This document shows positions 1 to 64,000 of a DNA stretch of 64,000 nt, in pieces. Source of the stretch: Methanolinea sp. (GTDB lineage Archaea; Halobacteriota; Methanomicrobia; Methanomicrobiales; Methanospirillaceae). The notes beneath the pieces are model-generated. The model was not told where the DNA came from. It was given only the letters and a program-made list of their open reading frames with translations, and searched no databases. The position numbers and the translations under genes are program-made. Location: contig JADFCY010000003.1 of NCBI GenBank assembly GCA_018263335.1, positions 62,001 through 126,000 on the forward strand, given 5' to 3'. How positions within the stretch are numbered: position 1 is the first letter of the stretch; each line of letters opens with the position of its first letter.

Positions 1-1338
1 TCGCGCTCTCGCCAGCAGATGATCTCCGGGTGCCAGGATGTCGAATATATTGATCCCTCTCTCGAAATCTTGTAGGGAATACCCAAAGACCTCGAACGCG
101 GTGGGGTTGGCAAATGTGATATTCCCGTTGAGATCGGTCTCAAAGACCCCCTGGGGGAGGAGCTGGACGAGTTCCATGAAGCGCTCCTCGCTGGCATCGC
201 ACTGCCGGATCTGTGCTTTCAGACGGTCGACCATGAGCTGGATGCTGTCGGAAAGGTTCGAGAGCTCGAGACTGGGGGAAGGCCTGACCGAATGATCCAG
301 GTCCCCTTCGGCAATCATGTTGACATCCTCAACGAGCTTCTCGATGGGCCTTGAGAGTTTTCGCGAGACCGTGACCGCGATCAGCCCTCCTGAAAAAATG
401 ACGAGCAATGCGGCAAAGCCATGCAGGATTCCAATATTGTCTATCTCTCTATTGAGCATCGCGTCGTCAAAGGTGAGTTTTGCAAAGATGCTCATGTCAG
501 CAGCATAATCCGGGTCACGAAGGTCGATGACCTGCCAGACCACTGTTTTTCCTGCATTTTCGTCTGTTATCACCTGGGTAGACCGGTTCTCCCAGAGGAT
601 GTAGTCGAGCATCTCTGATTCTTCGGGGGTGGGAACATAGCTGGTGTTGTACATCAGCCTCTTCTGTTTCTGGAACAAAAGGACTTCTTCCAGGTAGGGA
701 TTGAATGCCTTCACCTCCTCAACTACGTCGCTGTACTGGAGATCCATCCTCTCCCCTGCAAATGATTCCGAACGAAGCGCAAGCTCAATGATGTAGCGGT
801 GATCAGGTGAAGGCATATACCCGTATTTTGTGAGTGCCCCCGTATACCATTCCATCACGACCCTGTCGGGGTAATATCCCGAAGAATTCCATATATTGCG
901 AAGATATTGACAGAAATCAGGATAAATAACCGAAAAATCGAGCCCAACCTCCAGTGGTGATGATGAATGCTCGATGACACAATGATCATTGATGAGATGA
1001 ATATCCATTCCACCGATCCTGTCCTTGAGCGCAGGAAGGTCCATCAGAGAGGGGTCTCCTTTCGCATCGAGATATTCTGCCATGAAAATATCGAACCCAT
1101 CCCGCATCTCCTGGTTGTAGGTATTGTCGTAGAGCTTCAGGCCGGTGTCAATCATCCTGAAGGAGTTATCCATGTGCGATTCCGTCATTGCCCGGAGTCG
1201 TTCTGCATTCTCTTTTGCATGACTGGCAGAGTTCGCGTGATTGATCCAGATGCCGGCGAGGAGGACAATGACGATGATCAGGAAAATGATTCCCATGAGG
1301 AGGTATGAAAATGGCAGTTTCCTCTCAACAGGTCTCAA
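1..1338 (-). CDS. Membrane sensor protein (extracytoplasmic sensor, HAMP, PAS), 3' end outside window
   Basis: Only the N-terminal 446 codons are present; the reading frame is still open at base 1. It begins at a TTG (1338) about seven bases after a purine-rich GGGAGGGGGG ribosome-binding site. There is a membrane segment at residues ~10-30, an extracytoplasmic sensing region of ~270 residues, a second membrane segment at ~300-322, a HAMP-like linker (SRKLSRPIEKLVEDVNMIAEGDL) and the start of a PAS domain (ETDLNGNITFANPTAF). This is the layout of membrane sensor histidine kinases; the kinase module would lie beyond the window. A chemoreceptor or another PAS-containing output cannot be excluded. 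The ligand is unknown. Confidence 0.8.
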   Translation of the reverse strand, partial: MRPVERKLPFSYLLMGIIFLIIVIVLLAGIWINHANSASHAKENAERLRAMTESHMDNSFRMIDTGLKLYDNTYNQEMRDGFDIFMAEYLDAKGDPSLMDLPALKDRIGGMDIHLINDHCVIEHSSSPLEVGLDFSVIYPDFCQYLRNIWNSSGYYPDRVVMEWYTGALTKYGYMPSPDHRYIIELALRSESFAGERMDLQYSDVVEEVKAFNPYLEEVLLFQKQKRLMYNTSYVPTPEESEMLDYILWENRSTQVITDENAGKTVVWQVIDLRDPDYAADMSIFAKLTFDDAMLNREIDNIGILHGFAALLVIFSGGLIAVTVSRKLSRPIEKLVEDVNMIAEGDLDHSVRPSPSLELSNLSDSIQLMVDRLKAQIRQCDASEERFMELVQLLPQGVFETDLNGNITFANPTAFEVFGYSLQDFERGINIFDILAPGDHLLARAR

Positions 1339-1398
1339 TCGTCCCCCCTCCCTTTCAGCGAGATGTATGCAATGATATTATATAAACGGACTCTTCAG

Positions 1399-1842
1399 TC
1401 AATGGGATTTATGTTCCGGCAGGTACTTTCCAGGTATTCTCATCTCCCCAGTCTCGTCGTTCCAGATGATTGACACTATCATCCAGGCGGATCCCAACTT
1501 TATCAGTTGAATACTGTTGATCCCAAAGGAGGAGGGTTTTGGATCTTTCCGGTTGAAACGTGCTTCGTAGGTGCTGAACCGCTGGGCAATCCTGCCAAAA
1601 TGCTCCGTGCGGGACCACACCTCTCTCTCTTCGAATTCCTCGAGGGCGCCCTGGCGAACCCGTTCCTCTACCACGTCGATGAATCTGTCAACGGAGAATA
1701 TGAGGGGATCATCACCCTTGTTATTAATCAGCACTCCTTCCGGGAGGAAGATATGCCTGAGCATGTCGAGTCGTGGGCGGTCTCCCCGGTCAAAACTTAT
1801 GGACTGGTATAATTGCGATATTACCCTGTCGATCTCATCCAT
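1399..1842 (-). CDS. NTF2-like (SnoaL-type) small protein
   Basis: A 147-residue protein beginning MDEIDRVISQLYQSISF. Helical start, a central LPEGVLINNKGDD and the closing strands around QLIKLGSAWMIVSIIWNDE resemble the cone-shaped NTF2-like fold used by small ligand-binding proteins and enzymes. The frame can be extended 23 codons to a TTG at 1911, but that start has no ribosome-binding site, so ATG 1842 is preferred. It lies 60 bp upstream of the sensor gene on the same strand and may be co-transcribed with it. The family call rests on the general pattern only; no catalytic residues can be assigned and the substrate is unknown. Confidence 0.6.
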   Translation of the reverse strand: MDEIDRVISQLYQSISFDRGDRPRLDMLRHIFLPEGVLINNKGDDPLIFSVDRFIDVVEERVRQGALEEFEEREVWSRTEHFGRIAQRFSTYEARFNRKDPKPSSFGINSIQLIKLGSAWMIVSIIWNDETGEMRIPGKYLPEHKSH

Positions 1843-2024
1843 GTCGAGAACTTGCCTGGATACCCGGAAATACTCTCCGCTATCACTGTGACCTTGCAGA
1901 ATGCCCTGCAACGCGGGGTGCAGGATTTCAAAGGGGTCTCAACAGGCAGCGTCCTCGAAGAGAGGTAAAATTCCAGGATAACAAAGAAAGTACTCCTTCA
2001 TTCCGCGCGAGCCTCTCAGAAAAC

Positions 2025-2033
2025 TCTTATAAT
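2025..2033 (+). promoter_or_regulatory. TATA box for the lipoprotein gene
   Basis: The sequence CTTATAATT is centred about 26 bases before ATG 2054, the archaeal TATA-to-start distance. Transcription would begin at or very near the ATG, implying a leaderless mRNA, which fits the absence of a ribosome-binding site there. Confidence 0.5.
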
Positions 2034-2053
2034 TGCGCGATGAAGCTCTACTC

Positions 2054-2545
2054 ATGAAGGCAATCATCTTTGTGGTGCTCTGTGCGTTTGCGGGACTCCT
2101 TGTCCTTGGCGCCGGCTGCACCCAGCCGTCCACAGGGCCGGCCACGCAGGTCCAGACACCTGTTCCCACCACGGCACAGCCCACCGCCATTCCGACCGTT
2201 GCGACCCCGGTCGCGACGCCTACCCTCGGATACATCGAGGGCCCGATGCCTGCGCAATACATGGTTGATGTCCAGGTCGACCGGAATACCGTCGCAATCA
2301 CCCCGAGCATTATTGCGACCTACAGGGGTGGAAGAGGAACAAATTTCGTACACTCAATGGATGTCACGGTCACGCGATCCGATGGTCAGGTGATTACCGA
2401 GAGCATCGAGAAGCCTCAGGTGAACTCGAAAGTCGAGATCGAAGGGACCCGGGGGACCGACAGGGTAGAGGTGTTCATCAACCTGGTCAACGGCGAGCGG
2501 TACAGGATCTATGACCAGTCCCTGCCGTTCAGGACATATAACTGA
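2054..2545 (+). CDS. Secreted lipoprotein, function unknown
   Basis: 163 residues. A short hydrophobic signal peptide ends in a lipobox (LGAGC), predicting lipid attachment to the Cys at residue ~22 and anchoring on the outer face of the membrane. A Thr/Pro-rich linker follows (residues ~25-60), then a ~95-residue domain with alternating strands (VDVQVDRNTVAITPSI, DVTVTRSDGQVITE) ending YDQSLPFRTYN. The start at 2054 is chosen over TTG 2033 because the signal peptide begins MKAIIF there and the TATA spacing fits. I do not recognise the C-terminal domain. This architecture is common among Methanomicrobiales surface lipoproteins. Confidence 0.75.
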   Translation: MKAIIFVVLCAFAGLLVLGAGCTQPSTGPATQVQTPVPTTAQPTAIPTVATPVATPTLGYIEGPMPAQYMVDVQVDRNTVAITPSIIATYRGGRGTNFVHSMDVTVTRSDGQVITESIEKPQVNSKVEIEGTRGTDRVEVFINLVNGERYRIYDQSLPFRTYN

Positions 2546-2737
2546 TTATCCTCATTTTTTTGTAAAAGATCCGGCCGCGGACCCATTTCACAGGAGATCG
2601 CACTTTTACCCGTGTATATTCTGGCGTTCACTTCGCATTCGGAGAATATGCCGGGTTTACAGGAGAAAATTCAGTCTGGTCCCAGGGAGGGAGGATTCAA
2701 ATGAACAGATCCAGGGGGAAAATGGACGCGCCCCTCA

Positions 2738-3163
2738 TCACCTGTGCTGCTTTTTTCCCTGCCCTTCGAAGGTCGCCACGAGCATATCGTCGCGAAAGAC
2801 CCGCACAGTATAGCTTGAATACTGTGCGGTCTCCCCCGTGCATTCGGCAATTGCAGTGAGAATTCCCTTTGCAGGGGCGAGGTAGAATATTTGCGCGGAG
2901 AGCGCAACTTCATCCACACCCCCCAGGTTTGCCGCGATGCCGAAGGCCTGATCGGCGAGTGCGAATATGGCCCCCCCATGGGCAAACCCCCGCAGGTTCC
3001 GCTTCCCATCGGAATCCATCCTCACCCGTGCGTACCCGGGGCGCGCCTCGAGTATCTCCATTTCCAGCAGGCGGGCGAACTCTGACTGGTTGAAATTCCG
3101 GACCTTCTCATGCACATCTGCAGGAGAGAGGTGATTCGGGTCTGTAGGGTGAAGAGAAGACAT
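2738..3163 (-). CDS. PaaI-like hotdog-fold thioesterase
   Basis: 141 residues. The hotdog signature HGGAIFALADQAFGIAAN (helix plus the catalytic-loop HGG) matches PaaI-type acyl-CoA thioesterases, preceded by LEARPGYARVRM and followed by the strand YLAPAKGILTAIAE. The family hydrolyses acyl-CoA or aryl-CoA thioesters in the cytoplasm; the substrate here cannot be read from sequence. The frame is open 40 codons further upstream, but that part is low-complexity and unlike the family, so ATG 3163 is chosen. It follows the glycosyltransferase genes by 46 bp on the same strand. Confidence 0.8.
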   Translation of the reverse strand: MSSLHPTDPNHLSPADVHEKVRNFNQSEFARLLEMEILEARPGYARVRMDSDGKRNLRGFAHGGAIFALADQAFGIAANLGGVDEVALSAQIFYLAPAKGILTAIAECTGETAQYSSYTVRVFRDDMLVATFEGQGKKQHR

Positions 3164-3209
3164 TGCAAATCGGGTTCTCGTTTGGGGTTGCAAGGGCGTC
3201 AATGTGCCC

Positions 3210-3914
3210 CTATTTGTATTCCCTGCGGGTATACTGGTGCTTTTCGGAGGAACCCCCGTGTGCAACGATATAGAGCCATTCATAGAGGGACTTGAGCGTC
3301 CCGAACTGCTCGTACCTGCGCATGGAGAACCCTACCCTCATCCTGTTGTCAAACATCACCCTTCCCACCTTCTTCATCCGCCTGGCAATCTCCAGGTCGT
3401 CGCCTGCATCCACGAAGTGGTACATCCCGGCCCGGAAAAATGCCTCCTTCCGGAATGCCGTGTTGCATCCGAGCGTGTAATAGAGTGTATGGGTATAGTA
3501 GCCAAGCCTTGCAAAAGTGTTCGCAAAGGCAAGGGAAAGGTGGTTCTTGAGGGTCTTTTCGATGGGATCGACAGGCCCATAGAGCTGCACCGCGTCGGGA
3601 TGCCGTCCAAAGTCATCGAGTATGACCTCGAGCCAGTTGCGCGGGATGATGCAATCGGCATCCGTGGTCGCCAGAATGGGGCCTTGCGCCCTCATCGCGC
3701 CATCGTTTCGCGCCCCACCCACCTTCCTGCTGGTCTGGATGAAGACCAGGTCAGCAAGGGACTCCGCAAGATCCCTCGTGGAATCGCTGGAGCCACCGTC
3801 CACGACAATGATCTCGTAGTCCTGCCTCGGAATGGTCTGGCGGTTCAATGATTCGAGGCACGAAACAATATTCGCAGACTCGTTAAACGAGGGGATTACC
3901 ACTGAGATCTTCAT
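3210..3914 (-). CDS. Family 2 glycosyltransferase
   Basis: 234 residues. The N-terminus MKISVVIPSFNESANI is the GT-A nucleotide-binding start of GT2 enzymes, followed by IIVVDGGSSDST and the metal-binding ATTDADC (DxD-like). The segment GCNTAFRKEAFFRAGM and the ED-like AGDDLEIARR are typical acceptor and catalytic loops. It transfers a sugar from a nucleotide sugar to an unknown acceptor. Its ATG overlaps the stop of the upstream glycosyltransferase in an ATGA arrangement, so translation is probably coupled. The C-terminus has a single hydrophobic stretch (LYEWLYIVAH) rather than a clear anchor. Confidence 0.88.
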   Translation of the reverse strand: MKISVVIPSFNESANIVSCLESLNRQTIPRQDYEIIVVDGGSSDSTRDLAESLADLVFIQTSRKVGGARNDGAMRAQGPILATTDADCIIPRNWLEVILDDFGRHPDAVQLYGPVDPIEKTLKNHLSLAFANTFARLGYYTHTLYYTLGCNTAFRKEAFFRAGMYHFVDAGDDLEIARRMKKVGRVMFDNRMRVGFSMRRYEQFGTLKSLYEWLYIVAHGGSSEKHQYTRREYK

Positions 3915-4885
3915 TCCACGAGCTCCCTGTACAGCCTGACATGCCGTGCGGCGATATCCTTTAAATCGAACTGCGACGTGAAATCCCTTGCGGCCGCCGC
4001 ACAATGGTTCAGCGCAGTGCGGTCCTCAATCAGGGCGCGTGCGTCTTCGCGGTCCGAGAAATAAAGGATGTTCTTGCCGTAAATGTCATGGAATTCGGGG
4101 ATATCCCTCGCAATCACAGGAAGACCGCAGGAGAGGGCTTCCAGGATGACCAGGCCAAATGTCTCGGCAAAGGATGGCATGAAGAAGACGTCTGCCGCGC
4201 TGTAGGGCTTGATGATATCGTTCACGTTGCCCGGGAAGAGCACATTCTCCCCGCATCGCAACTTCAGGTGCTTGATCTTCCCGTAGTCCTTCGAGAGTGC
4301 GCCGTACGGAAACCCTCCGATCCAGACGAATTTCTTGTCCGGAAAGATGCGGGAGAGCGCCAGGAAATCGTAGAGACCTTTCCTTGGGGTGAGCTGGGCC
4401 ACCGTGAGCACGACCTCCTGTTCGTCGGGTATGCCGTAGTACTCCCTGAACGCTGCCCTCTTCTCTTCGTCCCTCCTGAAGAAGTCCCGGTTCACGCCGT
4501 TTGGGATCATCGTCACCGGCATCTCTGGGATCATGGCAGTGACCTCGTCGTGGCAGGGCCGGGAGATGGTGATGATATGATCGAACCTCCGGTAGATCTT
4601 TGGATACCTCTTGTTGATGGCGCGCGCGAGGGCAATATTTCCCATGTTGATTCTGGGAGTGGAATGCGCGGTCAGGATCTTCTTCCCCCTGGACATCCGG
4701 CGATTGAGCCCTGCGATGGGGCCGAAGGTGTGGTAATGCACGATGTCTGCGTGGTTTGAAAAACTCTTCCATGAGACATCTATCCCCGGCTCGTTCTGGA
4801 GCTGGAGGTAAAGTGTCTTTGCAACCGTCGCACATCCGATAAATCGGAAGAAGAGCATGTCTTCCACGAAGAAATTGACCTTCAC
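3911..4885 (-). CDS. Family 4 glycosyltransferase (GT-B)
   Basis: 324 residues. The N-terminal domain contains HYHTFGPIAG, and the C-terminal Rossmann domain carries AQLTPRKGLYDFL and the family signature PSFAETFGLVILEALSCGLP, whose two glutamates (EX7E) bind the nucleotide-sugar. The GTG start at 4885 overlaps the TGA of the upstream flavoprotein gene (GTGA), and the gene's own stop overlaps the next start, making a three-gene translationally coupled block. The likely role is assembly of a surface or soluble glycan. Donor and acceptor are unknown. Confidence 0.88.
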   Translation of the reverse strand: MKVNFFVEDMLFFRFIGCATVAKTLYLQLQNEPGIDVSWKSFSNHADIVHYHTFGPIAGLNRRMSRGKKILTAHSTPRINMGNIALARAINKRYPKIYRRFDHIITISRPCHDEVTAMIPEMPVTMIPNGVNRDFFRRDEEKRAAFREYYGIPDEQEVVLTVAQLTPRKGLYDFLALSRIFPDKKFVWIGGFPYGALSKDYGKIKHLKLRCGENVLFPGNVNDIIKPYSAADVFFMPSFAETFGLVILEALSCGLPVIARDIPEFHDIYGKNILYFSDREDARALIEDRTALNHCAAAARDFTSQFDLKDIAARHVRLYRELVE

Positions 4886-6198
4886 GACCAGTTCCTCACG
4901 CACTCCATGGCCTGGCGTATGCAGCCGTCCATGTTCAGGTACTCAAACCTTGAGAACCTCCCGACAAGGGTGATCCCCTTCGCCTGGAAAAATTCCCGGA
5001 TGATCCTGATATTCTCAGGGTATGCAAGGTCGTATACCACGTAGGCAAACTTCTGATGGTCCACCGCGGTATGGACCACCTGTTCCGGGGTGAGGAATCC
5101 CATCCGCTCGAGGGATTCAATCACGTGACTGACGAGATCGCTATCGGTCATGCGGGAGACTTCGTCGCCTTCGTTGTAGGTGATCTCGGCCAGGATGCCC
5201 GCATGACCCGCGGGGGCCACATGGCTGCTGAAATTGGAGGGAAACGAGATCCGGTTCGCGAGGCTCTGTTCCCTGTCAGGGATGTAGAGCCATGAAATAT
5301 CGGGGACCGTCCCCCTGATCCCCACCTGCACGCAGCAGACCGAGTTGTAGCGGAGGGCACGTATCGCCTCCTGCACCCTCACCGGGACATCATCGAGGCA
5401 GGGCATGAGGTGCGGGAGTGGGATGGTGCTGATCACCCTGTCTCCCCGGCTCGTCCGTTTCCCGTCACTGGCTTCCCAGGCGCCGTCCCTGAATGCAAGC
5501 GATCGGACAGGAAAACCAGTCACTATGCAGTCCTCGATTCCACTGGCAATGGATGCGACCAGGGCCTCTATCCCGCCTTCTGCCGGGTAGGTGAAGACCG
5601 ACTGGTGGGTGTACCCCTCCGTCTCTATTCCTATGGCAGATCTTATCACGTCTTCGACCGGGGGCCTCGGCACTCTCCCCTCGACCCAGTGTGCAGACAT
5701 TGATGCCGGGGGATAGTTCCAGATCTTTTCGTTGTATGGAATCATGTAGAGATCGGCGATCCCCTTCCCGAACGTGGCGTATATCCATTCTGCGAAATTG
5801 GCAGGAGGAGGGATCTCCCCCTTCTCGGACTTTACGTAGGTCTTGATGAATTCATTGATGCAGAAGAAGAGATCGTCCTTTGGAAGGGAGGCGAGGCCGT
5901 TCTCGAACGGATATTTCACCAGGATGTCCCTGTACATGATCCTGGTGTTCCTCGTCCGCTTCTCCCGGTTTGAGGAAAGGACGTTCTGCATGAATTCGAG
6001 GACCTCTGTGTCTCTCGAGAAGATGATATGCGACCCGCCAGTATCGAACGTGAACCCGTTCTCTGTCCGGGAACGACAGAGCCCACCGATCCGCTCTTCA
6101 GCCTCGAGGACCGTCACCTGCTGTCCGCGCCTGCGGAGCAGGTGTGCGAGGGTGATGCCGGAAAGACCCCCTCCCAGGATGAGTGTGCGCACGAGCAT
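4882..6198 (-). CDS. UDP-galactopyranose mutase-like FAD-dependent oxidoreductase
   Basis: 438 residues. An N-terminal dinucleotide-binding motif (LILGGGLSGITLAHLL) is followed by the FAD-contacting EAEERIGGLCRS and FDTGGSHIIF; MIPYNEKIWNYPP resembles the mutase/amine-oxidase family. The C-terminal LVGRFSRFEYLNMDG closes the FAD site. Relatives either isomerise UDP-galactose to its furanose form or belong to protoporphyrinogen-oxidase-like flavoproteins. Its coupling to two glycosyltransferases favours a sugar-nucleotide or glycan role, but mutase activity is inferred, not shown. It is the first gene of the block. Confidence 0.8.
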   Translation of the reverse strand: MLVRTLILGGGLSGITLAHLLRRRGQQVTVLEAEERIGGLCRSRTENGFTFDTGGSHIIFSRDTEVLEFMQNVLSSNREKRTRNTRIMYRDILVKYPFENGLASLPKDDLFFCINEFIKTYVKSEKGEIPPPANFAEWIYATFGKGIADLYMIPYNEKIWNYPPASMSAHWVEGRVPRPPVEDVIRSAIGIETEGYTHQSVFTYPAEGGIEALVASIASGIEDCIVTGFPVRSLAFRDGAWEASDGKRTSRGDRVISTIPLPHLMPCLDDVPVRVQEAIRALRYNSVCCVQVGIRGTVPDISWLYIPDREQSLANRISFPSNFSSHVAPAGHAGILAEITYNEGDEVSRMTDSDLVSHVIESLERMGFLTPEQVVHTAVDHQKFAYVVYDLAYPENIRIIREFFQAKGITLVGRFSRFEYLNMDGCIRQAMECVRNWS

Positions 6199-6300
6199 AG
6201 TATTTTACCGGAGGGATTATATGATTGACCATCCACGGGTCTATTCTCCTGCCTCACATTAAAAAAATGGATGGGATTGCCGGATCAAAGAGTTGAACGC

Positions 6301-6753
6301 ATGACCCTTCACGAATACTCATATAAGAGGGATTTCACAAAGACGCCTGAACCTCCCGGAACCGTCGAAAGAGGGACGGGTGACCCTGTCTTCGTTGTCC
6401 AGGAACACCACTCACGCCACCGCCATTTCGACTTTCGCCTGGAACACGAAGGAGTGCTTGTCTCCTGGGCAGTGCCAAAAGGTGTTCCCGAGTTGCCGGG
6501 AAATAAGCACCTGGCGGTCCGGACCGAAGACCATCCGCTCGCGTATGCGGATTTCGAGGGAAGCATTCCCGAGGGGGAGTATGGTGCGGGCGAAGTCGAG
6601 ATATGGGACAAAGGAACCTTCAATCTCATGAACTGGGAAGAGGACCGCATTGAGGTCGTACTGCAGGGAAACCGGCTCAGTGGAAGGTATATCCTGGTCA
6701 GGTTCAAACGTGCGGGAGAGAACGAATGGCTGTTATTCAAGGCAAAGGGGTAA
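6301..6753 (+). CDS. Standalone LigD-type 3'-phosphoesterase
   Basis: 150 residues, a single phosphoesterase domain as found at the N-terminus of bacterial LigD but without ligase or polymerase modules. The motif HHSRHRHFDFRLEHEG supplies H36, H42, D44 and R46, and H78 lies in RTEDHPLAYADFEG. These have the same spacing as the catalytic residues known from Pseudomonas LigD (H42, H48, D50, R52, H84). The family trims 3'-phosphates and 3'-ribonucleosides from DNA ends to give 3'-OH. Start ATG 6301 is chosen over ATG 6271 because the conserved N-terminus begins there. No partner repair gene is adjacent. Confidence 0.9.
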   Translation: MTLHEYSYKRDFTKTPEPPGTVERGTGDPVFVVQEHHSRHRHFDFRLEHEGVLVSWAVPKGVPELPGNKHLAVRTEDHPLAYADFEGSIPEGEYGAGEVEIWDKGTFNLMNWEEDRIEVVLQGNRLSGRYILVRFKRAGENEWLLFKAKG

Positions 6754-6800
6754 ACGGCTGGTTCACTGCATGAATTGGGAAAATAAAAAAGAGATCTCTT

Positions 6801-7304
6801 TTATTTCGCGCTCTTCACCGTCTTTGTGCCGCGGAGTATGGCGATCTTTCCTGTCCGGACCAGCTCCTTGACTCCGTACTGGCGCAACAGCTTCTCGAGG
6901 GCATCGATCTTTTCTGTGTCCCCCGTCACAGAGAGGACAACAGTCCTGCTGCCCACATCGATGATCTGTGCCCGGAAGATGCTTGCGATCTGCATGATCT
7001 CAGCCCGGCTGCTCCCTGGCTCGGCGGTGACCTTGATGAGCGCGAGTTCGCGCTCCACGCGGTCGTTTTCGGTGATGTCGGAGACCTTGATCACGTCGAT
7101 GAGCTTGTTCAACTGCTTCATCACCTGCTCAATCTGGGCGTCGTCGCCGATGCAGACGATGGTGATCCTGCTCATGTCCGGCTCCTCGCAGGTGCCGACC
7201 GCGAGGCTCTCGATATTGAAGCCGCGCCGCGAGAAGAGCCCGGTGACCCTGGAGAGGACACCCGGTTTATTCTCCACCAGCACGCTCAGGGTATGCGGCT
7301 TCAT
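6801..7304 (-). CDS. ilvN: Acetolactate synthase, small regulatory subunit
   Basis: 167 residues. An N-terminal ACT domain ([19 protein letters not shown], then [10 protein letters not shown]) binds valine in this family and controls the catalytic subunit. The C-terminal domain ([20 protein letters not shown] to [12 protein letters not shown]) is the usual ALS small-subunit partner. The start ATG overlaps the ilvB stop by four bases, so the two subunits are probably made in a coupled way. The frame is open for a further 500 bases upstream, but that is a shadow of ilvB. Confidence 0.95.
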
Positions 7305-8977
7305 TCGCTGTAACCCCCGATCATCTCGTTGATGGCAGCTCCTGCCGGCACCATGGGGAAGACGTTCTCCTCGCGCTCGACCCGGAAGTCCAGGATGAAC
7401 GGGCCATCGGTCTCGATCGCCGCCTGGAGGGCAGGTTTCACATCCTTTGAGTCCTCGACCCTCATACCATCGATCCCATACGCATTCGCGATCTTCACGA
7501 AGTCGACAGCCGGAAGTTCCGTGTAAGAGTACCGGCGATCGTAAAAGAGCTCCTGCCACTGCCGGACCATCCCGAGGAACCGGTTGTTCAGGATGGCAAC
7601 CTTGACAGGGATCTGGTAGTGGGAGACTGTCCCAAGCTCCTGGATGTTCATCTGGAAGCTCCCGTCGCCGGCAATATCGAAGACCACCTGATCGGGACGG
7701 GCAAAGTGGGCGCCCATCGCCGCGGGGAAGCCGTATCCCATTGTACCGAGGCCCCCAGAGGTGATCCAGGTCCGGGGATGGCGGAAACAGTAATACTGGG
7801 CAGTCCACATCTGGTTCTGCCCCACCTCGCTGACGATGATGCCCTCACCCGCAAGGAGTTCCGAGAGCTGCTCGATCACGAACTGCGGACGCAGCACCCC
7901 GTCCCTTGGATATCTCATCGGGAATTTCTCCTTCCAGGTGCGGATGCGGGAGAGCCACCGTTCGTATTCTTTCCTCTTCTGGATGCGCTCCCGCATTTCC
8001 TGGAGAACTGCTCTCGAATCCCCGACGATAGGCACGTCTACCCGCTTGTTCTTTCCAATCTCGGCGGGGTCGATGTCGACATGGATGATCCGGGCCTGGG
8101 ACGCGAATGTGTCCAGCTTGCCTGTCACCCGGTCATCGAACCTTACCCCGATGGCTATGAGGAGGTCGGACTCGGTGACCGCATAATTTGCATACCTGGT
8201 CCCATGCATGCCGAGCATCCCCAGGTTGAGGGGATGGTCGCACGGGATTGCCCCGATTCCCATCAGGGTGGTGGTCACCGGGATCCCCATCATCTCGGCA
8301 AGACTGACGAGTTCCGCCGAGGCGTTCGAGCTGATCACGCCACCTCCCACGTAGAGGAGGGGCCGCTCGGCCTCCATCATCATCTCGATTGCCTTGTCGA
8401 TCTGCCTGGTGTGCCCCCTGTAGGTCGGCTGGTATCCCCGGAGGTTCACCTGCTCCGACTCGGGGTATTCGTATTCGATCTCCTTTGTGCTGACATCCTT
8501 CGGGAGGTCAATCAGGACAGGTCCCGGTCTTCCTGTGCGCGAGATGTAGAACGCCTCCCTGATGACGTGCCCCAGTTCCTCGGTCCTCTTGACGAGATAG
8601 TTGTGCTTGGTGATGGGCAGCGTGATGCCGGTGATATCAGACTCCTGGAAGGCATCGTTTCCAAGGAGGCTTGTCGGGACCTGTCCGGTCAGCGCCACAA
8701 TGGAAACTGAGTCCATGTAGGCAGTTGCGATCCCGGTCACCAGGTTGCATGCCCCCGGACCGGAGGTGGCCAGGCATACGCCAACCCTGCCGCTGGCGCG
8801 GGCGAACCCGTCAGCGGCATGGGCGGCTGCCTGTTCATGCCGTACAAGGATGTGCCGCAATGACGAATTGTAGAGTTCATCATAGATCGGCAACACTACA
8901 CCGCCGGGGTAGCCGAATATTGTCTCCACCCCTTCGCGTTGCAGCCCTTCAATGAGTATTTTTGCTCCGGTCTTCAT
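7301..8977 (-). CDS. ilvB: Acetolactate synthase, large catalytic subunit
   Basis: 558 residues, normal for the family. It condenses two pyruvates to acetolactate, or pyruvate with 2-oxobutyrate to acetohydroxybutyrate, in valine/leucine and isoleucine synthesis. The thiamine-diphosphate-activating glutamate lies in [17 protein letters not shown] (E48), the FAD/central domain in residues ~190-330, and the cofactor-binding motif is [16 protein letters not shown]. Its first 29 bases overlap the end of the citramalate/isopropylmalate synthase gene; GAGG seven bases before the ATG supports this start. 2-oxobutyrate made from citramalate would be a direct substrate. Confidence 0.96.
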
Positions 8978-10464
8978 TCTCTTCCCTCAGTAGTCTGTTC
9001 ATGCCGGCGATCACCGCTTCGACGCTTGCCATGATGATGTCCGTGCGGGCGCCGCGAGACGTAATTATCTTTCCGTCCTTACTTAATCTTACCGTCACAT
9101 CCACGAGCGCGTCTGTTCCCCCGTGGATTGCGTCGACGTGGTACTCCTCGAGCCGTATGTCGGCCACGGCGGCAACCGATCTCCGGAGGGCTTCCATGGC
9201 CGCATCGACAGGCCCCGCACCCGTGGAGGCTCCCGTCACCTCTTCTCCCTTCACATCCATTGTCACCGAGGCGGTGGGAGTGACGTTGCTCCCGCTTACG
9301 ACGGTGAACTGCTTCATCTTCAGCACCGGCCGGCATTCGATGGCCATCACCGCTTCGGCAACGGCGATGAGATCCGTGTCGGTGATCCTCGTCCCCTTGT
9401 CCCCAAGTGCCTTGATCCTCTTCAGGATCTCCTTCAACTGGTTCTCGTCGGGATGATAGTGCATCTCTGCGAGCGCCGCCTCGATCGAGGCCGATCCCGA
9501 GTGCTTCCCGAGCATGATACGCCGCTTTCTCCCGACGCGCTCGGGGGGCACTGGCTCGTAAGTGCTCGGTTCCCGGAGGACGCCGTGGGCATGGATGCCG
9601 CTCTCGTGGGTGAATGCCATCTCCCCCACGATGGCCTTGTTGGTGGGGAGCGGGACTCCTGTCATCCTTGAAACGAGCGAGGAGAGGTGGTAGATCTCCC
9701 CTGTCTTGATCCCGGTAGGATACTGGTAGAGGAGTTCGAGCGCCATCACCAGCTCCTCAAGTGGGGTATTCCCCGCGCGCTCCCCGATGCCGTTCACCGT
9801 CACATGTGCACACGTCGCGCCTGCTCTCAACGCGGCGACCGTGTTTGCCATTGCCATCCCCAGGTCGTCATGGCAGTGGATGCTCAGGGGTGCAAGGCAG
9901 AGGTGCGGGATCACCTCGGCTACGCGTTCGGGTGTCAGAAGGCCTACCGTGTCGCAGAAGCAGAGACGTTCTGCTCCGCGCTCCAGGCCGCCGGCGTAGA
10001 TCTCTCGGACAAACACCGGGTCGGCCCTTGACGCGTCCTCGCCCGAGAGCTCGACGATGAGCCCCCGCTCCCGCGCATAGGTGACTGCAGAGAACGCCAT
10101 CTCGCATATCTGCGCCCTGGTCTTCCTCATCTTCTTCTCTATGTGCAGGTCGCTCACAGGTATGACGAGGTGGACCGAGTCAGCGCCATAATCGGCGGCA
10201 TAATCGATGTCCTGGACTACCGCCCTGACATATGTACAGACTTCCGCCTTGAGGCCCGCATCGGAGATGAGCCGGAGGGCTTCCCGTTCTCCATCTGATG
10301 CCGCAACGGAGCCGACTTCCACCACGTGCACCCCGATATCAGAGAGCATCGTGGCGATCTCAAGCTTCTGACCGGGATTCAGCGAAACGCCCGGGGTCTG
10401 CTCCCCATCCCGGAGAGTGGTGTCGAAAAACCGGATGTTACCGGGGAATAAAACGATCTGTCAT
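8949..10464 (-). CDS. cimA: Citramalate/2-isopropylmalate synthase family, apparent 1-base frameshift near the start
   Basis: The body (ATG 10349 to stop, 466 codons) has the LeuA-type TIM barrel ([34 protein letters not shown]) and the C-terminal regulatory domain ([13 protein letters not shown]). Catalytic [14 protein letters not shown] lies upstream of that ATG, in frame, but no ATG, GTG or TTG precedes it there. A GGTGG site and ATG at 10464 are in another frame (MTDRFIPR, stop); deleting one C from the C4 run at 10443-10446 joins them as [20 protein letters not shown]. The product condenses acetyl-CoA with pyruvate or 2-oxoisovalerate. Resemblance to methanogen CimA and the ilvBN context favour citramalate synthase; LeuA is possible. 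The frameshift may be a sequencing error, a true mutation or recoding. Confidence 0.8.
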
Positions 10465-10530
10465 GGATAATTCCACCACGAGATATACGTTTGGGTGCGA
10501 GGGTATAAAAAAAGTGGGTTGAATGCGGTA

Positions 10531-11235
10531 TCAGCGGGAAGCCGGTGCCGCACCCGAGGCCTCGTAGATCCTGGTGACGTACCTGGCTTCAAAGATGATC
10601 AGGAAGGGGAGCAGGATCAGGGTGATGAGCCACCCGATGAAGGGGATCATGTTGAAGAGGTTGACCACGAACCAGATGATTCCCGCCACGATGAAGAGGA
10701 TGATCAGTGCCAGGATGTAGCTTCCCCACCCGATCTTCCTGATGGTCTCAAGGATCGCGCCAAAGTTGAATGCTTCTCCGAACCGTTCTGTCCTTGCCAT
10801 CCGGACAAACCCAATGGTCGAGAAGAGCATGAGGATGAAGGCCACGATCAGGGCGATCAGCACCCCTACCATGAACGCTGCCACGAGAGGCATGAGCACT
10901 TCCATGTTGTTGGTAAAGAATTCGGGATCGCCGCTCATTGCTGCTTCCTGTATGGCCGAAAAGAACGCGAACCCTCCGAAGATGAGGATGATGAGAATGA
11001 CGGGTATCGCATAGATGATTGCAGCGACAAGAAGCTTCAGGCCATCGATGAACAGCTTGCCCCACTGTGCAGGCTCGGGGGCAGGCGCCTTGCCCCTCCA
11101 GATCTCCATCGTGTATCCCATCATCAGGGGGAAGATGATCGTAGATATTATCAGCAGTATCCAGCGCTTCCAGTGGCCGACGAGGCCGTCTTTTGCATAG
11201 CCCAGGGAGTCTCCAAGCATGTTGCCATAATCCAT
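10531..11235 (-). CDS. DUF4013 membrane protein (paralogue 1)
   Basis: 234 residues starting MDYGNMLGDSLGYAKDG, with a GGTGA ribosome-binding site just upstream. Several membrane segments are visible (IIYAIPVILIILIFGGFAFF, LIALIVAFILMLFSTIGF, ILALIILFIVAGIIWFVVNL, GWLITLILLPFLIIF), separated by a conserved GEAFNFGAILETIRKIGWGSY loop. This is the DUF4013 family, common in methanogens and of unknown function. A second copy lies 540 bp away on the same strand. Confidence 0.85.
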   Translation of the reverse strand: MDYGNMLGDSLGYAKDGLVGHWKRWILLIISTIIFPLMMGYTMEIWRGKAPAPEPAQWGKLFIDGLKLLVAAIIYAIPVILIILIFGGFAFFSAIQEAAMSGDPEFFTNNMEVLMPLVAAFMVGVLIALIVAFILMLFSTIGFVRMARTERFGEAFNFGAILETIRKIGWGSYILALIILFIVAGIIWFVVNLFNMIPFIGWLITLILLPFLIIFEARYVTRIYEASGAAPASR

Positions 11236-11778
11236 GTGAATCACCAATTATTGCAGAGATATGTGCTATCAACGGTAATTTATAGGTATCCTCGAATTGG
11301 GGGGCCAATAGACAGCCAATGTGGGAATCGATTCTTTTTACCAGGAAGAGGTTCAATTTCGTGTCAGTATGACATGCGAAGAGTTTAAAAAAAAAGATAT
11401 TCGCAACGCCATGGGGGCAGGATTGACGAAGTCTCTGAACATTATGGGCAATTTCCATACCTACACCCCTCCGTTCAGGATTCAGTCGTTAAAACCAGGA
11501 ATTTCGAGGAAAGGTCCGCCAATCAGTTCCTGATGCGTCACTTCGCCAGTACAGGGTTTTTTGAAGGAGGCAAGAGTGAGTGGGTAACCAGGATTTGGGT
11601 CATGAGAAGCGGCAGATTTTCATTGACCGAATTTGCATGCTGCATATCAACGTCGATTTGGTCCCTTCCGACAACCTCGAAGATGAAGCAAGGATCTGGC
11701 GGTGAGACCATGGTGCGCCCGTCCCGTCTACACCTGGGTTCTCTGGATTATGTCATGAAAAAAGGACGATAAAAAAAG
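11236..11778. other. Intergenic region between the DUF4013 paralogues
   Basis: About 540 bases with no convincing gene. The only protein-like stretch is a minus-strand frame at 11538-11711 (57 residues, MVSPPDPCFIFEVVGRD at its start) with no ribosome-binding site, and its coding status is doubtful. Short plus-strand frames at 11321-11533 and 11533-11772 have the composition of noise. The region may hold the promoter of the downstream DUF4013 copy and decayed sequence. Confidence 0.4.
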
Positions 11779-12627
11779 TCAAGCGGTTGAAGAGAAGGAA
11801 GAGTCAGCCGGATTTCCCGCAGAATCATAGAGGATACAGATATACCGGTGCATAAAGACCATGATAGCCGGTGAAATGAGGATCTGGAGAATTGCGCCAA
11901 TGTAAGGAATGAAGCTCAAAATTACCTGGATGACTGCAACAATCACGACGACAATGATAAGTGCCAGGATGTAGGACCCCCATCCGATCTTCCCGATGGT
12001 GGCCAGGATTGCGCTGAAATTGAATGCTTCTCCGATTTTTCCTGTCCGGGCAAACCTGACAACCCCGGTGACTGCCAGGAGCCAGAGGATTATTGCGACG
12101 ATGACTGCTATCAGGATGCCGGCAATCACACCGCCAAGGATGGGCATCAGGACAGGCATCAGTGCCTCAAAGTCAGGTTCCGCCGGCATTTCCATGAGGA
12201 TCGGCAGCGCGCTGAAAAACGCGGCACCTGCCGTGACAGCGAGGATGATAAGCACGGGGATGAGGTAGATGACTTCTATGACGAGAAGCTTGATTCCGTC
12301 AACGAACATCCTGCCAAAACCGGTGACTTCGGGAAGCGGGACTTCGCCCCTGAGGATCCTGAGAAGGTATCCCATCGAAAAGGCACCAAGGATGATGGCC
12401 ATGATGAATGCGATGACAAACCCGATGATCAATGTTCCAATGACTGACGCTGGGATTTCAGCCTCGGTGTAAGCCATCAATGAAGGCAGCATGAGGATTA
12501 AAATAAGAATGAAAGGAATGGCCGGGAGGAGGGTCAGCACTATCAGCATGATCCAGGTCTTCAGGTTTTTCGTAAGTCCATCTTTGGCATATTCGTATGA
12601 ATCGCTTATCATTTTTCCATAATCCAT
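11779..12627 (-). CDS. DUF4013 membrane protein (paralogue 2)
   Basis: 282 residues starting MDYGKMISDSYEYAKDG, after a GGTGA ribosome-binding site nine bases before the ATG. It has the same fold as the neighbouring paralogue but with extra membrane segments near the N-terminus (LIVLTLLPAIPFILILILML, SVIGTLIIGFVIAFIMAIIL). The shared loop GEAFNFSAILATIGKIGWGS is nearly identical in both copies. Function unknown; a role in the cell membrane is all that can be inferred. Confidence 0.85.
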   Translation of the reverse strand: MDYGKMISDSYEYAKDGLTKNLKTWIMLIVLTLLPAIPFILILILMLPSLMAYTEAEIPASVIGTLIIGFVIAFIMAIILGAFSMGYLLRILRGEVPLPEVTGFGRMFVDGIKLLVIEVIYLIPVLIILAVTAGAAFFSALPILMEMPAEPDFEALMPVLMPILGGVIAGILIAVIVAIILWLLAVTGVVRFARTGKIGEAFNFSAILATIGKIGWGSYILALIIVVVIVAVIQVILSFIPYIGAILQILISPAIMVFMHRYICILYDSAGNPADSSFSSTA

Positions 12628-12706
12628 GTAAGTCACCACTATATGCAGCTCAGGTGTCATCAGTTCTGATTTAAAGGTATCCCCGAAAAATGATGTTTGG
12701 TGATTT

Positions 12707-14191
12707 TTAATGCCTGAAATGGCGGATTCCCGTGAAGACCATGGCCACGTTCAGGCGGTTTGCGGCCTCGATGACCTCTTTATCACGGATTGATCCCCCA
12801 GGCTGCACAAGGGCGGTCGCACCTGCGGCAGCGGAGACCTCGAGGGTATCGGGAAACGGCAGGAACGCATCGGAGGCAACCGCAGAACCTGACAGTGAAA
12901 AACGGGATTTTTCTATTGCGATCTTCGCCGCATCGACGCGGCTCATCTGCCCGGCGCCGATCCCAAGCGTCTTCTTTGCATCCGCAAAGACGATTGCATT
13001 GCTCCTGGTATGGGCGCACACCCTGCAGGCAAACTTCATCGCCTTCATCTCCGTCGGGGTGGGGTCCCGATCGGTGACTACCTCCCATCTCTCCTGGTAG
13101 ATCGGGGTATCCTGCACGAGGAGACCTCCATCGATGCTCCGCAGTTCCCAGCCTCTTTTGGGAGCAGGGAGGCGTAATACACGCAGGTTCTCTTTCTTTC
13201 CAAATACCTGCAGGGCATCCGGGGTGTACGCAGGGGCTGCCACAACCTCGACAAACGTGCCTGCGATATCCTCCGCGAGGTCACGATCCACCTCCCTGTT
13301 CAACGCGACGACCGATCCATATGCAGAGACCGGATCTGTGTCGCGGGCCTCTGTGTAGGCATTGGCCAGGGTCTCTCCGATTGCAACGCCGCAGGGATTG
13401 TTGTGCTTGACGACCACTGCTGCGGGCTCGGAAAACTCCTGCACAAGGCCAGCTGCGGACGAAAGGTCAAGGTAATTATTGTAGGACATCTGCTTTCCCT
13501 GCAGTGGTTCGCTCCCGGCGATTCCGGATTGGCCGTAGACGGCACCGTGCTGGTGCGGGTTCTCTCCGTATCGAAGCATTCTCCCGTTCCTGAACTGGAC
13601 AGTGTAAACCTCGGGGAATTTCGTGCCGATCTGGTGGAGATAATTGCTGATCGCCGCATCGTAGGCGGCTGTCCGGGCAAACGCCCGTTTTGCGAGCAGA
13701 AGGCGCTGGTCTGCTGAAAAACCACCCGCCTTGAGCGCATCCTTCACGAGGGGGTAGTCTGAAGGGTCCGTGACTACAGCCACGTCCCTGTAGTTCTTTG
13801 CAGCAGCCCGGATCATCGCGGGCCCACCGATATCGATATACTCGACGAGATCTTCCAGCGGAAGTCCCTTCTCTGACATCTCCTCGAAAGGATAGAGGTT
13901 TGCGACCAGGAGGTCGATGGGGAGAATTCCTTGCTCCTTCATCACGCCGTCATCAATTCCCCTCCTCCCAAGGAGGCCGCCGTGGATGCGTGGGTGGAGC
14001 GTCTTGACCCTCCCATCCATCATCTCGGTCGAGCCAGTATATGCCGATACTTCTGTGAAAGGAATCGAGGCCTCCATCAGGGCTGCCCCGGTTCCCCCCG
14101 AGCTCAACAGCGCCACGTCGTGGCGGCGGAGTTCTCCGGCGAGGTCTACGATTCCCTCCTTGTTCCAGACAGAGAGGAGTGCCCATTTCAT
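12707..14191 (-). CDS. purH: Bifunctional AICAR formyltransferase / IMP cyclohydrolase
   Basis: 494 residues, a full two-domain PurH that carries out the last two steps of purine synthesis. Residues 1 to ~190 form the IMP cyclohydrolase with an MGS-like fold (LLSSGGTGAALMEA, STEMMDGRVKTLHPRIHGG). The rest is the formyltransferase, with the catalytic lysine-histidine in VVKHNNPCGVAIGE. Start ATG 14191 follows a GGTGA site; a GTG six bases upstream is part of that site. Many archaea use PurP for the formylation step, so a complete PurH implies the folate-type (10-formyl) route, or an equivalent C1 donor, here. Confidence 0.95.
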   Translation of the reverse strand: MKWALLSVWNKEGIVDLAGELRRHDVALLSSGGTGAALMEASIPFTEVSAYTGSTEMMDGRVKTLHPRIHGGLLGRRGIDDGVMKEQGILPIDLLVANLYPFEEMSEKGLPLEDLVEYIDIGGPAMIRAAAKNYRDVAVVTDPSDYPLVKDALKAGGFSADQRLLLAKRAFARTAAYDAAISNYLHQIGTKFPEVYTVQFRNGRMLRYGENPHQHGAVYGQSGIAGSEPLQGKQMSYNNYLDLSSAAGLVQEFSEPAAVVVKHNNPCGVAIGETLANAYTEARDTDPVSAYGSVVALNREVDRDLAEDIAGTFVEVVAAPAYTPDALQVFGKKENLRVLRLPAPKRGWELRSIDGGLLVQDTPIYQERWEVVTDRDPTPTEMKAMKFACRVCAHTRSNAIVFADAKKTLGIGAGQMSRVDAAKIAIEKSRFSLSGSAVASDAFLPFPDTLEVSAAAGATALVQPGGSIRDKEVIEAANRLNVAMVFTGIRHFRH

Positions 14192-14654
14192 AGTCACCTA
14201 TGGGAGATAATGGGATATGAGCATGATGCCGGCTCCTCGAGCCCTGGGAGGTGCAGGCGATCCTCTCACTAACCTTCTGGTGAATCATGATCTCTTCGGG
14301 CTGGATCCCTCTCTGCGGGGTTGGGCGAAAACCCTGTCAGACCGGTCCTGTGCGTGTGTTTGGCGTCTTTCCCCTGATCGGGAGTCATGCCTCCATGGAA
14401 ATCGCCCGGAAATGGCTAAAGGAAAAGGCCTTGACAGCGGGGCAATATTCACCGGTGCATGGCAGTGGAAGCACCTGCCCGCCCATGATGCGCGGGAATG
14501 ACAGGGGCCTGAATTTGTTCTTCGTGTATTCATGCGAAACAAACCGGATTCCGGACCTTTTTTGGTTGAATCACTCCGGAAATGGGGGTTGCAGGAAATG
14601 AAAAAATAAGTACGTTTATATAGAACTACAATGCAATAGATAAATGATTGTGGT
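14192..14654. other. Divergent intergenic region purH / grpE
   Basis: About 460 bases between two divergent genes. Short frames on both strands look like noise. A clear TATA box for the chaperone operon lies at its right end; no operator-like inverted repeat was recognised. Confidence 0.5.
14614..14622 (+). promoter_or_regulatory. TATA box of the grpE-dnaK-dnaJ operon
   Basis: GTTTATATA is a near-consensus archaeal TATA box, centred about 37 bases before the grpE ATG. Transcription would start around 14645, about ten bases before the ATG. Confidence 0.6.
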
Positions 14655-15182
14655 ATGGCTGAATCCAGAGAGGAGGAAAATTTTGACTCTGATGCACAAA
14701 AAGAGCAAGAATCTGATACCAATTCCATCGAACCTCCTTCCAGCCGGGAGGAGTTGCAGAAGAAGTATGATGAACTGAACGATCGGTTCATCAGGCTTGC
14801 AGCGGACTTTGAGAATTACAAAAAAAGGTCGGAACGGGATGTGGAGAACCGGGTGAAGAATGCCATAGAGGGATTCGCGGTGGAACTCCTGGAAGTGGGA
14901 GACAATTTTGACCGGGCACTCTCTGCTGACCCGGGTTCTGCACGAGAAGGTCTCGAACAGATCCACAAGCAGTTCCGGACAATCATGGAGCGTCACGGTA
15001 TATGCCGCCTCGAGGCCACCGGCAAGAAATTCGATCCCGGGGAACATGAAGCGGTATACTGTGAACCCTCCGATCAGGAGGAGGGGACGGTTCTCAAAGA
15101 GATCTGCTGTGGCTTCCGGATGCACGACAAGGTGATAAGATACGCAAAAGTGGTTGTTTCGAAAGGAAAGGAGACTGAGTGA
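14655..15182 (+). CDS. grpE: Nucleotide exchange factor GrpE
   Basis: 175 residues. A charged N-terminal tail (residues 1-35) leads into the long coiled coil ([29 protein letters not shown]), then the four-helix and beta-wing domains ([45 protein letters not shown]). It releases ADP from DnaK. The stop overlaps the region of the dnaK ribosome-binding site, so grpE and dnaK are co-transcribed. Confidence 0.95.
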
Positions 15183-15184
15183 AC

Positions 15185-17041
15185 ATGGCAAAAGAGAAGA
15201 TACTTGGTATTGATCTGGGGACCACGTTTTCCTGCATGGCAATCATGGAGGCCGGAAAACCGATTGTCATCCCCAATGCAGAAGGACAGAGGACCACCCC
15301 GTCGGTGGTTGCATTTACAAAAGACGGCGAACGCCTGGTGGGAAGCCTCGCCAAGCGGCAGGCGGTCACCAATCCCACACGGACGATTCAGTCCATCAAG
15401 AGAAAGATGGGCTCTTCGGAGAAGGTGAAGGTCGACGACAAGAGTTACACTCCCCAGGAGATATCAGCCATGATCCTGCAGAAACTCAAGGCCGATGCAG
15501 AGGCGTACCTCGGGGAGAAGATCACAAAGGCAGTCATCACAGTCCCCGCATACTTCAACGATGCCCAGCGTCAGGCCACAAAGGATGCCGGGCGCATCGC
15601 GGGCCTTGACGTGCTGCGGATCATCAACGAACCTACCGCGAGCGCCCTCGCATACGGCATCGACAAGGAGCAGGACGCCACGGTGCTCGTGTACGACCTT
15701 GGCGGTGGGACGTTCGATGTCTCCATCCTCACGCTCGGAGACGGGGTATTCGAGGTGAAGGCGACTTCAGGAAACAACCATCTCGGAGGGGACGACTTTG
15801 ACAACCGGATCGTGGACTACCTTGTGGAGGAGTTCAAGAAGAAGGAGGGGATCAACCTCCGCACGGACCCCATTGCGATGCAGCGACTGAGAGATGCTGC
15901 CGAGAACGCAAAGATCGAGCTCTCCCAGAAGATGAAGACAAACATCAACCTGCCATACATCACCACCGGGCCGACCGGGCCGAAGTTCCTTGATATCGAT
16001 CTCTCCAGGGCAAAGCTCGAGCAGTTGATAGGGGACCTCGTCGAGTCGACCGTAGCACCGGTCAAGCAGGCATTGGGCGACGCAAAGCTCACTCCTGACC
16101 AGATCGACCACGTCCTTCTCGTGGGAGGGTCCACCCGGGTACCGCTCGTGCAGGAGACTGTCAGGAAGATACTCGGAAAAGAGCCTGACAAGGGCATCAA
16201 TCCGGACGAGTGCGTCGGCCTCGGTGCCGCCATCCAGGGGGCAGTTCTCTCGGGAGAGACCAAGGATATCGTCCTCCTCGATGTCACACCCCTCACGCTC
16301 GGGATTGAGACCCTCGGCGGGATTGCGACGAAGCTGATCGAGAGGAACACCACCATTCCCACCCGCAAGAGCCAGATATTCTCCACCGCTGCGGACGGCC
16401 AGACAAGCGTCGAGATCCACGTGGTACAGGGAGAGCGGGCGCTTGCGAAGGACAACTTCACACTGGGCAAGTTCCAGCTGACCGGCATCCCTCCCGCCCC
16501 GAGAGGCATCCCGCAGATCGAGGTGACATTCGACATCGACGCCAACGGCATCATCCATGTATCGGCAAAGGATCTTGGGACCGGCAACGAGCAGGCGATC
16601 ACCATCAAAGGCGACAGAAAGCTCTCCGAGGATGAGATCAAGCGCATGATGGATGAGGCCAAGAGATTCGAAAGCGAGGACGCAAAGAAGAAGGAGGAGA
16701 TCGAGCTCCGGAACCAGGCCGACACCGCCATCTTCAGTGCGGAAAAGATGCTGAAGGAGCATGGAGATACGGTTGAGCCTGCCGACCGTGAGAAAGTGGA
16801 GTCCGGAGTCGCGGACCTCCGGAAAGCGCTCGAGGCCGACAACAGCGAGGAGATCCGCAAAAAGATGGAGATGCTCACCGAGGCAGTCTATGCCATCACC
16901 ACCAAGATCTACCAGAAGGTCCAGGCCGAGAAGCAGGCACAGCAGGCGGCAGGCGCCGCGGCGGGAGGGGGAGCAGGCGGTTCTCCGGGCGCAGGCGATG
17001 AGAAAGTCGTCGATGCCGATTTCAAAGTGAAAGACGAGTGA
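15185..17041 (+). CDS. dnaK: Hsp70 chaperone DnaK
   Basis: 618 residues. The ATPase domain shows the phosphate-1 motif [12 protein letters not shown], phosphate-2 [14 protein letters not shown] and the adenosine motif [13 protein letters not shown]. The interdomain linker ([16 protein letters not shown]) is followed by the substrate-binding domain and helical lid, ending in a Gly/Ala-rich tail and [11 protein letters not shown]. It binds exposed hydrophobic segments of client proteins in an ATP cycle with DnaJ and GrpE. ATG 15185 is preferred to GTG 15179, which lies in the grpE stop. Many archaea lack Hsp70, and where present it is usually regarded as acquired from bacteria. Confidence 0.97.
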
Positions 17042-18177
17042 GCCCGATGGAAGCGGGTGATTACTACGAGATCCTGGGAGTTCCCAGGAACGCGGAAGAG
17101 AAGGAGATAAAGAAGGCCTACCGCAACCTGGCCCGGAAGTATCACCCGGATGTCTGCAAGGAGCCTGGCGCAGAGGAGAAGTTCAAGAAGATCAACGAGG
17201 CATACAGCGTCCTCTCCGACTCCCAGAAACGTGCGCAGTACGATCACCTGGGCCACGAGACATATACCAGTGCCTCGAAGGGATCGTACAGCGGCACGGG
17301 AGGCTTCCACGGTGGAGGTTTCAGCGCAGACTTCAGTGGGTTCGGGGACATATTCGATTTTTTCGGGGGCGGCTTCTCGGGTTCTCGGCAGGCAGGACCG
17401 CAGTCAGGTTCTGACCTCCTGATGAAGATGCAGATCACGCTCGAAGAAGCGGTCTTCGGGGCAGATCGCGAGATCGAGGTGAACCATACCGAGGCATGCA
17501 GCCATTGCAACGGGACCGGGAGTGAGAGCAAGAAGCTCACGAAGTGCCCAAGGTGCGGGGGTTCCGGCCAGATGAGGCAGATGAGCCAGACTATCTTCGG
17601 GCAGTTCGTGCGGATGAGTACCTGTACCGAGTGCAGGGGTCGTGGAAGTATCCCCGAGAAACGGTGTAGTGAATGCCGTGGCACAGGGCATACCCAGGTG
17701 CATCGCAAGGTGACTGTCCACATCCCGGCCGGCATCGAGAGCGGAATGCGCCTCAGGATGGAGGGGTACGGGGAGGCCGGGGATTACGGAGCACCGAACG
17801 GGGATCTCTTCATCGAGGTGTACGTCCGGCCGCATGACCGGTTCAGGAGATCAGGCGACAACCTGGAGACTGATGTGGAGATAAGCCCTGCACAGGCCGT
17901 GGTGGGATCCGTGGTCGACGTCGAGACAATCGAGAAGCGGACAGTGGAACTGACCATTCCTCCGGGCATCCAGCACAATACCGCTCTGAAGATCCCTGGA
18001 GAAGGGGTCAGGCGCAGGGGACGGCCTGGCGACCTCCTTGTAAGGATCAAAGTGGTGATCCCAAGGCAGCCGAAGTCCGAGGTCCGCAGCCTCTACGAGA
18101 AGATCCTTGAACTGGAAGGGCACCGGATGCCGGATTCAAAGAAAGGATTCTTCTCGGGATTCATGGGTAAGAAATGA
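17038..18177 (+). CDS. dnaJ: Hsp40 co-chaperone DnaJ
   Basis: 379 residues from GTG 17038, which overlaps the dnaK stop in GTGA; ATG 17047 is an alternative start. The J domain carries the HPD motif (ARKYHPDVC) that stimulates DnaK, then comes a Gly/Phe-rich linker ([17 protein letters not shown]). Four CxxCxGxG zinc-binding repeats follow ([32 protein letters not shown]), and then the two client-binding domains. This is a complete class I DnaJ. Third gene of the chaperone operon. Confidence 0.97.
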
Positions 18178-18283
18178 AGAACACCACCCGGTTTTGCAAG
18201 AATAACTGAATTCTCCCTGGCACACTTCTCTTCTTGGAGACCCTGGGTTTTTTCTGGCCTGACAGGCGGTACCATCCGGCTTT

Positions 18284-19282
18284 TTGTCTCCGGCCGTCCA
18301 ACGTGTGTGCGTGCACCTCCTCGTGGAGCTTGCGGGAGACCACCCGCACCTGCCATTTGCCGAGCTTGATCTCCTGGGGACGCTCGTTGAGAGAGGTACC
18401 CAGGTTGCCGTGATTGACTGCAAGCGACAGGAAGAGGTGTCGCGGCTGGCACTTGCCCATTCCGCAATGGAGTTCCTGGGGTCATGCCCAGGCCGAAGGG
18501 AAGCATTCGAGCGCATGCTGAAGGATCTTTCGCTTACGAGCTCACGACCATTTGCAGGGCGGGCAAAAAAGGTCCACGGCAATACAATGGATGCCACCCA
18601 GGCAGAGCTCGAGCGGCTCATCGGGTCGCTCGTGCAGGGGAAAGTGGACCTGCAGAACCCGCAGGAGGAATTCCGGGTAATCGTATCGGGTTCCAGGTGC
18701 TACCTCGGCCGCGTCCTGTGGAGGAGCGACCCCCGCCGGTTCGCAGGCCGGCGTCCAGGAGACAGGCCGTTCTTTCACCCCGGAGTGATGATGCCGCGGA
18801 TGGTACGCGCATTACTGAATATCTCGTGCGTGAGGAGGAATGAAACGATCCTGGACCCTTTCTGCGGCACCGGTGGGATGATCATGGAGGCGCTTCTTCT
18901 CGGGATCTCCGGCGTCGGGAGCGATATCGACCCAAAAATGGTCCTGGGAAGCAGGATGAATGCAAGGGATGCCGCGGTCCTCCTCGCCGATGGGAGGGAG
19001 CTTCCGTTCCGGGACGAATCCTTTGATGCGGTGGTCACCGATCTCCCTTACGGGCAATCCGTTGCCATCAGGGCACGCAGTCTCGACTCGCTCTATCACG
19101 CTGCGCTCGGAGAGATCACGCGGGTACTTAGGCCGGGACGTCGGGCAGTCCTCGTCACCCATCGTGACATCCGCCCCCTCGCAGACACGTACATGACGGT
19201 GGAGGGCTGCTACTCCCAGCGGGTCCACAAGAGTCTCACCAGGCACATCCTTGTCCTCGCAAAGGAGGTGAAGGGAGGGTGA
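18284..19282 (+). CDS. Trm-G10-type tRNA guanosine N2-methyltransferase
   Basis: Up to 332 residues. The N-terminal half resembles a THUMP-type RNA-binding domain (residues ~1-150). The C-terminal Rossmann methyltransferase has the SAM-binding motif ILDPFCGTGGMIMEALLLG and the catalytic DLPYG motif of N2-guanosine methyltransferases. The archaeal family modifies G10 in tRNA to m2G/m2,2G. The 5' end is uncertain: no ATG is available and TTG 18284 and GTG codons at 18305, 18311 and 18323 are all possible. It follows dnaJ by 106 bp. Confidence 0.85.
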   Translation: MSPAVQRVCVHLLVELAGDHPHLPFAELDLLGTLVERGTQVAVIDCKRQEEVSRLALAHSAMEFLGSCPGRREAFERMLKDLSLTSSRPFAGRAKKVHGNTMDATQAELERLIGSLVQGKVDLQNPQEEFRVIVSGSRCYLGRVLWRSDPRRFAGRRPGDRPFFHPGVMMPRMVRALLNISCVRRNETILDPFCGTGGMIMEALLLGISGVGSDIDPKMVLGSRMNARDAAVLLADGRELPFRDESFDAVVTDLPYGQSVAIRARSLDSLYHAALGEITRVLRPGRRAVLVTHRDIRPLADTYMTVEGCYSQRVHKSLTRHILVLAKEVKGG

Positions 19283-19346
19283 AACCCGGACCTTCACACC
19301 ATTCAAATGCAATGAAGGCGGAAGAAATCATGGAGATCTTTTCGGC

Positions 19347-20126
19347 ATGAATAGTGGGGTGAAGGAAGGGCAGGGAACTCCTCATGGAGAGATACGGGCA
19401 TGTTCTTACACTGATAAGGGGGTCCGCGACCTGAACGAAGACTCCTGCGGCGTATTCACCTTTACGTACCCCGGGGGGAGACTCGTCCTCCTTGCCGTCG
19501 CTGATGGGCTGGGGGGCCATCCGGCCGGAGAGGTGGCAAGCGACCTGGCAATCAGTGCCCTGCGGACTGGCGTCTCTTCGGCAATGGAGGCATTCTCTGT
19601 TATGGATACGGGCTCGCTTCGGGTGGTCCTCGCATCCGGCTTTTCCCATGCCAACCGCGAGGTGATTCGCCATGCATCAATCACCCCCGGCTGTGAGGGC
19701 ATGGGGACCACAATGGTCGCAGCCATCATGAACCAGCAGGGAGAAGGGGTCGTGGGAAACGTGGGGGACAGCCGCGCCTACCTTGTGGGAGATGAGATCA
19801 GGAGGATCACAAGGGACCACTCGAGAGTGCAGGAGATGGTGGACCAGGGCCTGATATCTTTCAGGGAGGCTCAGAACCACCCGTTGCGACATATCGTGAC
19901 AAGGATAGTGGGAAGGCCGGGAGATACTCCTGATCTCTCCCAATTCCACCTCGGCAGTGATCTCCTCGTCCTCTGTTCGGATGGCCTTCTCGATGGTATC
20001 AGCGAGCAGGAGATGCACTCTATTGCACTCCATCACCCGCTCCCTGGGATCTGCCGACTCCTCGTGGAGAACGCGAAAGGGCGGAGCCGCGACAACATCA
20101 CAGTCGTGGCAGCAGCGAGAAGATAA
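19347..20126 (+). CDS. PP2C-type serine/threonine phosphatase
   Basis: 259 residues. The metal-dependent phosphatase motifs are all present: VRDLNEDSCG, VADGLGGHPAGE, GMGTTMVAAIM, VGNVGDSRAYLV, LVLCSDGLLDG and RDNITVVAA, with the aspartates that hold two metal ions. It removes phosphate from Ser/Thr in the cytoplasm; no membrane segment or extra domain is seen. No kinase or FHA gene is adjacent, so the target is unknown. Confidence 0.92.
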   Translation: MNSGVKEGQGTPHGEIRACSYTDKGVRDLNEDSCGVFTFTYPGGRLVLLAVADGLGGHPAGEVASDLAISALRTGVSSAMEAFSVMDTGSLRVVLASGFSHANREVIRHASITPGCEGMGTTMVAAIMNQQGEGVVGNVGDSRAYLVGDEIRRITRDHSRVQEMVDQGLISFREAQNHPLRHIVTRIVGRPGDTPDLSQFHLGSDLLVLCSDGLLDGISEQEMHSIALHHPLPGICRLLVENAKGRSRDNITVVAAARR

Positions 20127-20175
20127 CTTCCGGGGTTTTCAACCTCTTTTCGTCCAGTGAACGGGAAAAAACGGG

Positions 20176-20892
20176 TTATTTTTTTGAACCTGGCGCCGCG
20201 GTGACTATCTGGACGGCTTCCACGATGGCAGGGAGCATCTCCGCGGGAAACCCCATCACCATCTCCCCATCCTCTATCCCCGAGAACTTGCGCGACCCGT
20301 CGCACCCGAGAGAGTAGTTGGCCCTTCCGGAGAGGTATGTCTGGGCGCAGGCATCTGCACACACTGACTGGATCCCAGAGAACTCCGAAGTTATCCTCCC
20401 GCCGAGCGAAAAGAGCGTAGCCTGGGCCAGTTTCAGCATTACCCTCGCCTGCGCAATGATGAGGATGACCTGTGGGGAGAAGTGGGTCTTCTCCAGGGGA
20501 GCATAGAGGGTCGCGACTGTCGCTCCCGACTCAACGTGGGGGATTCTGTCGATCGTCCTCTTGCAGGCCGCGGTGCTCTCGAACTTCCCGAGCTTAAAAT
20601 AGAAATGGCCATTCTTCAGGGTCTCGGTGAGGGGCCGGAGCCCGAGCGCCCATGACCCGCCCATGCACTCGTGGTTCTCAACGGTCGCGTAGAAGACCTT
20701 TCCCTCCCGCCGTGCCATGTCCACCATCCTGCAATGCCGGAAAGTGCCCTCCAGGTGCTCCATTCCTTCGGGGATGTCTTCGCGCCCGGTCGCCATCCTG
20801 ATTGCAACAGGGGAATAATTGAGCCCCAGCGCTTTTTTCAGGGCATCTGACGCATCTTTATAATCCATTCGCTTCGTGATGGTCTCGTCCAT
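20176..20892 (-). CDS. DUF169 family protein
   Basis: 238 residues from ATG 20892 (MDETITKRMDYKDASDAL); longer starts run into the NAD kinase gene. The family features are LGLNYSPVAIRMA, CRMVDMARREGKVFYATVENHECMGG and a C-terminal CADACAQTYLSGRANYSLGC with several cysteines. DUF169 proteins are frequent in methanogens and other anaerobes and have no established function; the conserved cysteines suggest a metal or redox cofactor, which is inference. Position directly after NAD kinase on the same strand suggests co-transcription. Confidence 0.8.
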   Translation of the reverse strand: MDETITKRMDYKDASDALKKALGLNYSPVAIRMATGREDIPEGMEHLEGTFRHCRMVDMARREGKVFYATVENHECMGGSWALGLRPLTETLKNGHFYFKLGKFESTAACKRTIDRIPHVESGATVATLYAPLEKTHFSPQVILIIAQARVMLKLAQATLFSLGGRITSEFSGIQSVCADACAQTYLSGRANYSLGCDGSRKFSGIEDGEMVMGFPAEMLPAIVEAVQIVTAAPGSKK

Positions 20893-20974
20893 CCGTTCAT
20901 CACATCCTTCAATTCCTTTGATGAGATGCTCGGGCTCATGAAAGATAAAACTGCCCCTATGAGCACAAAATGTA

Positions 20975-21787
20975 TCACAGGCGGCGCAACTTGTGATCGA
21001 CTTTCCTGAAGAAGTTTTTCCGGGCATCGACAAAGAGTGCGGGCCTCGCTGCCCTCGTGACCATGATGCTCCCTTCTGTTCCGAGCTCTATTGATTTCTG
21101 CCCGTCTATCACGAGTGTTGCGGGCTTGGCGCTCTCAAGGCGCACTTCGAGGCTCCGCTCATTGCTGATAAGGTGGGGGCGGGACGAGAGCATGTAGGGC
21201 GCAAGGGGGACGAGAAGGAATCCCTCGATACGGGGATCGATAATGGGCCCCCCTGCACTCATGGCATAGGCGGTCGAACCGGTGGGGGTGCTGATCAGCA
21301 AGCCGTCAGCCCGGAACCGCTCCGCCGGGATCCCGTCCACCACCACCACGAAACGAAGCATCTTCGCCGGTCGGCCCGTCACTATCAGGGCTTCGTTTAA
21401 CGCCTGCCCGAGAACCTCTTCGTCCTTTGAGAGCGAGATGCGCATGCGGGGTTCGATTGCAAACCCCGGCCGCAGCGACCTGATAAATTCCCTCGCCTCG
21501 CCCGGTTCAAGGTCGGCAAGGAAACCCACCTCTCCCCAGTTGATCCCAAGTACCGGGACCTGCTTTTCCATCTTCTGGACGGTGTGAAGGATCGTCCCGT
21601 CCCCACCCACCACCACCGCAAGATCGGAAGGGGTGTCCCACGACCAGAGCGCAGGCATCCCGAGTGCCATGGCCGTGGCCGGCTCGTACGAGATCTTGTG
21701 GTCGTCCTTTCCAAGTGCTTCCCCAAGGTCTCTTGTGAATGCGAGCGCCTTCGCGTCGTCAATCCGTGACACAAGAACGATCTTCAC
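20975..21787 (-). CDS. nadK: NAD kinase
   Basis: 270 residues starting at a GTG (21787) preceded by GGTAGGAGAG. The GGDGT motif ([15 protein letters not shown]) binds the phosphate donor and the signature [16 protein letters not shown] holds NAD. The enzyme makes NADP from NAD with ATP or polyphosphate. It lies 10 bp downstream of the phosphatase gene; in Methanocaldococcus jannaschii the same two activities are fused in one protein, so this looks like the unfused form of that pair. Confidence 0.95.
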
Positions 21788-21797
21788 ACGCGCTCTC

Positions 21798-22574
21798 CTA
21801 CCTCAAATACTCGATCACCTTGTGGTGCAGGACCCCGTTTGTCGCGACCATGCACCTCCCGATGGTCACCTCGTCTGGGAACCGGATGGGCATCCCCTCG
21901 AGATCGCTCACCTTGCCTCCCGCCTCGGTGCAGATCAGCATCCCTGCAGCCGCATCGGTGACCCTCAATGTGCCACGGATATCGATAAATCCATCTATCC
22001 TTCCGCACCCTATATAAGCGAGCTCGAGCGCCGAAGCCCCAAGCAGGCGCCAGCGACGGATCTTCTGCCCGATATGCATCACCCTCCGGGGGTCGAATTT
22101 CCGGCCGTATATACTCATGGCACTCTCATCGAGATTGGATATCCCTGAGACTCTCACCGCCCGCCCATCCAGCCATGCCCCTTTTCCCCGGATGGCAGAG
22201 AATGTCTCGCCGCTGGAGAGGTCATGCACAAATCCCTGGAGTACGGTACCCCCTTCCGCATATGCGATCGACAGCGCATAGAACGGGATGCCTGCCACTG
22301 CGTTGTAGGTCCCATCAATGGGGTCAAGAAATATGGTCCCGGATTCTCCGGGAAACTCCACCTTTCCGGCCTCTTCGGAGATCAGGGTCCTGCAGAGTGG
22401 GTGGTCCTGCAGGAAACGGAGCACACAGTCCTCTGCGACCTGGTCGATCAGCTTGGTGGGGGTGAGATCCGCTCCCATGCGGATATTCCGGCCGCCTTCT
22501 TCGGTTCCCACCAGGTCGCGGATCGCGCCCCGCACATCGCGGGCGAGGAGTGTACATGCGTCTAAAAACTCCAT
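21798..22574 (-). CDS. suhB: Inositol-1-phosphatase / fructose-1,6-bisphosphatase family enzyme
   Basis: 258 residues. Metal-binding motifs of the lithium-sensitive phosphatase family are LISEEAGK (first Glu), [14 protein letters not shown] and [17 protein letters not shown]. Archaeal members act on inositol-1-phosphate and fructose-1,6-bisphosphate, and related proteins also dephosphorylate NADP. Its tight linkage to NAD kinase hints at NADP phosphatase activity, which is inference. It is divergent from the aIF5A gene. Confidence 0.9.
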
Positions 22575-22614
22575 CGTGCCTGATCCGCCCGTTTCTGTAG
22601 GAGTATTTATCTGT

Positions 22615-22624
22615 AGATATAAAG
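22615..22624 (+). promoter_or_regulatory. Putative TATA box for aIF5A
   Basis: AGATATAAAG lies about 42 bases before ATG 22662, predicting a start about 15 bases before the ATG. A second A/T-rich element, TATTTAT at 22604-22610, could instead serve a leaderless start at ATG 22629. Confidence 0.4.
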
Positions 22625-22661
22625 ATACATGTTACTGCGTTTTCACGCGGGCGTGAACCAG

Positions 22662-23045
22662 ATGAAGGAACAGACAGAGGTAGGAAAGCTCAAGGAAGGG
22701 CGGTACATGGTCATCGATGATGAGCCCTGCAAGATCCTCGGGATCTCCGTCTCGAAACCGGGGAAGCACGGGGCTGCAAAGGCCCGTATCGATGCAGTGG
22801 GCCTGTTTGACGGGGTCAAGCGGTCCATCGTACAGCCTGTCTCGGCAAAGACGTACGTCCCCGTCGTGGAGAGGAAGAGCGGGCAGGTCATCACCATCAG
22901 CGGAAACATCGTCACACTGATGGACATGAAGGAATACCATAACTTCGAGATCGAAGTGCCTGCAGAGAAGCTGGGCCAGATCGAGATGGGAAAAGAGATC
23001 CAGTACATGGAAGCCCTGGGGAAGAGGAAGCTCGACCTGGACTGA
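22662..23045 (+). CDS. eif5A: Translation initiation factor aIF5A
   Basis: 127 residues. The hypusine loop SVSKPGKHGAAKARI contains the lysine (K35) that is converted to deoxyhypusine/hypusine in archaea. The N-terminal SH3-like barrel is followed by an OB-fold (YVPVVERKSGQVITISGN, MDMKEYHNFEIEVP). The factor promotes peptide-bond formation at stalling sequences. ATG 22662 (MKEQTEVGKLKEG) matches the family's N-terminus; ATG 22629 would add 11 unusual residues. The hypusine precursor pathway draws on agmatine, which the decarboxylase at 56.4 kb would supply. Confidence 0.95.
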   Translation: MKEQTEVGKLKEGRYMVIDDEPCKILGISVSKPGKHGAAKARIDAVGLFDGVKRSIVQPVSAKTYVPVVERKSGQVITISGNIVTLMDMKEYHNFEIEVPAEKLGQIEMGKEIQYMEALGKRKLDLD

Positions 23046-23108
23046 TATCCCCTCTGTCCTTTCTCCATCCCTTTTTACTGACTGTTTTTTCCCGTGCAGG
23101 AAGAGTGT

Positions 23109-23131
23109 AAGAGCAGGTTTGATCTGCTCTT
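23109..23131. terminator. Hairpin between convergent genes (stem 1)
   Basis: AAGAGCAG and CTGCTCTT form a perfect 8-bp stem around a 7-base loop, 60 bases after the aIF5A stop. It could act as a processing or termination signal; no T-tract follows directly. Confidence 0.45.
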
Positions 23132-23132
23132 G

Positions 23133-23159
23133 TGTCCGGGCGAACACCAATCCCGGACA
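23133..23159. terminator. Hairpin between convergent genes (stem 2)
   Basis: TGTCCGGG and CCCGGACA form a perfect 8-bp stem around an 11-base loop, directly after stem 1, in the 150-bp gap between two convergent genes. The two hairpins in tandem suggest a two-sided transcript end or a small structured RNA. Confidence 0.45.
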
Positions 23160-23193
23160 TTTCTGTAAGAAACCTGAGAAATCCAGGGGGTGG

Positions 23194-23937
23194 TCAGTAT
23201 TTACCGAGATATCGCTCCGGGACCTTCACTTCCATCTTGTAGGAATACACCATGTGGGTATGCACGACGAAATAATATGACCTTGTGGTAGTCCCCTCGT
23301 AGAACTTTTCCACCCACGGCCTCGGGTCGCTGTCCTTTTCCTTCTCCCAGAGCGTGGCATCGAGACCTCCTCTCGGTTCAATTTTCCGAACCAGTGAATG
23401 ATCGGCAGCATCTCTCACTTCGATCGAAAACGACGGGAATACTTCTGCAGCAAAGAAATCTGCCTGCCCGGCCATCTTGGATGAGGTGGTCCCCACAAAA
23501 GTTGTCTTCCAGGGGTCCACCGTATAATGCAGTTCCCAGTAAGGGAAAGGCATGGAGATTGTCTGTGTAGTGCCGCCACCCACCGCCTGTATGGTGGCAT
23601 AGGTGAGCAATCTCTCTGAAACGGGAGTCTCTTCAGGCAAGCGGGTGAAAGTGGGGGTAGTCAATGGGGTTTCCACCGCAACGTACCCGAGGCTCTTCGA
23701 AGTGCCGCTCCAGGTAGGAGTTGGTGTCGGCGTCTTTGACACCGTCAATCTTGGCGTCGCCTGTGTCGGAGCCGCCTGATGCCCCTGGGGAGCGGGGGTG
23801 GGCTCGGGGGTGAATCCCGGGAGGGAGGGCAGGCTGAGATCAGGGGGATTTCCCGTGAGGACCGGTTTGACCACGACTGCCATGACCACGACCACACCGA
23901 GCAGGGCAAGGAGTATGGCCATGTCCCTCTTCTCCAT
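23194..23937 (-). CDS. Membrane-anchored extracellular protein, function unknown
   Basis: 247 residues. An N-terminal membrane anchor (MAILLALLGVVVVMAVVV) is followed by a Pro/Thr-rich linker (residues ~30-110), then an extracellular beta-rich domain (ISMPFPYWELHYTVDPW, FPSFSIEVRDAADHSLV, RSYYFVVHTHMVYSYKMEV). There is no lipobox, so it is likely held by the uncleaved anchor. The C-terminal domain resembles those of many Methanomicrobiales surface proteins in style but I cannot name it. Confidence 0.7.
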   Translation of the reverse strand: MEKRDMAILLALLGVVVVMAVVVKPVLTGNPPDLSLPSLPGFTPEPTPAPQGHQAAPTQATPRLTVSKTPTPTPTWSGTSKSLGYVAVETPLTTPTFTRLPEETPVSERLLTYATIQAVGGGTTQTISMPFPYWELHYTVDPWKTTFVGTTSSKMAGQADFFAAEVFPSFSIEVRDAADHSLVRKIEPRGGLDATLWEKEKDSDPRPWVEKFYEGTTTRSYYFVVHTHMVYSYKMEVKVPERYLGKY

Positions 23938-23991
23938 ACCATTGTGTAGGTGGCCTGTTCTTATAAGAAATCCCCTGCCGGACCCTCCCGT

Positions 23992-24444
23992 TCACCTCGT
24001 GCATAATGCGGCAGTCTCGCCGTACTGCATCACATGCCCACGCATCGCCCCGATCAGGTCTCCCTTCGATGCACCGGGCGAAAGATCAAGCATCCGGTCA
24101 AGCCCCCAGACCTTGAAGGTGTACCGGTGCGTGTTCCCGCGTGGTGGGCACGGCCCGGTATAACCGATCCGTCCAAGATCGTTTTTCCCCTGAACGGCCT
24201 GTATTGGGCTCGATATGATGCCCTCCTTGGGAAGGCCGGGGGGAATGACATCCACGGGGGGAAAGTTCCAGGCAAGCCAGGGAGAGAACGAGCAGCACGA
24301 CGGGATAAAGGGGTTCACTGCCATGACCGCAACGGAGTGCGAGGAAAGGTTGCCGATGCGTATCCGCGGAGAGGAGTCATCGCCGTCACATGTATGGGAA
24401 GGTGGAAACTCCAGGAAATCAAGTTGCACGATAAGTTTCTCCAT
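23992..24444 (-). CDS. PEBP-like (YbhB/YbcL) protein with altered motif
   Basis: 150 residues. The phosphatidylethanolamine-binding-protein fold is indicated by PPSHTCDGDDSSPRIRI, WLAWNFPPV and GYTGPCPPRGNTHRYTFKVWGLD, which correspond to the conserved ligand-site segments. The usual DPDAP motif of the first segment is NPFIP here and is followed by SCCSF, so the anion-binding site is changed. Family members bind small anions or phospholipid headgroups; the cellular role in archaea is not established. Confidence 0.85.
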   Translation of the reverse strand: MEKLIVQLDFLEFPPSHTCDGDDSSPRIRIGNLSSHSVAVMAVNPFIPSCCSFSPWLAWNFPPVDVIPPGLPKEGIISSPIQAVQGKNDLGRIGYTGPCPPRGNTHRYTFKVWGLDRMLDLSPGASKGDLIGAMRGHVMQYGETAALCTR

Positions 24445-24509
24445 CTCTCTCGATCCAAGTGTACATGTCCCCGGTGCTTGAAACTGACGGACACGAGGAT
24501 TGGCAGGTC

Positions 24510-24929
24510 ATGAGGGGTATGGTGCTCCATGGATATACGGACGGGGCGTCCCGCGGAAATCCGGGGCAGGCCGCGTGCGCGTGTGTCCTGGTCGATACAG
24601 ACGGAAAGGTTGTGGCGACAGTGGCCCGCGTGATCGGTATACGCACCAACAACGAAGCCGAGTATCAGGCAGTGATTGATGCGCTGAATACGGCCGGCGC
24701 TCTCTCTGCCACCCGAATCACAGTCTGTTCGGACAGCCAGCTGGTGGTCAGGCAGCTTCGAGGCGAGTACCGGGTCAGGAAGGCGCATCTTCTCGAATTG
24801 CACGCCAGGGTGAAGGATCTGGAGCGGCAATTCCTCTCTGTGGAGTATCGATCAGTGGGGAGAAGCGATCCCTGGATCAGGATGGCGGACAGGCTCTGCA
24901 ATGAAGCGCTCGATTCGGCAAATACCTGA
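24510..24929 (+). CDS. rnhA: Ribonuclease HI family protein
   Basis: 139 residues. The catalytic carboxylates are visible: D11 in GYTDGASRGNPG, E51 in RTNNEAEYQAV, D75 in VCSDSQLVVRQL and a C-terminal Asp in RMADRLCNEAL. It cuts the RNA strand of RNA-DNA hybrids. This is the short RNase HI-like type widespread in archaea, lacking the basic protrusion of E. coli RNase HI. ATG 24510 is chosen because residues upstream are unlike the family. Confidence 0.92.
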   Translation: MRGMVLHGYTDGASRGNPGQAACACVLVDTDGKVVATVARVIGIRTNNEAEYQAVIDALNTAGALSATRITVCSDSQLVVRQLRGEYRVRKAHLLELHARVKDLERQFLSVEYRSVGRSDPWIRMADRLCNEALDSANT

Positions 24930-25021
24930 AATTCATGCAGCGATTGCCACCATGATCACTATTTAATGCTCTTTCCGCGCAATAGTACAGACTATCCAAT
25001 AGCGTTATACCGAGGATCTCC

Positions 25022-25912
25022 ATGACAGAAAAGGCCAACACCACGCCAGAGGAATGCGACGGGGTATGTGAAGGGTGCCCCAGTGCACCGCAGTGCGACA
25101 GCGACAAGAAAGATACCAGGCCCAGGGGGCTTCCCCCAAAGGCGGAGATAGACGTTGACCATGTCATCCTGGTACTGTCGGGGAAAGGAGGGGTGGGGAA
25201 ATCGACGGTCGCCGTCAACCTCTCGTTCGCGCTCTCGGCTCATGGGTACAGCGTGGGTGTTCTTGACCTGGATATCCACGGGCCGAACATCCCGAAGATG
25301 CTCGGTCTCGAGGGTCACCACCTGACCACCCTCGGAAATATGATCCAGCCTGTGAGGATCACCGGGAATCTCGCCGTCATCTCCATGGCATTCCTCCTGC
25401 CTGACAAGAGCACTCCCGTAATATGGCGCGGGCCCATGAAGATGAGCGCCATCGGCCAGTTTCTGAGCGAGGTGGACTGGGGGCACCTCGATTTCCTTGT
25501 AGTGGATCTCCCTCCTGGAACAGGTGACGAGGCGCTTTCTATCGTCCAGCTGGCGCCCAACGTGAGAGGCGCTGTGATCGTGACCACCCCTCAGGAAGTT
25601 GCCACCATGGATGCATTGAAGGCGGCAAAATTTGTCGAACAGCTCAAGATCCCAGTGCTTGGGATCGTGGAGAATATGAGCGGGATGATCTGCCCGCATT
25701 GCAAGGCAGAGATCGACCTCTTCGGCAAGGGAGGGGGGGAGAAGATTGCAGGCGAACTCGGTGTCGCCTTCCTCGGCAGCATCCCTCTTGACCCCGACAT
25801 GCGGAAGGCCGGTGACGAGGGGAAGCCCTTCATCATCAGGAGCAAGGACAGCCCCACCTGGAAGAGCGTGGACAACGTGATGGAAGCGCTTGTCAGGGTG
25901 GTTGAAGAGTAA
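25022..25912 (+). CDS. NBP35/Mrp-type Fe-S cluster carrier ATPase
   Basis: 296 residues. An N-terminal cysteine cluster (CDGVCEGCPSAPQC) typical of NBP35 precedes the deviant Walker A motif LSGKGGVGKSTVAVNL; the Mrp signature VDLPPGTGDEALS and the CPHC pair that bridges a cluster between two subunits are present. Relatives carry [4Fe-4S] clusters to target apoproteins, an essential job in methanogens with their many Fe-S enzymes. It is followed immediately (TAAATG) by a small gene of unknown function. Confidence 0.93.
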   Translation: MTEKANTTPEECDGVCEGCPSAPQCDSDKKDTRPRGLPPKAEIDVDHVILVLSGKGGVGKSTVAVNLSFALSAHGYSVGVLDLDIHGPNIPKMLGLEGHHLTTLGNMIQPVRITGNLAVISMAFLLPDKSTPVIWRGPMKMSAIGQFLSEVDWGHLDFLVVDLPPGTGDEALSIVQLAPNVRGAVIVTTPQEVATMDALKAAKFVEQLKIPVLGIVENMSGMICPHCKAEIDLFGKGGGEKIAGELGVAFLGSIPLDPDMRKAGDEGKPFIIRSKDSPTWKSVDNVMEALVRVVEE

Positions 25913-26221
25913 ATGACGCTGCTTGACGTGCTGACCGGTGAGGAGAAGCCGCTGGATATCTATGCGGATATTATGCCGGTCCTCGAGGACATCAACCTTT
26001 TTCCGGCACGGATCGAAGGGATATACAGGAAAGCGATGACCTATGACGACGAGTCACTCGATCGCCTCCGTTTTGCCTTGTTAAGGCTCCAGATCCATGC
26101 CGACATCCACCGGAACGAGGACATGGAACGCGCCCAGGCGATCAAGTATGCCTCGGTGGTGCTCGAGAAGGTAATCTTTGGGTCCCTGATGATGGGACAC
26201 GAAGAGCTTGAGCACGATTGA
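25913..26221 (+). CDS. Small helical protein coupled to NBP35 ATPase
   Basis: 102 residues, unrecognised. Its ATG follows the NBP35 TAA with no gap, so translation is likely coupled. The sequence looks alpha-helical and acidic (DIYADIMPVLEDINLFPARIE, SLDRLRFALLRLQIHADI) with no cysteines, signal or membrane segment. It could be a partner or regulator of the carrier, purely from its position. Confidence 0.75.
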   Translation: MTLLDVLTGEEKPLDIYADIMPVLEDINLFPARIEGIYRKAMTYDDESLDRLRFALLRLQIHADIHRNEDMERAQAIKYASVVLEKVIFGSLMMGHEELEHD

Positions 26222-26337
26222 ACCCTCCCTCCTTTTCGACGTCTTCTCAACCTCCCCCCCGAGTCTACCCTCCCCTTGTGATGAATAAAATATAAGCCGG
26301 CGGGTCACTTACCTGATCCGTATTCCGCGGTGAGAGA

Positions 26338-27861
26338 ATGGAGAAGTATGCATTCGTGGCCCGGGTCCCGGACCAGCCGGGCTCCCTGCACAAGGCCGCC
26401 GAGATAATCTCCTGCCATAAAGGGAATATCAACAGGATACAATTTGATCGCAGGATAGACCCTTATACAGTCTTTTTTGAAGTGACCTCAACCCCGGAGG
26501 CAAAGCAGGCGATCAGCAGGGGGCTCCTTGAACTGGGATATCTCCAGACGGCATTGAAACCCCTGAGCTTCCTGAAACTCTCTGTCCATATCCCCCATAC
26601 CCCCGGGGCACTCCTCGACTTCCTCCAGTGCACCACCGCGCTTCGGGCCAATATTGCCATGATCGATTTTGATGACCGGGGGAGCAACCCTGACCTGCTG
26701 ACCGTGAGCCTCAACCTGGAGGAGAGCGCTGCCGTTTCGTCCCTCCTTGACCAGCTCAAGAGCCGTTACCGGATGGAGGTTCTCGAATACGACACGAGCG
26801 GGAAGCATCTCGATGACACCGTGTTTTATCTTCGGTTTGCGCAGGCGATCCGAAGCCTCGTCGGGGAGTCTGAGGACAGTTTCCTGCTGCGGCTTCTTGG
26901 AGATGTCAACCACATCGTGCAGGAGCTGATGAACCGGGGGCAGGACCCACGGGTTGTCTTTCAGAGTATCCTTCTCACGGGCGAGACCCTCCGGGACACG
27001 AGGGGTCCCGGGTTCTACGCCGATGTGCAGCAGATACCCCTTGAGAAAGACCTGCTCCTCGTATGCATCCAGCCACCGTGCGGGGGGAACGTGTTTCTCC
27101 TCGAGACCCCGAAAGAATGCGTTATGGTCGATACCGGATACGGGATCTACTCCCAGGACATTGCCAGGGTGATCAGGGCACTCCGGCCTGGGGCGATGGA
27201 GAGGCTGTCCCGAATGGTCATCACCCACGCAGATGCCGATCACTGCGGAGCGGGGGGCCACTATGCCATCCCTGCCCTGATGCACCCCGGGACGAGGGAG
27301 ATCATCCGGGTCTCCAACAGGGCATACGGGTCAAGGAGCCAGTCATCCATACTCGAAGAAGTGTATACCTCCCTGATCAACCTCTTCTCGCAGTTCTGTC
27401 CCCCAAGGGACGTGGTACTCCTTGTGCCATCCGGCGAGTCCCGGAGAGGGCGGTTTGCCCTCCTTGCCACGCTCGACGTGGGGAATCACCGGATCGAGGT
27501 GCTGGAAGGAATAGGCGGCCACCTCCACGGGCAGATCTACCTTTACTCGCGGGATATCGGGGTCTTCTTCTCTGCCGATACCGTGATCAATTTCGGTCAC
27601 CTGACCCCTGAGAGGGCCCGCTACAATACCCTGGCGGTAAACCTTGTGACTTCCGTCAACGTGGACAGCGAGCGGGCAAAGGAGGAGAGGAAGGCGATTC
27701 TCGAGATGGTGAGGGAGACTTCCGGCCAGTTTTACGGGCAGAGAAAAAAGTGCCTTGTATGCGGCGGGCATGGCCCCGTCTCTTTTTTGGACGAAAATTC
27801 CCTAGTGCCCTTTGGCGATATCGTTCACATCCCCCCTGCGGGAGAGGGCTGCCCCCGCTGA
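26338..27861 (+). CDS. ACT-ACT-metallo-beta-lactamase fold fusion protein
   Basis: 507 residues. Two N-terminal ACT-like domains (FVARVPDQPGSLHKAAEII; LSVHIPHTPGALLDFLQCT) that may bind an amino acid are joined through a helical stretch (~160-230) to a metallo-beta-lactamase domain. The latter has the metal site ITHADADHCGAGGHY (residue ~297 on), a later GGHLHGQIYLYS, and FFSADTVINFGH. The fold covers hydrolases and flavodiiron-like oxidoreductases; no flavodoxin domain follows. A conserved CLVCGGHG sits near the C-terminus. Substrate unknown. The last 37 bases overlap the convergent amidohydrolase gene. Confidence 0.85.
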   Translation: MEKYAFVARVPDQPGSLHKAAEIISCHKGNINRIQFDRRIDPYTVFFEVTSTPEAKQAISRGLLELGYLQTALKPLSFLKLSVHIPHTPGALLDFLQCTTALRANIAMIDFDDRGSNPDLLTVSLNLEESAAVSSLLDQLKSRYRMEVLEYDTSGKHLDDTVFYLRFAQAIRSLVGESEDSFLLRLLGDVNHIVQELMNRGQDPRVVFQSILLTGETLRDTRGPGFYADVQQIPLEKDLLLVCIQPPCGGNVFLLETPKECVMVDTGYGIYSQDIARVIRALRPGAMERLSRMVITHADADHCGAGGHYAIPALMHPGTREIIRVSNRAYGSRSQSSILEEVYTSLINLFSQFCPPRDVVLLVPSGESRRGRFALLATLDVGNHRIEVLEGIGGHLHGQIYLYSRDIGVFFSADTVINFGHLTPERARYNTLAVNLVTSVNVDSERAKEERKAILEMVRETSGQFYGQRKKCLVCGGHGPVSFLDENSLVPFGDIVHIPPAGEGCPR

Positions 27862-29126
27862 TCTCTTTGGGAGGCAAGGCAGGCGAGCGCGGCAAGGGAC
27901 ATGGCGGTGACGCCGTTCCTGATGCTGCCATCAGGGTCGAGGCAGAACCGGGGGCTGTGGAGGTATGCACCGCCCACAGAACCTGTCCCGAGGCGGAGAT
28001 AACAGAGGGGGATTGGGGGGCAGACGTCTCCAAACAGCCCAAAGTCCTCGCTCCCCGTAAGGGCAGGGATGCGGTGGATACAGTCCTGGCCAAAGCATGG
28101 AATGAGCGCGGCAATTACTCTCGCGGTGACCCCCGGGTCGTTTTTGAGGGGTGGGACGGACTCCTCCATGAGGGTGATGACAGGAAGGCGGTCTTGTGGG
28201 ATCCCCGCACTCCTTGCTGCATGTTCGCATACCCTGGCAATGGATGAGAGGATCAGGTCACGGACTCTTTTGTCAAAGAACCTGATATTCGCCTGGAGGT
28301 GCACCTTGTCAGGGATGGCATTGTGCTTGGTGCCGCCGTGTATGGATGCGACCGTGATGAGGCCGAACTCCCCGGCCGGCACCTCTCTTGTGATGATCGT
28401 CTGGAACTGGAGGATCAACTGGGCCGAAAGGACAATGGGGTCGCGGCACCGGTCGGGATGCGCTGCATGGCCGCCGATACCCCGAACGGTGATGTCAAGG
28501 GATTCTGCACCGGCAGTAAACACTCCCTCCCGGTACCCGATATGTCCTGGGGGAAGATCAGGGGAGACATGGAGGGAGAGGGCGCAGTCGGGTCTTGGGA
28601 ACCGGGTATAGAGTCCGTCCTGGATCATCCTCTGCGCCCCGGAAACCGTCTCTTCAGAGGGCTGGGCAACCAGGACCACCGTCCCGCTCCATTCGCCCCT
28701 GATACGGGAGAGGAGGTGGGCGGTTCCAACGAGCACTGTTGAGTGGAGATCATGTCCGCAGGCATGCATGATGCCGACCTCCTTTCCATCCGGAGTGGTG
28801 CCCCTCTCCCTGCTGGCGTAGGGAAGTCCTGTTGCCTCTTCAAGCGGGAGTGCATCCATGTCGGCACGGATCATAACCACCGGGCCCTCACCGTTCACGA
28901 GAACCCCCACGACGCCGTGCCCTCCGATCCCCTTTACAGCCCTGAATCCCGCGGTCTCCATCTCCCCGGCGATGATTTCGGATGTCCTGACCTCATGCCC
29001 CGAGAGTTCCGGGTGGGCGTGGAGGTCCATGTACAAAGATACCAGGGAAGGGAGGTCTTCTTCTAGGTATAAAGAGAGGGACGGCAGGTGATCACACGGT
29101 AAACGGGAACTTATCCCTGGCGACAT
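27825..29126 (-). CDS. M20-family amidohydrolase
   Basis: 433 residues. The binuclear-zinc peptidase pattern is present: IRADMDALPLEE, MHACGHDLHSTVLVG, AQPSEETVSGAQ (catalytic Glu), LSLHVSPDLPP, and the C-terminal LTGSEDFGLFG. The lid/dimerisation domain carries GGHAAHPDRCRDP. Relatives cleave N-acyl amino acids (hippurate, indole-acetyl-amino acids) or N-acetyl-diaminopimelate. The specific substrate cannot be inferred. ATG 29126 is the first start; MDLHAHPEL further in would truncate a conserved helix. Confidence 0.9.
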   Translation of the reverse strand: MSPGISSRLPCDHLPSLSLYLEEDLPSLVSLYMDLHAHPELSGHEVRTSEIIAGEMETAGFRAVKGIGGHGVVGVLVNGEGPVVMIRADMDALPLEEATGLPYASRERGTTPDGKEVGIMHACGHDLHSTVLVGTAHLLSRIRGEWSGTVVLVAQPSEETVSGAQRMIQDGLYTRFPRPDCALSLHVSPDLPPGHIGYREGVFTAGAESLDITVRGIGGHAAHPDRCRDPIVLSAQLILQFQTIITREVPAGEFGLITVASIHGGTKHNAIPDKVHLQANIRFFDKRVRDLILSSIARVCEHAARSAGIPQDRLPVITLMEESVPPLKNDPGVTARVIAALIPCFGQDCIHRIPALTGSEDFGLFGDVCPPIPLCYLRLGTGSVGGAYLHSPRFCLDPDGSIRNGVTAMSLAALACLASQRDQRGQPSPAGGM

Positions 29127-29367
29127 ATCATATCCTTTCCGATGTCTTCATCCCGCGGGAGGAGAGTCTTGTGTCCATCGCATGTTCTCATGATCGGGCT
29201 GATACATATCTCCGGCCTTTTTTACCAGAGAGCGATGCAACAGGCCGGCGAATTTTTTGTGGGTAATACTGTGTGGCCTCGCGGATATAAGCATAGCCGG
29301 TCTGGGAAAAATTGGCGCCACCGGCAACATCTATCGTCTCATGGTACAAATCTACACCTGAAGCGGC

Positions 29368-29967
29368 ATGGCGGCACACAGAGTCCAGGACATGATGCGA
29401 CTGATGGCCAGGAGGATCGGGCGAATTGCCGAATCCCTCTCTGACGACGAGGTAGAAAAATTCGTTGAAGAGATACTCCGTGCAAGGCGGATCTATGTTC
29501 TGGGGGCAGGCAGGTCGGGGCTTGTGGCCAAGGCATTCGCCATGCGGCTCATGCACCTTGGCCTCTCATCGTTTGTGGTCGGAGAGACGATCACCCCTGC
29601 CATGAGCCGTGACGATCTCATCGTTGTATTCTCTGGGTCGGGCAGGACAAAGACCGTTGCCGATATCGCGGAGACTGCCAAGGAGATCGGGGGGAGGCTT
29701 GCACTCATCACCTCGAACCAGGACTCAAGAATCGGGCGGATTGCAGACATCATCGTGATCATCGAGCATCACCGGGACGAGGTCAAGGATGATGGCGCAG
29801 AGTTTGAGATCCGGCAGATGATGGGGGAGCACAAGTCCTTTGCTCCCCTCGGGACCCTCTTTGAGACTGCTGCCATGATCTTTGCCGACGCGGTCATCTC
29901 GCGGCTGATGGAGATCACGCAGATCGACGAGAATGCGTTGAAGGATCGACACGCGAACATTGAGTGA
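29368..29967 (+). CDS. hxlB: 6-phospho-3-hexuloisomerase
   Basis: 199 residues, a single SIS domain (IYVLGAGRSGLVAKAFAMRLMHLG, VFSGSGRTKTVADIAE) with the catalytic Glu/His region IIEHHRDEVKDDGAEFEIRQ. It interconverts fructose-6-phosphate and arabino-3-hexulose-6-phosphate. In methanogens this pathway supplies ribulose-5-phosphate in place of the oxidative pentose phosphate route. The hexulose-phosphate synthase is not in this window. The next gene overlaps or abuts its stop. Confidence 0.92.
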   Translation: MAAHRVQDMMRLMARRIGRIAESLSDDEVEKFVEEILRARRIYVLGAGRSGLVAKAFAMRLMHLGLSSFVVGETITPAMSRDDLIVVFSGSGRTKTVADIAETAKEIGGRLALITSNQDSRIGRIADIIVIIEHHRDEVKDDGAEFEIRQMMGEHKSFAPLGTLFETAAMIFADAVISRLMEITQIDENALKDRHANIE

Positions 29968-29978
29968 GGATGGTGTAT

Positions 29979-31088
29979 ATGGAGAAGGTACGATGTGCAG
30001 GGAGGTGCCTGGGGATCGAGATCTCGGGCATACGAAAGCTCTTCGAGGCGGCAGGGCCGGGCTCGATCAACATGGGGCTCGGGCAGCCGGATTTCGACAC
30101 CCCTGACCATATCAAGGAAGGGGCGATCCGGGCGATCCGTGAGGGAAAGACAGCCTATACCTCGAACATGGGGATCCCGGAACTGCGTGAGGCGCTGTCG
30201 GAAAAGTTTCAAAAGGAGAACGGGCTCGCTTACTCTCCTGACCAGATCCTCGTCACTGCGGGTGCGAGTGAAGCCCTTCACATCATCATGCACGCGCTTG
30301 TAGAGGAGGGTGATCGGGTGCTCTACGCAGATCCCGGGTTCGTCTCGTATGGCGCGCTCGCGGTCCTCGCAGGGGGGCGGCCCGAGGGAGTGCCTCTCGA
30401 CCGCGCCCTCCGCATAGACGTGGAGGCCGCCAAGGAGATGATGGACGGCGCACGCCTATTCATCCTGAACTCTCCCGGGAACCCCACCGGTGCAGTGGAG
30501 ACGAAGGAGAACATCCGTGCGCTCGTGGAGTACGGGAATGACCGGGGGGTAACCATCGTGAGTGACGAGGTATACGAGCACTTTATATACGGTACCACGC
30601 ACTGGAGTGCCGCCCGTTTCGGTGAGGACGTGATCACGGTAAACGCGGCCAGCAAGACCTATGCCATGACAGGCTGGAGGCTTGGGTACCTCGCCGGTCC
30701 GAAGGAGTACGTCGAGCAGTCCCTGAAGGTGCATCAGTACTGCCAGGCATGTGCGACATCCATCTCCCAGTATGCGGCGTTGACCGCATACACCGGACCC
30801 CAGGACTGCGTGGAGCAGATGAGGACGGAGTACCAGGCCCGGAGGGATTATCTCTGTGGGGAGATTGCGAGGATGGGCTTTTCGTTCCCTGTCCCCGAAG
30901 GGGCTTTCTACCTCTTCGCCCCCCTCGGGAAGGGCCTCGTGGAACGAATCCTGAAGAAGGGAGTTATCATCGTTCCCGGGGAGGCGTTTGGATGCAATGC
31001 GCCGGAATATGCCAGGATGAACTATGCAACCTCCCGCGAGAACCTGAAGATCGCAGTGGAGAGGATCAGGGAAGCCATGGAGGGCTGA
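29979..31088 (+). CDS. Class I aminotransferase
   Basis: 369 residues from ATG 29979; an ATG at 29970 and a GTG overlapping the hxlB stop are alternatives. The PLP-binding lysine is in NAASKTYAMTGWRLGY; NSPGNPTGAVETKE and SDEVYEHFIYG contact the cofactor, and a C-terminal arginine in YARMNYATSREN binds the substrate carboxylate. Fold type I, probably aspartate- or aromatic/branched-chain-specific; the exact amino acid is not determined. Middle gene of a tight three-gene run. Confidence 0.92.
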   Translation: MEKVRCAGRCLGIEISGIRKLFEAAGPGSINMGLGQPDFDTPDHIKEGAIRAIREGKTAYTSNMGIPELREALSEKFQKENGLAYSPDQILVTAGASEALHIIMHALVEEGDRVLYADPGFVSYGALAVLAGGRPEGVPLDRALRIDVEAAKEMMDGARLFILNSPGNPTGAVETKENIRALVEYGNDRGVTIVSDEVYEHFIYGTTHWSAARFGEDVITVNAASKTYAMTGWRLGYLAGPKEYVEQSLKVHQYCQACATSISQYAALTAYTGPQDCVEQMRTEYQARRDYLCGEIARMGFSFPVPEGAFYLFAPLGKGLVERILKKGVIIVPGEAFGCNAPEYARMNYATSRENLKIAVERIREAMEG

Positions 31089-31094
31089 ATCAAC

Positions 31095-32132
31095 ATGGTC
31101 ACGGATCTGCTCACCAGACTGTCCAACGCCCACGGGATCTCCGGAAGCGAGGGCAGCGTCACAGGAATAGTCCGAAAAGAACTGAAAAATTACGTGGACG
31201 AGATCCGCGAGGACCGGATGGGAAATCTGATCGCGGTGAAAAAAGGGAACCGCTTCAAGGTGATGCTTGCGGCCCATGCCGACGAGATAGGGTTGATGGT
31301 CAAGTCGGTAGACGAGAAGGGGTTCATCAGGTTCGTCGCGCTCGGTGGGTGGTATGCACCGACGCTCTACAACCAGCGCGTCATCCTGCATGGCAGCAGG
31401 GGCCGGGTCTTCGGGGTGCTGGGCGGCAAACCCCCCCACAAGATGGACGAAGAGGAGCGCAAGAAAGGGGTGAAAGTGGATGATATGTTCATTGATGTGG
31501 GTGCCTGCAGCAGGGAAGAGGTCGAGCAGATGGGAGTGGGAGTCGGCACTCCCGTCTCGGTGGACAGGGAAGTTGCGCCCCTTGCAAACGGGCGGCTCAC
31601 GGGCAAGGCGTTTGATAACCGGGTCGGGGTTGCCATGCTCGTCAAGACCATGCAGGAGGTGAAGTCCCCCCTCACCATCTATGCGGTGTTCACCGTGCAG
31701 GAGGAGGTCGGGCTGAAAGGGGCCAAGACCAGTTCTTACTCTCTTGAGCCCGACTGCGCGATTGCAACTGACGTGACCATTCCCGGCGACCACCCAGGGA
31801 TTGACCAGAAGGATGTCCCGGTGGAGATGGGCAAGGGACCAATCATCACCATTGTCGACGCGAGCGGCAGGGGACTCATTGCGAGCCGGGCAATGGTGAA
31901 GTGGCTGTGCGATACCGCAAAGGCCCATGACATCCCGGTACAGCTGGAGGTGGGAAGCGGGGGAACGACGGATGCCACTGCCATTCACCTGGAAAGGGGT
32001 GGCATCCCCAGTACCACGCTTTCAATCGCAAGCCGGTACATCCACTCGCCGGTCGAGGTGGTTGATGTGAGGGATATCGAGGAGGGGGTCCGGCTCCTCG
32101 TCCATGCACTCGAGAGAAAGCCGAAGTTTTAG
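31095..32132 (+). CDS. M42-family aminopeptidase
   Basis: 345 residues. The cocatalytic metal site shows AAHADEIGLMV, GKAFDNRVGVAM and VQEEVGLKGAK (catalytic and ligand Glu), with IATDVTIPGD and IHSPVEVVDVRD completing it. M42 enzymes such as the tetrahedral TET peptidases form large dodecamers that remove N-terminal residues from peptides. Only six bases separate it from the aminotransferase gene, suggesting a peptide/amino acid turnover operon. Confidence 0.93.
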   Translation: MVTDLLTRLSNAHGISGSEGSVTGIVRKELKNYVDEIREDRMGNLIAVKKGNRFKVMLAAHADEIGLMVKSVDEKGFIRFVALGGWYAPTLYNQRVILHGSRGRVFGVLGGKPPHKMDEEERKKGVKVDDMFIDVGACSREEVEQMGVGVGTPVSVDREVAPLANGRLTGKAFDNRVGVAMLVKTMQEVKSPLTIYAVFTVQEEVGLKGAKTSSYSLEPDCAIATDVTIPGDHPGIDQKDVPVEMGKGPIITIVDASGRGLIASRAMVKWLCDTAKAHDIPVQLEVGSGGTTDATAIHLERGGIPSTTLSIASRYIHSPVEVVDVRDIEEGVRLLVHALERKPKF

Positions 32133-32616
32133 GCCTCATGCGACCCGACTCGCTGTGGATCTATCGGAAATTCCCTTTTTTCCCATCCGGCGCACATACG
32201 CGCGGAAGTATCAACACCCCAGGATTTGAGCTCGCATTCCTCATGGTCTTGCCCTGGGGAGACCCTGCCGCGATCTCGATCGACTATATTTACTCTCTCT
32301 GATAATTGGCGTTTGTTTTTGAAAATAATCCATTTGGACAGTTATATCCCTGAATGAAATGGGGAGGGACTGCCCATGCGGACATATATCAGAGGTGCGA
32401 TGTTTCAATATTGATGATCGTTGTCCCAATCGGAAATTCGCGATGAGTTGAGTTCAGGAGTTGGAAAATACGCCCGATTTTGGCTCTGATGAGGGAAAGT
32501 TTTAAATATATATATGAAGAGGATATGTTGAATACATTTATTCGGGAAACGAAGTCTGATATCACCTTCGATTTCCGATTGGGGAATGTATACAACAATG
32601 CAACTGAGGTACCCGT
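32133..32616. other. Upstream region of the large surface-protein gene
   Basis: About 480 bases with no convincing gene and increased A/T content compared with the flanks. The only clear element is the TATA box at 32502-32515. Confidence 0.5.
32502..32515 (+). promoter_or_regulatory. Strong TATA box for the surface-protein gene
   Basis: TTAAATATATATAT closely matches the archaeal TATA consensus. Transcription would begin near 32535, giving a leader of roughly 80 bases before ATG 32617, which has its own GAGGT ribosome-binding site. Confidence 0.6.
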
Positions 32617-35600
32617 ATGAAATGCGAAAAAGGGCTGCAGATAGCGATACCTATGGTCCTGTGTCTTCTCCTCGTGCTTCCCGCAAGCGCCGCCCTTGGC
32701 GTGAACGGGATCACCCCCTCATCGGAGCGGAACACCGGGACTGTATTCATCACAAACCTTTCAGGTACAGACTTCCCTGACCAGGGATCACTCCAGGTCG
32801 CTCTGAACAGGACCGGATATGCGGAGATAGCCGGCCAGTTCGTAACCGTGGTCTCGTCAACCAGAGCCACCTGCGTCTTTGACCTCCTGGATAAAGAAGC
32901 AGGCGACTGGAACGTGTCGGTGACCAACACCACCAGCGGTGAAAAGGTCATCTCGCCTGTCATCTTCACTGTCAGGAACCTGCCACCGGTAGTCTCTGCA
33001 ATTGACCCGGACGACCGGGAGAACACTGCCGAGGTCTATATCCAGAACCTGTCCGGATCCCAATTCCGCGGTCCCGCCACCGTCACCCTCTCGCTCGGAA
33101 GCGAGGAGATCGACGCCACGAACGTGACGGTCCAGTCAGCGGTCATGATAACCTGCAACCTGGACATCACCGGCGCGACTCCCGGAGACTGGAACGTGAC
33201 GGTCACCAACTATGACGGCCAGTCCGATGTCCTCGAAGCCGGTTTCAGGATCAGGGACCCGAAGCCTGCCGTCACAGGTATCAATCCCTCTGAAGGTACC
33301 AACGACATGGTCGCCATCGGGATCACGGACCTTTCCGGCACCGGCTTCATGCCGGGAGCGACAGTCAACCTGACCAGGACCGGTCAGCCGGATATCCCCA
33401 CCATAAACGGCGCCATCGTCCAGTCACCTACCAAGATCCTCTGCTTCTTCAACCTGAGCGGCGCCGCAGTGGGTAAATGGGACGTCGTCGTCACGAACCC
33501 TGACCTCTACCAGCAGTCGGGAGTCCTCGAAGAGGGATTCACGATAAAATACCCGGATAAGCCCGATGTCACAGGTATTAATCCTCCCTCAGGAGTGAAC
33601 AACGACTGGATCGACGCGAACGTGACAGGGACTGGCTTTCACCCTGGCGCGACAGTGATCCTCTCCCAGGCATCACAGAACATCACGGGAACAGATGTCC
33701 AGGTGGTCTCCGGCAGCGACATCGGCGTCAGGTTCAATCTTACAGGGAAGCCGAACGGGCCCTGGGACCTCACGGTGATCAACAGTGACGGCCAGGAAGG
33801 GACCAAGACCGGAGCATTCAACATCACCAACCCTCCTCCGACCATAACCTCGATTAACCCACCAACGGGTTCAAATGCCGGGTGGGTTACCATCCAGAAC
33901 CTGTCCGGGACCGGATTTTTCGGAACCCCGACGATCACCTTCTCCAACAGCACGCATTCCTTCAATGCCGATAGCGTCACGAGGGTGAGCGATTCCCTTC
34001 TCCAGGGGAACGTGAACCTCGCAGGAAAAGCAGCGGGCGATTACAACGTCACGGTGACCAATCCCGATGGGCTATCGAGCGCTCCATTCAGCAAGTTCAC
34101 CGTGGTGAACCCGAACCCGACGATCGTTTCATTCGACCCCGAACAGGGTGAGACCACCGAATCGGGCAAGGTTGTAACGGTGAACGGCACATATTTCCTC
34201 AATGGCGCGGGCGTCAACCTCACGAAGTCAGGCAAACCCACTATCGTAGGAGATGTCACGTTCGGGAGTCCCACCTCCCTGACCAGTGTATTCAACCTGA
34301 CCGGGAGCGAGGCAGGGGCCTGGAACCTGGTCGTCACGAACCCTGATGGGAATTCGGTGCAGGCCACCAACCCGTTCATCATCACCAACCCGCCACCGAA
34401 CCCGACAAGTATTCTCCCTGCATCCGGTGAAAATTCAAACCCGATTGCAGGAGCGACCCTTCATGGGACGGGTTTCCTTCCCGATTCAGCAGTGAAACTG
34501 GTGAAAGGCACAGGCATCATCCAGGCCACGATCCTGAGTGTCAACGTGACCACCCAGACGATCATGTGTGTCTTCAACCTTGATGGTGCGGCAGTCGGCC
34601 CATGGGACGTGGTGGTCACGAACACTGGCGACAACCTGAACGGCACACTGCCTGGCGGGTTCTTCATCAGATACCCTGCCCCGCCGAACCCGACCGGGAT
34701 TGATCCGGAATCAGCACCGAACAATGCCCCCGTATCAATAACCAACCTCTCAGGGACCGGTTTCAAACCCGGTGCGACGGTTCTCCTGAACCGGGGTGCA
34801 ACGAATATCACCGCAACGAATGTGAACGTGAGCAGTCCGCAGCAGATCACCTGTGATTTCAACATCACCGGGGCGACTCCTGACCTCTGGGACGTCATCG
34901 TCATCAACGAGGATGGCCAGTCCGGCATCAGGGCAGATCTCTTCGAGATAAGGTATCCGGCACCTACTGTGAGCAGCGTAAGTCCTCCGAAGGGATACAA
35001 CAACCAGGCATCGGTTGCCCTGACCGTTATGGGAAGTGGATTCAGGTCTCCTGCTACAGTGAGGCTGAACAGCACGTTCGCGCCGGATATCATCGCCACC
35101 AACGTGAGCGTTGGCAGCGCCTCCCAGCTCAGCTGCACGTTCAACCTTTCCGGGAAGGCGGTAGGAGACTACTATGTCATCGTCACCAATGATGACGGAC
35201 AGTCGAACTCGCTCTCATCGGGTGCGCTGTTTGCGGTCGAATACCCATACCCAAGCATTGTCTCGATCAATCCACCGAAGGGCGCAAATGACAATCCTGC
35301 CCTCCCGTGTTCATTATCGGGGAACAATTTCCGTCCTGGAGCCGAAGTGAAGCTGGTACGGAGCGGATACGGAGATATCCTCGCGACGGGAGAGGTGGTG
35401 GTTGACGCCAATACCCTGAACTGCACGTTCAACCTTGCAGGAAAGGCTGCAGGGGACTGGACTGTAGTAGTAACGAATGACGACAACAAACAGGGAGCCC
35501 TTCCCGGAGGATTCAAAATACTGCCGCCACCCCCGGCACTTGACTTTTCCGGCAGCCCCACCTATGGGACGGTGCCTCTGACAGTCCAGTTCACTGACCA

Positions 35601-36795
35601 GACTCCGAATTATGACGGGCCGTGGGTATGGGACTTTGGCGACGGATCGGTAAGCGGGGTGTACGAGAAGAACCCCATCCATACCTACAATGCAGTGGGA
35701 TCGTACAATGTGACTCTCACGGGGGTCTACGATAATGACCTGATCACTGTCACGAAACCAAACTACATTACCGTCGTGAGGGCACCGGTCGCAGATTTCA
35801 CCGCAAGTCCGACATCCGGCAACGCTCCGCTCCTCGTCAGGTTCACCGACACCTCTGACGGAAACCCCAACTTCTGGGTCTGGAGGTTTGGCGATGGGAC
35901 AATTTCGAATACCCAGAACCCGTTCCACCTGTATACCGCTCCCGGCATCTATTCCGTGAGCCTCACAGTGAAGAACGCGGCTGGTTCGGATACCATCACA
36001 AAGACGGATTACATTACCGTCAGAGCGCTGCCTGTCGCTGAGTTCACTGCAAACAGGACAACAGGGGATGCCCCGATGGCAGTCCAGTTCACTGATCAGT
36101 CCACGGGCGTTCCAAGCAGCTGGGCATGGGTATTCGGAGACGGAACTACCTCTACCGAACAGAATCCCAACCACACCTATACCAACCCGGGGACATACAA
36201 CGTCCGCCTGACTGTGACCAACAGCGCAGGGACAGATACGAAGACAAAGAACGGCTATATCAGGGTGAACGAGGGGATGCAGGCAGCATTTACTTACACT
36301 ACCAGCAACCCCGGAAACCTTGCCCCCCTGACGGTTGCATTCACGGACGCCTCAAAGGGAGCACCGTCCCAGTGGGTTTGGAACTTTGGTGATGGGTTCA
36401 TCTCGATGGAGAGAAATCCAATCCATACCTATACCGCGCCTGGGAACTACACCGCAACACTGACGGTGTCTGATTCGAAACAGAGTTCTTCGGTCTCGCA
36501 GGTCATCGAGGTCAAACAGAGGCTCTTTGCAGATTTCAGCGTACAGCCTGCAAAAGGATCAGTTCCCCTCACTGTGAGGCTCTCGGACCAGAGCATAGGG
36601 CAGCCGAACAGCTGGACATGGGTGATCGCGAAAGATCCCTACAATGTGACCATCTTTGATCCCGGGAGCAGGACCCAGGTCTATACCTTCAATGAACCCG
36701 GCACCTACGACGTCCGGCTTACGGTCACTGACAGTTACGGGAACACTGCGACGATCCTGAAGAGTGACATCATAGAGGCGCTCCCCTTCCCATGA
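32617..36795 (+). CDS. Large surface protein with ten IPT-like and five PKD repeats
   Basis: 1392 residues. The signal peptide is at 1-28 (MVLCLLLVLPASAALG). About ten tandem Ig-like IPT/TIG-type repeats of ~95 residues follow (residues ~29-972), each with a SINPPxGxN start, NLSGTGFxPGATV core and DWNVTVTNxDGQ end. Five PKD domains complete it (~973-1390), recognisable by WVWDFGDGS-type motifs, the last with the motif replaced by WTWVIAKDP. Sequons (N-x-S/T) recur at fixed places in every repeat, so heavy N-glycosylation is likely. No C-terminal anchor or sorting signal is visible. Likely a cell-surface or adhesion protein. Confidence 0.9.
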   Translation: MKCEKGLQIAIPMVLCLLLVLPASAALGVNGITPSSERNTGTVFITNLSGTDFPDQGSLQVALNRTGYAEIAGQFVTVVSSTRATCVFDLLDKEAGDWNVSVTNTTSGEKVISPVIFTVRNLPPVVSAIDPDDRENTAEVYIQNLSGSQFRGPATVTLSLGSEEIDATNVTVQSAVMITCNLDITGATPGDWNVTVTNYDGQSDVLEAGFRIRDPKPAVTGINPSEGTNDMVAIGITDLSGTGFMPGATVNLTRTGQPDIPTINGAIVQSPTKILCFFNLSGAAVGKWDVVVTNPDLYQQSGVLEEGFTIKYPDKPDVTGINPPSGVNNDWIDANVTGTGFHPGATVILSQASQNITGTDVQVVSGSDIGVRFNLTGKPNGPWDLTVINSDGQEGTKTGAFNITNPPPTITSINPPTGSNAGWVTIQNLSGTGFFGTPTITFSNSTHSFNADSVTRVSDSLLQGNVNLAGKAAGDYNVTVTNPDGLSSAPFSKFTVVNPNPTIVSFDPEQGETTESGKVVTVNGTYFLNGAGVNLTKSGKPTIVGDVTFGSPTSLTSVFNLTGSEAGAWNLVVTNPDGNSVQATNPFIITNPPPNPTSILPASGENSNPIAGATLHGTGFLPDSAVKLVKGTGIIQATILSVNVTTQTIMCVFNLDGAAVGPWDVVVTNTGDNLNGTLPGGFFIRYPAPPNPTGIDPESAPNNAPVSITNLSGTGFKPGATVLLNRGATNITATNVNVSSPQQITCDFNITGATPDLWDVIVINEDGQSGIRADLFEIRYPAPTVSSVSPPKGYNNQASVALTVMGSGFRSPATVRLNSTFAPDIIATNVSVGSASQLSCTFNLSGKAVGDYYVIVTNDDGQSNSLSSGALFAVEYPYPSIVSINPPKGANDNPALPCSLSGNNFRPGAEVKLVRSGYGDILATGEVVVDANTLNCTFNLAGKAAGDWTVVVTNDDNKQGALPGGFKILPPPPALDFSGSPTYGTVPLTVQFTDQTPNYDGPWVWDFGDGSVSGVYEKNPIHTYNAVGSYNVTLTGVYDNDLITVTKPNYITVVRAPVADFTASPTSGNAPLLVRFTDTSDGNPNFWVWRFGDGTISNTQNPFHLYTAPGIYSVSLTVKNAAGSDTITKTDYITVRALPVAEFTANRTTGDAPMAVQFTDQSTGVPSSWAWVFGDGTTSTEQNPNHTYTNPGTYNVRLTVTNSAGTDTKTKNGYIRVNEGMQAAFTYTTSNPGNLAPLTVAFTDASKGAPSQWVWNFGDGFISMERNPIHTYTAPGNYTATLTVSDSKQSSSVSQVIEVKQRLFADFSVQPAKGSVPLTVRLSDQSIGQPNSWTWVIAKDPYNVTIFDPGSRTQVYTFNEPGTYDVRLTVTDSYGNTATILKSDIIEALPFP

Positions 36796-36800
36796 GGTGA

Positions 36801-36839
36801 AGGGGAACAATCCCCTCAGTTGCTTTTTTTGCTTTTTTT
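36801..36839 (+). terminator. Intrinsic-type terminator of the surface-protein gene
   Basis: AGGGGA / TCCCCT forms a 6-bp stem with a 4-base loop five bases after the stop, followed by two runs of seven T's (36824-36839). T-rich tracts are the main archaeal termination signal. Confidence 0.65.
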
Positions 36840-36897
36840 CACTCACCATGATATACAAGGAATAAATCTCACATCCCTGTCGGGATCGATTGTTCAT

Positions 36898-36920
36898 GGT
36901 TCGCATCCTTTTGGCGAACC
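36898..36920. repeat. Inverted repeat between convergent genes
   Basis: GGTTCGC and GCGAACC pair over a 9-base spacer in the gap between the surface-protein gene and uvrB. It could mark the end of the uvr operon transcript; no T-tract follows on the minus strand. Confidence 0.35.
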
Positions 36921-37050
36921 GGGAGCAATCCCCTGGCAGGGATCATCCGGGAAAGATAGTGCGATACCAGTAATTCCGGGGGATATCCCCCCCTGATGAG
37001 ATATCCGGATCTCGGGTGTTCCCCGAGGCATTCATATCAGAATTCCAGCG

Positions 37051-38982
37051 TTATTCGGCTGCCTTCTTCTTCAGTTCCCCGATCATGTCCCGCATCCGGA
37101 TGGCCTCCTCGAAGTCCAGGCGATCGGCCGCCTGGTGCATCCGTGCTTCAAGCTCGACGAGGAGGTTCGGAATTTCAGATTTCGGGATGTGCCGCGTGTC
37201 CTTGATGTCGACCTCCTTCTCGGGGACGGGTTTCCGTATCGTCTGCGGGGTGATGTGGTGGGTGGCATTGTACTCGAGCTGGAGCGCCCTCCTCCTCTCG
37301 GTCTCCGCAACGGCCTCGCGGATCGAGCCGGTGAGGGTGTCTGCGTACAGCACCACCCGGGAGTTCGCGTTCCGGGCGGCCCTCCCGATGATCTGGATGA
37401 GGCTGCGGGCATCACGCAGGAACCCCTCCTTGTCCGCGTCCAGTATCCCGATGAACCCGACTTCAGGGATATCGAGCCCCTCACGGAGCAGGTTGATCCC
37501 GACAAGGACATCGAACCTGCCCAGGCGGAGCTGGCGGATGATCTCGGTTCGCTCGAGGGTATCGATCTCCGAGTGGAGGTATCGGGTGCGAATGCCTTTT
37601 TCGGCAAGGTAGTCCGTGAACTCTTCTGCAAGCTTCTTCGTGAGGGTGGTGAGCAGGACTCGGTCGCCCCTGGCTACCGTCTCCCTGATCTCCCTGATGA
37701 CGTCCTCTGTCTGGCCTTCTGTCTTCCGTATCATCACCACGGGGTCGACGAGGCCAGTGGGCCGGATGATCTGCTCGACGACCCGTGCCGAGTGCGAGAT
37801 CTCGTACTCGGCAGGGGTGGCCGAGACGAAGATAGCCTGGCGCATGTACTGTTCGAACTCCCGAAACATCAGGGGGCGGTTGTCGAAGGCGCTTGGCAGC
37901 CGGAAGCCGTAATCGACAAGGGCCTTCTTCCTCGAGCGATCGCCATGGTACATCCCGTGGAGCTGCGGGATGGTCTGGTGGCTCTCGTCGATGAAGAGGA
38001 GGAAGTCATGGGGGAAGTAGTCGAGCAGGCAGTATGGCTTCTCCCCCGGTTTCCTGAAATCGAAGTGACGGGAGTAGTTCTCGATCCCCTTGCAGGACCC
38101 GGTCTCCTCGATCATCTCAAGGTCGTAGTTGGTCCTCTGCTCGAGCCGGTGGGCCTCGATCATGCCGAGTTCGGGCAGGCGCTGCTGCAGTTCCTCCCGG
38201 ATCGAGGCAAGCGCCTGCCGCTGGATATCCTGTGGGATTACATAGTGCCGGGCCGGGTAGACATGGAAGTACCGGAGCTGCTCCTTCACCCTGCCAGAGG
38301 CCTTCTCCACCTCCACGATCCGCTCGACCTCGTCGCCGAAGAGCTCGATCCTGATGATGTCCTGGAAGTACCCTGGGATCAGGTCGATGGTGTCACCTTT
38401 CACGCGGAACCGGCCAGGCTGGAGCTCAAGGTCGTTCCTCTCGTACTGCCCGGTGACGAGGTTTTCCACAATCTGCTTCCTGGAGATCCGGTCCCCGACC
38501 TTCAGCTCAAAGCCCATCTCCCTGAAGTGCTCGGGCCGGCCGAGGCCATAGATGCACGAGACCGATGCCACGACGATCACGTCCCGCCGGGAGAGGAGTG
38601 ACGCAGTGGCAGAGAGGCGCATCATCTCGATCTTCGGGTTGATCTGCGCATCCTTCTCGATGTACTGGTCCTTCTGGGGGAGGTAAGACTCGGGCTGGTA
38701 GTAGTCGTAATATGAGACGAAGTATTCTACCCGGTTCCTGGGGAAGAACTCGCGAAACTCGTTCCAGAGCTGCGCCGCGAGTGTCTTGTTGTGTGCGATC
38801 ACGAGCGTAGGGCGCTGCACCCTGGCGATGACGTTTGCCATCGTGAAGGTCTTTCCGGACCCTGTCACCCCGAGAAGCGTCTGGAAGCGGTCCCCCCGCT
38901 CGATTCCCTCCACAAGCCTGTCGATTGCGTCCGGCTGCGACCCGCGGGGGGAGAAGTTCGCAAAGAGCGAGAACCCGGTCAC
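37051..38982 (-). CDS. uvrB: Excinuclease ABC subunit B
   Basis: 643 residues. Helicase motifs include Walker [18 protein letters not shown], the beta-hairpin region [18 protein letters not shown] that inserts between DNA strands, DEXH-type [11 protein letters not shown] and [11 protein letters not shown]-terminal UVR domain ([17 protein letters not shown]) contacts UvrC. It verifies the lesion handed over by UvrA. Third gene of a uvrA-uvrC-uvrB operon, its ATG overlapping the uvrC stop by four bases. Confidence 0.97.
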
Positions 38983-40529
38983 CGGATCACCTTCTTCCTT
39001 CGGAGAAGCCTGTGGTAGGCGACGGCAAACCGGTGGGCTTCGTCTCGTATCTCCTGGAGAAAGAGCGAGGCCTTCTCCTGCTTCCTGACCGGGAGCGGGT
39101 GGGCGGAGCCTGGCACATAGATCTCCTCCTCCCTCTTTGCAAGCGCGATCACGGGGATCGCAAGGCCAAGAGCTTTCAGGGCAGAGTGTGAGGCGCTGAG
39201 CTGAGCCTTTCCACCGTCCACCATGACGAGGTCGGGGAGTGGTTCGCCCTCCTCCGAAAGCCTCCTGTACCTGCGGGTCACCACCTCGCCGATCGCGCGC
39301 GGGTCATCGATGCCATCGACAGTCCTGATCCGGAACCTCCGGTAGTTCCGCTTGTCGGGACGACCGTCCCGGAACTGGACCATCGACCCCACGACCTCGC
39401 TCCCTGCAAGGTGCGAGATATCGAAACACTCGATCACCCGGGGAAGGTCGTCCATGGCGAGCTTCTCCCGGAGTTCCTCGAGCTTGATGTCATCGCCGAA
39501 ATGCGCGATCTCGATGTTTGTTCTCACAAGGGAGAGGAGGCGGCGCTTGGCACCAATCCGGGGCACTGTGACGGTCACCTTCCGCCCTTTCTGGAGCGAG
39601 AGGAACTCGCAGACATCCGTGTCGACCTCGACCGGGAGGATGAGCTCTCCCGGGGGGGCGTGCGCAGAATAGTACTGGACGAGGAACTCCTCCAGGAACT
39701 CCTCGCCCTCGTCGAAGACAAACTCCTTCTTGTTGACAAGGGTGCCCCGGTGGACATTGAAGAGCATGAGGTAGACACGCCCCTCGTGCGCCAGGAAGTT
39801 GACGATGTCCTCGTCTGTCTCTGTCTGCCGTGCCATGTCCTGCCGGCGGGAGAGGTGTTCAAGTGCCTGGACCTGGTCGCGGAGGAGAAGCGCCCGCTCG
39901 TACTCGTGGGCCCTCGATCTCTCTTCCATCTCTTCTTTCAATGCCCTGATGATCTCGGGAGTATTCCCCTTCAGGACAAGGGAGGCCTGACGAACAAGCG
40001 CGGCATACTCTTCTTTTCCAATCTCTCCCTTGCAGGGAGCACTGCAGGTACCGATTGACGCGCGGAGGCACCCGCGGCGGGTGAGGGTTTTACAGCTGCG
40101 GAGTCGGAAGGTCTTTTTCACCACTCCAAGCACGTGGTCGCGCTCTGCCGCGGAAGTGAACGGTCCAAAGTAGGAGCCGTCCCCGGCCATTCTCCGGGCA
40201 ATGCATATGCGCGGGTAGTCGTCGTCGGTCAGGTGGATATAGGCGTACTGCTTGGCATCCTTCAGGTCGATGTTGAAACGCGGCTGGTGGGCCTTGATCA
40301 GGCTGTTCTCGAGGATGAGTGCTTCGACCTCGTTTGCCGTGACGATGTAGTCGATGTCTGAGACGAGGGAGACGAGGCGGCGTGTCTTCGCATCCTGCCC
40401 GCGCTTCTGGAAGTAACTCGCGACCCTCTTCTTAAGGTCTTTCGCCTTGCCCACGTAGAGTATCGTCCCCTCGCGGTCCTTGAAGAGGTAGCAGCCGGGG
40501 GCGACAGGGAGGAAAGCCGCGAGATTCAT
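38979..40529 (-). CDS. uvrC: Excinuclease ABC subunit C, lacking the C-terminal HhH domain
   Basis: 516 residues against ~600 in typical bacteria. The GIY-YIG nuclease for the 3' cut is at the start ([21 protein letters not shown]), then the four-cysteine region ([21 protein letters not shown]), the UVR domain ([14 protein letters not shown]) and the RNase H-like 5' nuclease ([33 protein letters not shown]). The protein ends 9 residues after that last motif, so the helix-hairpin-helix domain that follows in E. coli UvrC is absent. Its ATG overlaps the uvrA stop, so translation is coupled. Confidence 0.95.
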
Positions 40530-43333
40530 GCCCCTGCGATCATCCTCTGGAGGAATCTCCCGGTGTGGCTGTGGGGGTTTTCTGCCACCTCCTCGGGAGT
40601 CCCGGTAGCAACCACGTATCCCCCGCCATCTCCCCCCTCTGGGCCGAGATCGATCACATGGTCGGCTGACTTGATCACGTCGAGGTTGTGCTCGATCACG
40701 ACAACGGTGTTCCCCTTGTCGACCAGCTCGTTCAGGACTGCGATCAGCTTCTTTACGTCGTGGAAGTGAAGGCCCGTGGTCGGCTCATCGAGCAGGTAAA
40801 TGGTCCTCCCGGTGCCCCTCTTCGAGAGTTCGCGGGTGAGTTTGATGCGCTGGGCCTCTCCACCGGAGAGCGTGGTCGAGCTCTGCCCGAGCTTGATGTA
40901 CTCGAGGCCGACGGCTGCAAGGGTCTCGAGCTTGTTCCGGATTGCAGGGATGTGCTGGAAGAGTTCAAGGTTCTCCTCGACAGTCATATCCAGGACTTCC
41001 GCGATGTTCTTTCCCTTGTACTTTACCTCGAGGGTCTCGCGGTTGTACCTTGTCCCCTTGCACTCCTCGCACTCGATGTACACGTCCGGGAGGAAGTTCA
41101 TCTCGATCTTGATCATGCCATCCCCTTCGCAGGCCTCGCAGCGGCCTCCCTTCAGGTTGAACGAGAACCTCCCCGGCTGGAAGCCCCTGACCTTCGCCTC
41201 TTTCGTCGAGGCAAAAACCTTTCGTATCTCGTCAAAGACTTTTGTGTAAGTGGCGGGGTTGCTTCTCGGCGTCTTTCCTATCGGGCTCTGGTCGATGACG
41301 ATCACCTTGTCCACCTCGCCTTCGAACTCGAGGGCTCTGTACTTCCCGGGGTTGACCCGGGAGTGGTAGAGCCTCTTCTGGAGCGCCTGGTAGAGCGTGT
41401 CATAGATGAGGGTGGACTTGCCCGATCCCGAGACTCCGGTCACGACAGTGAAGACCCCCAGGGGTATCCGGACATCGATATCTTTGAGGTTGTTCTCACT
41501 GCAGCCGGTGATATGGATAGACTGGTTGCTGTTACGGCGAATGGATGGGGTTTCGATCTTCAGTGTTCCTGCGAGGTATTGCCCGGTGAGGGAATTTTTG
41601 TTTCCCGCAATCTGCCCGGGAGTTCCCTGCGCGACCACGTGGCCGCCGTGCAGCCCCGCGCCGGGTCCCATGTCCACCACGTAGTCTGCGCTCCTGATCG
41701 TATCCTCGTCGTGCTCGACCACGATCAGGGTGTTGCCGAGGTCGCGGAGCCTGCGGAGGGTATCGATGAGCTTCTGGTTGTCGCGCTGGTGCAGGCCGAT
41801 TGACGGTTCGTCAAGGACGTAGAGCACCCCCATAAGGTTCGATCCAATCTGCGTCGCGAGGCGGATTCGCTGGGCCTCGCCCCCAGAGAGGGTACCGGCG
41901 CTCCGCGAGAGGGTGAGGTACCCGAGTCCGACCTTCTCCAGGAAGTCAAGCCGCGCATTGATCTCTTTTAAGATCTGACGCGCGATCTCCTGCTGCTTCT
42001 CCGGCAGTTCGAGCTCCGCGAAGAATCTTATGCACCTGCTGACCGGCATGTTCGTGATATCTACAATCGAGTGGTCCTGGATTCGAACGGAGAGGACCTT
42101 CTCCTTGAGTCGCTTTCCATGGCAGCGGGGGCAGTCCGAGATGCGCATGAACTTCTCGAGCTCTCTCTTCCGGTACTCGGACTGGGTCTGGTGATAGAGC
42201 CGCTCGGACTGGGGGACGAGCCCCTCCCATTCTCCGGTGTGCGCCCAGTGTGCGTCGCCATTTCTCGTGCTCATCGAGAACCGGATGCGGTCTTTTGACC
42301 CGAACATGAGGGTGTCGTACTGGTCCTTCGTGAGGTCTCTTATGGGAGTGAGGACCGAGAAGCCGTAGTGCCTCGCCACCGCCCCGAGGTACTGGTTCCG
42401 GTACCCGTCAAGATAATTCCGGTAGAGGGCGACTGCGCCATCGGCAATGGACTTCGAATGGTCGGGGATGATGAGTTCCGGGTCAAATTCCATCCGTATC
42501 CCGAGGCCGTTGCACTCCTCGCATGCGCCAAAAGGGCTGTTGAACGAGAACATGCGGGGCTGGAGTTCCTCGAACGTGAGGCCGCAGACGGGACAGGCCA
42601 TCACCGACGAAAAGATCTGCTCTTTCCCGTCCGCGGTAAGGGCGATGATCAGTCCGGCCGACTTCACGAGCGCGTTCTCGCATGCCTCCGTCAGCCTGGA
42701 GCGGTCAGAGGCGTCCAGGCGGTCGATGACCACGTCAATGTCGTGCTTCTTGTACCGCTCGAGCGTCACCTCCTCATCGGTACGGTGGATCTCGCCGTTG
42801 ATCCGGACCCTTGTGTAACCCTCACGGTTGAGGTCCTTCAAGAGCTGCTGGTACGTCCCTTTTTTCTGCCGGACCACCGGTGCAAGGATGGTCACCGTGC
42901 CCCCCAGTTCTCCTGCGATCCGCTCCGCGATCCGTCCAGGGGACTGTGCCTCGATGCGGATGTGATGCTCAGGGCAGTAGGGTATGCCTATCCTTGCAAA
43001 GAGGAGGCGGAGGTAATCGTAAATCTCGGTGACTGTCCCCACGGTGCTTCGCGGGTTCTTGCTGGTACTCTTCTGCTCGATGGAGATCGCAGGGGAGAGG
43101 CCGATGATGGCATCCACGTCCGGCTTGTGCATCAGGCCCAGGAACTGGCGCGCGTATGCGGAGAGTGACTCGACGTACCGGCGCTGTCCCTCGGCATATA
43201 TGGTGTCAAACGCGAGTGTCGACTTCCCCGAACCCGAGAGGCCGGTGATGACGATGAATTTGTCGCGCGGCAGCTCAACGGTGATATTCTTGAGGTTGTG
43301 CTGGCGTGCGCCCTTAATAATGAGTTTCTTCAT
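40526..43333 (-). CDS. uvrA: Excinuclease ABC subunit A
   Basis: 935 residues from ATG 43333 ([20 protein letters not shown], the family N-terminus); upstream codons in frame are unlike UvrA. Two ABC ATPase modules carry Walker [10 protein letters not shown] and GVSGSGKST and two LSGGEAQRI signatures. Zinc modules are CPVCGL...CEEC in the first half and CEAC...CEEC in the second. The dimer scans DNA for lesions and loads UvrB. First gene of the coupled operon; nucleotide excision repair of this bacterial type occurs in mesophilic archaea and is thought to be acquired. Confidence 0.96.
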
Positions 43334-43520
43334 TCGTTCTGTCGCGTGTACGGTGTGGATGTGGATCCATATAGGAATGACTCTTGGGGTAGACTGGGGA
43401 GACTGCACCAGGGACCGGTAGTCACATACAGGTGCTGTCTTATGTAGAATCATGGAATACGGTCCGCACACTCAAATTCCGCACCTCCTTTTTGGAGATC
43501 GAGATGCAACCCTGACGTGA

Positions 43521-43529
43521 ACATATATA
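43521..43529 (+). promoter_or_regulatory. Putative TATA box for the pyrophosphatase gene
   Basis: ACATATATA lies about 100 bases upstream of ATG 43626. The predicted start near 43552 would leave a ~75-base leader with a GGAGAAG ribosome-binding site before the ATG. Confidence 0.45.
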
Positions 43530-43625
43530 CCGGACGCCGACTCGATTATATTGGACAATGGCAGGAAACCCGCCCTGTTGCGGGAATATCCCCGCAGTCT
43601 CCCCTCCACTCAGGAGAAGACCATC

Positions 43626-45242
43626 ATGAAGAACGTCTACATCATCGGGCACAGGCAGCCTGATACGGACAGCGTCGCGAGCGTCATTGGGTATGCAGAG
43701 TTCCTGAACCTGCGCGAACCGGGCCGTTATCTCCCTGCGGTCTGTGGACCGCTGAATGCCGAGACCCGTTATGCACTGGCGGAACTCCGGGTCGATCCCC
43801 CGCTTTTTGTCGAGAGCGTTGAACCATGCGTGGGTGACATCCCTGCATTCTATACCCAGCGTGCACCCGCCGGGATGCCAACCATCGATGTTGCGGCCAT
43901 GATGGACGAGTACGAGGTCAGGAACATCCCGATCGTGGACGATGAAGAGCGCCTGGTCGGGCTCGTCTCTGAGCACGGCCTTGCCAGGGCATACGTGACC
44001 CCCAAGCTCGAGGAACCGCTCACGATAGGCCCTATCCCGAGAGAGACCCTCGCACGCATCCTTGATGCACGGATCTGCAACGAAGGGCCGATGACCATCC
44101 ATGGCCGCGTCTACATCGTCATCGACGCCCTCCATGTGGCCCTCTCGCGCCTGGCAGCTACCGATGTGGCGATCGTCGGGGACAACGAGCCAACCCAGCT
44201 GGCTCTCCTTTCTGCCGGGATCGCGGTACTTGTGGTTGCAGAGGGAGCACCCGTTGGGGAGAGGGTCCTTGAGGCCGCCAGGAAGAACGGGGCCGCCGTC
44301 TTTTCCACTCCCCTCGACGCCTTCTCCGTCGGGAGGATGATGCACCTCTCGCTTCCGGCTGGAAAAGTAGTGGCCACCGATGTACCGGTGATCCGGCTTG
44401 ACGACACCCTTGCGGTTGCGAAGAAGATGGTGACCGACTCCAAGTACCGGACTGCATGCGTGGTGGACGAAAAAGGGGTCCTCCTCGGCATGATATCGCG
44501 AAACACCTTCCTGGACGACGTGCAGAAACAGGTCATCCTCCTCGACCACAACGAGTATGCCCAGGCGGTGGAAGGTGTCGAGTCTGCAGAGATCCTCGAG
44601 GTGATCGACCACCACCGCCTCGGGGCCATTACCACGCTCAAACCCGTCCGGTTCCAGAACGAGCCGCTGGGGTCCACCTCGACGATCATCACGAGGAAGT
44701 TCATGGACTCCGGCACCACCCCCTCGCCAGGGACGGCAGGAATGCTCCTGGCAGGGATCCTCTCTGATACTCTTGTCCTCAAGATGTCGACTACCACGCC
44801 CGAAGACATCGCGGCAGTTGCCTACCTCGAGCAGGTCACAGGAATGGATGCCGGGATCTTCGGGACCGACCTCATCCAGCACGGGATGGACCTCGAGCGC
44901 ACACCCATGCACCAGCTCCTCGCGCAGGACGTCAAGCGGTACACCCTCTTTGGAAAAGAGGTCGTCATTGCCCAGGTGATGACCGCATCCCGGATGTATG
45001 CGCAAGAGCATGGAACAATGATACAGGCAGAACTGGAGAAGTTACGGCGGGAACACGGTGTTGACCTGTACATGGTGCTCTTCACCGATATCATCGCCAA
45101 CCACAGCGACCTGTTTGCGGCAGGGGATCACGTGATACTGAATGCACTCGGGTACGAATCGCAGCCTGTAGGGCTCCCGGGGGTCATGTCAAGGAAAAAG
45201 GACTTCCTTCCGGTGTTCGGGGGCAGGCTGAGGGATTTATAA
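43626..45242 (+). CDS. ppaC: Manganese-dependent inorganic pyrophosphatase with CBS and DRTGG domains
   Basis: 538 residues. The DHH-type family II pyrophosphatase is split by a regulatory insert. The N-terminal metal site is GHRQPDTDSVASVIG; after the insert come LLDHNEYAQA, VIDHHRLGAI and GSTSTIITRKF, and the C-terminal DHHA2-type domain has YMVLFTDIIANHSDL. The insert (residues ~70-310) has two CBS motifs (NIPIVDDEERLVGLVSEHG, TACVVDEKGVLLGMISRN) around a DRTGG-like domain, a layout known to be inhibited by AMP/ADP and activated by ATP or diadenosine polyphosphates. ATG 43626 follows GGAGAAG. Confidence 0.93.
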   Translation: MKNVYIIGHRQPDTDSVASVIGYAEFLNLREPGRYLPAVCGPLNAETRYALAELRVDPPLFVESVEPCVGDIPAFYTQRAPAGMPTIDVAAMMDEYEVRNIPIVDDEERLVGLVSEHGLARAYVTPKLEEPLTIGPIPRETLARILDARICNEGPMTIHGRVYIVIDALHVALSRLAATDVAIVGDNEPTQLALLSAGIAVLVVAEGAPVGERVLEAARKNGAAVFSTPLDAFSVGRMMHLSLPAGKVVATDVPVIRLDDTLAVAKKMVTDSKYRTACVVDEKGVLLGMISRNTFLDDVQKQVILLDHNEYAQAVEGVESAEILEVIDHHRLGAITTLKPVRFQNEPLGSTSTIITRKFMDSGTTPSPGTAGMLLAGILSDTLVLKMSTTTPEDIAAVAYLEQVTGMDAGIFGTDLIQHGMDLERTPMHQLLAQDVKRYTLFGKEVVIAQVMTASRMYAQEHGTMIQAELEKLRREHGVDLYMVLFTDIIANHSDLFAAGDHVILNALGYESQPVGLPGVMSRKKDFLPVFGGRLRDL

Positions 45243-45264
45243 CAAGTGTTTTACTTGCGGGCTC

Positions 45265-45543
45265 TCACTCGGCCTCTTCTTCATCATCGAGTATCTGGAG
45301 ATCCCACTCGTCCTCATCGAATGCAATGGTCCCTCTCCCCTCGCATACGGGACAGGAGATCTTTTCAGGAACCCCGTTGCAGGCATCAGGAGGAGTGTCT
45401 TCGTTCAGGGCTATCTCGTCTTCGGTGGGAATATGGAAATATTTCTTCAGGGTATGGGACTTCAACGCCTCGCAGAGCCGGTGCTCCTCGTTTGGGACCT
45501 CCCCCGTCCCATTGCAGTGGCGGCAGCGCAGGAGGATAGTCAT
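45265..45543 (-). CDS. Small DnaJ-type zinc-finger protein
   Basis: 92 residues with two CxxCxGxG motifs (CRHCNGTG at residue 7 and CPVCEGRG near residue 64), the same repeat that binds zinc in DnaJ, where four are used; two would make one zinc site. The C-terminal tail is acidic (FDEDEWDLQILDDEEEAE). No J domain is present. It is convergent with the pyrophosphatase gene 22 bases away. Role unknown; a zinc-dependent protein- or RNA-binding module is inferred. Confidence 0.75.
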   Translation of the reverse strand: MTILLRCRHCNGTGEVPNEEHRLCEALKSHTLKKYFHIPTEDEIALNEDTPPDACNGVPEKISCPVCEGRGTIAFDEDEWDLQILDDEEEAE

Positions 45544-45943
45544 GGCTGTTTATCTCTCCTCCATTTTCCTGTTATGAGCACCGATAAAAAATACGATGCT
45601 TTGGGAAGGTTCGTGATTCTCATCAGGCCCTGGGGTAATCTTTCTTCCGTATTACGATTCTTGCGTGGATGGGGAAAAAAAGCCTGCGGAATGATGCCTG
45701 GGGGACAGTATCCCCACGTGCAGCCATCACGAACCGGAGCGGTTTTGAGGTTCCTGGCCTTCCCCATGTGGGGCATGGAGCCTGAATGGACCTTTCAATC
45801 ATCCATGGATATGGCGGCGATCTCTTCTTTCGCTGTGAGATGGCTTATCAGATAAGTCCGGGTCAGTTTTTCAAATCATTGACCTGTATTCATTGTGCGA
45901 CAAAATTGACATTATCTCACGCCTGACCGAGATCAAAGGTGAA
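45544..45943. other. Intergenic region before tRNA-Arg
   Basis: About 400 bases without a convincing gene. A plus-strand frame at 45433-45855 overlaps the zinc-finger gene in antisense and reads like noise. The right end contains the tRNA promoter. Confidence 0.4.
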
Positions 45944-45953
45944 TTATTTAAAC
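45944..45953 (+). promoter_or_regulatory. TATA box for tRNA-Arg
   Basis: TTATTTAAAC is centred about 33 bases before the mature tRNA 5' end, as expected for an archaeal tRNA promoter with a short leader. Confidence 0.55.
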
Positions 45954-45981
45954 ATTCAGGCGAGATAATTATAGCCAGGTT

Positions 45982-46053
45982 GTCCCGGTAGGGTAGTGGA
46001 TATCCTAGAAGCCTGCGGAGCTTTTGACCCGGGTTCAAGTCCCGGCCGGGGCG
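45982..46053 (+). tRNA. tRNA-Arg, anticodon GCG
   Basis: 72 nucleotides fold as a cloverleaf. The acceptor stem pairs GTCCCGG with CCGGGGC. The D arm has G10-U25 wobble and the GG of the D loop, the anticodon stem pairs GAAGC with GCTTT around CTGCGGA (anticodon GCG at 46015-46017), a 4-base variable loop follows, and the T stem CCGGG/CCCGG closes TTCAAGT. The anticodon decodes CGC and CGU. No intron and no encoded CCA. A T-run (46056-46060) follows as a likely terminator. Confidence 0.93.
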
Positions 46054-46187
46054 TCTTTTTGGAGCGAGGAAGATTCTCTTCCCCGTTTTCCGTTGTGCTC
46101 TCAACGCACGTCCAATTGGTGAGGTATTTCTCACGAGACCTTGCCAGGTATCCGGGTTCCCGTGAAACCCGCATTGCCCACACCGGA

Positions 46188-46199
46188 ATATACTAATAT
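46188..46199 (+). promoter_or_regulatory. Putative TATA box for cooS
   Basis: AATATACTAATA lies ~50 bases upstream of ATG 46243, predicting a start near 46220 and a short leader containing a GGTGA ribosome-binding site. Confidence 0.45.
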
Positions 46200-46242
46200 C
46201 CCCTCCATCCGACATCCTCCCTATCAGAGTGGTGACCTGACC

Positions 46243-48201
46243 ATGGCCAAAGAGCAGAAACCCGTGATGATCAGGGAGAAGATTGAGGTTTGCGAGCTGG
46301 ATCGCGTCCGTCTTGCCCTGATGAACCCCCAGCTGATCGAGCAGAAGAAGGAGGAACGAACGTTCGATGAATCGGCAAAACCGTACCTCGAACTGACGAT
46401 GAAAGAAGGAATTGAGACTGTCTGGGACCGCTATGAGATGCAGCAGCCTCCCTGCAAGTACTGCTCATCGGGGCTCTCCTGCACAAGGTGTGCAATGGGG
46501 CCATGCCGTATCATTCCTCCCACCCGCATCCGCGGGGTGTGCGGGGCGGATGCGGACCTTATCGTTGCACGCAACCTCCTCGATACTCTTGCCACCGGTG
46601 CCGCAGCCCACTCGGACCATGGACGGGAGATCGTCCTGACTCTGTATGGGATCGGGAAGGGGACCGTGAACGACTATGTCGTTTCTGACCGTGAGAAGTT
46701 GATCAGGATTGCGATTGAGTTCGGAGTGGATACAGAGGGAAGAGATGAAAAACAGATCGCCGCCGACCTGGGACGCGCGATGCTGGAGGAGTTTGGGACC
46801 GTGAAGGATTCTCTCCAGTTCGCCGCAAGGGCACCTCCCTCCACCCGCGGGATATGGGCGAACCTGGGCATCAGCCCGCGAGGAATCGATCGCGAGGTGG
46901 TTGACGCCATGCACCGGGTACAGATGGGGGTCGGAGCCGATTACCAGAACATTCTCCTGCATGGCCTCAGAACAGCCCTTTCCGACGGGTGGGGCGGCTC
47001 CATGATGGCTACCGAGATCTCAGACGTGCTGTTCGGTACCCCCGTCCCGAACGAATCCCGGGTTAATCTCGGGGTCGTGAAGAAGGACCACGTGAACATC
47101 TCGCTCCATGGCCACAACCCCATGCTCTCGGAAATGGTGGTAAAGGCAGCGAAGGACCCAGAGATCCTCGCGCGGGCAAAAGAAGCGGGTGCGCAGGGGA
47201 TCAACCTCGTTGGGCTTTGCTGCACGGGAAACGAACTCCTGATGCGAAAAGGCGTCCCAAATGCAGGCAACCACTTCAACCAGGAGCTGTTGATCGCTAC
47301 GGGAGCGCTCGAGGCAATGGTGGTGGACTACCAGTGCATCTTCCCCTCGCTCCCCAGGACAGCCAGCTGCTATCACACTTTTATCATCTCAACGAGTCCG
47401 AAATCAAAAATCCCAGGTTCTTATTACTTCGAGTTCGAACCGGAGGACGCATACGCCACTGCGAGAGCCATCGTGAAGATGGCTGTCGACAACTTCCGGA
47501 ACCGGAACCCAGATCGGGTCTTCATCCCTGTGGAACCGGTGAAGGTGACCACCGGATTCTCGGTCGAGGCCATCAGGACCGCGCTCGGCGGCACGTTCAA
47601 GCCGCTGATCGAGCAGATCGCAGGCGGCAACATCCGGGGCGCGGTAGGAATAGTCGGGTGCAACAACCCCAAGGTAAAGCACGATTACGGCCATGTCACG
47701 CTCTCGAAGGAGCTGATCAGGCGGGACATCCTCTGCGTCGAGACGGGGTGTGCAGCAATCGCGTCCGGGAAGGCGGGACTGCTCCAGCCGTCGGCAGCCG
47801 CGATGGCCGGCCCCGGGTTGAAGGCAGTCTGCGAGTCGCTTGGGATACCCCCTGTCCTGCACATGGGCTCCTGCGTGGACTGTTCCCGCATCCTTCACCT
47901 CGCAGCAGAGCTCGGCAACGCCCTGAATGTCGGAATCCACAAGCTCCCCCTGGCGGGCGCCGCACCCGAGTGGTACTCCCAGAAGGCAGTCTCGATCGGA
48001 TCCTACTTCGTCGCGTCAGGAGTATTTACGGTACTTGGCGTCATGCCAAAGATCTCGGGGAGCCCGCCAGTGGTCTCCCTCCTCACGGAAGGGCTGAAAG
48101 GGGCGGTAAACGCCTCGTTCGCAGTCGAGCCTGACCCCCTGAAAGCCGCGGATCTCATCGCAGATCACATAGAGCGGAAGCGGATAGAACTGGGGATCTG
48201 A
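46243..48201 (+). CDS. cooS: Monofunctional Ni-Fe carbon monoxide dehydrogenase
   Basis: 652 residues, CooS type. The N-terminal cluster motif is PPCKYCSSGLSCTRCAMGPC: C80, C83, C88 and C100 fit the B-cluster, and C71/C74 (CX2C) fit a D-cluster of the [2Fe-2S] kind rather than CX7C. The Ni-Fe4-S4 C-cluster ligands lie in SLHGHNPMLSE, GLCCTGNELLMR, IVGCNNPK, CVETGCAAIASGKAG and MGSCVDCSR. It oxidises CO to CO2 reversibly. ATG 46243 follows GGTGA; upstream residues do not match. The maturation ATPase is next, but no acetyl-CoA synthase or hydrogenase genes are near, so its electron partner is unknown. Confidence 0.95.
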   Translation: MAKEQKPVMIREKIEVCELDRVRLALMNPQLIEQKKEERTFDESAKPYLELTMKEGIETVWDRYEMQQPPCKYCSSGLSCTRCAMGPCRIIPPTRIRGVCGADADLIVARNLLDTLATGAAAHSDHGREIVLTLYGIGKGTVNDYVVSDREKLIRIAIEFGVDTEGRDEKQIAADLGRAMLEEFGTVKDSLQFAARAPPSTRGIWANLGISPRGIDREVVDAMHRVQMGVGADYQNILLHGLRTALSDGWGGSMMATEISDVLFGTPVPNESRVNLGVVKKDHVNISLHGHNPMLSEMVVKAAKDPEILARAKEAGAQGINLVGLCCTGNELLMRKGVPNAGNHFNQELLIATGALEAMVVDYQCIFPSLPRTASCYHTFIISTSPKSKIPGSYYFEFEPEDAYATARAIVKMAVDNFRNRNPDRVFIPVEPVKVTTGFSVEAIRTALGGTFKPLIEQIAGGNIRGAVGIVGCNNPKVKHDYGHVTLSKELIRRDILCVETGCAAIASGKAGLLQPSAAAMAGPGLKAVCESLGIPPVLHMGSCVDCSRILHLAAELGNALNVGIHKLPLAGAAPEWYSQKAVSIGSYFVASGVFTVLGVMPKISGSPPVVSLLTEGLKGAVNASFAVEPDPLKAADLIADHIERKRIELGI

Positions 48202-48222
48202 ACATCTCTGCCTTCTTCCACC

Positions 48223-49008
48223 ATGAACAACAGGAAGATACGGGTAGTCGTCGCCGGGAAGGGCGGGGTGGGCAAGACCACGCTCACCGCCCTGCTGGCG
48301 CACGCGTTTTCGCGGCGGGGGATGCCTGTCCTGGCAGTCGACGGAGACCCCCAGGCAAACCTCGCCGCAACGCTCGGGATACCTGCCTCGCATCCAATAA
48401 CTCCACTCACGGAGCAGAAGGCGTACATCCAGGAGAAGATCGGGGGAGTCCCCGGGCGCGGGGGGTTCATGGTCCTCAATCCTGATGTTGCGGATGTTGC
48501 CGACCGGTTCGCAATTCCTGCCGCGGAGGGAGTCCGCCTTCTGGTGATGGGAGGAGTGCAGAATGCGGGAACAGGATGCCTCTGCCCCGAGTACACGCTC
48601 ATCTCCACCATCCTTGCGAGTACTGGATACTTTCCCGACGAAGTGATCCTCCTCGACACCCCCGCGGGGCTCGAGCACTTCGGGCGGGCGGTTGCAGAGG
48701 GGTTCGAGTATGCGCTCATAGTGACGGACGAGTCCTACAATGCCCGGGCAGTTGCACGGGACCTCTCACGCCTCGCCCGGCAGTGCAGCATCCGGCAGGT
48801 GATACTGGTGGTAAACAGGGTCCGCAATGGACTGGAAAAACCAGATATTATCGGGGAGATGGAAGGCCTCTTCCAGAAGGTATGGCTGCTGCCTCATGAC
48901 TCCTGTATCACCAGGCACGAACCTTCGGTGATCCCCGCAGTCCTGGATCACTGCCCGATAGTCGGGAATATCGAGAGTCTTGCAGGATACATCCTCGCAC
49001 ATTGTTGA
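48223..49008 (+). CDS. cooC: CODH nickel-insertion ATPase
   Basis: 261 residues of the MinD/SIMIBI class. The deviant Walker A is VVAGKGGVGKTTLTALLA, with VDGDPQANLAA and LLDTPAGLEHFGRA as switch regions. The CXC motif GTGCLCPE, which in CooC dimers binds nickel or zinc at the interface, is intact. It powers nickel loading of the CooS C-cluster. 21 bases separate it from cooS, so the two form an operon. Confidence 0.93.
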   Translation: MNNRKIRVVVAGKGGVGKTTLTALLAHAFSRRGMPVLAVDGDPQANLAATLGIPASHPITPLTEQKAYIQEKIGGVPGRGGFMVLNPDVADVADRFAIPAAEGVRLLVMGGVQNAGTGCLCPEYTLISTILASTGYFPDEVILLDTPAGLEHFGRAVAEGFEYALIVTDESYNARAVARDLSRLARQCSIRQVILVVNRVRNGLEKPDIIGEMEGLFQKVWLLPHDSCITRHEPSVIPAVLDHCPIVGNIESLAGYILAHC

Positions 49009-49028
49009 CCAGACAAAGTGGGGGGGGG

Positions 49029-49967
49029 TCAGGAAAGCGGAAACCCCCTGTGAAGGCCATACGATCCCGCTGCCGATATCGCCTCGCGGTATTCGCTGCG
49101 GGTAATCCCCCTCATGAGTGAGCGGTGGTGGGGATGCCGTGAATCGCCCACGATCCTCCCGCAGGGGCGGTACTGGTCCATCACGTTCACGTATGCGTCT
49201 CTTGAGACCTCTTCGGCAATGAACCTGAACACTTCTCCGCTTCCTGCAAGGTTTTCGGGGAGGACGAGGTGGCGGACCAGGAGTCCCTTCACCGCGATCC
49301 CGTCCTCTACCTGGAGGTCGCCGACCTGGCGCTGCATCTCGCGGATTGCCTCTTTCATGACTGTGACATATCCCGGCGCATCCGAGAGCGAGAGTGCCAC
49401 GTCATCGCTCCCGTATTTTGCGTCGGGCATGTAGATGTCGAATACCCCGTCCAGGAGCTTAAGCGTTTCAACAGAATCGTACGTTCCCGTGTTGTATACA
49501 AGGGGAATATCCAGCCCCATCCCGGCCGCGATATGCACCGCATCAATGATCTGCGGCACGAAGTGGGTGGGGGAGACAAAATTGATGTTGTGGCATCCCA
49601 TGTCCCAGAGCCGGATCATTATTTTTGCAAGGTCATCGCAACTGACCTCGGCTCCCTCCCGCTCCTGGCTGATCGCGTAGTTCTGGCAGAAGACACACCG
49701 CATGTTGCAGCCGGAAAAGAAGATGGTGCCTGACCCACGTGTTCCCACGAGTGGCGGCTCCTCTCCAAAATGCGGCCCAAAAGAGGATACGCGCGGAAGA
49801 TGGCCGCTCCTGCAGTACCCAACCTCTCCGTGGAGTCGGTCGATGCCACATTCCCGGGGGCAGATCCTGCAGGGCGAGAGCAGTGCCCGTGCAGTGTCCA
49901 CTCGCCGTGCAAGCTCACCCATCCGGAGGAGCCGGAGGTACGAGGGCTTCTGTGCGGGAGACATCAT
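49029..49967 (-). CDS. PflA-like radical SAM protein
   Basis: 312 residues. The radical SAM cluster motif is FSGCNMRCVFCQNYAIS (CxxxCxxC), and an extra N-terminal CRICPRECGIDR...GYC cysteine set precedes it. NFVSPTHFVPQI and VKGLLVRHLVLPEN are typical of the COG1313 group related to pyruvate formate-lyase activases. It would generate a 5'-deoxyadenosyl radical for an unknown target. Convergent with cooC with a 20-base gap containing a G9 run. Confidence 0.88.
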   Translation of the reverse strand: MMSPAQKPSYLRLLRMGELARRVDTARALLSPCRICPRECGIDRLHGEVGYCRSGHLPRVSSFGPHFGEEPPLVGTRGSGTIFFSGCNMRCVFCQNYAISQEREGAEVSCDDLAKIMIRLWDMGCHNINFVSPTHFVPQIIDAVHIAAGMGLDIPLVYNTGTYDSVETLKLLDGVFDIYMPDAKYGSDDVALSLSDAPGYVTVMKEAIREMQRQVGDLQVEDGIAVKGLLVRHLVLPENLAGSGEVFRFIAEEVSRDAYVNVMDQYRPCGRIVGDSRHPHHRSLMRGITRSEYREAISAAGSYGLHRGFPLS

Positions 49968-50130
49968 TGTTGATCCCGCCTGGTGGCAACAATTTCATGG
50001 CTTTCCCTGTATATCATCCATTCGCCCCTACCAGACGGATTTGCCAAAAAGCATATGGGGAGAGAGGCATATTGGAGTAATAAAGGCTCTCATGAGCTGT
50101 GAGCCTCCATAGAAAGAGGTGACAGGAATA

Positions 50131-50535
50131 ATGGTAAACCTTACCCCCGAGATGAAAGAGACCTTCTCGAAGATCAAGCTCTTCCCGGTGGCGACCGCAT
50201 CAAAGAAAGGAGTCCCAAACGTCGCACCCATTGCATTCGTCATGATGGTCGCAGACGACACCATTTGGCTTGCAGACAATTTCATGAAGAAGACGCTTGC
50301 GAATGTGAAAGAGAACCCCCAGATGGCTATCTATATCTGGGATCCCGATGCGAAGAAATGCTTCCAGATAAAGGGAACCGTCGAGGTGAAGACTTCCGGC
50401 CCCGACTTCGAGAAGATGAGGAAGATGGTCCACGAGAAGAAGCCCGATCTTCCTGCAAAATCCCTCATGGTGATGAAGGTCACCGAGGCATTCGAGTGCA
50501 ACCCGGGCCCAAACGCCGGGAAGAAACTGATTTAA
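50131..50535 (+). CDS. Pyridoxamine 5'-phosphate oxidase-like FMN-binding protein
   Basis: 134 residues, an FMN split barrel. KLFPVATASKKGVPNVAPIAFVM is the flavin-phosphate-binding start and IWLADNFMKKTLANVKENPQMAIYIWD the second strand pair; the C-terminus has FECNPGPNAGKKLI. Methanogen members bind FMN or F420 and reduce unknown small molecules. ATG 50131 follows a GGTGACAGGA site. Confidence 0.85.
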   Translation: MVNLTPEMKETFSKIKLFPVATASKKGVPNVAPIAFVMMVADDTIWLADNFMKKTLANVKENPQMAIYIWDPDAKKCFQIKGTVEVKTSGPDFEKMRKMVHEKKPDLPAKSLMVMKVTEAFECNPGPNAGKKLI

Positions 50536-50544
50536 AAAATTGGA

Positions 50545-51738
50545 TTATCCCTTCTTTTTCTTGCCCTGCTCGACGAGACGGGCCTGGATGCCGTAGTACG
50601 CCGAGACCCCGATGGCATGGCACTGGTCGATAGTGGTCGTGTCGAACGAGACGAGATCGCCTGAGTAAATTCCTTCCTGGGATGAGCGTCCCAGCACCCT
50701 GCAGCACCCCTTGTAGAGCATCACGTCGACCCTACCCGATACCCTTTCCTGTGAACTGGCAATAAACGCGTTCAGGTCATGGAAGAGCGGCTCGTGCACC
50801 AGCCCCATGTAGGCAAGCTCGGACCACTTGTCGTCCACCATCCGCTTGAAGGAAAGCTCCTGGCGGGTGAGCGTGAGGTGTTCAAGGTCAGAGTGGGCAG
50901 CGAGGAGGACGGTGGCTGCCGGGTGCTCGTAGATCTCCCGTGCCTTCAGGCCAAGGATCCGGTCTTCTATCATGTTGTTCCGGCCGATGCCGTGCTTCCC
51001 CGCAATCCCGTTCAGTTCATGTATCAGGTCATAGCCGGCATACTCCACGCCGTTGAGGCGGTGGGGAATACCCTTGATGAAATCGATGGTCACGATCTCG
51101 GGGGTGTCAGGGGCCTTCTCGGGCGAGACAGTCCAGGCATAGATCTCATCGGGCGGGTGATAGGATGGGTCCTCGAGTCTTCCTCCCTCGATGCTCCTGC
51201 TCCATATGTTCTCGTCAACGCTCCAGGGCCGGTCCTTTGCGACCGGGACAGGAATATTGTGCTCCTTTGCATACTCTATCTCCCATTCGCGGGTCAGGTT
51301 CAGCTCGCGGACAGGTGCAATCACCTCGAGTCCGGCCATGCGGAAGACAAAATCGAACCGGAGCTGGTCGTTCCCCTTGCCGGTGCACCCATGGGCGACC
51401 GCGGATGAACCCTCGAGTGCGGCGATCTTTGCAACCTCGCCGGCAATGAGAGGCCGTGCGAGCGCGGTGCCCATGGGATATCCCTCATAGGAGCCATTGG
51501 CCCGAATGGCGGGAAAGATATACTCGTGCACGAATTTCTCCCGGGCATCTATGGTATAGTGAGTATCCGCAAGTTTCTGACCTTTTTTTGTGGCTGTCTG
51601 GATCTCCTCGTCCCGCTGGCCGACATGCACCGCCACGGTAATCACCCTGTCGTACCCGTACCGTTCCTTCAACAGGGGGATACAGATCGAGGTGTCGAGT
51701 CCCCCGGAATATGCCATGACAATGGTTCCTTTTCCCAT
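50545..51738 (-). CDS. argG: Argininosuccinate synthase
   Basis: 397 residues. The PP-loop [16 protein letters not shown] binds ATP for citrulline activation; [14 protein letters not shown] binds the substrates, and [13 protein letters not shown] continues the active site. It joins citrulline and aspartate. ATG 51738 is chosen because GGAGTGAG lies just upstream. The neighbouring carA-carB genes make carbamoyl phosphate for citrulline, so the linkage is metabolic. Confidence 0.96.
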
Positions 51739-51911
51739 TCGCTCACTCCTGCGTGAGAGTTCCACCCTCACAGGTAATACCTATTCATTGCCCCTGCCGA
51801 TGTATTAAGAGTATTCCGTGGGAGAGGGTCCTATCCCGCCTCCCTGCAGTGGGGATTGAGAACTGCCATACCACAAAAGAAGAGAGGTGTGTGTATGAGA
51901 GGCAAGGATGG

Positions 51912-54900
51912 TTATAATGCCCCCAGGTAATGGGAGAGCGGCTCGATCGTGATGTGCTTTTTCTTGATAGCCTCGATTGCCATCGCCGCTGCCCTGGCAG
52001 CCTGGATGGTGGTGATGTACGGGACACCGTAGTCCACGGCAACCCGCATGATCTGGTAATGGTCCTGTCGCGACTGCTTGTCGGTAGGGGTGTTGATGAT
52101 CATCCGTATCTCCCCCCTCCTTAAAAGGTCGATCACATTCGGGGAACCTTCCTGGACTTTCCGCACCAGTTGCGCAGGAATGCCCGCCTCCGTGAGGTAA
52201 TCGACGGTCCCGGAGGTCCCATAGAGGTTCAGGCCAATCTCTTTGAGTTTCTTTGCGATCTGGACCACTTCGTCCTTCTGGTCTTTCGAGATGGAGATGA
52301 AGATGTTCCCCTCGACAGGGATGGTGTTGTCTGCAGAGATACTGGCCTTGTAATACGCCCGACCAAAGTCGTAGTCGATGCCCATTACCTCGCCGGTGCT
52401 CTTCATCTCGGGGCCAAGCACGGTATCCACGCCCGGAAGCTTGTTGAAGGGGAGGAGAACCTCCTTGACCGCCACGTGGGAGTATGCCCTCTCGCGGTAT
52501 TCCATGTCCTTTAATTTCTTGCCAATCATGGTCTTTGCGGCGATCTTTGCAAGCGGGATCCCTGTTGCCTTCGAGACGAACGGTACCGTCCGGCTTGCCC
52601 GGGGGTTTGCCTCGAGGACGTATACCACGTCGTCTTTTACCGCGAACTGGATATTCACGAGTCCCACCACGCCGAGGCCGAGTGCGATCTTTCGCGTGTA
52701 GTCCTTCACCCTATCGATGATGGATTGGGAGAGTGACTGGGTAGGGATGACACAGGCGGAGTCACCGCTGTGCACCCCGGCCTGCTCGATATGCTCCATA
52801 ATTCCGCCGATGAGCACTTCATCTCCGTCGCATACGGCGTCCACGTCGAGCTCGATCGCATTCTGCAGGAACGAGTCGATCAGCACGGGGTGATGCCTGC
52901 TGACCCGCACAGCCTCCTTCATGTAGCCCTCGAGTTCTATCTCGTCGTGGACGATCTCCATGGCGCGACCACCAAGGACATACGAGGGACGGACGAGGAT
53001 GGGATACCCGATCTCCGCTGCCTTCAGCCTTGCCTCCTCGAGCGAGTAGGCGGAGCTGTTCGGTGGGCTGGGTATGCCGAGCCGCGCAAGAAGGAGGCTG
53101 AACCGATCGCGATCTTCGGCAACGTCCATTGAATCTGGGGTGGTCCCAAGGATGCGGGTGGGAAGGTTGAGCCTCTTTAATTCATCGTTGAGCGGGACTG
53201 CCAGGTTCACGGCGTTCTGGCCACCAAATTGGACCATCACACCCGTGTAATGGTCTTTTTGTATGATGTGCACCACATCCTCAAGCAGCATTGGCTCAAA
53301 GAAGAGGCGGTCAGAGGTGTCGAAGTCGGTCGAGACCGTTTCGGGATTGTTATTGACGATGTGCACTTCCACGTTCTCCTCTCGGAGCGCCTTGACCGCA
53401 TGGACGGTGCAGTAGTCAAACTCGATACCCTGCCCAATCCGGATAGGGCCGGACCCAAGGATGAGCACCTTCCCCCTCTCTGTCCGGGGAATCTCGCACT
53501 CAGTGTCCCAGGTTGAATAAAAATAAGGAGTCCTGGCAGGGAACTCGGCGGCACATGTGTCCACTATCTTGTAGGTCGGGTCACCCGCCATTGTTCGCAC
53601 CTCTTCGACGGAGTACCCCGATTCCCTGGCAATTTCGGCATCGGTGAACCCGAACTTCTTTGCAAGTCGGATGGTCTCCTTTGTCGGGGCATCCCTGATC
53701 CTCTTCTCCATGCCGACGAGATTCTGGATCTTCTCGAGGAAGAAAGGAGATATATTGGTGATGCCGGCGATCTCCTGGACGGAGAAACCGGCTCGAACCG
53801 CATCAAAGAGCGTGGCGAACCGCTCGTCCGTGGGGCGGGAGAGAATCATGCGGATCTCGTTTGGGTTCGTGTGTGGCTCCATGTCAGTGTCGATGGAGCG
53901 CAGCGCCTTCTTGAACGCCTCCTCTACCGTCCGGCCTATCGCCATCACTTCCCCTGTGCTCTTCATTGCGGTGGTGAGGGTCCGGTCAGCGTTCTTGAAC
54001 TTATCGAACGGCCATCGGGGCACTTTCACGACGATATAGTCGATCGCCGGTTCAAACGATGCGGGAGTACATCCGGTGACGCTGTTTGTGATCTCGTCGA
54101 GCCGAAGACCGATGGCAATCTTTGCAGCCACCCGGGCGATGGGGTAGCCGGTCGCCTTGGAAGCGAGTGCCGACGACCGTGAGACCCTCGGGTTGACCTC
54201 GATCACCCTGTATTCGCCTTCCTTGTAGGCAAACTGGATATTGCAGCCCCCCTGGACATTGAGCGCACGGATGATCTTGATGGCTGCAGTGCGGAGAGTC
54301 TGGAATTCGTCATCCCGGAGAGTGAGGATTGGGGCTACCACCACGCTCTCGCCGGTGTGGATTCCCATCGGATCCACGTTCTCCATCCCGCAGACGATGA
54401 TGCAGGTGTCGCCTGCGTCCCGCATCACCTCGAATTCGATCTCCTTCCACCCCACGACGGATTCTTCGACGAGCACCTGGTGAATGCGGGACCTTGAAAG
54501 GCCGATCTCGATGATGCGGACAAGTTCTTCCCGGGTGTGTGCAATCCCCCCTCCTGACCCGCCAAGGGTGTAGGCGGGCCGGATGATGGCAGGGAGCCCC
54601 ACTGTCCGGAGAGCCTCATCGACCTGGTCCATGCGGTTGAGGATCATGCTTCTTGGGACCGGCTCCCCGATCTGCTCCATCAGGGCGCGGAACTTCTCGC
54701 GGTCCTCCCCCTGGTAGATGGCTTCGAGGGGAGTCCCGAGGATCTCCACCCCTCTGAGCGCACCCCTCTCGGCGAGTTCCGCGGTCATGTTCAGCCCGGT
54801 CTGGCCTCCCATCCCCGAGAGAATCCCGTCAGGCCTCTCCTTCTCGATGATCTTCTCGATGATCTCTGCCCTGATGGGCTCGATGTAGATCTCATCGGCC

Positions 54901-55079
54901 ATTTCGGGGTCGGTCTGGATGGTGGCGGGGTTCGAGTTCACCAGCACCACCTTGACTCCCTCCTCACGGAGGGCCCTGCATGCCTGCGAGCCGGAGAAGT
55001 CGAACTCAGCCGCCTGCCCTATCTGGATTGGCCCTGATCCAATAAGCAGGACTTTCCTGATATGTTCCTTCTTTGGCAT
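51912..55079 (-). CDS. carB: Carbamoyl-phosphate synthase, large subunit
   Basis: 1055 residues. Two ATP-grasp halves repeat the same motifs (VLLIGSGPIQIGQAAEFDFSG and VLILGSGPIRIGQGIEFDYC); the C-terminal MGS-like domain (LNLYGTSGTVDYLTEAG, INTPTDKQSRQDHYQI) is the allosteric site. It makes carbamoyl phosphate from bicarbonate, ammonia (from carA) and two ATP, for arginine and pyrimidine synthesis. ATG and the carA stop share one base (TGATG). Confidence 0.97.
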   Translation of the reverse strand: MPKKEHIRKVLLIGSGPIQIGQAAEFDFSGSQACRALREEGVKVVLVNSNPATIQTDPEMADEIYIEPIRAEIIEKIIEKERPDGILSGMGGQTGLNMTAELAERGALRGVEILGTPLEAIYQGEDREKFRALMEQIGEPVPRSMILNRMDQVDEALRTVGLPAIIRPAYTLGGSGGGIAHTREELVRIIEIGLSRSRIHQVLVEESVVGWKEIEFEVMRDAGDTCIIVCGMENVDPMGIHTGESVVVAPILTLRDDEFQTLRTAAIKIIRALNVQGGCNIQFAYKEGEYRVIEVNPRVSRSSALASKATGYPIARVAAKIAIGLRLDEITNSVTGCTPASFEPAIDYIVVKVPRWPFDKFKNADRTLTTAMKSTGEVMAIGRTVEEAFKKALRSIDTDMEPHTNPNEIRMILSRPTDERFATLFDAVRAGFSVQEIAGITNISPFFLEKIQNLVGMEKRIRDAPTKETIRLAKKFGFTDAEIARESGYSVEEVRTMAGDPTYKIVDTCAAEFPARTPYFYSTWDTECEIPRTERGKVLILGSGPIRIGQGIEFDYCTVHAVKALREENVEVHIVNNNPETVSTDFDTSDRLFFEPMLLEDVVHIIQKDHYTGVMVQFGGQNAVNLAVPLNDELKRLNLPTRILGTTPDSMDVAEDRDRFSLLLARLGIPSPPNSSAYSLEEARLKAAEIGYPILVRPSYVLGGRAMEIVHDEIELEGYMKEAVRVSRHHPVLIDSFLQNAIELDVDAVCDGDEVLIGGIMEHIEQAGVHSGDSACVIPTQSLSQSIIDRVKDYTRKIALGLGVVGLVNIQFAVKDDVVYVLEANPRASRTVPFVSKATGIPLAKIAAKTMIGKKLKDMEYRERAYSHVAVKEVLLPFNKLPGVDTVLGPEMKSTGEVMGIDYDFGRAYYKASISADNTIPVEGNIFISISKDQKDEVVQIAKKLKEIGLNLYGTSGTVDYLTEAGIPAQLVRKVQEGSPNVIDLLRRGEIRMIINTPTDKQSRQDHYQIMRVAVDYGVPYITTIQAARAAAMAIEAIKKKHITIEPLSHYLGAL

Positions 55080-56143
55080 CAGGCGAGCCTCCTGAACATG
55101 GTGTCAAAGAAAGGTATCTCGGTGTCCCGTGGGCCGCCGTGGGCCTCGGGATGGAACTGGACGCATGTGATCTCGAGATAGGGGTCTTCGAACCCTTCCA
55201 GGGTGCCGTCGTTTACATTTGAATAGAGGACGTTCGCCCCTTCGGGCAGTGTGTCGTCAGCGACGGCGAACCCGTGGTTCTGGGTCGTGATGTAGATGCT
55301 TCCGTCTTTGTACCGTACAGGCTGGTTGGTGCCGCGGTGCCCGAATTTCATCTTGTAGGTCTTTGCGCCGAGCCCCAGTCCGCAGATCTGGTTCCCCATG
55401 CATATGCCAAAGATCGGGACGGTCCCGGCGAGTTCTTTTACGCACCGGATGGCATCGGTGGCATGCACAGGGTCGCCGGGGCCATTGCTGATGAAGAGGG
55501 CATCGGGGTGGCATGCCATGATCTCGCCAGGCTTGCTGTGATAGGGAAAGACGTGGAGGTCTGCATCACGGTGCCTCAAGCTGATGATCATATTCTTTTT
55601 TATTCCAAGGTCAATGATGGCAATCCTCTTTCCCCGCCCGGGAATGTGATACGGCTCCTTGCACGAGACGGCAGGAATGAGGTCTGCATCGGATATTGGC
55701 TTGGCACTTTTGGCAAGCTCGACAGCGCGGTCCGGGTCTTCATCCCCCACGACAAGCGCAGCCCGAAGCGTTCCCTGGACTCTCGTCTTGATGGTGAGCA
55801 TTCGGGTATCCACGCCCTGTACTCCAAGGAGCCCGTTCTCTTCGAAGTATTCTGCGAATGCAGGTCTGGTCTCAGGGGTTGGACAGATCTCGCGTGCAAC
55901 ACAACCAAGGGTCCAGACTCTCGGGGCCTGAAAGTTCATCCTGTCCACGCCGTAATTTCCAATTGTGGGAAAGGTGAACATGAGAATCTGCCCGAAATAG
56001 CTGGGATCGGTGAGAGCCTCCATGAACCCACCCATCTGGGTGGAAAATACGAGCTCGCCAGCGCATTCCCCCTCGGCACCGAACCCCTCTCCTGTCACAC
56101 AGGTGCCGTCTTCTAGACCCAGGACCGCCTTCATGATTTCCAT
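55079..56143 (-). CDS. carA: Carbamoyl-phosphate synthase, glutaminase subunit
   Basis: 354 residues. The N-terminal domain (LEDGTCVTGEGFGAEG, TDPSYFGQILMFTFP) precedes a class I glutamine amidotransferase domain with the nucleophile in FGICMGNQICGLGLG and the His-Glu pair in VQFHPEAHGG. It feeds ammonia through a tunnel to CarB. Starts are ATG 56143 or ATG 56134; the TATA box fits an mRNA starting at or near the first. Confidence 0.96.
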   Translation of the reverse strand: MEIMKAVLGLEDGTCVTGEGFGAEGECAGELVFSTQMGGFMEALTDPSYFGQILMFTFPTIGNYGVDRMNFQAPRVWTLGCVAREICPTPETRPAFAEYFEENGLLGVQGVDTRMLTIKTRVQGTLRAALVVGDEDPDRAVELAKSAKPISDADLIPAVSCKEPYHIPGRGKRIAIIDLGIKKNMIISLRHRDADLHVFPYHSKPGEIMACHPDALFISNGPGDPVHATDAIRCVKELAGTVPIFGICMGNQICGLGLGAKTYKMKFGHRGTNQPVRYKDGSIYITTQNHGFAVADDTLPEGANVLYSNVNDGTLEGFEDPYLEITCVQFHPEAHGGPRDTEIPFFDTMFRRLA

Positions 56144-56161
56144 ATATGGTGTGCCGGGAAA

Positions 56162-56171
56162 GTTTTAATAG
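56162..56171 (-). promoter_or_regulatory. TATA box for carA
   Basis: On the minus strand CTATTAAAAC is centred ~23 bases before ATG 56143, so the carAB transcript is probably leaderless or has a very short leader. Confidence 0.5.
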
Positions 56172-56364
56172 GTGTCGGGGTGTCGAAAAAAGCCTTGATT
56201 TTGTGTGAATCTGGCTCTTGTATTCCTGAAAATGATTCTTCCATTGTGCGGCCGATAGGTATCTGGCAAATAGTGATGGATATGCCCTGATCTCCCAGGG
56301 CTGGAGATATCGCAGTAAAAAAAGGAACCATGGGTTCTATCCTGTCCTTTCTTGAAAATAAAAA

Positions 56365-56374
56365 GTTTAAAGAG
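56365..56374 (+). promoter_or_regulatory. TATA box for arginine decarboxylase
   Basis: GTTTAAAGAG is centred ~30 bases before ATG 56399, which lacks a ribosome-binding site, so the message is probably leaderless. Confidence 0.5.
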
Positions 56375-56398
56375 TTAAAAAACACCAGATCTTGGTAT

Positions 56399-56953
56399 AT
56401 GGTGGTCCCGAGCCGGATATTCTTTACCAAGGGGGTGGGTGTTCATAAAGACCGTCTCGCCTCGTTTGAGCTTGCGCTCCGGAAGGCAGGAATCGAGAAG
56501 TTCAACCTTGTCTACGTCTCCAGTATCTTTCCTCCGAACTGTAAAATGGTCTCTGTTGAGGAGGGAACGAAGATGCTCGAGCCGGGTGAGATCACTTACT
56601 GTGTCATGGCCAAGAACGATACGAATGAGCCTAACCGGTTGATTTCAGCGGCAATAGGACTTGCGTTACCCAAGGAGGCCAAGGAGTACGGGTATCTCTC
56701 AGAGCACCACGCCTACGGTGAGACGGCAGAAAAGACGGGAGATTACGCCGAAGACCTCGCAGCGACGATGCTCGCCACTACCCTCGGGATAGAATTCGAT
56801 ATCAACCAGGCCTGGCAGGAGCGGGAGCAGATCTACAAGGCCAGCGGAAAGATTATCAGGACCACCCAAGTCTGCCAGTCTGCACAGGGTGACAAGAATG
56901 GCATGTGGACCACTGTGATTGCGGCTGCCGTCTTTGTGACCAACCGCACCTAG
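56399..56953 (+). CDS. pdaD: Pyruvoyl-dependent arginine decarboxylase
   Basis: 184 residues. The self-cleavage site lies in [13 protein letters not shown]: in the studied homologue the chain breaks between the two serines and the second becomes the pyruvoyl cofactor. The alpha chain has [17 protein letters not shown] and [12 protein letters not shown]. It makes agmatine from arginine, the source of polyamines and archaeal (deoxy)hypusine. The 3' end shares the palindrome CTAG with the convergent cheD stop. Confidence 0.94.
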
Positions 56954-57432
56954 ATTATTTTTTTCGTCCCGTCCGCGGTTTTTATGCTGACTTTTCCATT
57001 CTCCGCGGGATTATAGACGATCGTCCTTCCCACAATTCCGCCGACATCTTCTGCGATAATGGGGATGTTGAGCTCTTTTAGGTGGAATCTGATGGCCTCC
57101 ACGTTCCTCTCACCAATGTTCAGGTTGCCTGAAAACGCCTGGAACATCGATGCGCCGCCACAGATCTTTGCCGCGAGGGAAGATGACCTGCACCCGAGCA
57201 TGTTCAACTCTTTTACGAGAAATTTGACCGCAGTATCGGCATACTTTGCCGGTCGCTCGCTCCTTCCCTGCGAATCCGGGAGCATGATATGAGCGAGTGC
57301 GCCCAGGGGTTTGTCTTTGTCGTATATCACAAGCCCTATGCATGATCCAAGGCCAATCGAAGACATCGGGTTCCGGCCTGCGTAGAACTCCCCAATCCCT
57401 ACGATCACTGTGGGTTCATCCGGGCCTGGCAT
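56950..57432 (-). CDS. cheD: Chemoreceptor glutamine deamidase CheD
   Basis: 160 residues. The catalytic Cys31 is in [12 protein letters not shown] and His48 in [17 protein letters not shown] and [12 protein letters not shown] complete the family. It deamidates receptor glutamines and, bound to CheC, modulates CheY-P removal. Last gene of the che operon, 17 bases after cheC. Confidence 0.94.
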
Positions 57433-57449
57433 TTTTCGTTCCTGGTCCC

Positions 57450-58055
57450 TTATTTCATCAGGTTCTCAAGCATTGAGAGTATCTCATCGAGCATGGGCTT
57501 GTTTGGGAGCAGGAAGAGGTTGCTTGAGATTTTATGCTGGTCGCTCCGGAGCTCGGTACGAAAGATCACGACCTGATCAATCTCGGAAAACTCCTGCATT
57601 GCCAGGATGGTCTGGAATGCCGCATGCGGCATATCGACGATCAATGATGGGGGCGATGGCAGCATGATGATTGAGAGAAGGGTAGCAGTGGCATCAAGAA
57701 AAGCGGATACCATGATATTCCCGATCTCAAGGAGTGCGCTCTCGTCCATCTCGGTGAGATCCCGCTCGAGCTCAGTCATCCCGAGCATGGCATTGGTAAG
57801 CCTGATCACCGAGTTCTTTGGGATGTGCAAAAGGACGTAACCCCCCCCCGAGACCTCCCCGGTGATCTGGAAGATAACGAGTGCCGAGAGCTCGTCCCCG
57901 ACATGTTCATGGATCTTCGAGATGTCGACCACGCTGATCTCGGGAACCTCCATCTCGATATTCGACATCAGCATGGTGGAAAGGGTGGTTGCCGCGTGTG
58001 CGGCGCCGATGTTCCCAAGTTCACGCAGTGCATCTCGTTGCTGGCTGTTGAGCAT
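57450..58055 (-). CDS. cheC: CheY-P phosphatase CheC
   Basis: 201 residues. Both active-site motifs of the family, D/S-x3-E-x2-N, are intact: [14 protein letters not shown] and [14 protein letters not shown]. It removes phosphate from CheY-P and binds CheD. Four bases separate it from cheA. Confidence 0.94.
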
Positions 58056-58059
58056 TTTT

Positions 58060-60045
58060 TCAGGTCTCCTTGATTAGTGCATTCACGTCAAGAACCGGCA
58101 CCACCTCGCCGTCACCGGGAATCGTGACGCCGGACACTCCACGGCAGGAACCCACGACAGTGGAGAGTGGTTTGATCACCACCTCCTGCTGGCCCTCGAT
58201 GAGGTCAACGGCAATGCTTCGCTTCCTGTTCTGGTGCTGCAGCACCACCAGGATGTCAGTCCGATCCGAACGGCCGAACATGTCATCGAGCCTGTCAAGA
58301 GGCAGTACTTCGTTCCTGAGGAGTATGGTCTCGTGCCCGCCTATCGTATGGATGTACTCCTGCTCCAGGCTTGCTACTTCGACCACGTTGTGGACGGGAA
58401 TCGCGCACCTCCTCCCATTTATCCTGACCATCATCACCGTGACGATTGCCATGGTGGGCGGAAGGAGGAGCTCGAACCTCGATCCCTCGCCCTCGGTTGA
58501 CTCGACCTTGATGGTTCCCTTCAGGGACTCTATGGTGGTGCGGACGACGTCGAGGCCCACTCCCCTTCCGCTGATATCGGTGATGGATTCAGCAGTGGAG
58601 AACCCCGGGCGGAAAAGGAAGTCGATGGTCTCTTCCCGGGAGAGGACTTGAGCCTCGGCTTCCGAGATAAGTCCCCGTTCTATTGCCTTTTTCTTCACCT
58701 TTTCGGCGCTGATTCCCTTCCCGTCGTCTTCGATGGTGATGATCACGTTGTCCCTGTCCCTGCGCGCTGACAGGCGAAGAGTACCCTTCCGGGCCTTTCC
58801 TGCAGCCTCACGGATCTCCGGTCGCTCGATCCCGTGATCGATGGCGTTCCTTATCAGGTGGAGCAGGGGATCGTTCAGCCCATCCATGACACTCCGGTCA
58901 AGCTCGGTATCCCCTCCCTCGATGATGAACTCGACCTCTTTCCCCTCCCGGTTGGCGATATCGCGGACGGTCCTTGGGAACCGGTTGAAGATATGGGTGA
59001 GCGGGATCATCCTGATGTTCATCATCAGGTTCTGAAGGTCGGATACGGAGCGACCTATCATGTTGAGGGTCTCGTCGAGGTCCTTCATCTGGTGCTCGCG
59101 GGCGATCTCGGTGATTCGCCCTCGGTTTATGACCAGGTCCTCGACGAGGTTCATCATGACGTCGAGGCGGCTGATGTCGACGCGGATGTTCTTGACCTCC
59201 CTCCCCTTCTCAACCTTTTCTGCTCTCTGCGAGGGTCTCTTCTCGTCTTCCTTCTGTACCGTGGGTTCGGCGGTCTTCCTGATGACTGCCGGCGGGGAAG
59301 CGGGGCTGGCCTGGTCTTCAACGACAGCCTCTTTAATATCCGAAGAGGAGGTGACGGTCTTTATGGCCTCGATCCCTGCGTCGCTTGCGAGCTCGACCGT
59401 AAAAAGACCGTCGAATTCACCGTCTTCGACAATTGAACGGTCAGGGGTAACTTTCTCCAGTCTCCCGAGTTCTTCGAGGTTCTGCAGGATGATCATTGCA
59501 CGGAGGTTCCGGTTATCGCACTGGTCACTCATGCAGAGCGTGATGCGGTAACGGTTCAGCGCCTGTTTCTCTTCGACGGTGGTCGAAAGATCACCTTGAG
59601 CGATGCATTCGCCGATTTCACTAGAAGCTCGATCGGCACCCTCTTCCGGCATGTCCCCGGCCTTACGCCCGATCCACTTCTTCAGGCAATCGACCAGCTC
59701 ATCGAGGTCTTCAGGGACGCCCGGGCCTCCGGCCTCGATATCATCGAGCATCGTCTCCATCATGTCTGATGCAAAGAGAAGTGTGTCCATAAGGGTGTGG
59801 GTGACGGCCATTTTCCCGTTCCGAATCTCCTGGAAGATGTCCTCCATCGCATGGCAGAGCCGTTCCATGCCCTTGAAGTCCATTGACGCCGACATGCCCT
59901 TCAGCGAGTGGGCAGACCGGAAGATCTCCGCGATCGCCTCATCGGAGGCCTCGCTCTCCAGCACCAGGAGGTTCTTCACGATATTCTCGTGGTTCTCGCG
60001 TGATTCAGCAATGTAAAGTGACCTGTATGCATCAAGTTCAGACAT
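58060..60045 (-). CDS. cheA: Chemotaxis histidine kinase CheA
   Basis: 661 residues. The Hpt domain carries the phosphorylated His46 in RSAHSLKGMSAS; a P2-like domain and a charged linker (~260-290) follow. The dimerisation domain starts at VDISRLDVMMNLVEDLVINRGR, the ATPase shows HLIRNAIDHGIE, EDDGKGI and ISGRGVGLDVVRTTIE, and the CheW-like domain is at ~525-661. It autophosphorylates on receptor signals and passes phosphate to CheY and CheB. It follows cheB by one base. Confidence 0.96.
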   Translation of the reverse strand: MSELDAYRSLYIAESRENHENIVKNLLVLESEASDEAIAEIFRSAHSLKGMSASMDFKGMERLCHAMEDIFQEIRNGKMAVTHTLMDTLLFASDMMETMLDDIEAGGPGVPEDLDELVDCLKKWIGRKAGDMPEEGADRASSEIGECIAQGDLSTTVEEKQALNRYRITLCMSDQCDNRNLRAMIILQNLEELGRLEKVTPDRSIVEDGEFDGLFTVELASDAGIEAIKTVTSSSDIKEAVVEDQASPASPPAVIRKTAEPTVQKEDEKRPSQRAEKVEKGREVKNIRVDISRLDVMMNLVEDLVINRGRITEIAREHQMKDLDETLNMIGRSVSDLQNLMMNIRMIPLTHIFNRFPRTVRDIANREGKEVEFIIEGGDTELDRSVMDGLNDPLLHLIRNAIDHGIERPEIREAAGKARKGTLRLSARRDRDNVIITIEDDGKGISAEKVKKKAIERGLISEAEAQVLSREETIDFLFRPGFSTAESITDISGRGVGLDVVRTTIESLKGTIKVESTEGEGSRFELLLPPTMAIVTVMMVRINGRRCAIPVHNVVEVASLEQEYIHTIGGHETILLRNEVLPLDRLDDMFGRSDRTDILVVLQHQNRKRSIAVDLIEGQQEVVIKPLSTVVGSCRGVSGVTIPGDGEVVPVLDVNALIKET

Positions 60046-60046
60046 A

Positions 60047-61075
60047 TCAGTTCGCCATCCCCGCTACAAGCCGTGCGATCTCGTCCCCAATCTTCTCGAG
60101 GGGGAGTACTTGCTCCACGCAGTGCTTCGAGAGCGCGGAACGCGCCATCCCGTACACGAGACAGTCCTCCTCGCGGCAGACCATCGTCCGGCCCCCATGC
60201 TCCCGCACCACTGCCATCCCATCACCCCCATCGTTCCCCATCCCGGAAAGGATCACCGAGACGACTCTCTCGCCAAAGACGCTCGCTGCCGAGATGAATG
60301 TTTTGTCGACCGCAGGGCGGACGCTGTGGACAGGGGGAGACTGCGAATGAACGATCCTCCCGCCCTTCTCACCTGTATCTGTCAGGAGAGCGGAGATGAG
60401 GGAATGGTACCCTGCCCGGGAGATATAGACGCTCCCCTGGTTGAGCACATCGCCGTTCTCCGTCTCCTTTACAGGCATCGGTGAGATCCGGTTCAGGCGG
60501 GTCGCGAGGGATGCGGTGAAGCCACCTTCAGGCATGTGCTGGGTCACCACCATCGCCGCGGGAATCCCTGACTTGAAGGAGGAGATGAGGATATCGAGCA
60601 TGGGGGGACCACCCGCTGATGCGCCAACCACGACTATCCTGTCTGCAAGGCGGGTCTTCCTGGCCTCGTGGCGGTCGACGTATGCGATGTTGACGAGGTT
60701 ATGGATCTTCTCGAGAAGTTCACGCTCGATGCCCTTGATCGCGTGCATGTCTTTTGGTTTTGGCATGAAATCGTCGGCCCCGAGCAGCATGGCTTTCCGT
60801 GTCATCTCGGCACCCTCGGATGTGAGGGAAGAGAGCATCATGACCCGTGGAAAGTCCTTGTATTGCGACCTGCTCCTCAACACTTCGAGCCCGTTCATCC
60901 TGGGCATCTCGATATCGAGGGTGACGACGTCAGGCATGTGCTCGGAGATCTTTTTGAGTGCGTCCACCCCGTCTACCGCTGTTGCAACTACCTCGATATT
61001 GGGATCCTTCTCAAGCATGTCCCTGATCATGGTTCGCATGAAGAGGGAGTCGTCAACCACGAGAACCCTGATCAT
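60047..61075 (-). CDS. cheB: Chemoreceptor methylesterase CheB
   Basis: 342 residues. The receiver domain has D8/D9 in VLVVDDSLF and the phospho-acceptor D54 in VTLDIEMPRMNG. The esterase triad is S153 in VGASAGGPP, H180 in VTQHMPEGG and D282 in LSGMGNDGGDG. It removes receptor methyl groups and deamidates, giving adaptation. The CheR partner is not in this window. Confidence 0.96.
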   Translation of the reverse strand: MIRVLVVDDSLFMRTMIRDMLEKDPNIEVVATAVDGVDALKKISEHMPDVVTLDIEMPRMNGLEVLRSRSQYKDFPRVMMLSSLTSEGAEMTRKAMLLGADDFMPKPKDMHAIKGIERELLEKIHNLVNIAYVDRHEARKTRLADRIVVVGASAGGPPMLDILISSFKSGIPAAMVVTQHMPEGGFTASLATRLNRISPMPVKETENGDVLNQGSVYISRAGYHSLISALLTDTGEKGGRIVHSQSPPVHSVRPAVDKTFISAASVFGERVVSVILSGMGNDGGDGMAVVREHGGRTMVCREEDCLVYGMARSALSKHCVEQVLPLEKIGDEIARLVAGMAN

Positions 61076-61079
61076 CTTC

Positions 61080-61442
61080 TCATGAACCGAGCACGTTCTT
61101 GATCTCTTCCAGGACTTTTGGGGCCTGGAATGGTTTCACGATATACCCCTTTGCGCCTGTCTTGATCGCCAGCTTCACCATCTGTTCCTGCCCCACCGCC
61201 GTGCACATCACTACCTTCGCGTTCGGGTCAAAGCTCTTGATTCCCTTCAGGGCCTCGATCCCGTTGACCTTGGGCATCACGACGTCCATCGTCACCAGGT
61301 CTGGCTTGAGTTCCTGGTATTTTGCGATGGCCTCGTCGCCGTCACCTGCTTCTCCCACGATGTCATGGCCGCCCGAGAAGAGGATATTCTTGAGAAGGGT
61401 ACGCATAAAGAGGGTATCATCCACTATCAGAATTCTCCCCAT
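61080..61442 (-). CDS. cheY: Chemotaxis response regulator CheY
   Basis: 120 residues, a single receiver domain. D8/D9 lie in ILIVDDTLF, the phospho-acceptor D53 in VTMDVVMPK, T81 in VMCTAVGQ and K103 in YIVKPFQAP. In archaea CheY-P acts on the archaellum motor through CheF. A GTG three codons upstream (61451) is an alternative start. Confidence 0.95.
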   Translation of the reverse strand: MGRILIVDDTLFMRTLLKNILFSGGHDIVGEAGDGDEAIAKYQELKPDLVTMDVVMPKVNGIEALKGIKSFDPNAKVVMCTAVGQEQMVKLAIKTGAKGYIVKPFQAPKVLEEIKNVLGS

Positions 61443-61471
61443 GTCTATCACTATATAGGTAAATGCGAAGA

Positions 61472-61486
61472 TTTTAAATATTTAAT
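61472..61486 (-). promoter_or_regulatory. TATA box of the cheY-B-A-C-D operon
   Basis: On the minus strand GATTAAATATTTAAA is centred ~27 bases before GTG 61451 in the 135-base gap between cheF and cheY, so the che genes probably have their own promoter with a leaderless or very short-leader transcript. Confidence 0.5.
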
Positions 61487-61577
61487 CGTGTAGGTCCCCT
61501 CGTGAACAGGGATATGGTTAAAAACCCCGCCCTCTCCCTTGCGGATTCCTTCCCCGCGATGAGAACAACGACAATTT

Positions 61578-62384
61578 TTAAGTGGGGGGTTTTACCGCCT
61601 CGGTGATGAAACGGACACCTTTTGGCGTCAGCTGGACTTCTTTTCTTACGAATACTACCTCTATTAAGCCAATTTTCAGCAGTTTTTCGTAGATCTCGTC
61701 CAGGTTCTTGTGAGAGATGTTCAACATGTTCTCGATGGCATGCGAGTCCATCCCGCTGTAGATCAGCATGCCTACCTGGGCGGAGAGTGGGTCAAGTTCC
61801 TCTCCGCTTGTCTCGAGGTCCTTTGTGGCGTCCTGAAGGAAATTAAGGAGGATTTGGAGTGTAGACAGGGGACAGAGCACATAACTGGTCACGACATCGG
61901 AGTTCTCAAGGTGATCTATTTTGACTACGTCCACCTGCTTTCCCTGCACCTCGCGCTTTGTCAGCTCGATCCCAGTGACCTCCTTGAGCGCCACAGACAC
62001 CTGCTTGTTCTGGCTCACGAACCAGATGCTGGTCTTGAGAACTGCGATTGCTCCCTTCTCCCAGGAGGCATTCGTCACCATCACGCCACCCCTGACGGCC
62101 GGTGACATGAAATAGGCAGTCAGCCGGTAGGCGCTGCAGGACATGATGATGAGCCGTTTCATTGCCTGGAGGACCTTCTCCACACTTGCGATCCGCAGCA
62201 CCTGGGGAGGATCTCCCTTGAGGGTGATGACGAGGAGGCTCTTTTTCTCCTCGAGGTCAATAACCGATTTGAATGGGATGGCCTTCCCAATCGGATCTGC
62301 GATTGTCATTGACTCCTGCTGAAGGTCGATCTTGCTGACTACCCATTTCCCCTCCTTCTCGATCTTGACCGGAACCACAGCCAC
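61578..62384 (-). CDS. cheF: Taxis protein CheF (CheY-archaellum adaptor)
   Basis: 268 residues from GTG 62384, which has GGAGGTG nine bases upstream. The first ~190 residues form a beta-rich domain (VVSKIDLQQESMTIADP, VSVALKEVTGIELTKREV), and the C-terminus has a winged-helix-like part (HAIENMLNISHKNLDEIYEKLLKIGLI). This matches the archaeal CheF family, which binds CheY-P and the ArlCDE motor ring. Its place between the archaellum and che genes agrees with this. Confidence 0.9.
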   Translation of the reverse strand: MAVVPVKIEKEGKWVVSKIDLQQESMTIADPIGKAIPFKSVIDLEEKKSLLVITLKGDPPQVLRIASVEKVLQAMKRLIIMSCSAYRLTAYFMSPAVRGGVMVTNASWEKGAIAVLKTSIWFVSQNKQVSVALKEVTGIELTKREVQGKQVDVVKIDHLENSDVVTSYVLCPLSTLQILLNFLQDATKDLETSGEELDPLSAQVGMLIYSGMDSHAIENMLNISHKNLDEIYEKLLKIGLIEVVFVRKEVQLTPKGVRFITEAVKPPT

Positions 62385-62406
62385 CCTTCAGACACCTCCC
62401 GTATCT

Positions 62407-63564
62407 TCAGTCACTTTTTGGTCTTTTCGGCCTTAACAGGCTTTCGAGTTCACTCTGGAGATCAGATGCGGCAACCCTGGTATCTTTCAGATCCCTGATA
62501 AGGCTTGCATATTCGTTTTTCTTCTGGGATTTCGCATCCGCACGGAGCGATGCCATGAGGTCGTCGTCCTGCCCCCTGCCCTTGGAGAAAGAGAGCATGT
62601 CCTGTTCAGGGGAGAACGCGGGTGCGGAGGGCTTTGAAGGTTCGGATTTCCCTGGTGGAGAGACTGCCGATGGCTTTACAGCGTGTTCGCCTGGAGCCGC
62701 CGGTTTCAAAGGAGCAGGGGCCCCTTGCCCCTCCTCGAGATTCATTTCCTCGAGATCGAGGCCTTCAAGCCCCTCCATTGCATCTTCGGCAAGGTTTACC
62801 CCTTCATCCTGGTCAAGGGCAAGTTCGCCACTGTGTGCCTCGAGGATCTCCTTCACCTCGTCCGCATCGTTTGTCTCGTCAAGGATGATCGTATCGTTGT
62901 CGCCTGAAAGGGTGACGTCGAGATTGGAGAGATCTCCTTCCCCGGCATTCATTGTCTTGCCGGCGATCCCTGTATTGACGTCAAGTCCCGTGTCATCGAG
63001 GACGGAGAAATCCTCTGCGCCCTGGATCTCGTTGAGGAGGTCAGCGTTCAGGTCCTCTCCCACCAGCGCGCTGAACGGGTCAGAGGTCTTCTTCTTCTCG
63101 GCGGGCGCGGCATCGGGGATAATATCATCAAGGGATGCCACAGCTCCCCCCTGGATAGACTGGTCAAGGAGGGTGTCTATCTTCTTCTCCTGTGCCTCTA
63201 TCTCCGTCTTTGACTTTCGCTTCCTGGAAAAATCCCTGCCGAGCACTGCGAACGCTCCCTTGAGCGAGGAGAAGAAATCTCCGGCACTGCTCTTCTTGCC
63301 AGGGGACTTGGCCTTCTTCTCTTTCGGAGGTTTCTTTTCCTTCGCTTTTTTAGGGGCGGATTCCTGTGCAGTTGCTTTTTCCTTCGGGCTTTTCTCTCTT
63401 TCCAGCCGGGGCAGTCTCAAGCCGCCAGCAAGAAAAAGGACAAGCACCCCAAGTATTACTGCCCCTATAAGGAGGTAAAACACCGGGATATCGAAGAGCA
63501 GCATCAGGGAGCCGAAAATGATAATGACTGCAAAAAGGATAATTTTCAGGGTTGAATCCTTCAT
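62407..63564 (-). CDS. Unrecognised membrane-anchored charged protein between arlJ and cheF
   Basis: 385 residues. Two N-terminal membrane helices (~7-23 and ~27-47: IILFAVIIIFGSLMLL, LLIGAVILGVLVLFLAGG) are followed by a Lys/Glu-rich region (~55-125), a long acidic low-complexity stretch (~150-290), a Pro-rich segment and a C-terminal helix-rich part (SLRADAKSQKKNEYASLI). No enzyme motif is seen. The ATG follows the arlJ stop by one base with GGAG overlapping arlJ, so it is translated with the archaellum operon. A role linking motor and chemotaxis proteins is suggested by position only. Confidence 0.75.
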   Translation of the reverse strand: MKDSTLKIILFAVIIIFGSLMLLFDIPVFYLLIGAVILGVLVLFLAGGLRLPRLEREKSPKEKATAQESAPKKAKEKKPPKEKKAKSPGKKSSAGDFFSSLKGAFAVLGRDFSRKRKSKTEIEAQEKKIDTLLDQSIQGGAVASLDDIIPDAAPAEKKKTSDPFSALVGEDLNADLLNEIQGAEDFSVLDDTGLDVNTGIAGKTMNAGEGDLSNLDVTLSGDNDTIILDETNDADEVKEILEAHSGELALDQDEGVNLAEDAMEGLEGLDLEEMNLEEGQGAPAPLKPAAPGEHAVKPSAVSPPGKSEPSKPSAPAFSPEQDMLSFSKGRGQDDDLMASLRADAKSQKKNEYASLIRDLKDTRVAASDLQSELESLLRPKRPKSD

Positions 63565-63565
63565 T

Positions 63566-64000
63566 TCAGACTCCTTGGAAAGTAGGGATATTGAAGAACA
63601 TAGCAACTATTACCGGCGCGGCTATATAAATGATGCCGGTGACGATCAGGAGGAGGCTGCTGAAGAAATAGTACATATAACGGTCCCCCCCCATCACGAT
63701 CTTTCCTGCGATGACGTTCGAGATGGTAACTATTATAATCATAATCACAACAAAAAGGCCCACTTCCTGTTCAGGAAAGTTCACAAACATTGAGAGTCCG
63801 CTACCCCCGAGGGATCCCCCAACTGTGCCAGGATTACTCAGCGCCGATGAGGAAGACCCGAGTTGCGCAACTACCGATGAGATGGCCTTTGACATCATCA
63901 CCATGATGTGGTACAGGAAGAGGAATATCCCCACCATCATCGCGTGCATCGGGATAAGGAGGATGACGAATCCCATTGCGATCGAATTCCGCTTCTCACG
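63566..64000 (-). CDS. arlJ: Archaellum platform protein ArlJ (FlaJ), 5' part outside window
   Basis: The C-terminal 144 residues of the polytopic membrane platform. Membrane helices are IAMGFVILLIPMHAMMVGIFLFLYHIM, EVGLFVVIMIIIVTISNVIAG and YFFSSLLLIVTGIIYIAAPVIVAM, separated by a Ser/Gly-rich loop; MGGDRYMYYFF is typical of this family. With the ArlI ATPase it builds and turns the filament. The gene enters the window from the right; ATG 63976 is an internal codon. Confidence 0.9.
   Translation of the reverse strand, partial: REKRNSIAMGFVILLIPMHAMMVGIFLFLYHIMVMMSKAISSVVAQLGSSSSALSNPGTVGGSLGGSGLSMFVNFPEQEVGLFVVIMIIIVTISNVIAGKIVMGGDRYMYYFFSSLLLIVTGIIYIAAPVIVAMFFNIPTFQGV

Follow-up and report, generated by a model that had tools for sequence, protein, structure and literature searches.

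The archaellum gene cluster of Methanolinea sp. carries a gene without recognised domains, here called X, between the platform gene arlJ and the chemotaxis gene cheF. This position raises the question of whether X belongs to the archaellum motor or to the chemotaxis system, and what its product does there.

Location, coding status and cluster type

X is an ORF of 385 aa on the minus strand, with its ATG at 63564 and its stop codon ending at 62407. The arlJ stop codon ends at 63566, one base before X, and 22 bases separate X from the GTG start of cheF at 62384, placing X where the initial annotation had put it. The window, i.e. the whole 64,000-nucleotide stretch that was analysed, ends within the archaellum cluster; the remainder of the contig is L002 (window coordinate = L002 + 61000). 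Upstream of X, L002 includes genes for archaellin, an ArlD/E-like protein, ArlG, ArlF, ArlH, ArlI and ArlJ, and the genes downstream of X are cheF, cheY, cheB, cheA, cheC and cheD. The genes at the junction are:

61578 to 62384, minus strand: cheF, the next gene (Pfam CheF-arch, E=7.6e-16)
62407 to 63564, minus strand: gene X of the fla2 archaellum cluster, encoding a 385 aa protein with a predicted membrane tether, identified with its orthologues
63566 to 64000, minus strand: 3′ part of arlJ, encoding the 532 aa platform protein and running on to G000:C33:127164 (NCBIfam ArlJ, E=7.7e-215)

Differences at the three codon positions are 35/28/91 relative to the L003 orthologue (85% identical) and 64/57/188 relative to that of L004, a pattern of purifying selection indicating that X is a real coding gene. 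One orthologue (G022:C3:303398-304558) has a single in-frame TAA within the profile match, which may represent a pseudogene, a frameshift or an assembly error. In G001 (L071), a transposase-like gene (7479-8645) splits X into an N-terminal part (6080-7195) and the C-terminal module (8908-9273); the remaining arl and che genes appear intact, making this a natural disruption of X.

The cluster is of the fla2 type, with ArlG preceding ArlF in the order arlG-arlF-arlH-arlI-arlJ and no ArlC, in line with the G-F-H-I-J order set out in the relevant section of Desmond et al. 2007 (PMC1914349). In the same source, fla2 clusters are described as ending at flaJ, with hyp1/hyp2 (ArlD/E-like) between flaB and flaG. 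The accessible portions of the open-access archaellum literature mention no part downstream of arlJ, and the tables of the 2016 pilus census (PMC4858521) may list X as an unnamed arCOG.

Two further genes in or beside the cluster are of interest. The ArlD/E-like gene is separate from X (L002:7835-8749), and its product has no Pfam or NCBIfam match as a protein and matches Arch_fla_DE at E=0.0042 in the genome search; fla2 ArlD/E proteins are poorly covered by current models. Upstream of archaellin and beyond the window (L002:9568-10752, to which the same offset of 61000 applies) is a gene whose 394 aa product combines N-terminal membrane helices with HEAT repeats (HEAT_2, E=1.9e-84). Similar proteins also neighbour the arl cluster in L072 (824-1879), L092 (9151-10911) and L080 (15604-17661), and HEAT-like proteins beside che/fla genes have been described in haloarchaea (PMC2666748).

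Architecture and comparison with known families

An AlphaFold2 model of X, built on an alignment of twelve sequences, has helices at residues 2-23 and 27-45, forming a predicted membrane hairpin, and at 94-114, 119-137 and 233-248, and ends in a helix-turn-helix (331-361/366-377); pLDDT of these blocks is mostly 68-81. Most of the protein outside the helices is disordered, and overall confidence is low (mean pLDDT 54.7, pTM 0.18). Residues 49-137 carry a net charge of +13 and residues 138-325 one of -34. Model and charge counts agree with the layout originally proposed, namely two N-terminal membrane helices, a basic then acidic disordered region and a helical C-terminus. Conservation is strongest in the C-terminal module and otherwise concentrated in the membrane segment and a set of short motifs, with poorly conserved linkers between them:

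63421 to 63561, minus strand: N-terminal membrane hairpin, residues 2-48 (AlphaFold2 helices 2-23 and 27-45)
63148 to 63189, minus strand: motif KKIDtLLDqsixG, residues 126-139 (alignments)
63025 to 63081, minus strand: acidic motif DPFsaLvgeDLNaDLLneI, residues 162-180 (alignments)
62821 to 62880, minus strand: motif DETNDADEVKEILEAHxDEL, residues 229-248 (alignments; short helix predicted by AlphaFold2)
62431 to 62589, minus strand: C-terminal module FxxGxxxDDDLMAxLKSDxK...SLxRDLKDxKVxAxDLxxELExLL, residues 326-378 (profile search, HMM, AlphaFold2 helix-turn-helix)

In alignments, the counterpart of KKIDtLLDqsixG in most relatives beyond Methanomicrobiales is KEIDEKLEEV, and DDNLLxEMxTA, matched by eye, is possibly the counterpart of the acidic motif. 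The C-terminal module is the best-conserved part of the protein and the one that X has in common with its relatives across the phylum.

Neither the window protein nor 17 diverse members of the family reached threshold against any entry of Pfam, NCBIfam or PDB, in agreement with the earlier view that X has no recognised domain. Matches to LapA, FliL and assorted membrane segments vary between members and were set aside as composition-driven. FliL, a motor-associated protein of bacterial flagella, and LapA_dom resemble X in that their N-terminal membrane helix leads into a charged stretch, but the similarity (14.5 of 187 bits and 16.8 of 28 bits) is limited to those segments. In a PDB profile search the C-terminal module matched nothing well: the hits were tRNA synthetases (E 0.21 and 2.3), seemingly through their appended helix-turn-helix domains, and a protein annotated as putative type VI secretion (E 0.74), all regarded as chance or fold analogy.

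Derivation of X from a known cluster gene was rejected, as hhalign probabilities for X as a diverged ArlD/E, CheF, ArlH, ArlF or ArlG were ≤1.5%, on a par with scrambled controls. Against 33 fla2 ArlD/E proteins the probability was 0.1-0.3%, and Arch_fla_DE (PF04659) is absent from X, as is the FlaC_arch domain (PF05377) that defines ArlC. A hydrophobic N-terminal segment is present in 56/56 X family members versus 0/33 fla2 ArlD/E. The C-terminal tail of fla1 ArlCE was also considered, since SLLFIEQLKGKKIDKN resembles SLLRDLKGQKF, but the hhalign score of 12.7 is not significant, the best of 60 column-shuffled controls reaching 13.1. ArlC and ArlD/E are like X in being archaellum-specific accessory proteins of the cytoplasmic side encoded in arl clusters. 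They share no sequence or profile similarity with it, and X alone has a membrane anchor, as judged for ArlCDE from the part of PMC12024892 that describes them.

Distribution in Methanomicrobiales and across the phylum

Profile searches of 94 Methanomicrobiales genomes, each at least 80% complete, detected ArlJ in 77 and X in the identical 77, and all 17 genomes without ArlJ also lack X. The double negatives belong to several genera (g1, g3, g4, g10, g15 and g24), and this scatter indicates that arlJ and X were lost jointly and repeatedly. In 77/77 genomes X shares contig and strand with arlJ and lies downstream of it. Between the match ends there are 2-61 bases, with two exceptions: G025 (227) and G001, in which the transposase-like gene interrupts X. 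The orthologue in L025 was missed by BLAST yet is present. X therefore has both the cluster position and the co-occurrence with arl core genes of an archaellum gene, and belongs to a known machine as a near-constant part that had gone unrecognised. Two outcomes had been named beforehand as counting against a motor-linked role, namely that most archaellated relatives lack X or that X confidently matches a family of unrelated function; neither was encountered.

Beyond the order, the X profile matched the C-terminal module only, in ORFs mostly of 200-250 residues from family f9, and those inspected are directly 3′ of arlJ. Families f8 and f9 are probably Methanosarcinaceae and Archaeoglobaceae, judging from locus type and the published fla1/fla2 distribution. 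Shorter or diverged orthologues 3′ of arlJ in other families of the phylum share the layout and the C-terminal module (E down to 1e-19), and in further families the post-arlJ gene predicts an N-terminal membrane helix, in many cases a K-x-I-D-x-x-L motif, an acidic linker and a C-terminal LLRDLK module. An HMM built on 45 columns of this module (X-core) picks up the whole set, with the gene adjacent to arlJ in Archaeoglobaceae-, Methanosarcinaceae- and other-family loci, and recovers loci outside its training set, e.g. L044, L045, L071-L074, L081, L089, L117 and L118 (E 1e-14 to 1e-6). At E<1 it has no match in the fla1-type loci examined (L094-L096 and L114-L116).

In the second Methanosarcina-type locus and in families f10 and f23, the post-arlJ protein lacks a membrane helix and its X-core match is weak (best E 0.0035, L088) or absent. 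The Methanosarcina-type genes are L086:8307-9215, L087:10957-11946, L088:16458-17339, L102:2568-3491 and L103:1581-2372, and several of the products have repeated N-terminal amphipathic stretches (LKxLxxNGLKxL) and a helical tail; these are possibly a peripheral-membrane version of X. Those of f10 and f23 are small and acidic (L091:7990-8421, L092:8596-8946, L093:3676-4245, L110:3525-3977, L111:3426-3899, L112:1520-1930 and L113:1506-2045), with a conserved EWW motif in most and a helical tail (MEELGDVSAEELLELGR). The missing membrane helix in both sets (L086, L087, L102 and L103; L091-L093 and L110-L113) weakens any universal tether role.

The distribution of ArlC is complementary. FlaC_arch (PF05377) was found in 0/77 order genomes with X at a match cut-off of 1e-7, and in 5 of the 58 genomes outside the order that have an X-type ArlJ, versus 111 of the 112 with a fla1-type ArlJ only. 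In those five, the match falls outside the X-type cluster: it is on a different contig or at a distance of hundreds of kilobases, and in G308 it is in a neighbouring divergent cluster that runs on the opposite strand. Thus X is confined to fla2-type loci without ArlC, and fla1-type loci have ArlC and no X. The pattern tracks the deep fla1/fla2 split and hence reflects few independent events, so that X and ArlC represent alternative parts lists rather than a proven replacement.

Possible roles of X in the motor

Co-occurrence with ArlJ makes membership of X in the motor well supported, bearing out the initial annotation in proposing a motor-linked component not yet described. A tether function is proposed because X combines a membrane anchor encoded next to arlJ with a flexible arm and conserved motifs, in clusters whose ArlD/E proteins have no membrane segment. 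With a probability of roughly 0.55, X is an overlooked structural part of the Halobacteriota fla2 archaellum motor that tethers its cytoplasmic side to the membrane; the mechanism and partner given here are those that we infer.

The N-terminal hairpin, or a single helix, would sit in the membrane beside the ArlJ platform, and the basic stretch after it suggests that the remainder faces the cytoplasm. This remainder would form a long, acidic, flexible arm with several short conserved helical motifs and the helix-turn-helix module at its end, and would most likely dock onto the soluble ArlD/E-like ring protein, ArlH or ArlI. Docking would fasten the motor's cytoplasmic part to the membrane and give X an anchoring or stator-side function, compatible with the scaffold or torque-anchoring role suggested at the outset. 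X may then occupy the position taken by ArlC in fla1 motors, and supply the membrane link that ArlX provides in Crenarchaeota.

ArlX (FlaX) is one of the closest known parallels: both proteins are archaellum-specific, are encoded in fla2-type clusters and have an N-terminal membrane helix with a cytoplasmic remainder, the orientation being predicted for X. They differ in gene position, as arlX is located between arlB and arlG in Crenarchaea whereas X follows arlJ. X is also mostly disordered whereas ArlX has a ring-forming domain, its hallmark being an oligomeric cytoplasmic ring that binds ArlI and ArlH, and X co-exists with a soluble ArlD/E-like protein. According to PMC8978795 and PMC12024892, a transmembrane segment anchors ArlX, which ArlJ stabilises and which is believed to encircle the motor, and ArlCDE have no tether; the euryarchaeal ArlCDE anchor is treated there as unsettled, with a polar cap proposed. 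The job of crenarchaeal ArlX might be split in euryarchaeal fla2 motors between two proteins, a soluble ring component of the ArlD/E-like kind and X as a distinct, flexible membrane tether, a form of torque anchoring undescribed for any archaellum, but this extension is tentative and somewhat doubtful.

X could alternatively help to assemble or regulate ArlJ/ArlI, for example in ArlJ insertion or in the switch from assembly to rotation, and not be a standing tether. Its place directly after arlJ everywhere and its flexible, motif-bearing architecture would suit a transient regulator, and crenarchaeal ArlX is itself required for assembly, according to the portion of PMC12024892 that deals with it. 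As X has no enzymatic or known regulatory domain, and fla1 machines assemble without it, this explanation is unlikely.

A role in polar localisation or polar-cap attachment, by which X would set the motor at the cell pole, is less likely still. A membrane anchor with a long acidic disordered arm carrying docking motifs is typical of polar organisers, and the polar cap is the euryarchaeal motor anchor put forward in the pertinent section of PMC8978795. Against this, no polar-cap proteins are known, and polar caps have been described in fla1 organisms (Pyrococcus and Thermococcus) outside the phylum searched here.

The position of X next to cheF had suggested a role at the archaellum-chemotaxis junction, and conserved arlJ-X-cheF synteny had been named as a check. 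Within the order such synteny holds, the arrangement being present in all of the best thirty loci, contig permitting. Across the phylum, arlJ-X is retained, and beyond the order genes other than cheF usually come after X, leaving X-cheF as mainly a feature of Methanomicrobiales. CheF, which connects CheY to ArlCDE, has its own Pfam family (DUF439) and follows che genes, whereas X follows arlJ. X is retained without CheF in G002, G005, G129, G155, G164 and G181, and without any CheW-domain protein in G129 (completeness 96%) and G155 (86%); no chemotaxis gene comes after arlJ-X in L072 (G002), L118 (G005) or L117 (G129). The presence of X is thus not tied to che genes. Together with the phylum-wide arlJ-X pair, this places X in the arl operon and makes its contact with cheF a local arrangement; cheF is probably a neighbour from a different functional unit. 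A role as adaptor between the motor and CheF or receptor arrays, as first envisaged from the near-constant arlJ-X-cheF order, is therefore very improbable for a protein that persists without CheF and CheW-domain proteins and has no profile similarity to CheF, and receptor-array binding is disfavoured with it.

How the cytoplasmic archaellum motor is anchored while the filament rotates is unsettled for Euryarchaeota, whose ArlC/D/E have no membrane anchor. Present in every sampled Methanomicrobiales fla2 archaellum, with a predicted membrane anchor and with ArlC missing, X provides a specific gene for this question. If X is indeed a membrane tether of the fla2 motor, it would add to the parts by which a well-studied machine is defined, and fla2 euryarchaeal motors would be mechanically distinct from the fla1 motors of Haloferax, Pyrococcus and Methanococcus on which most models are based.
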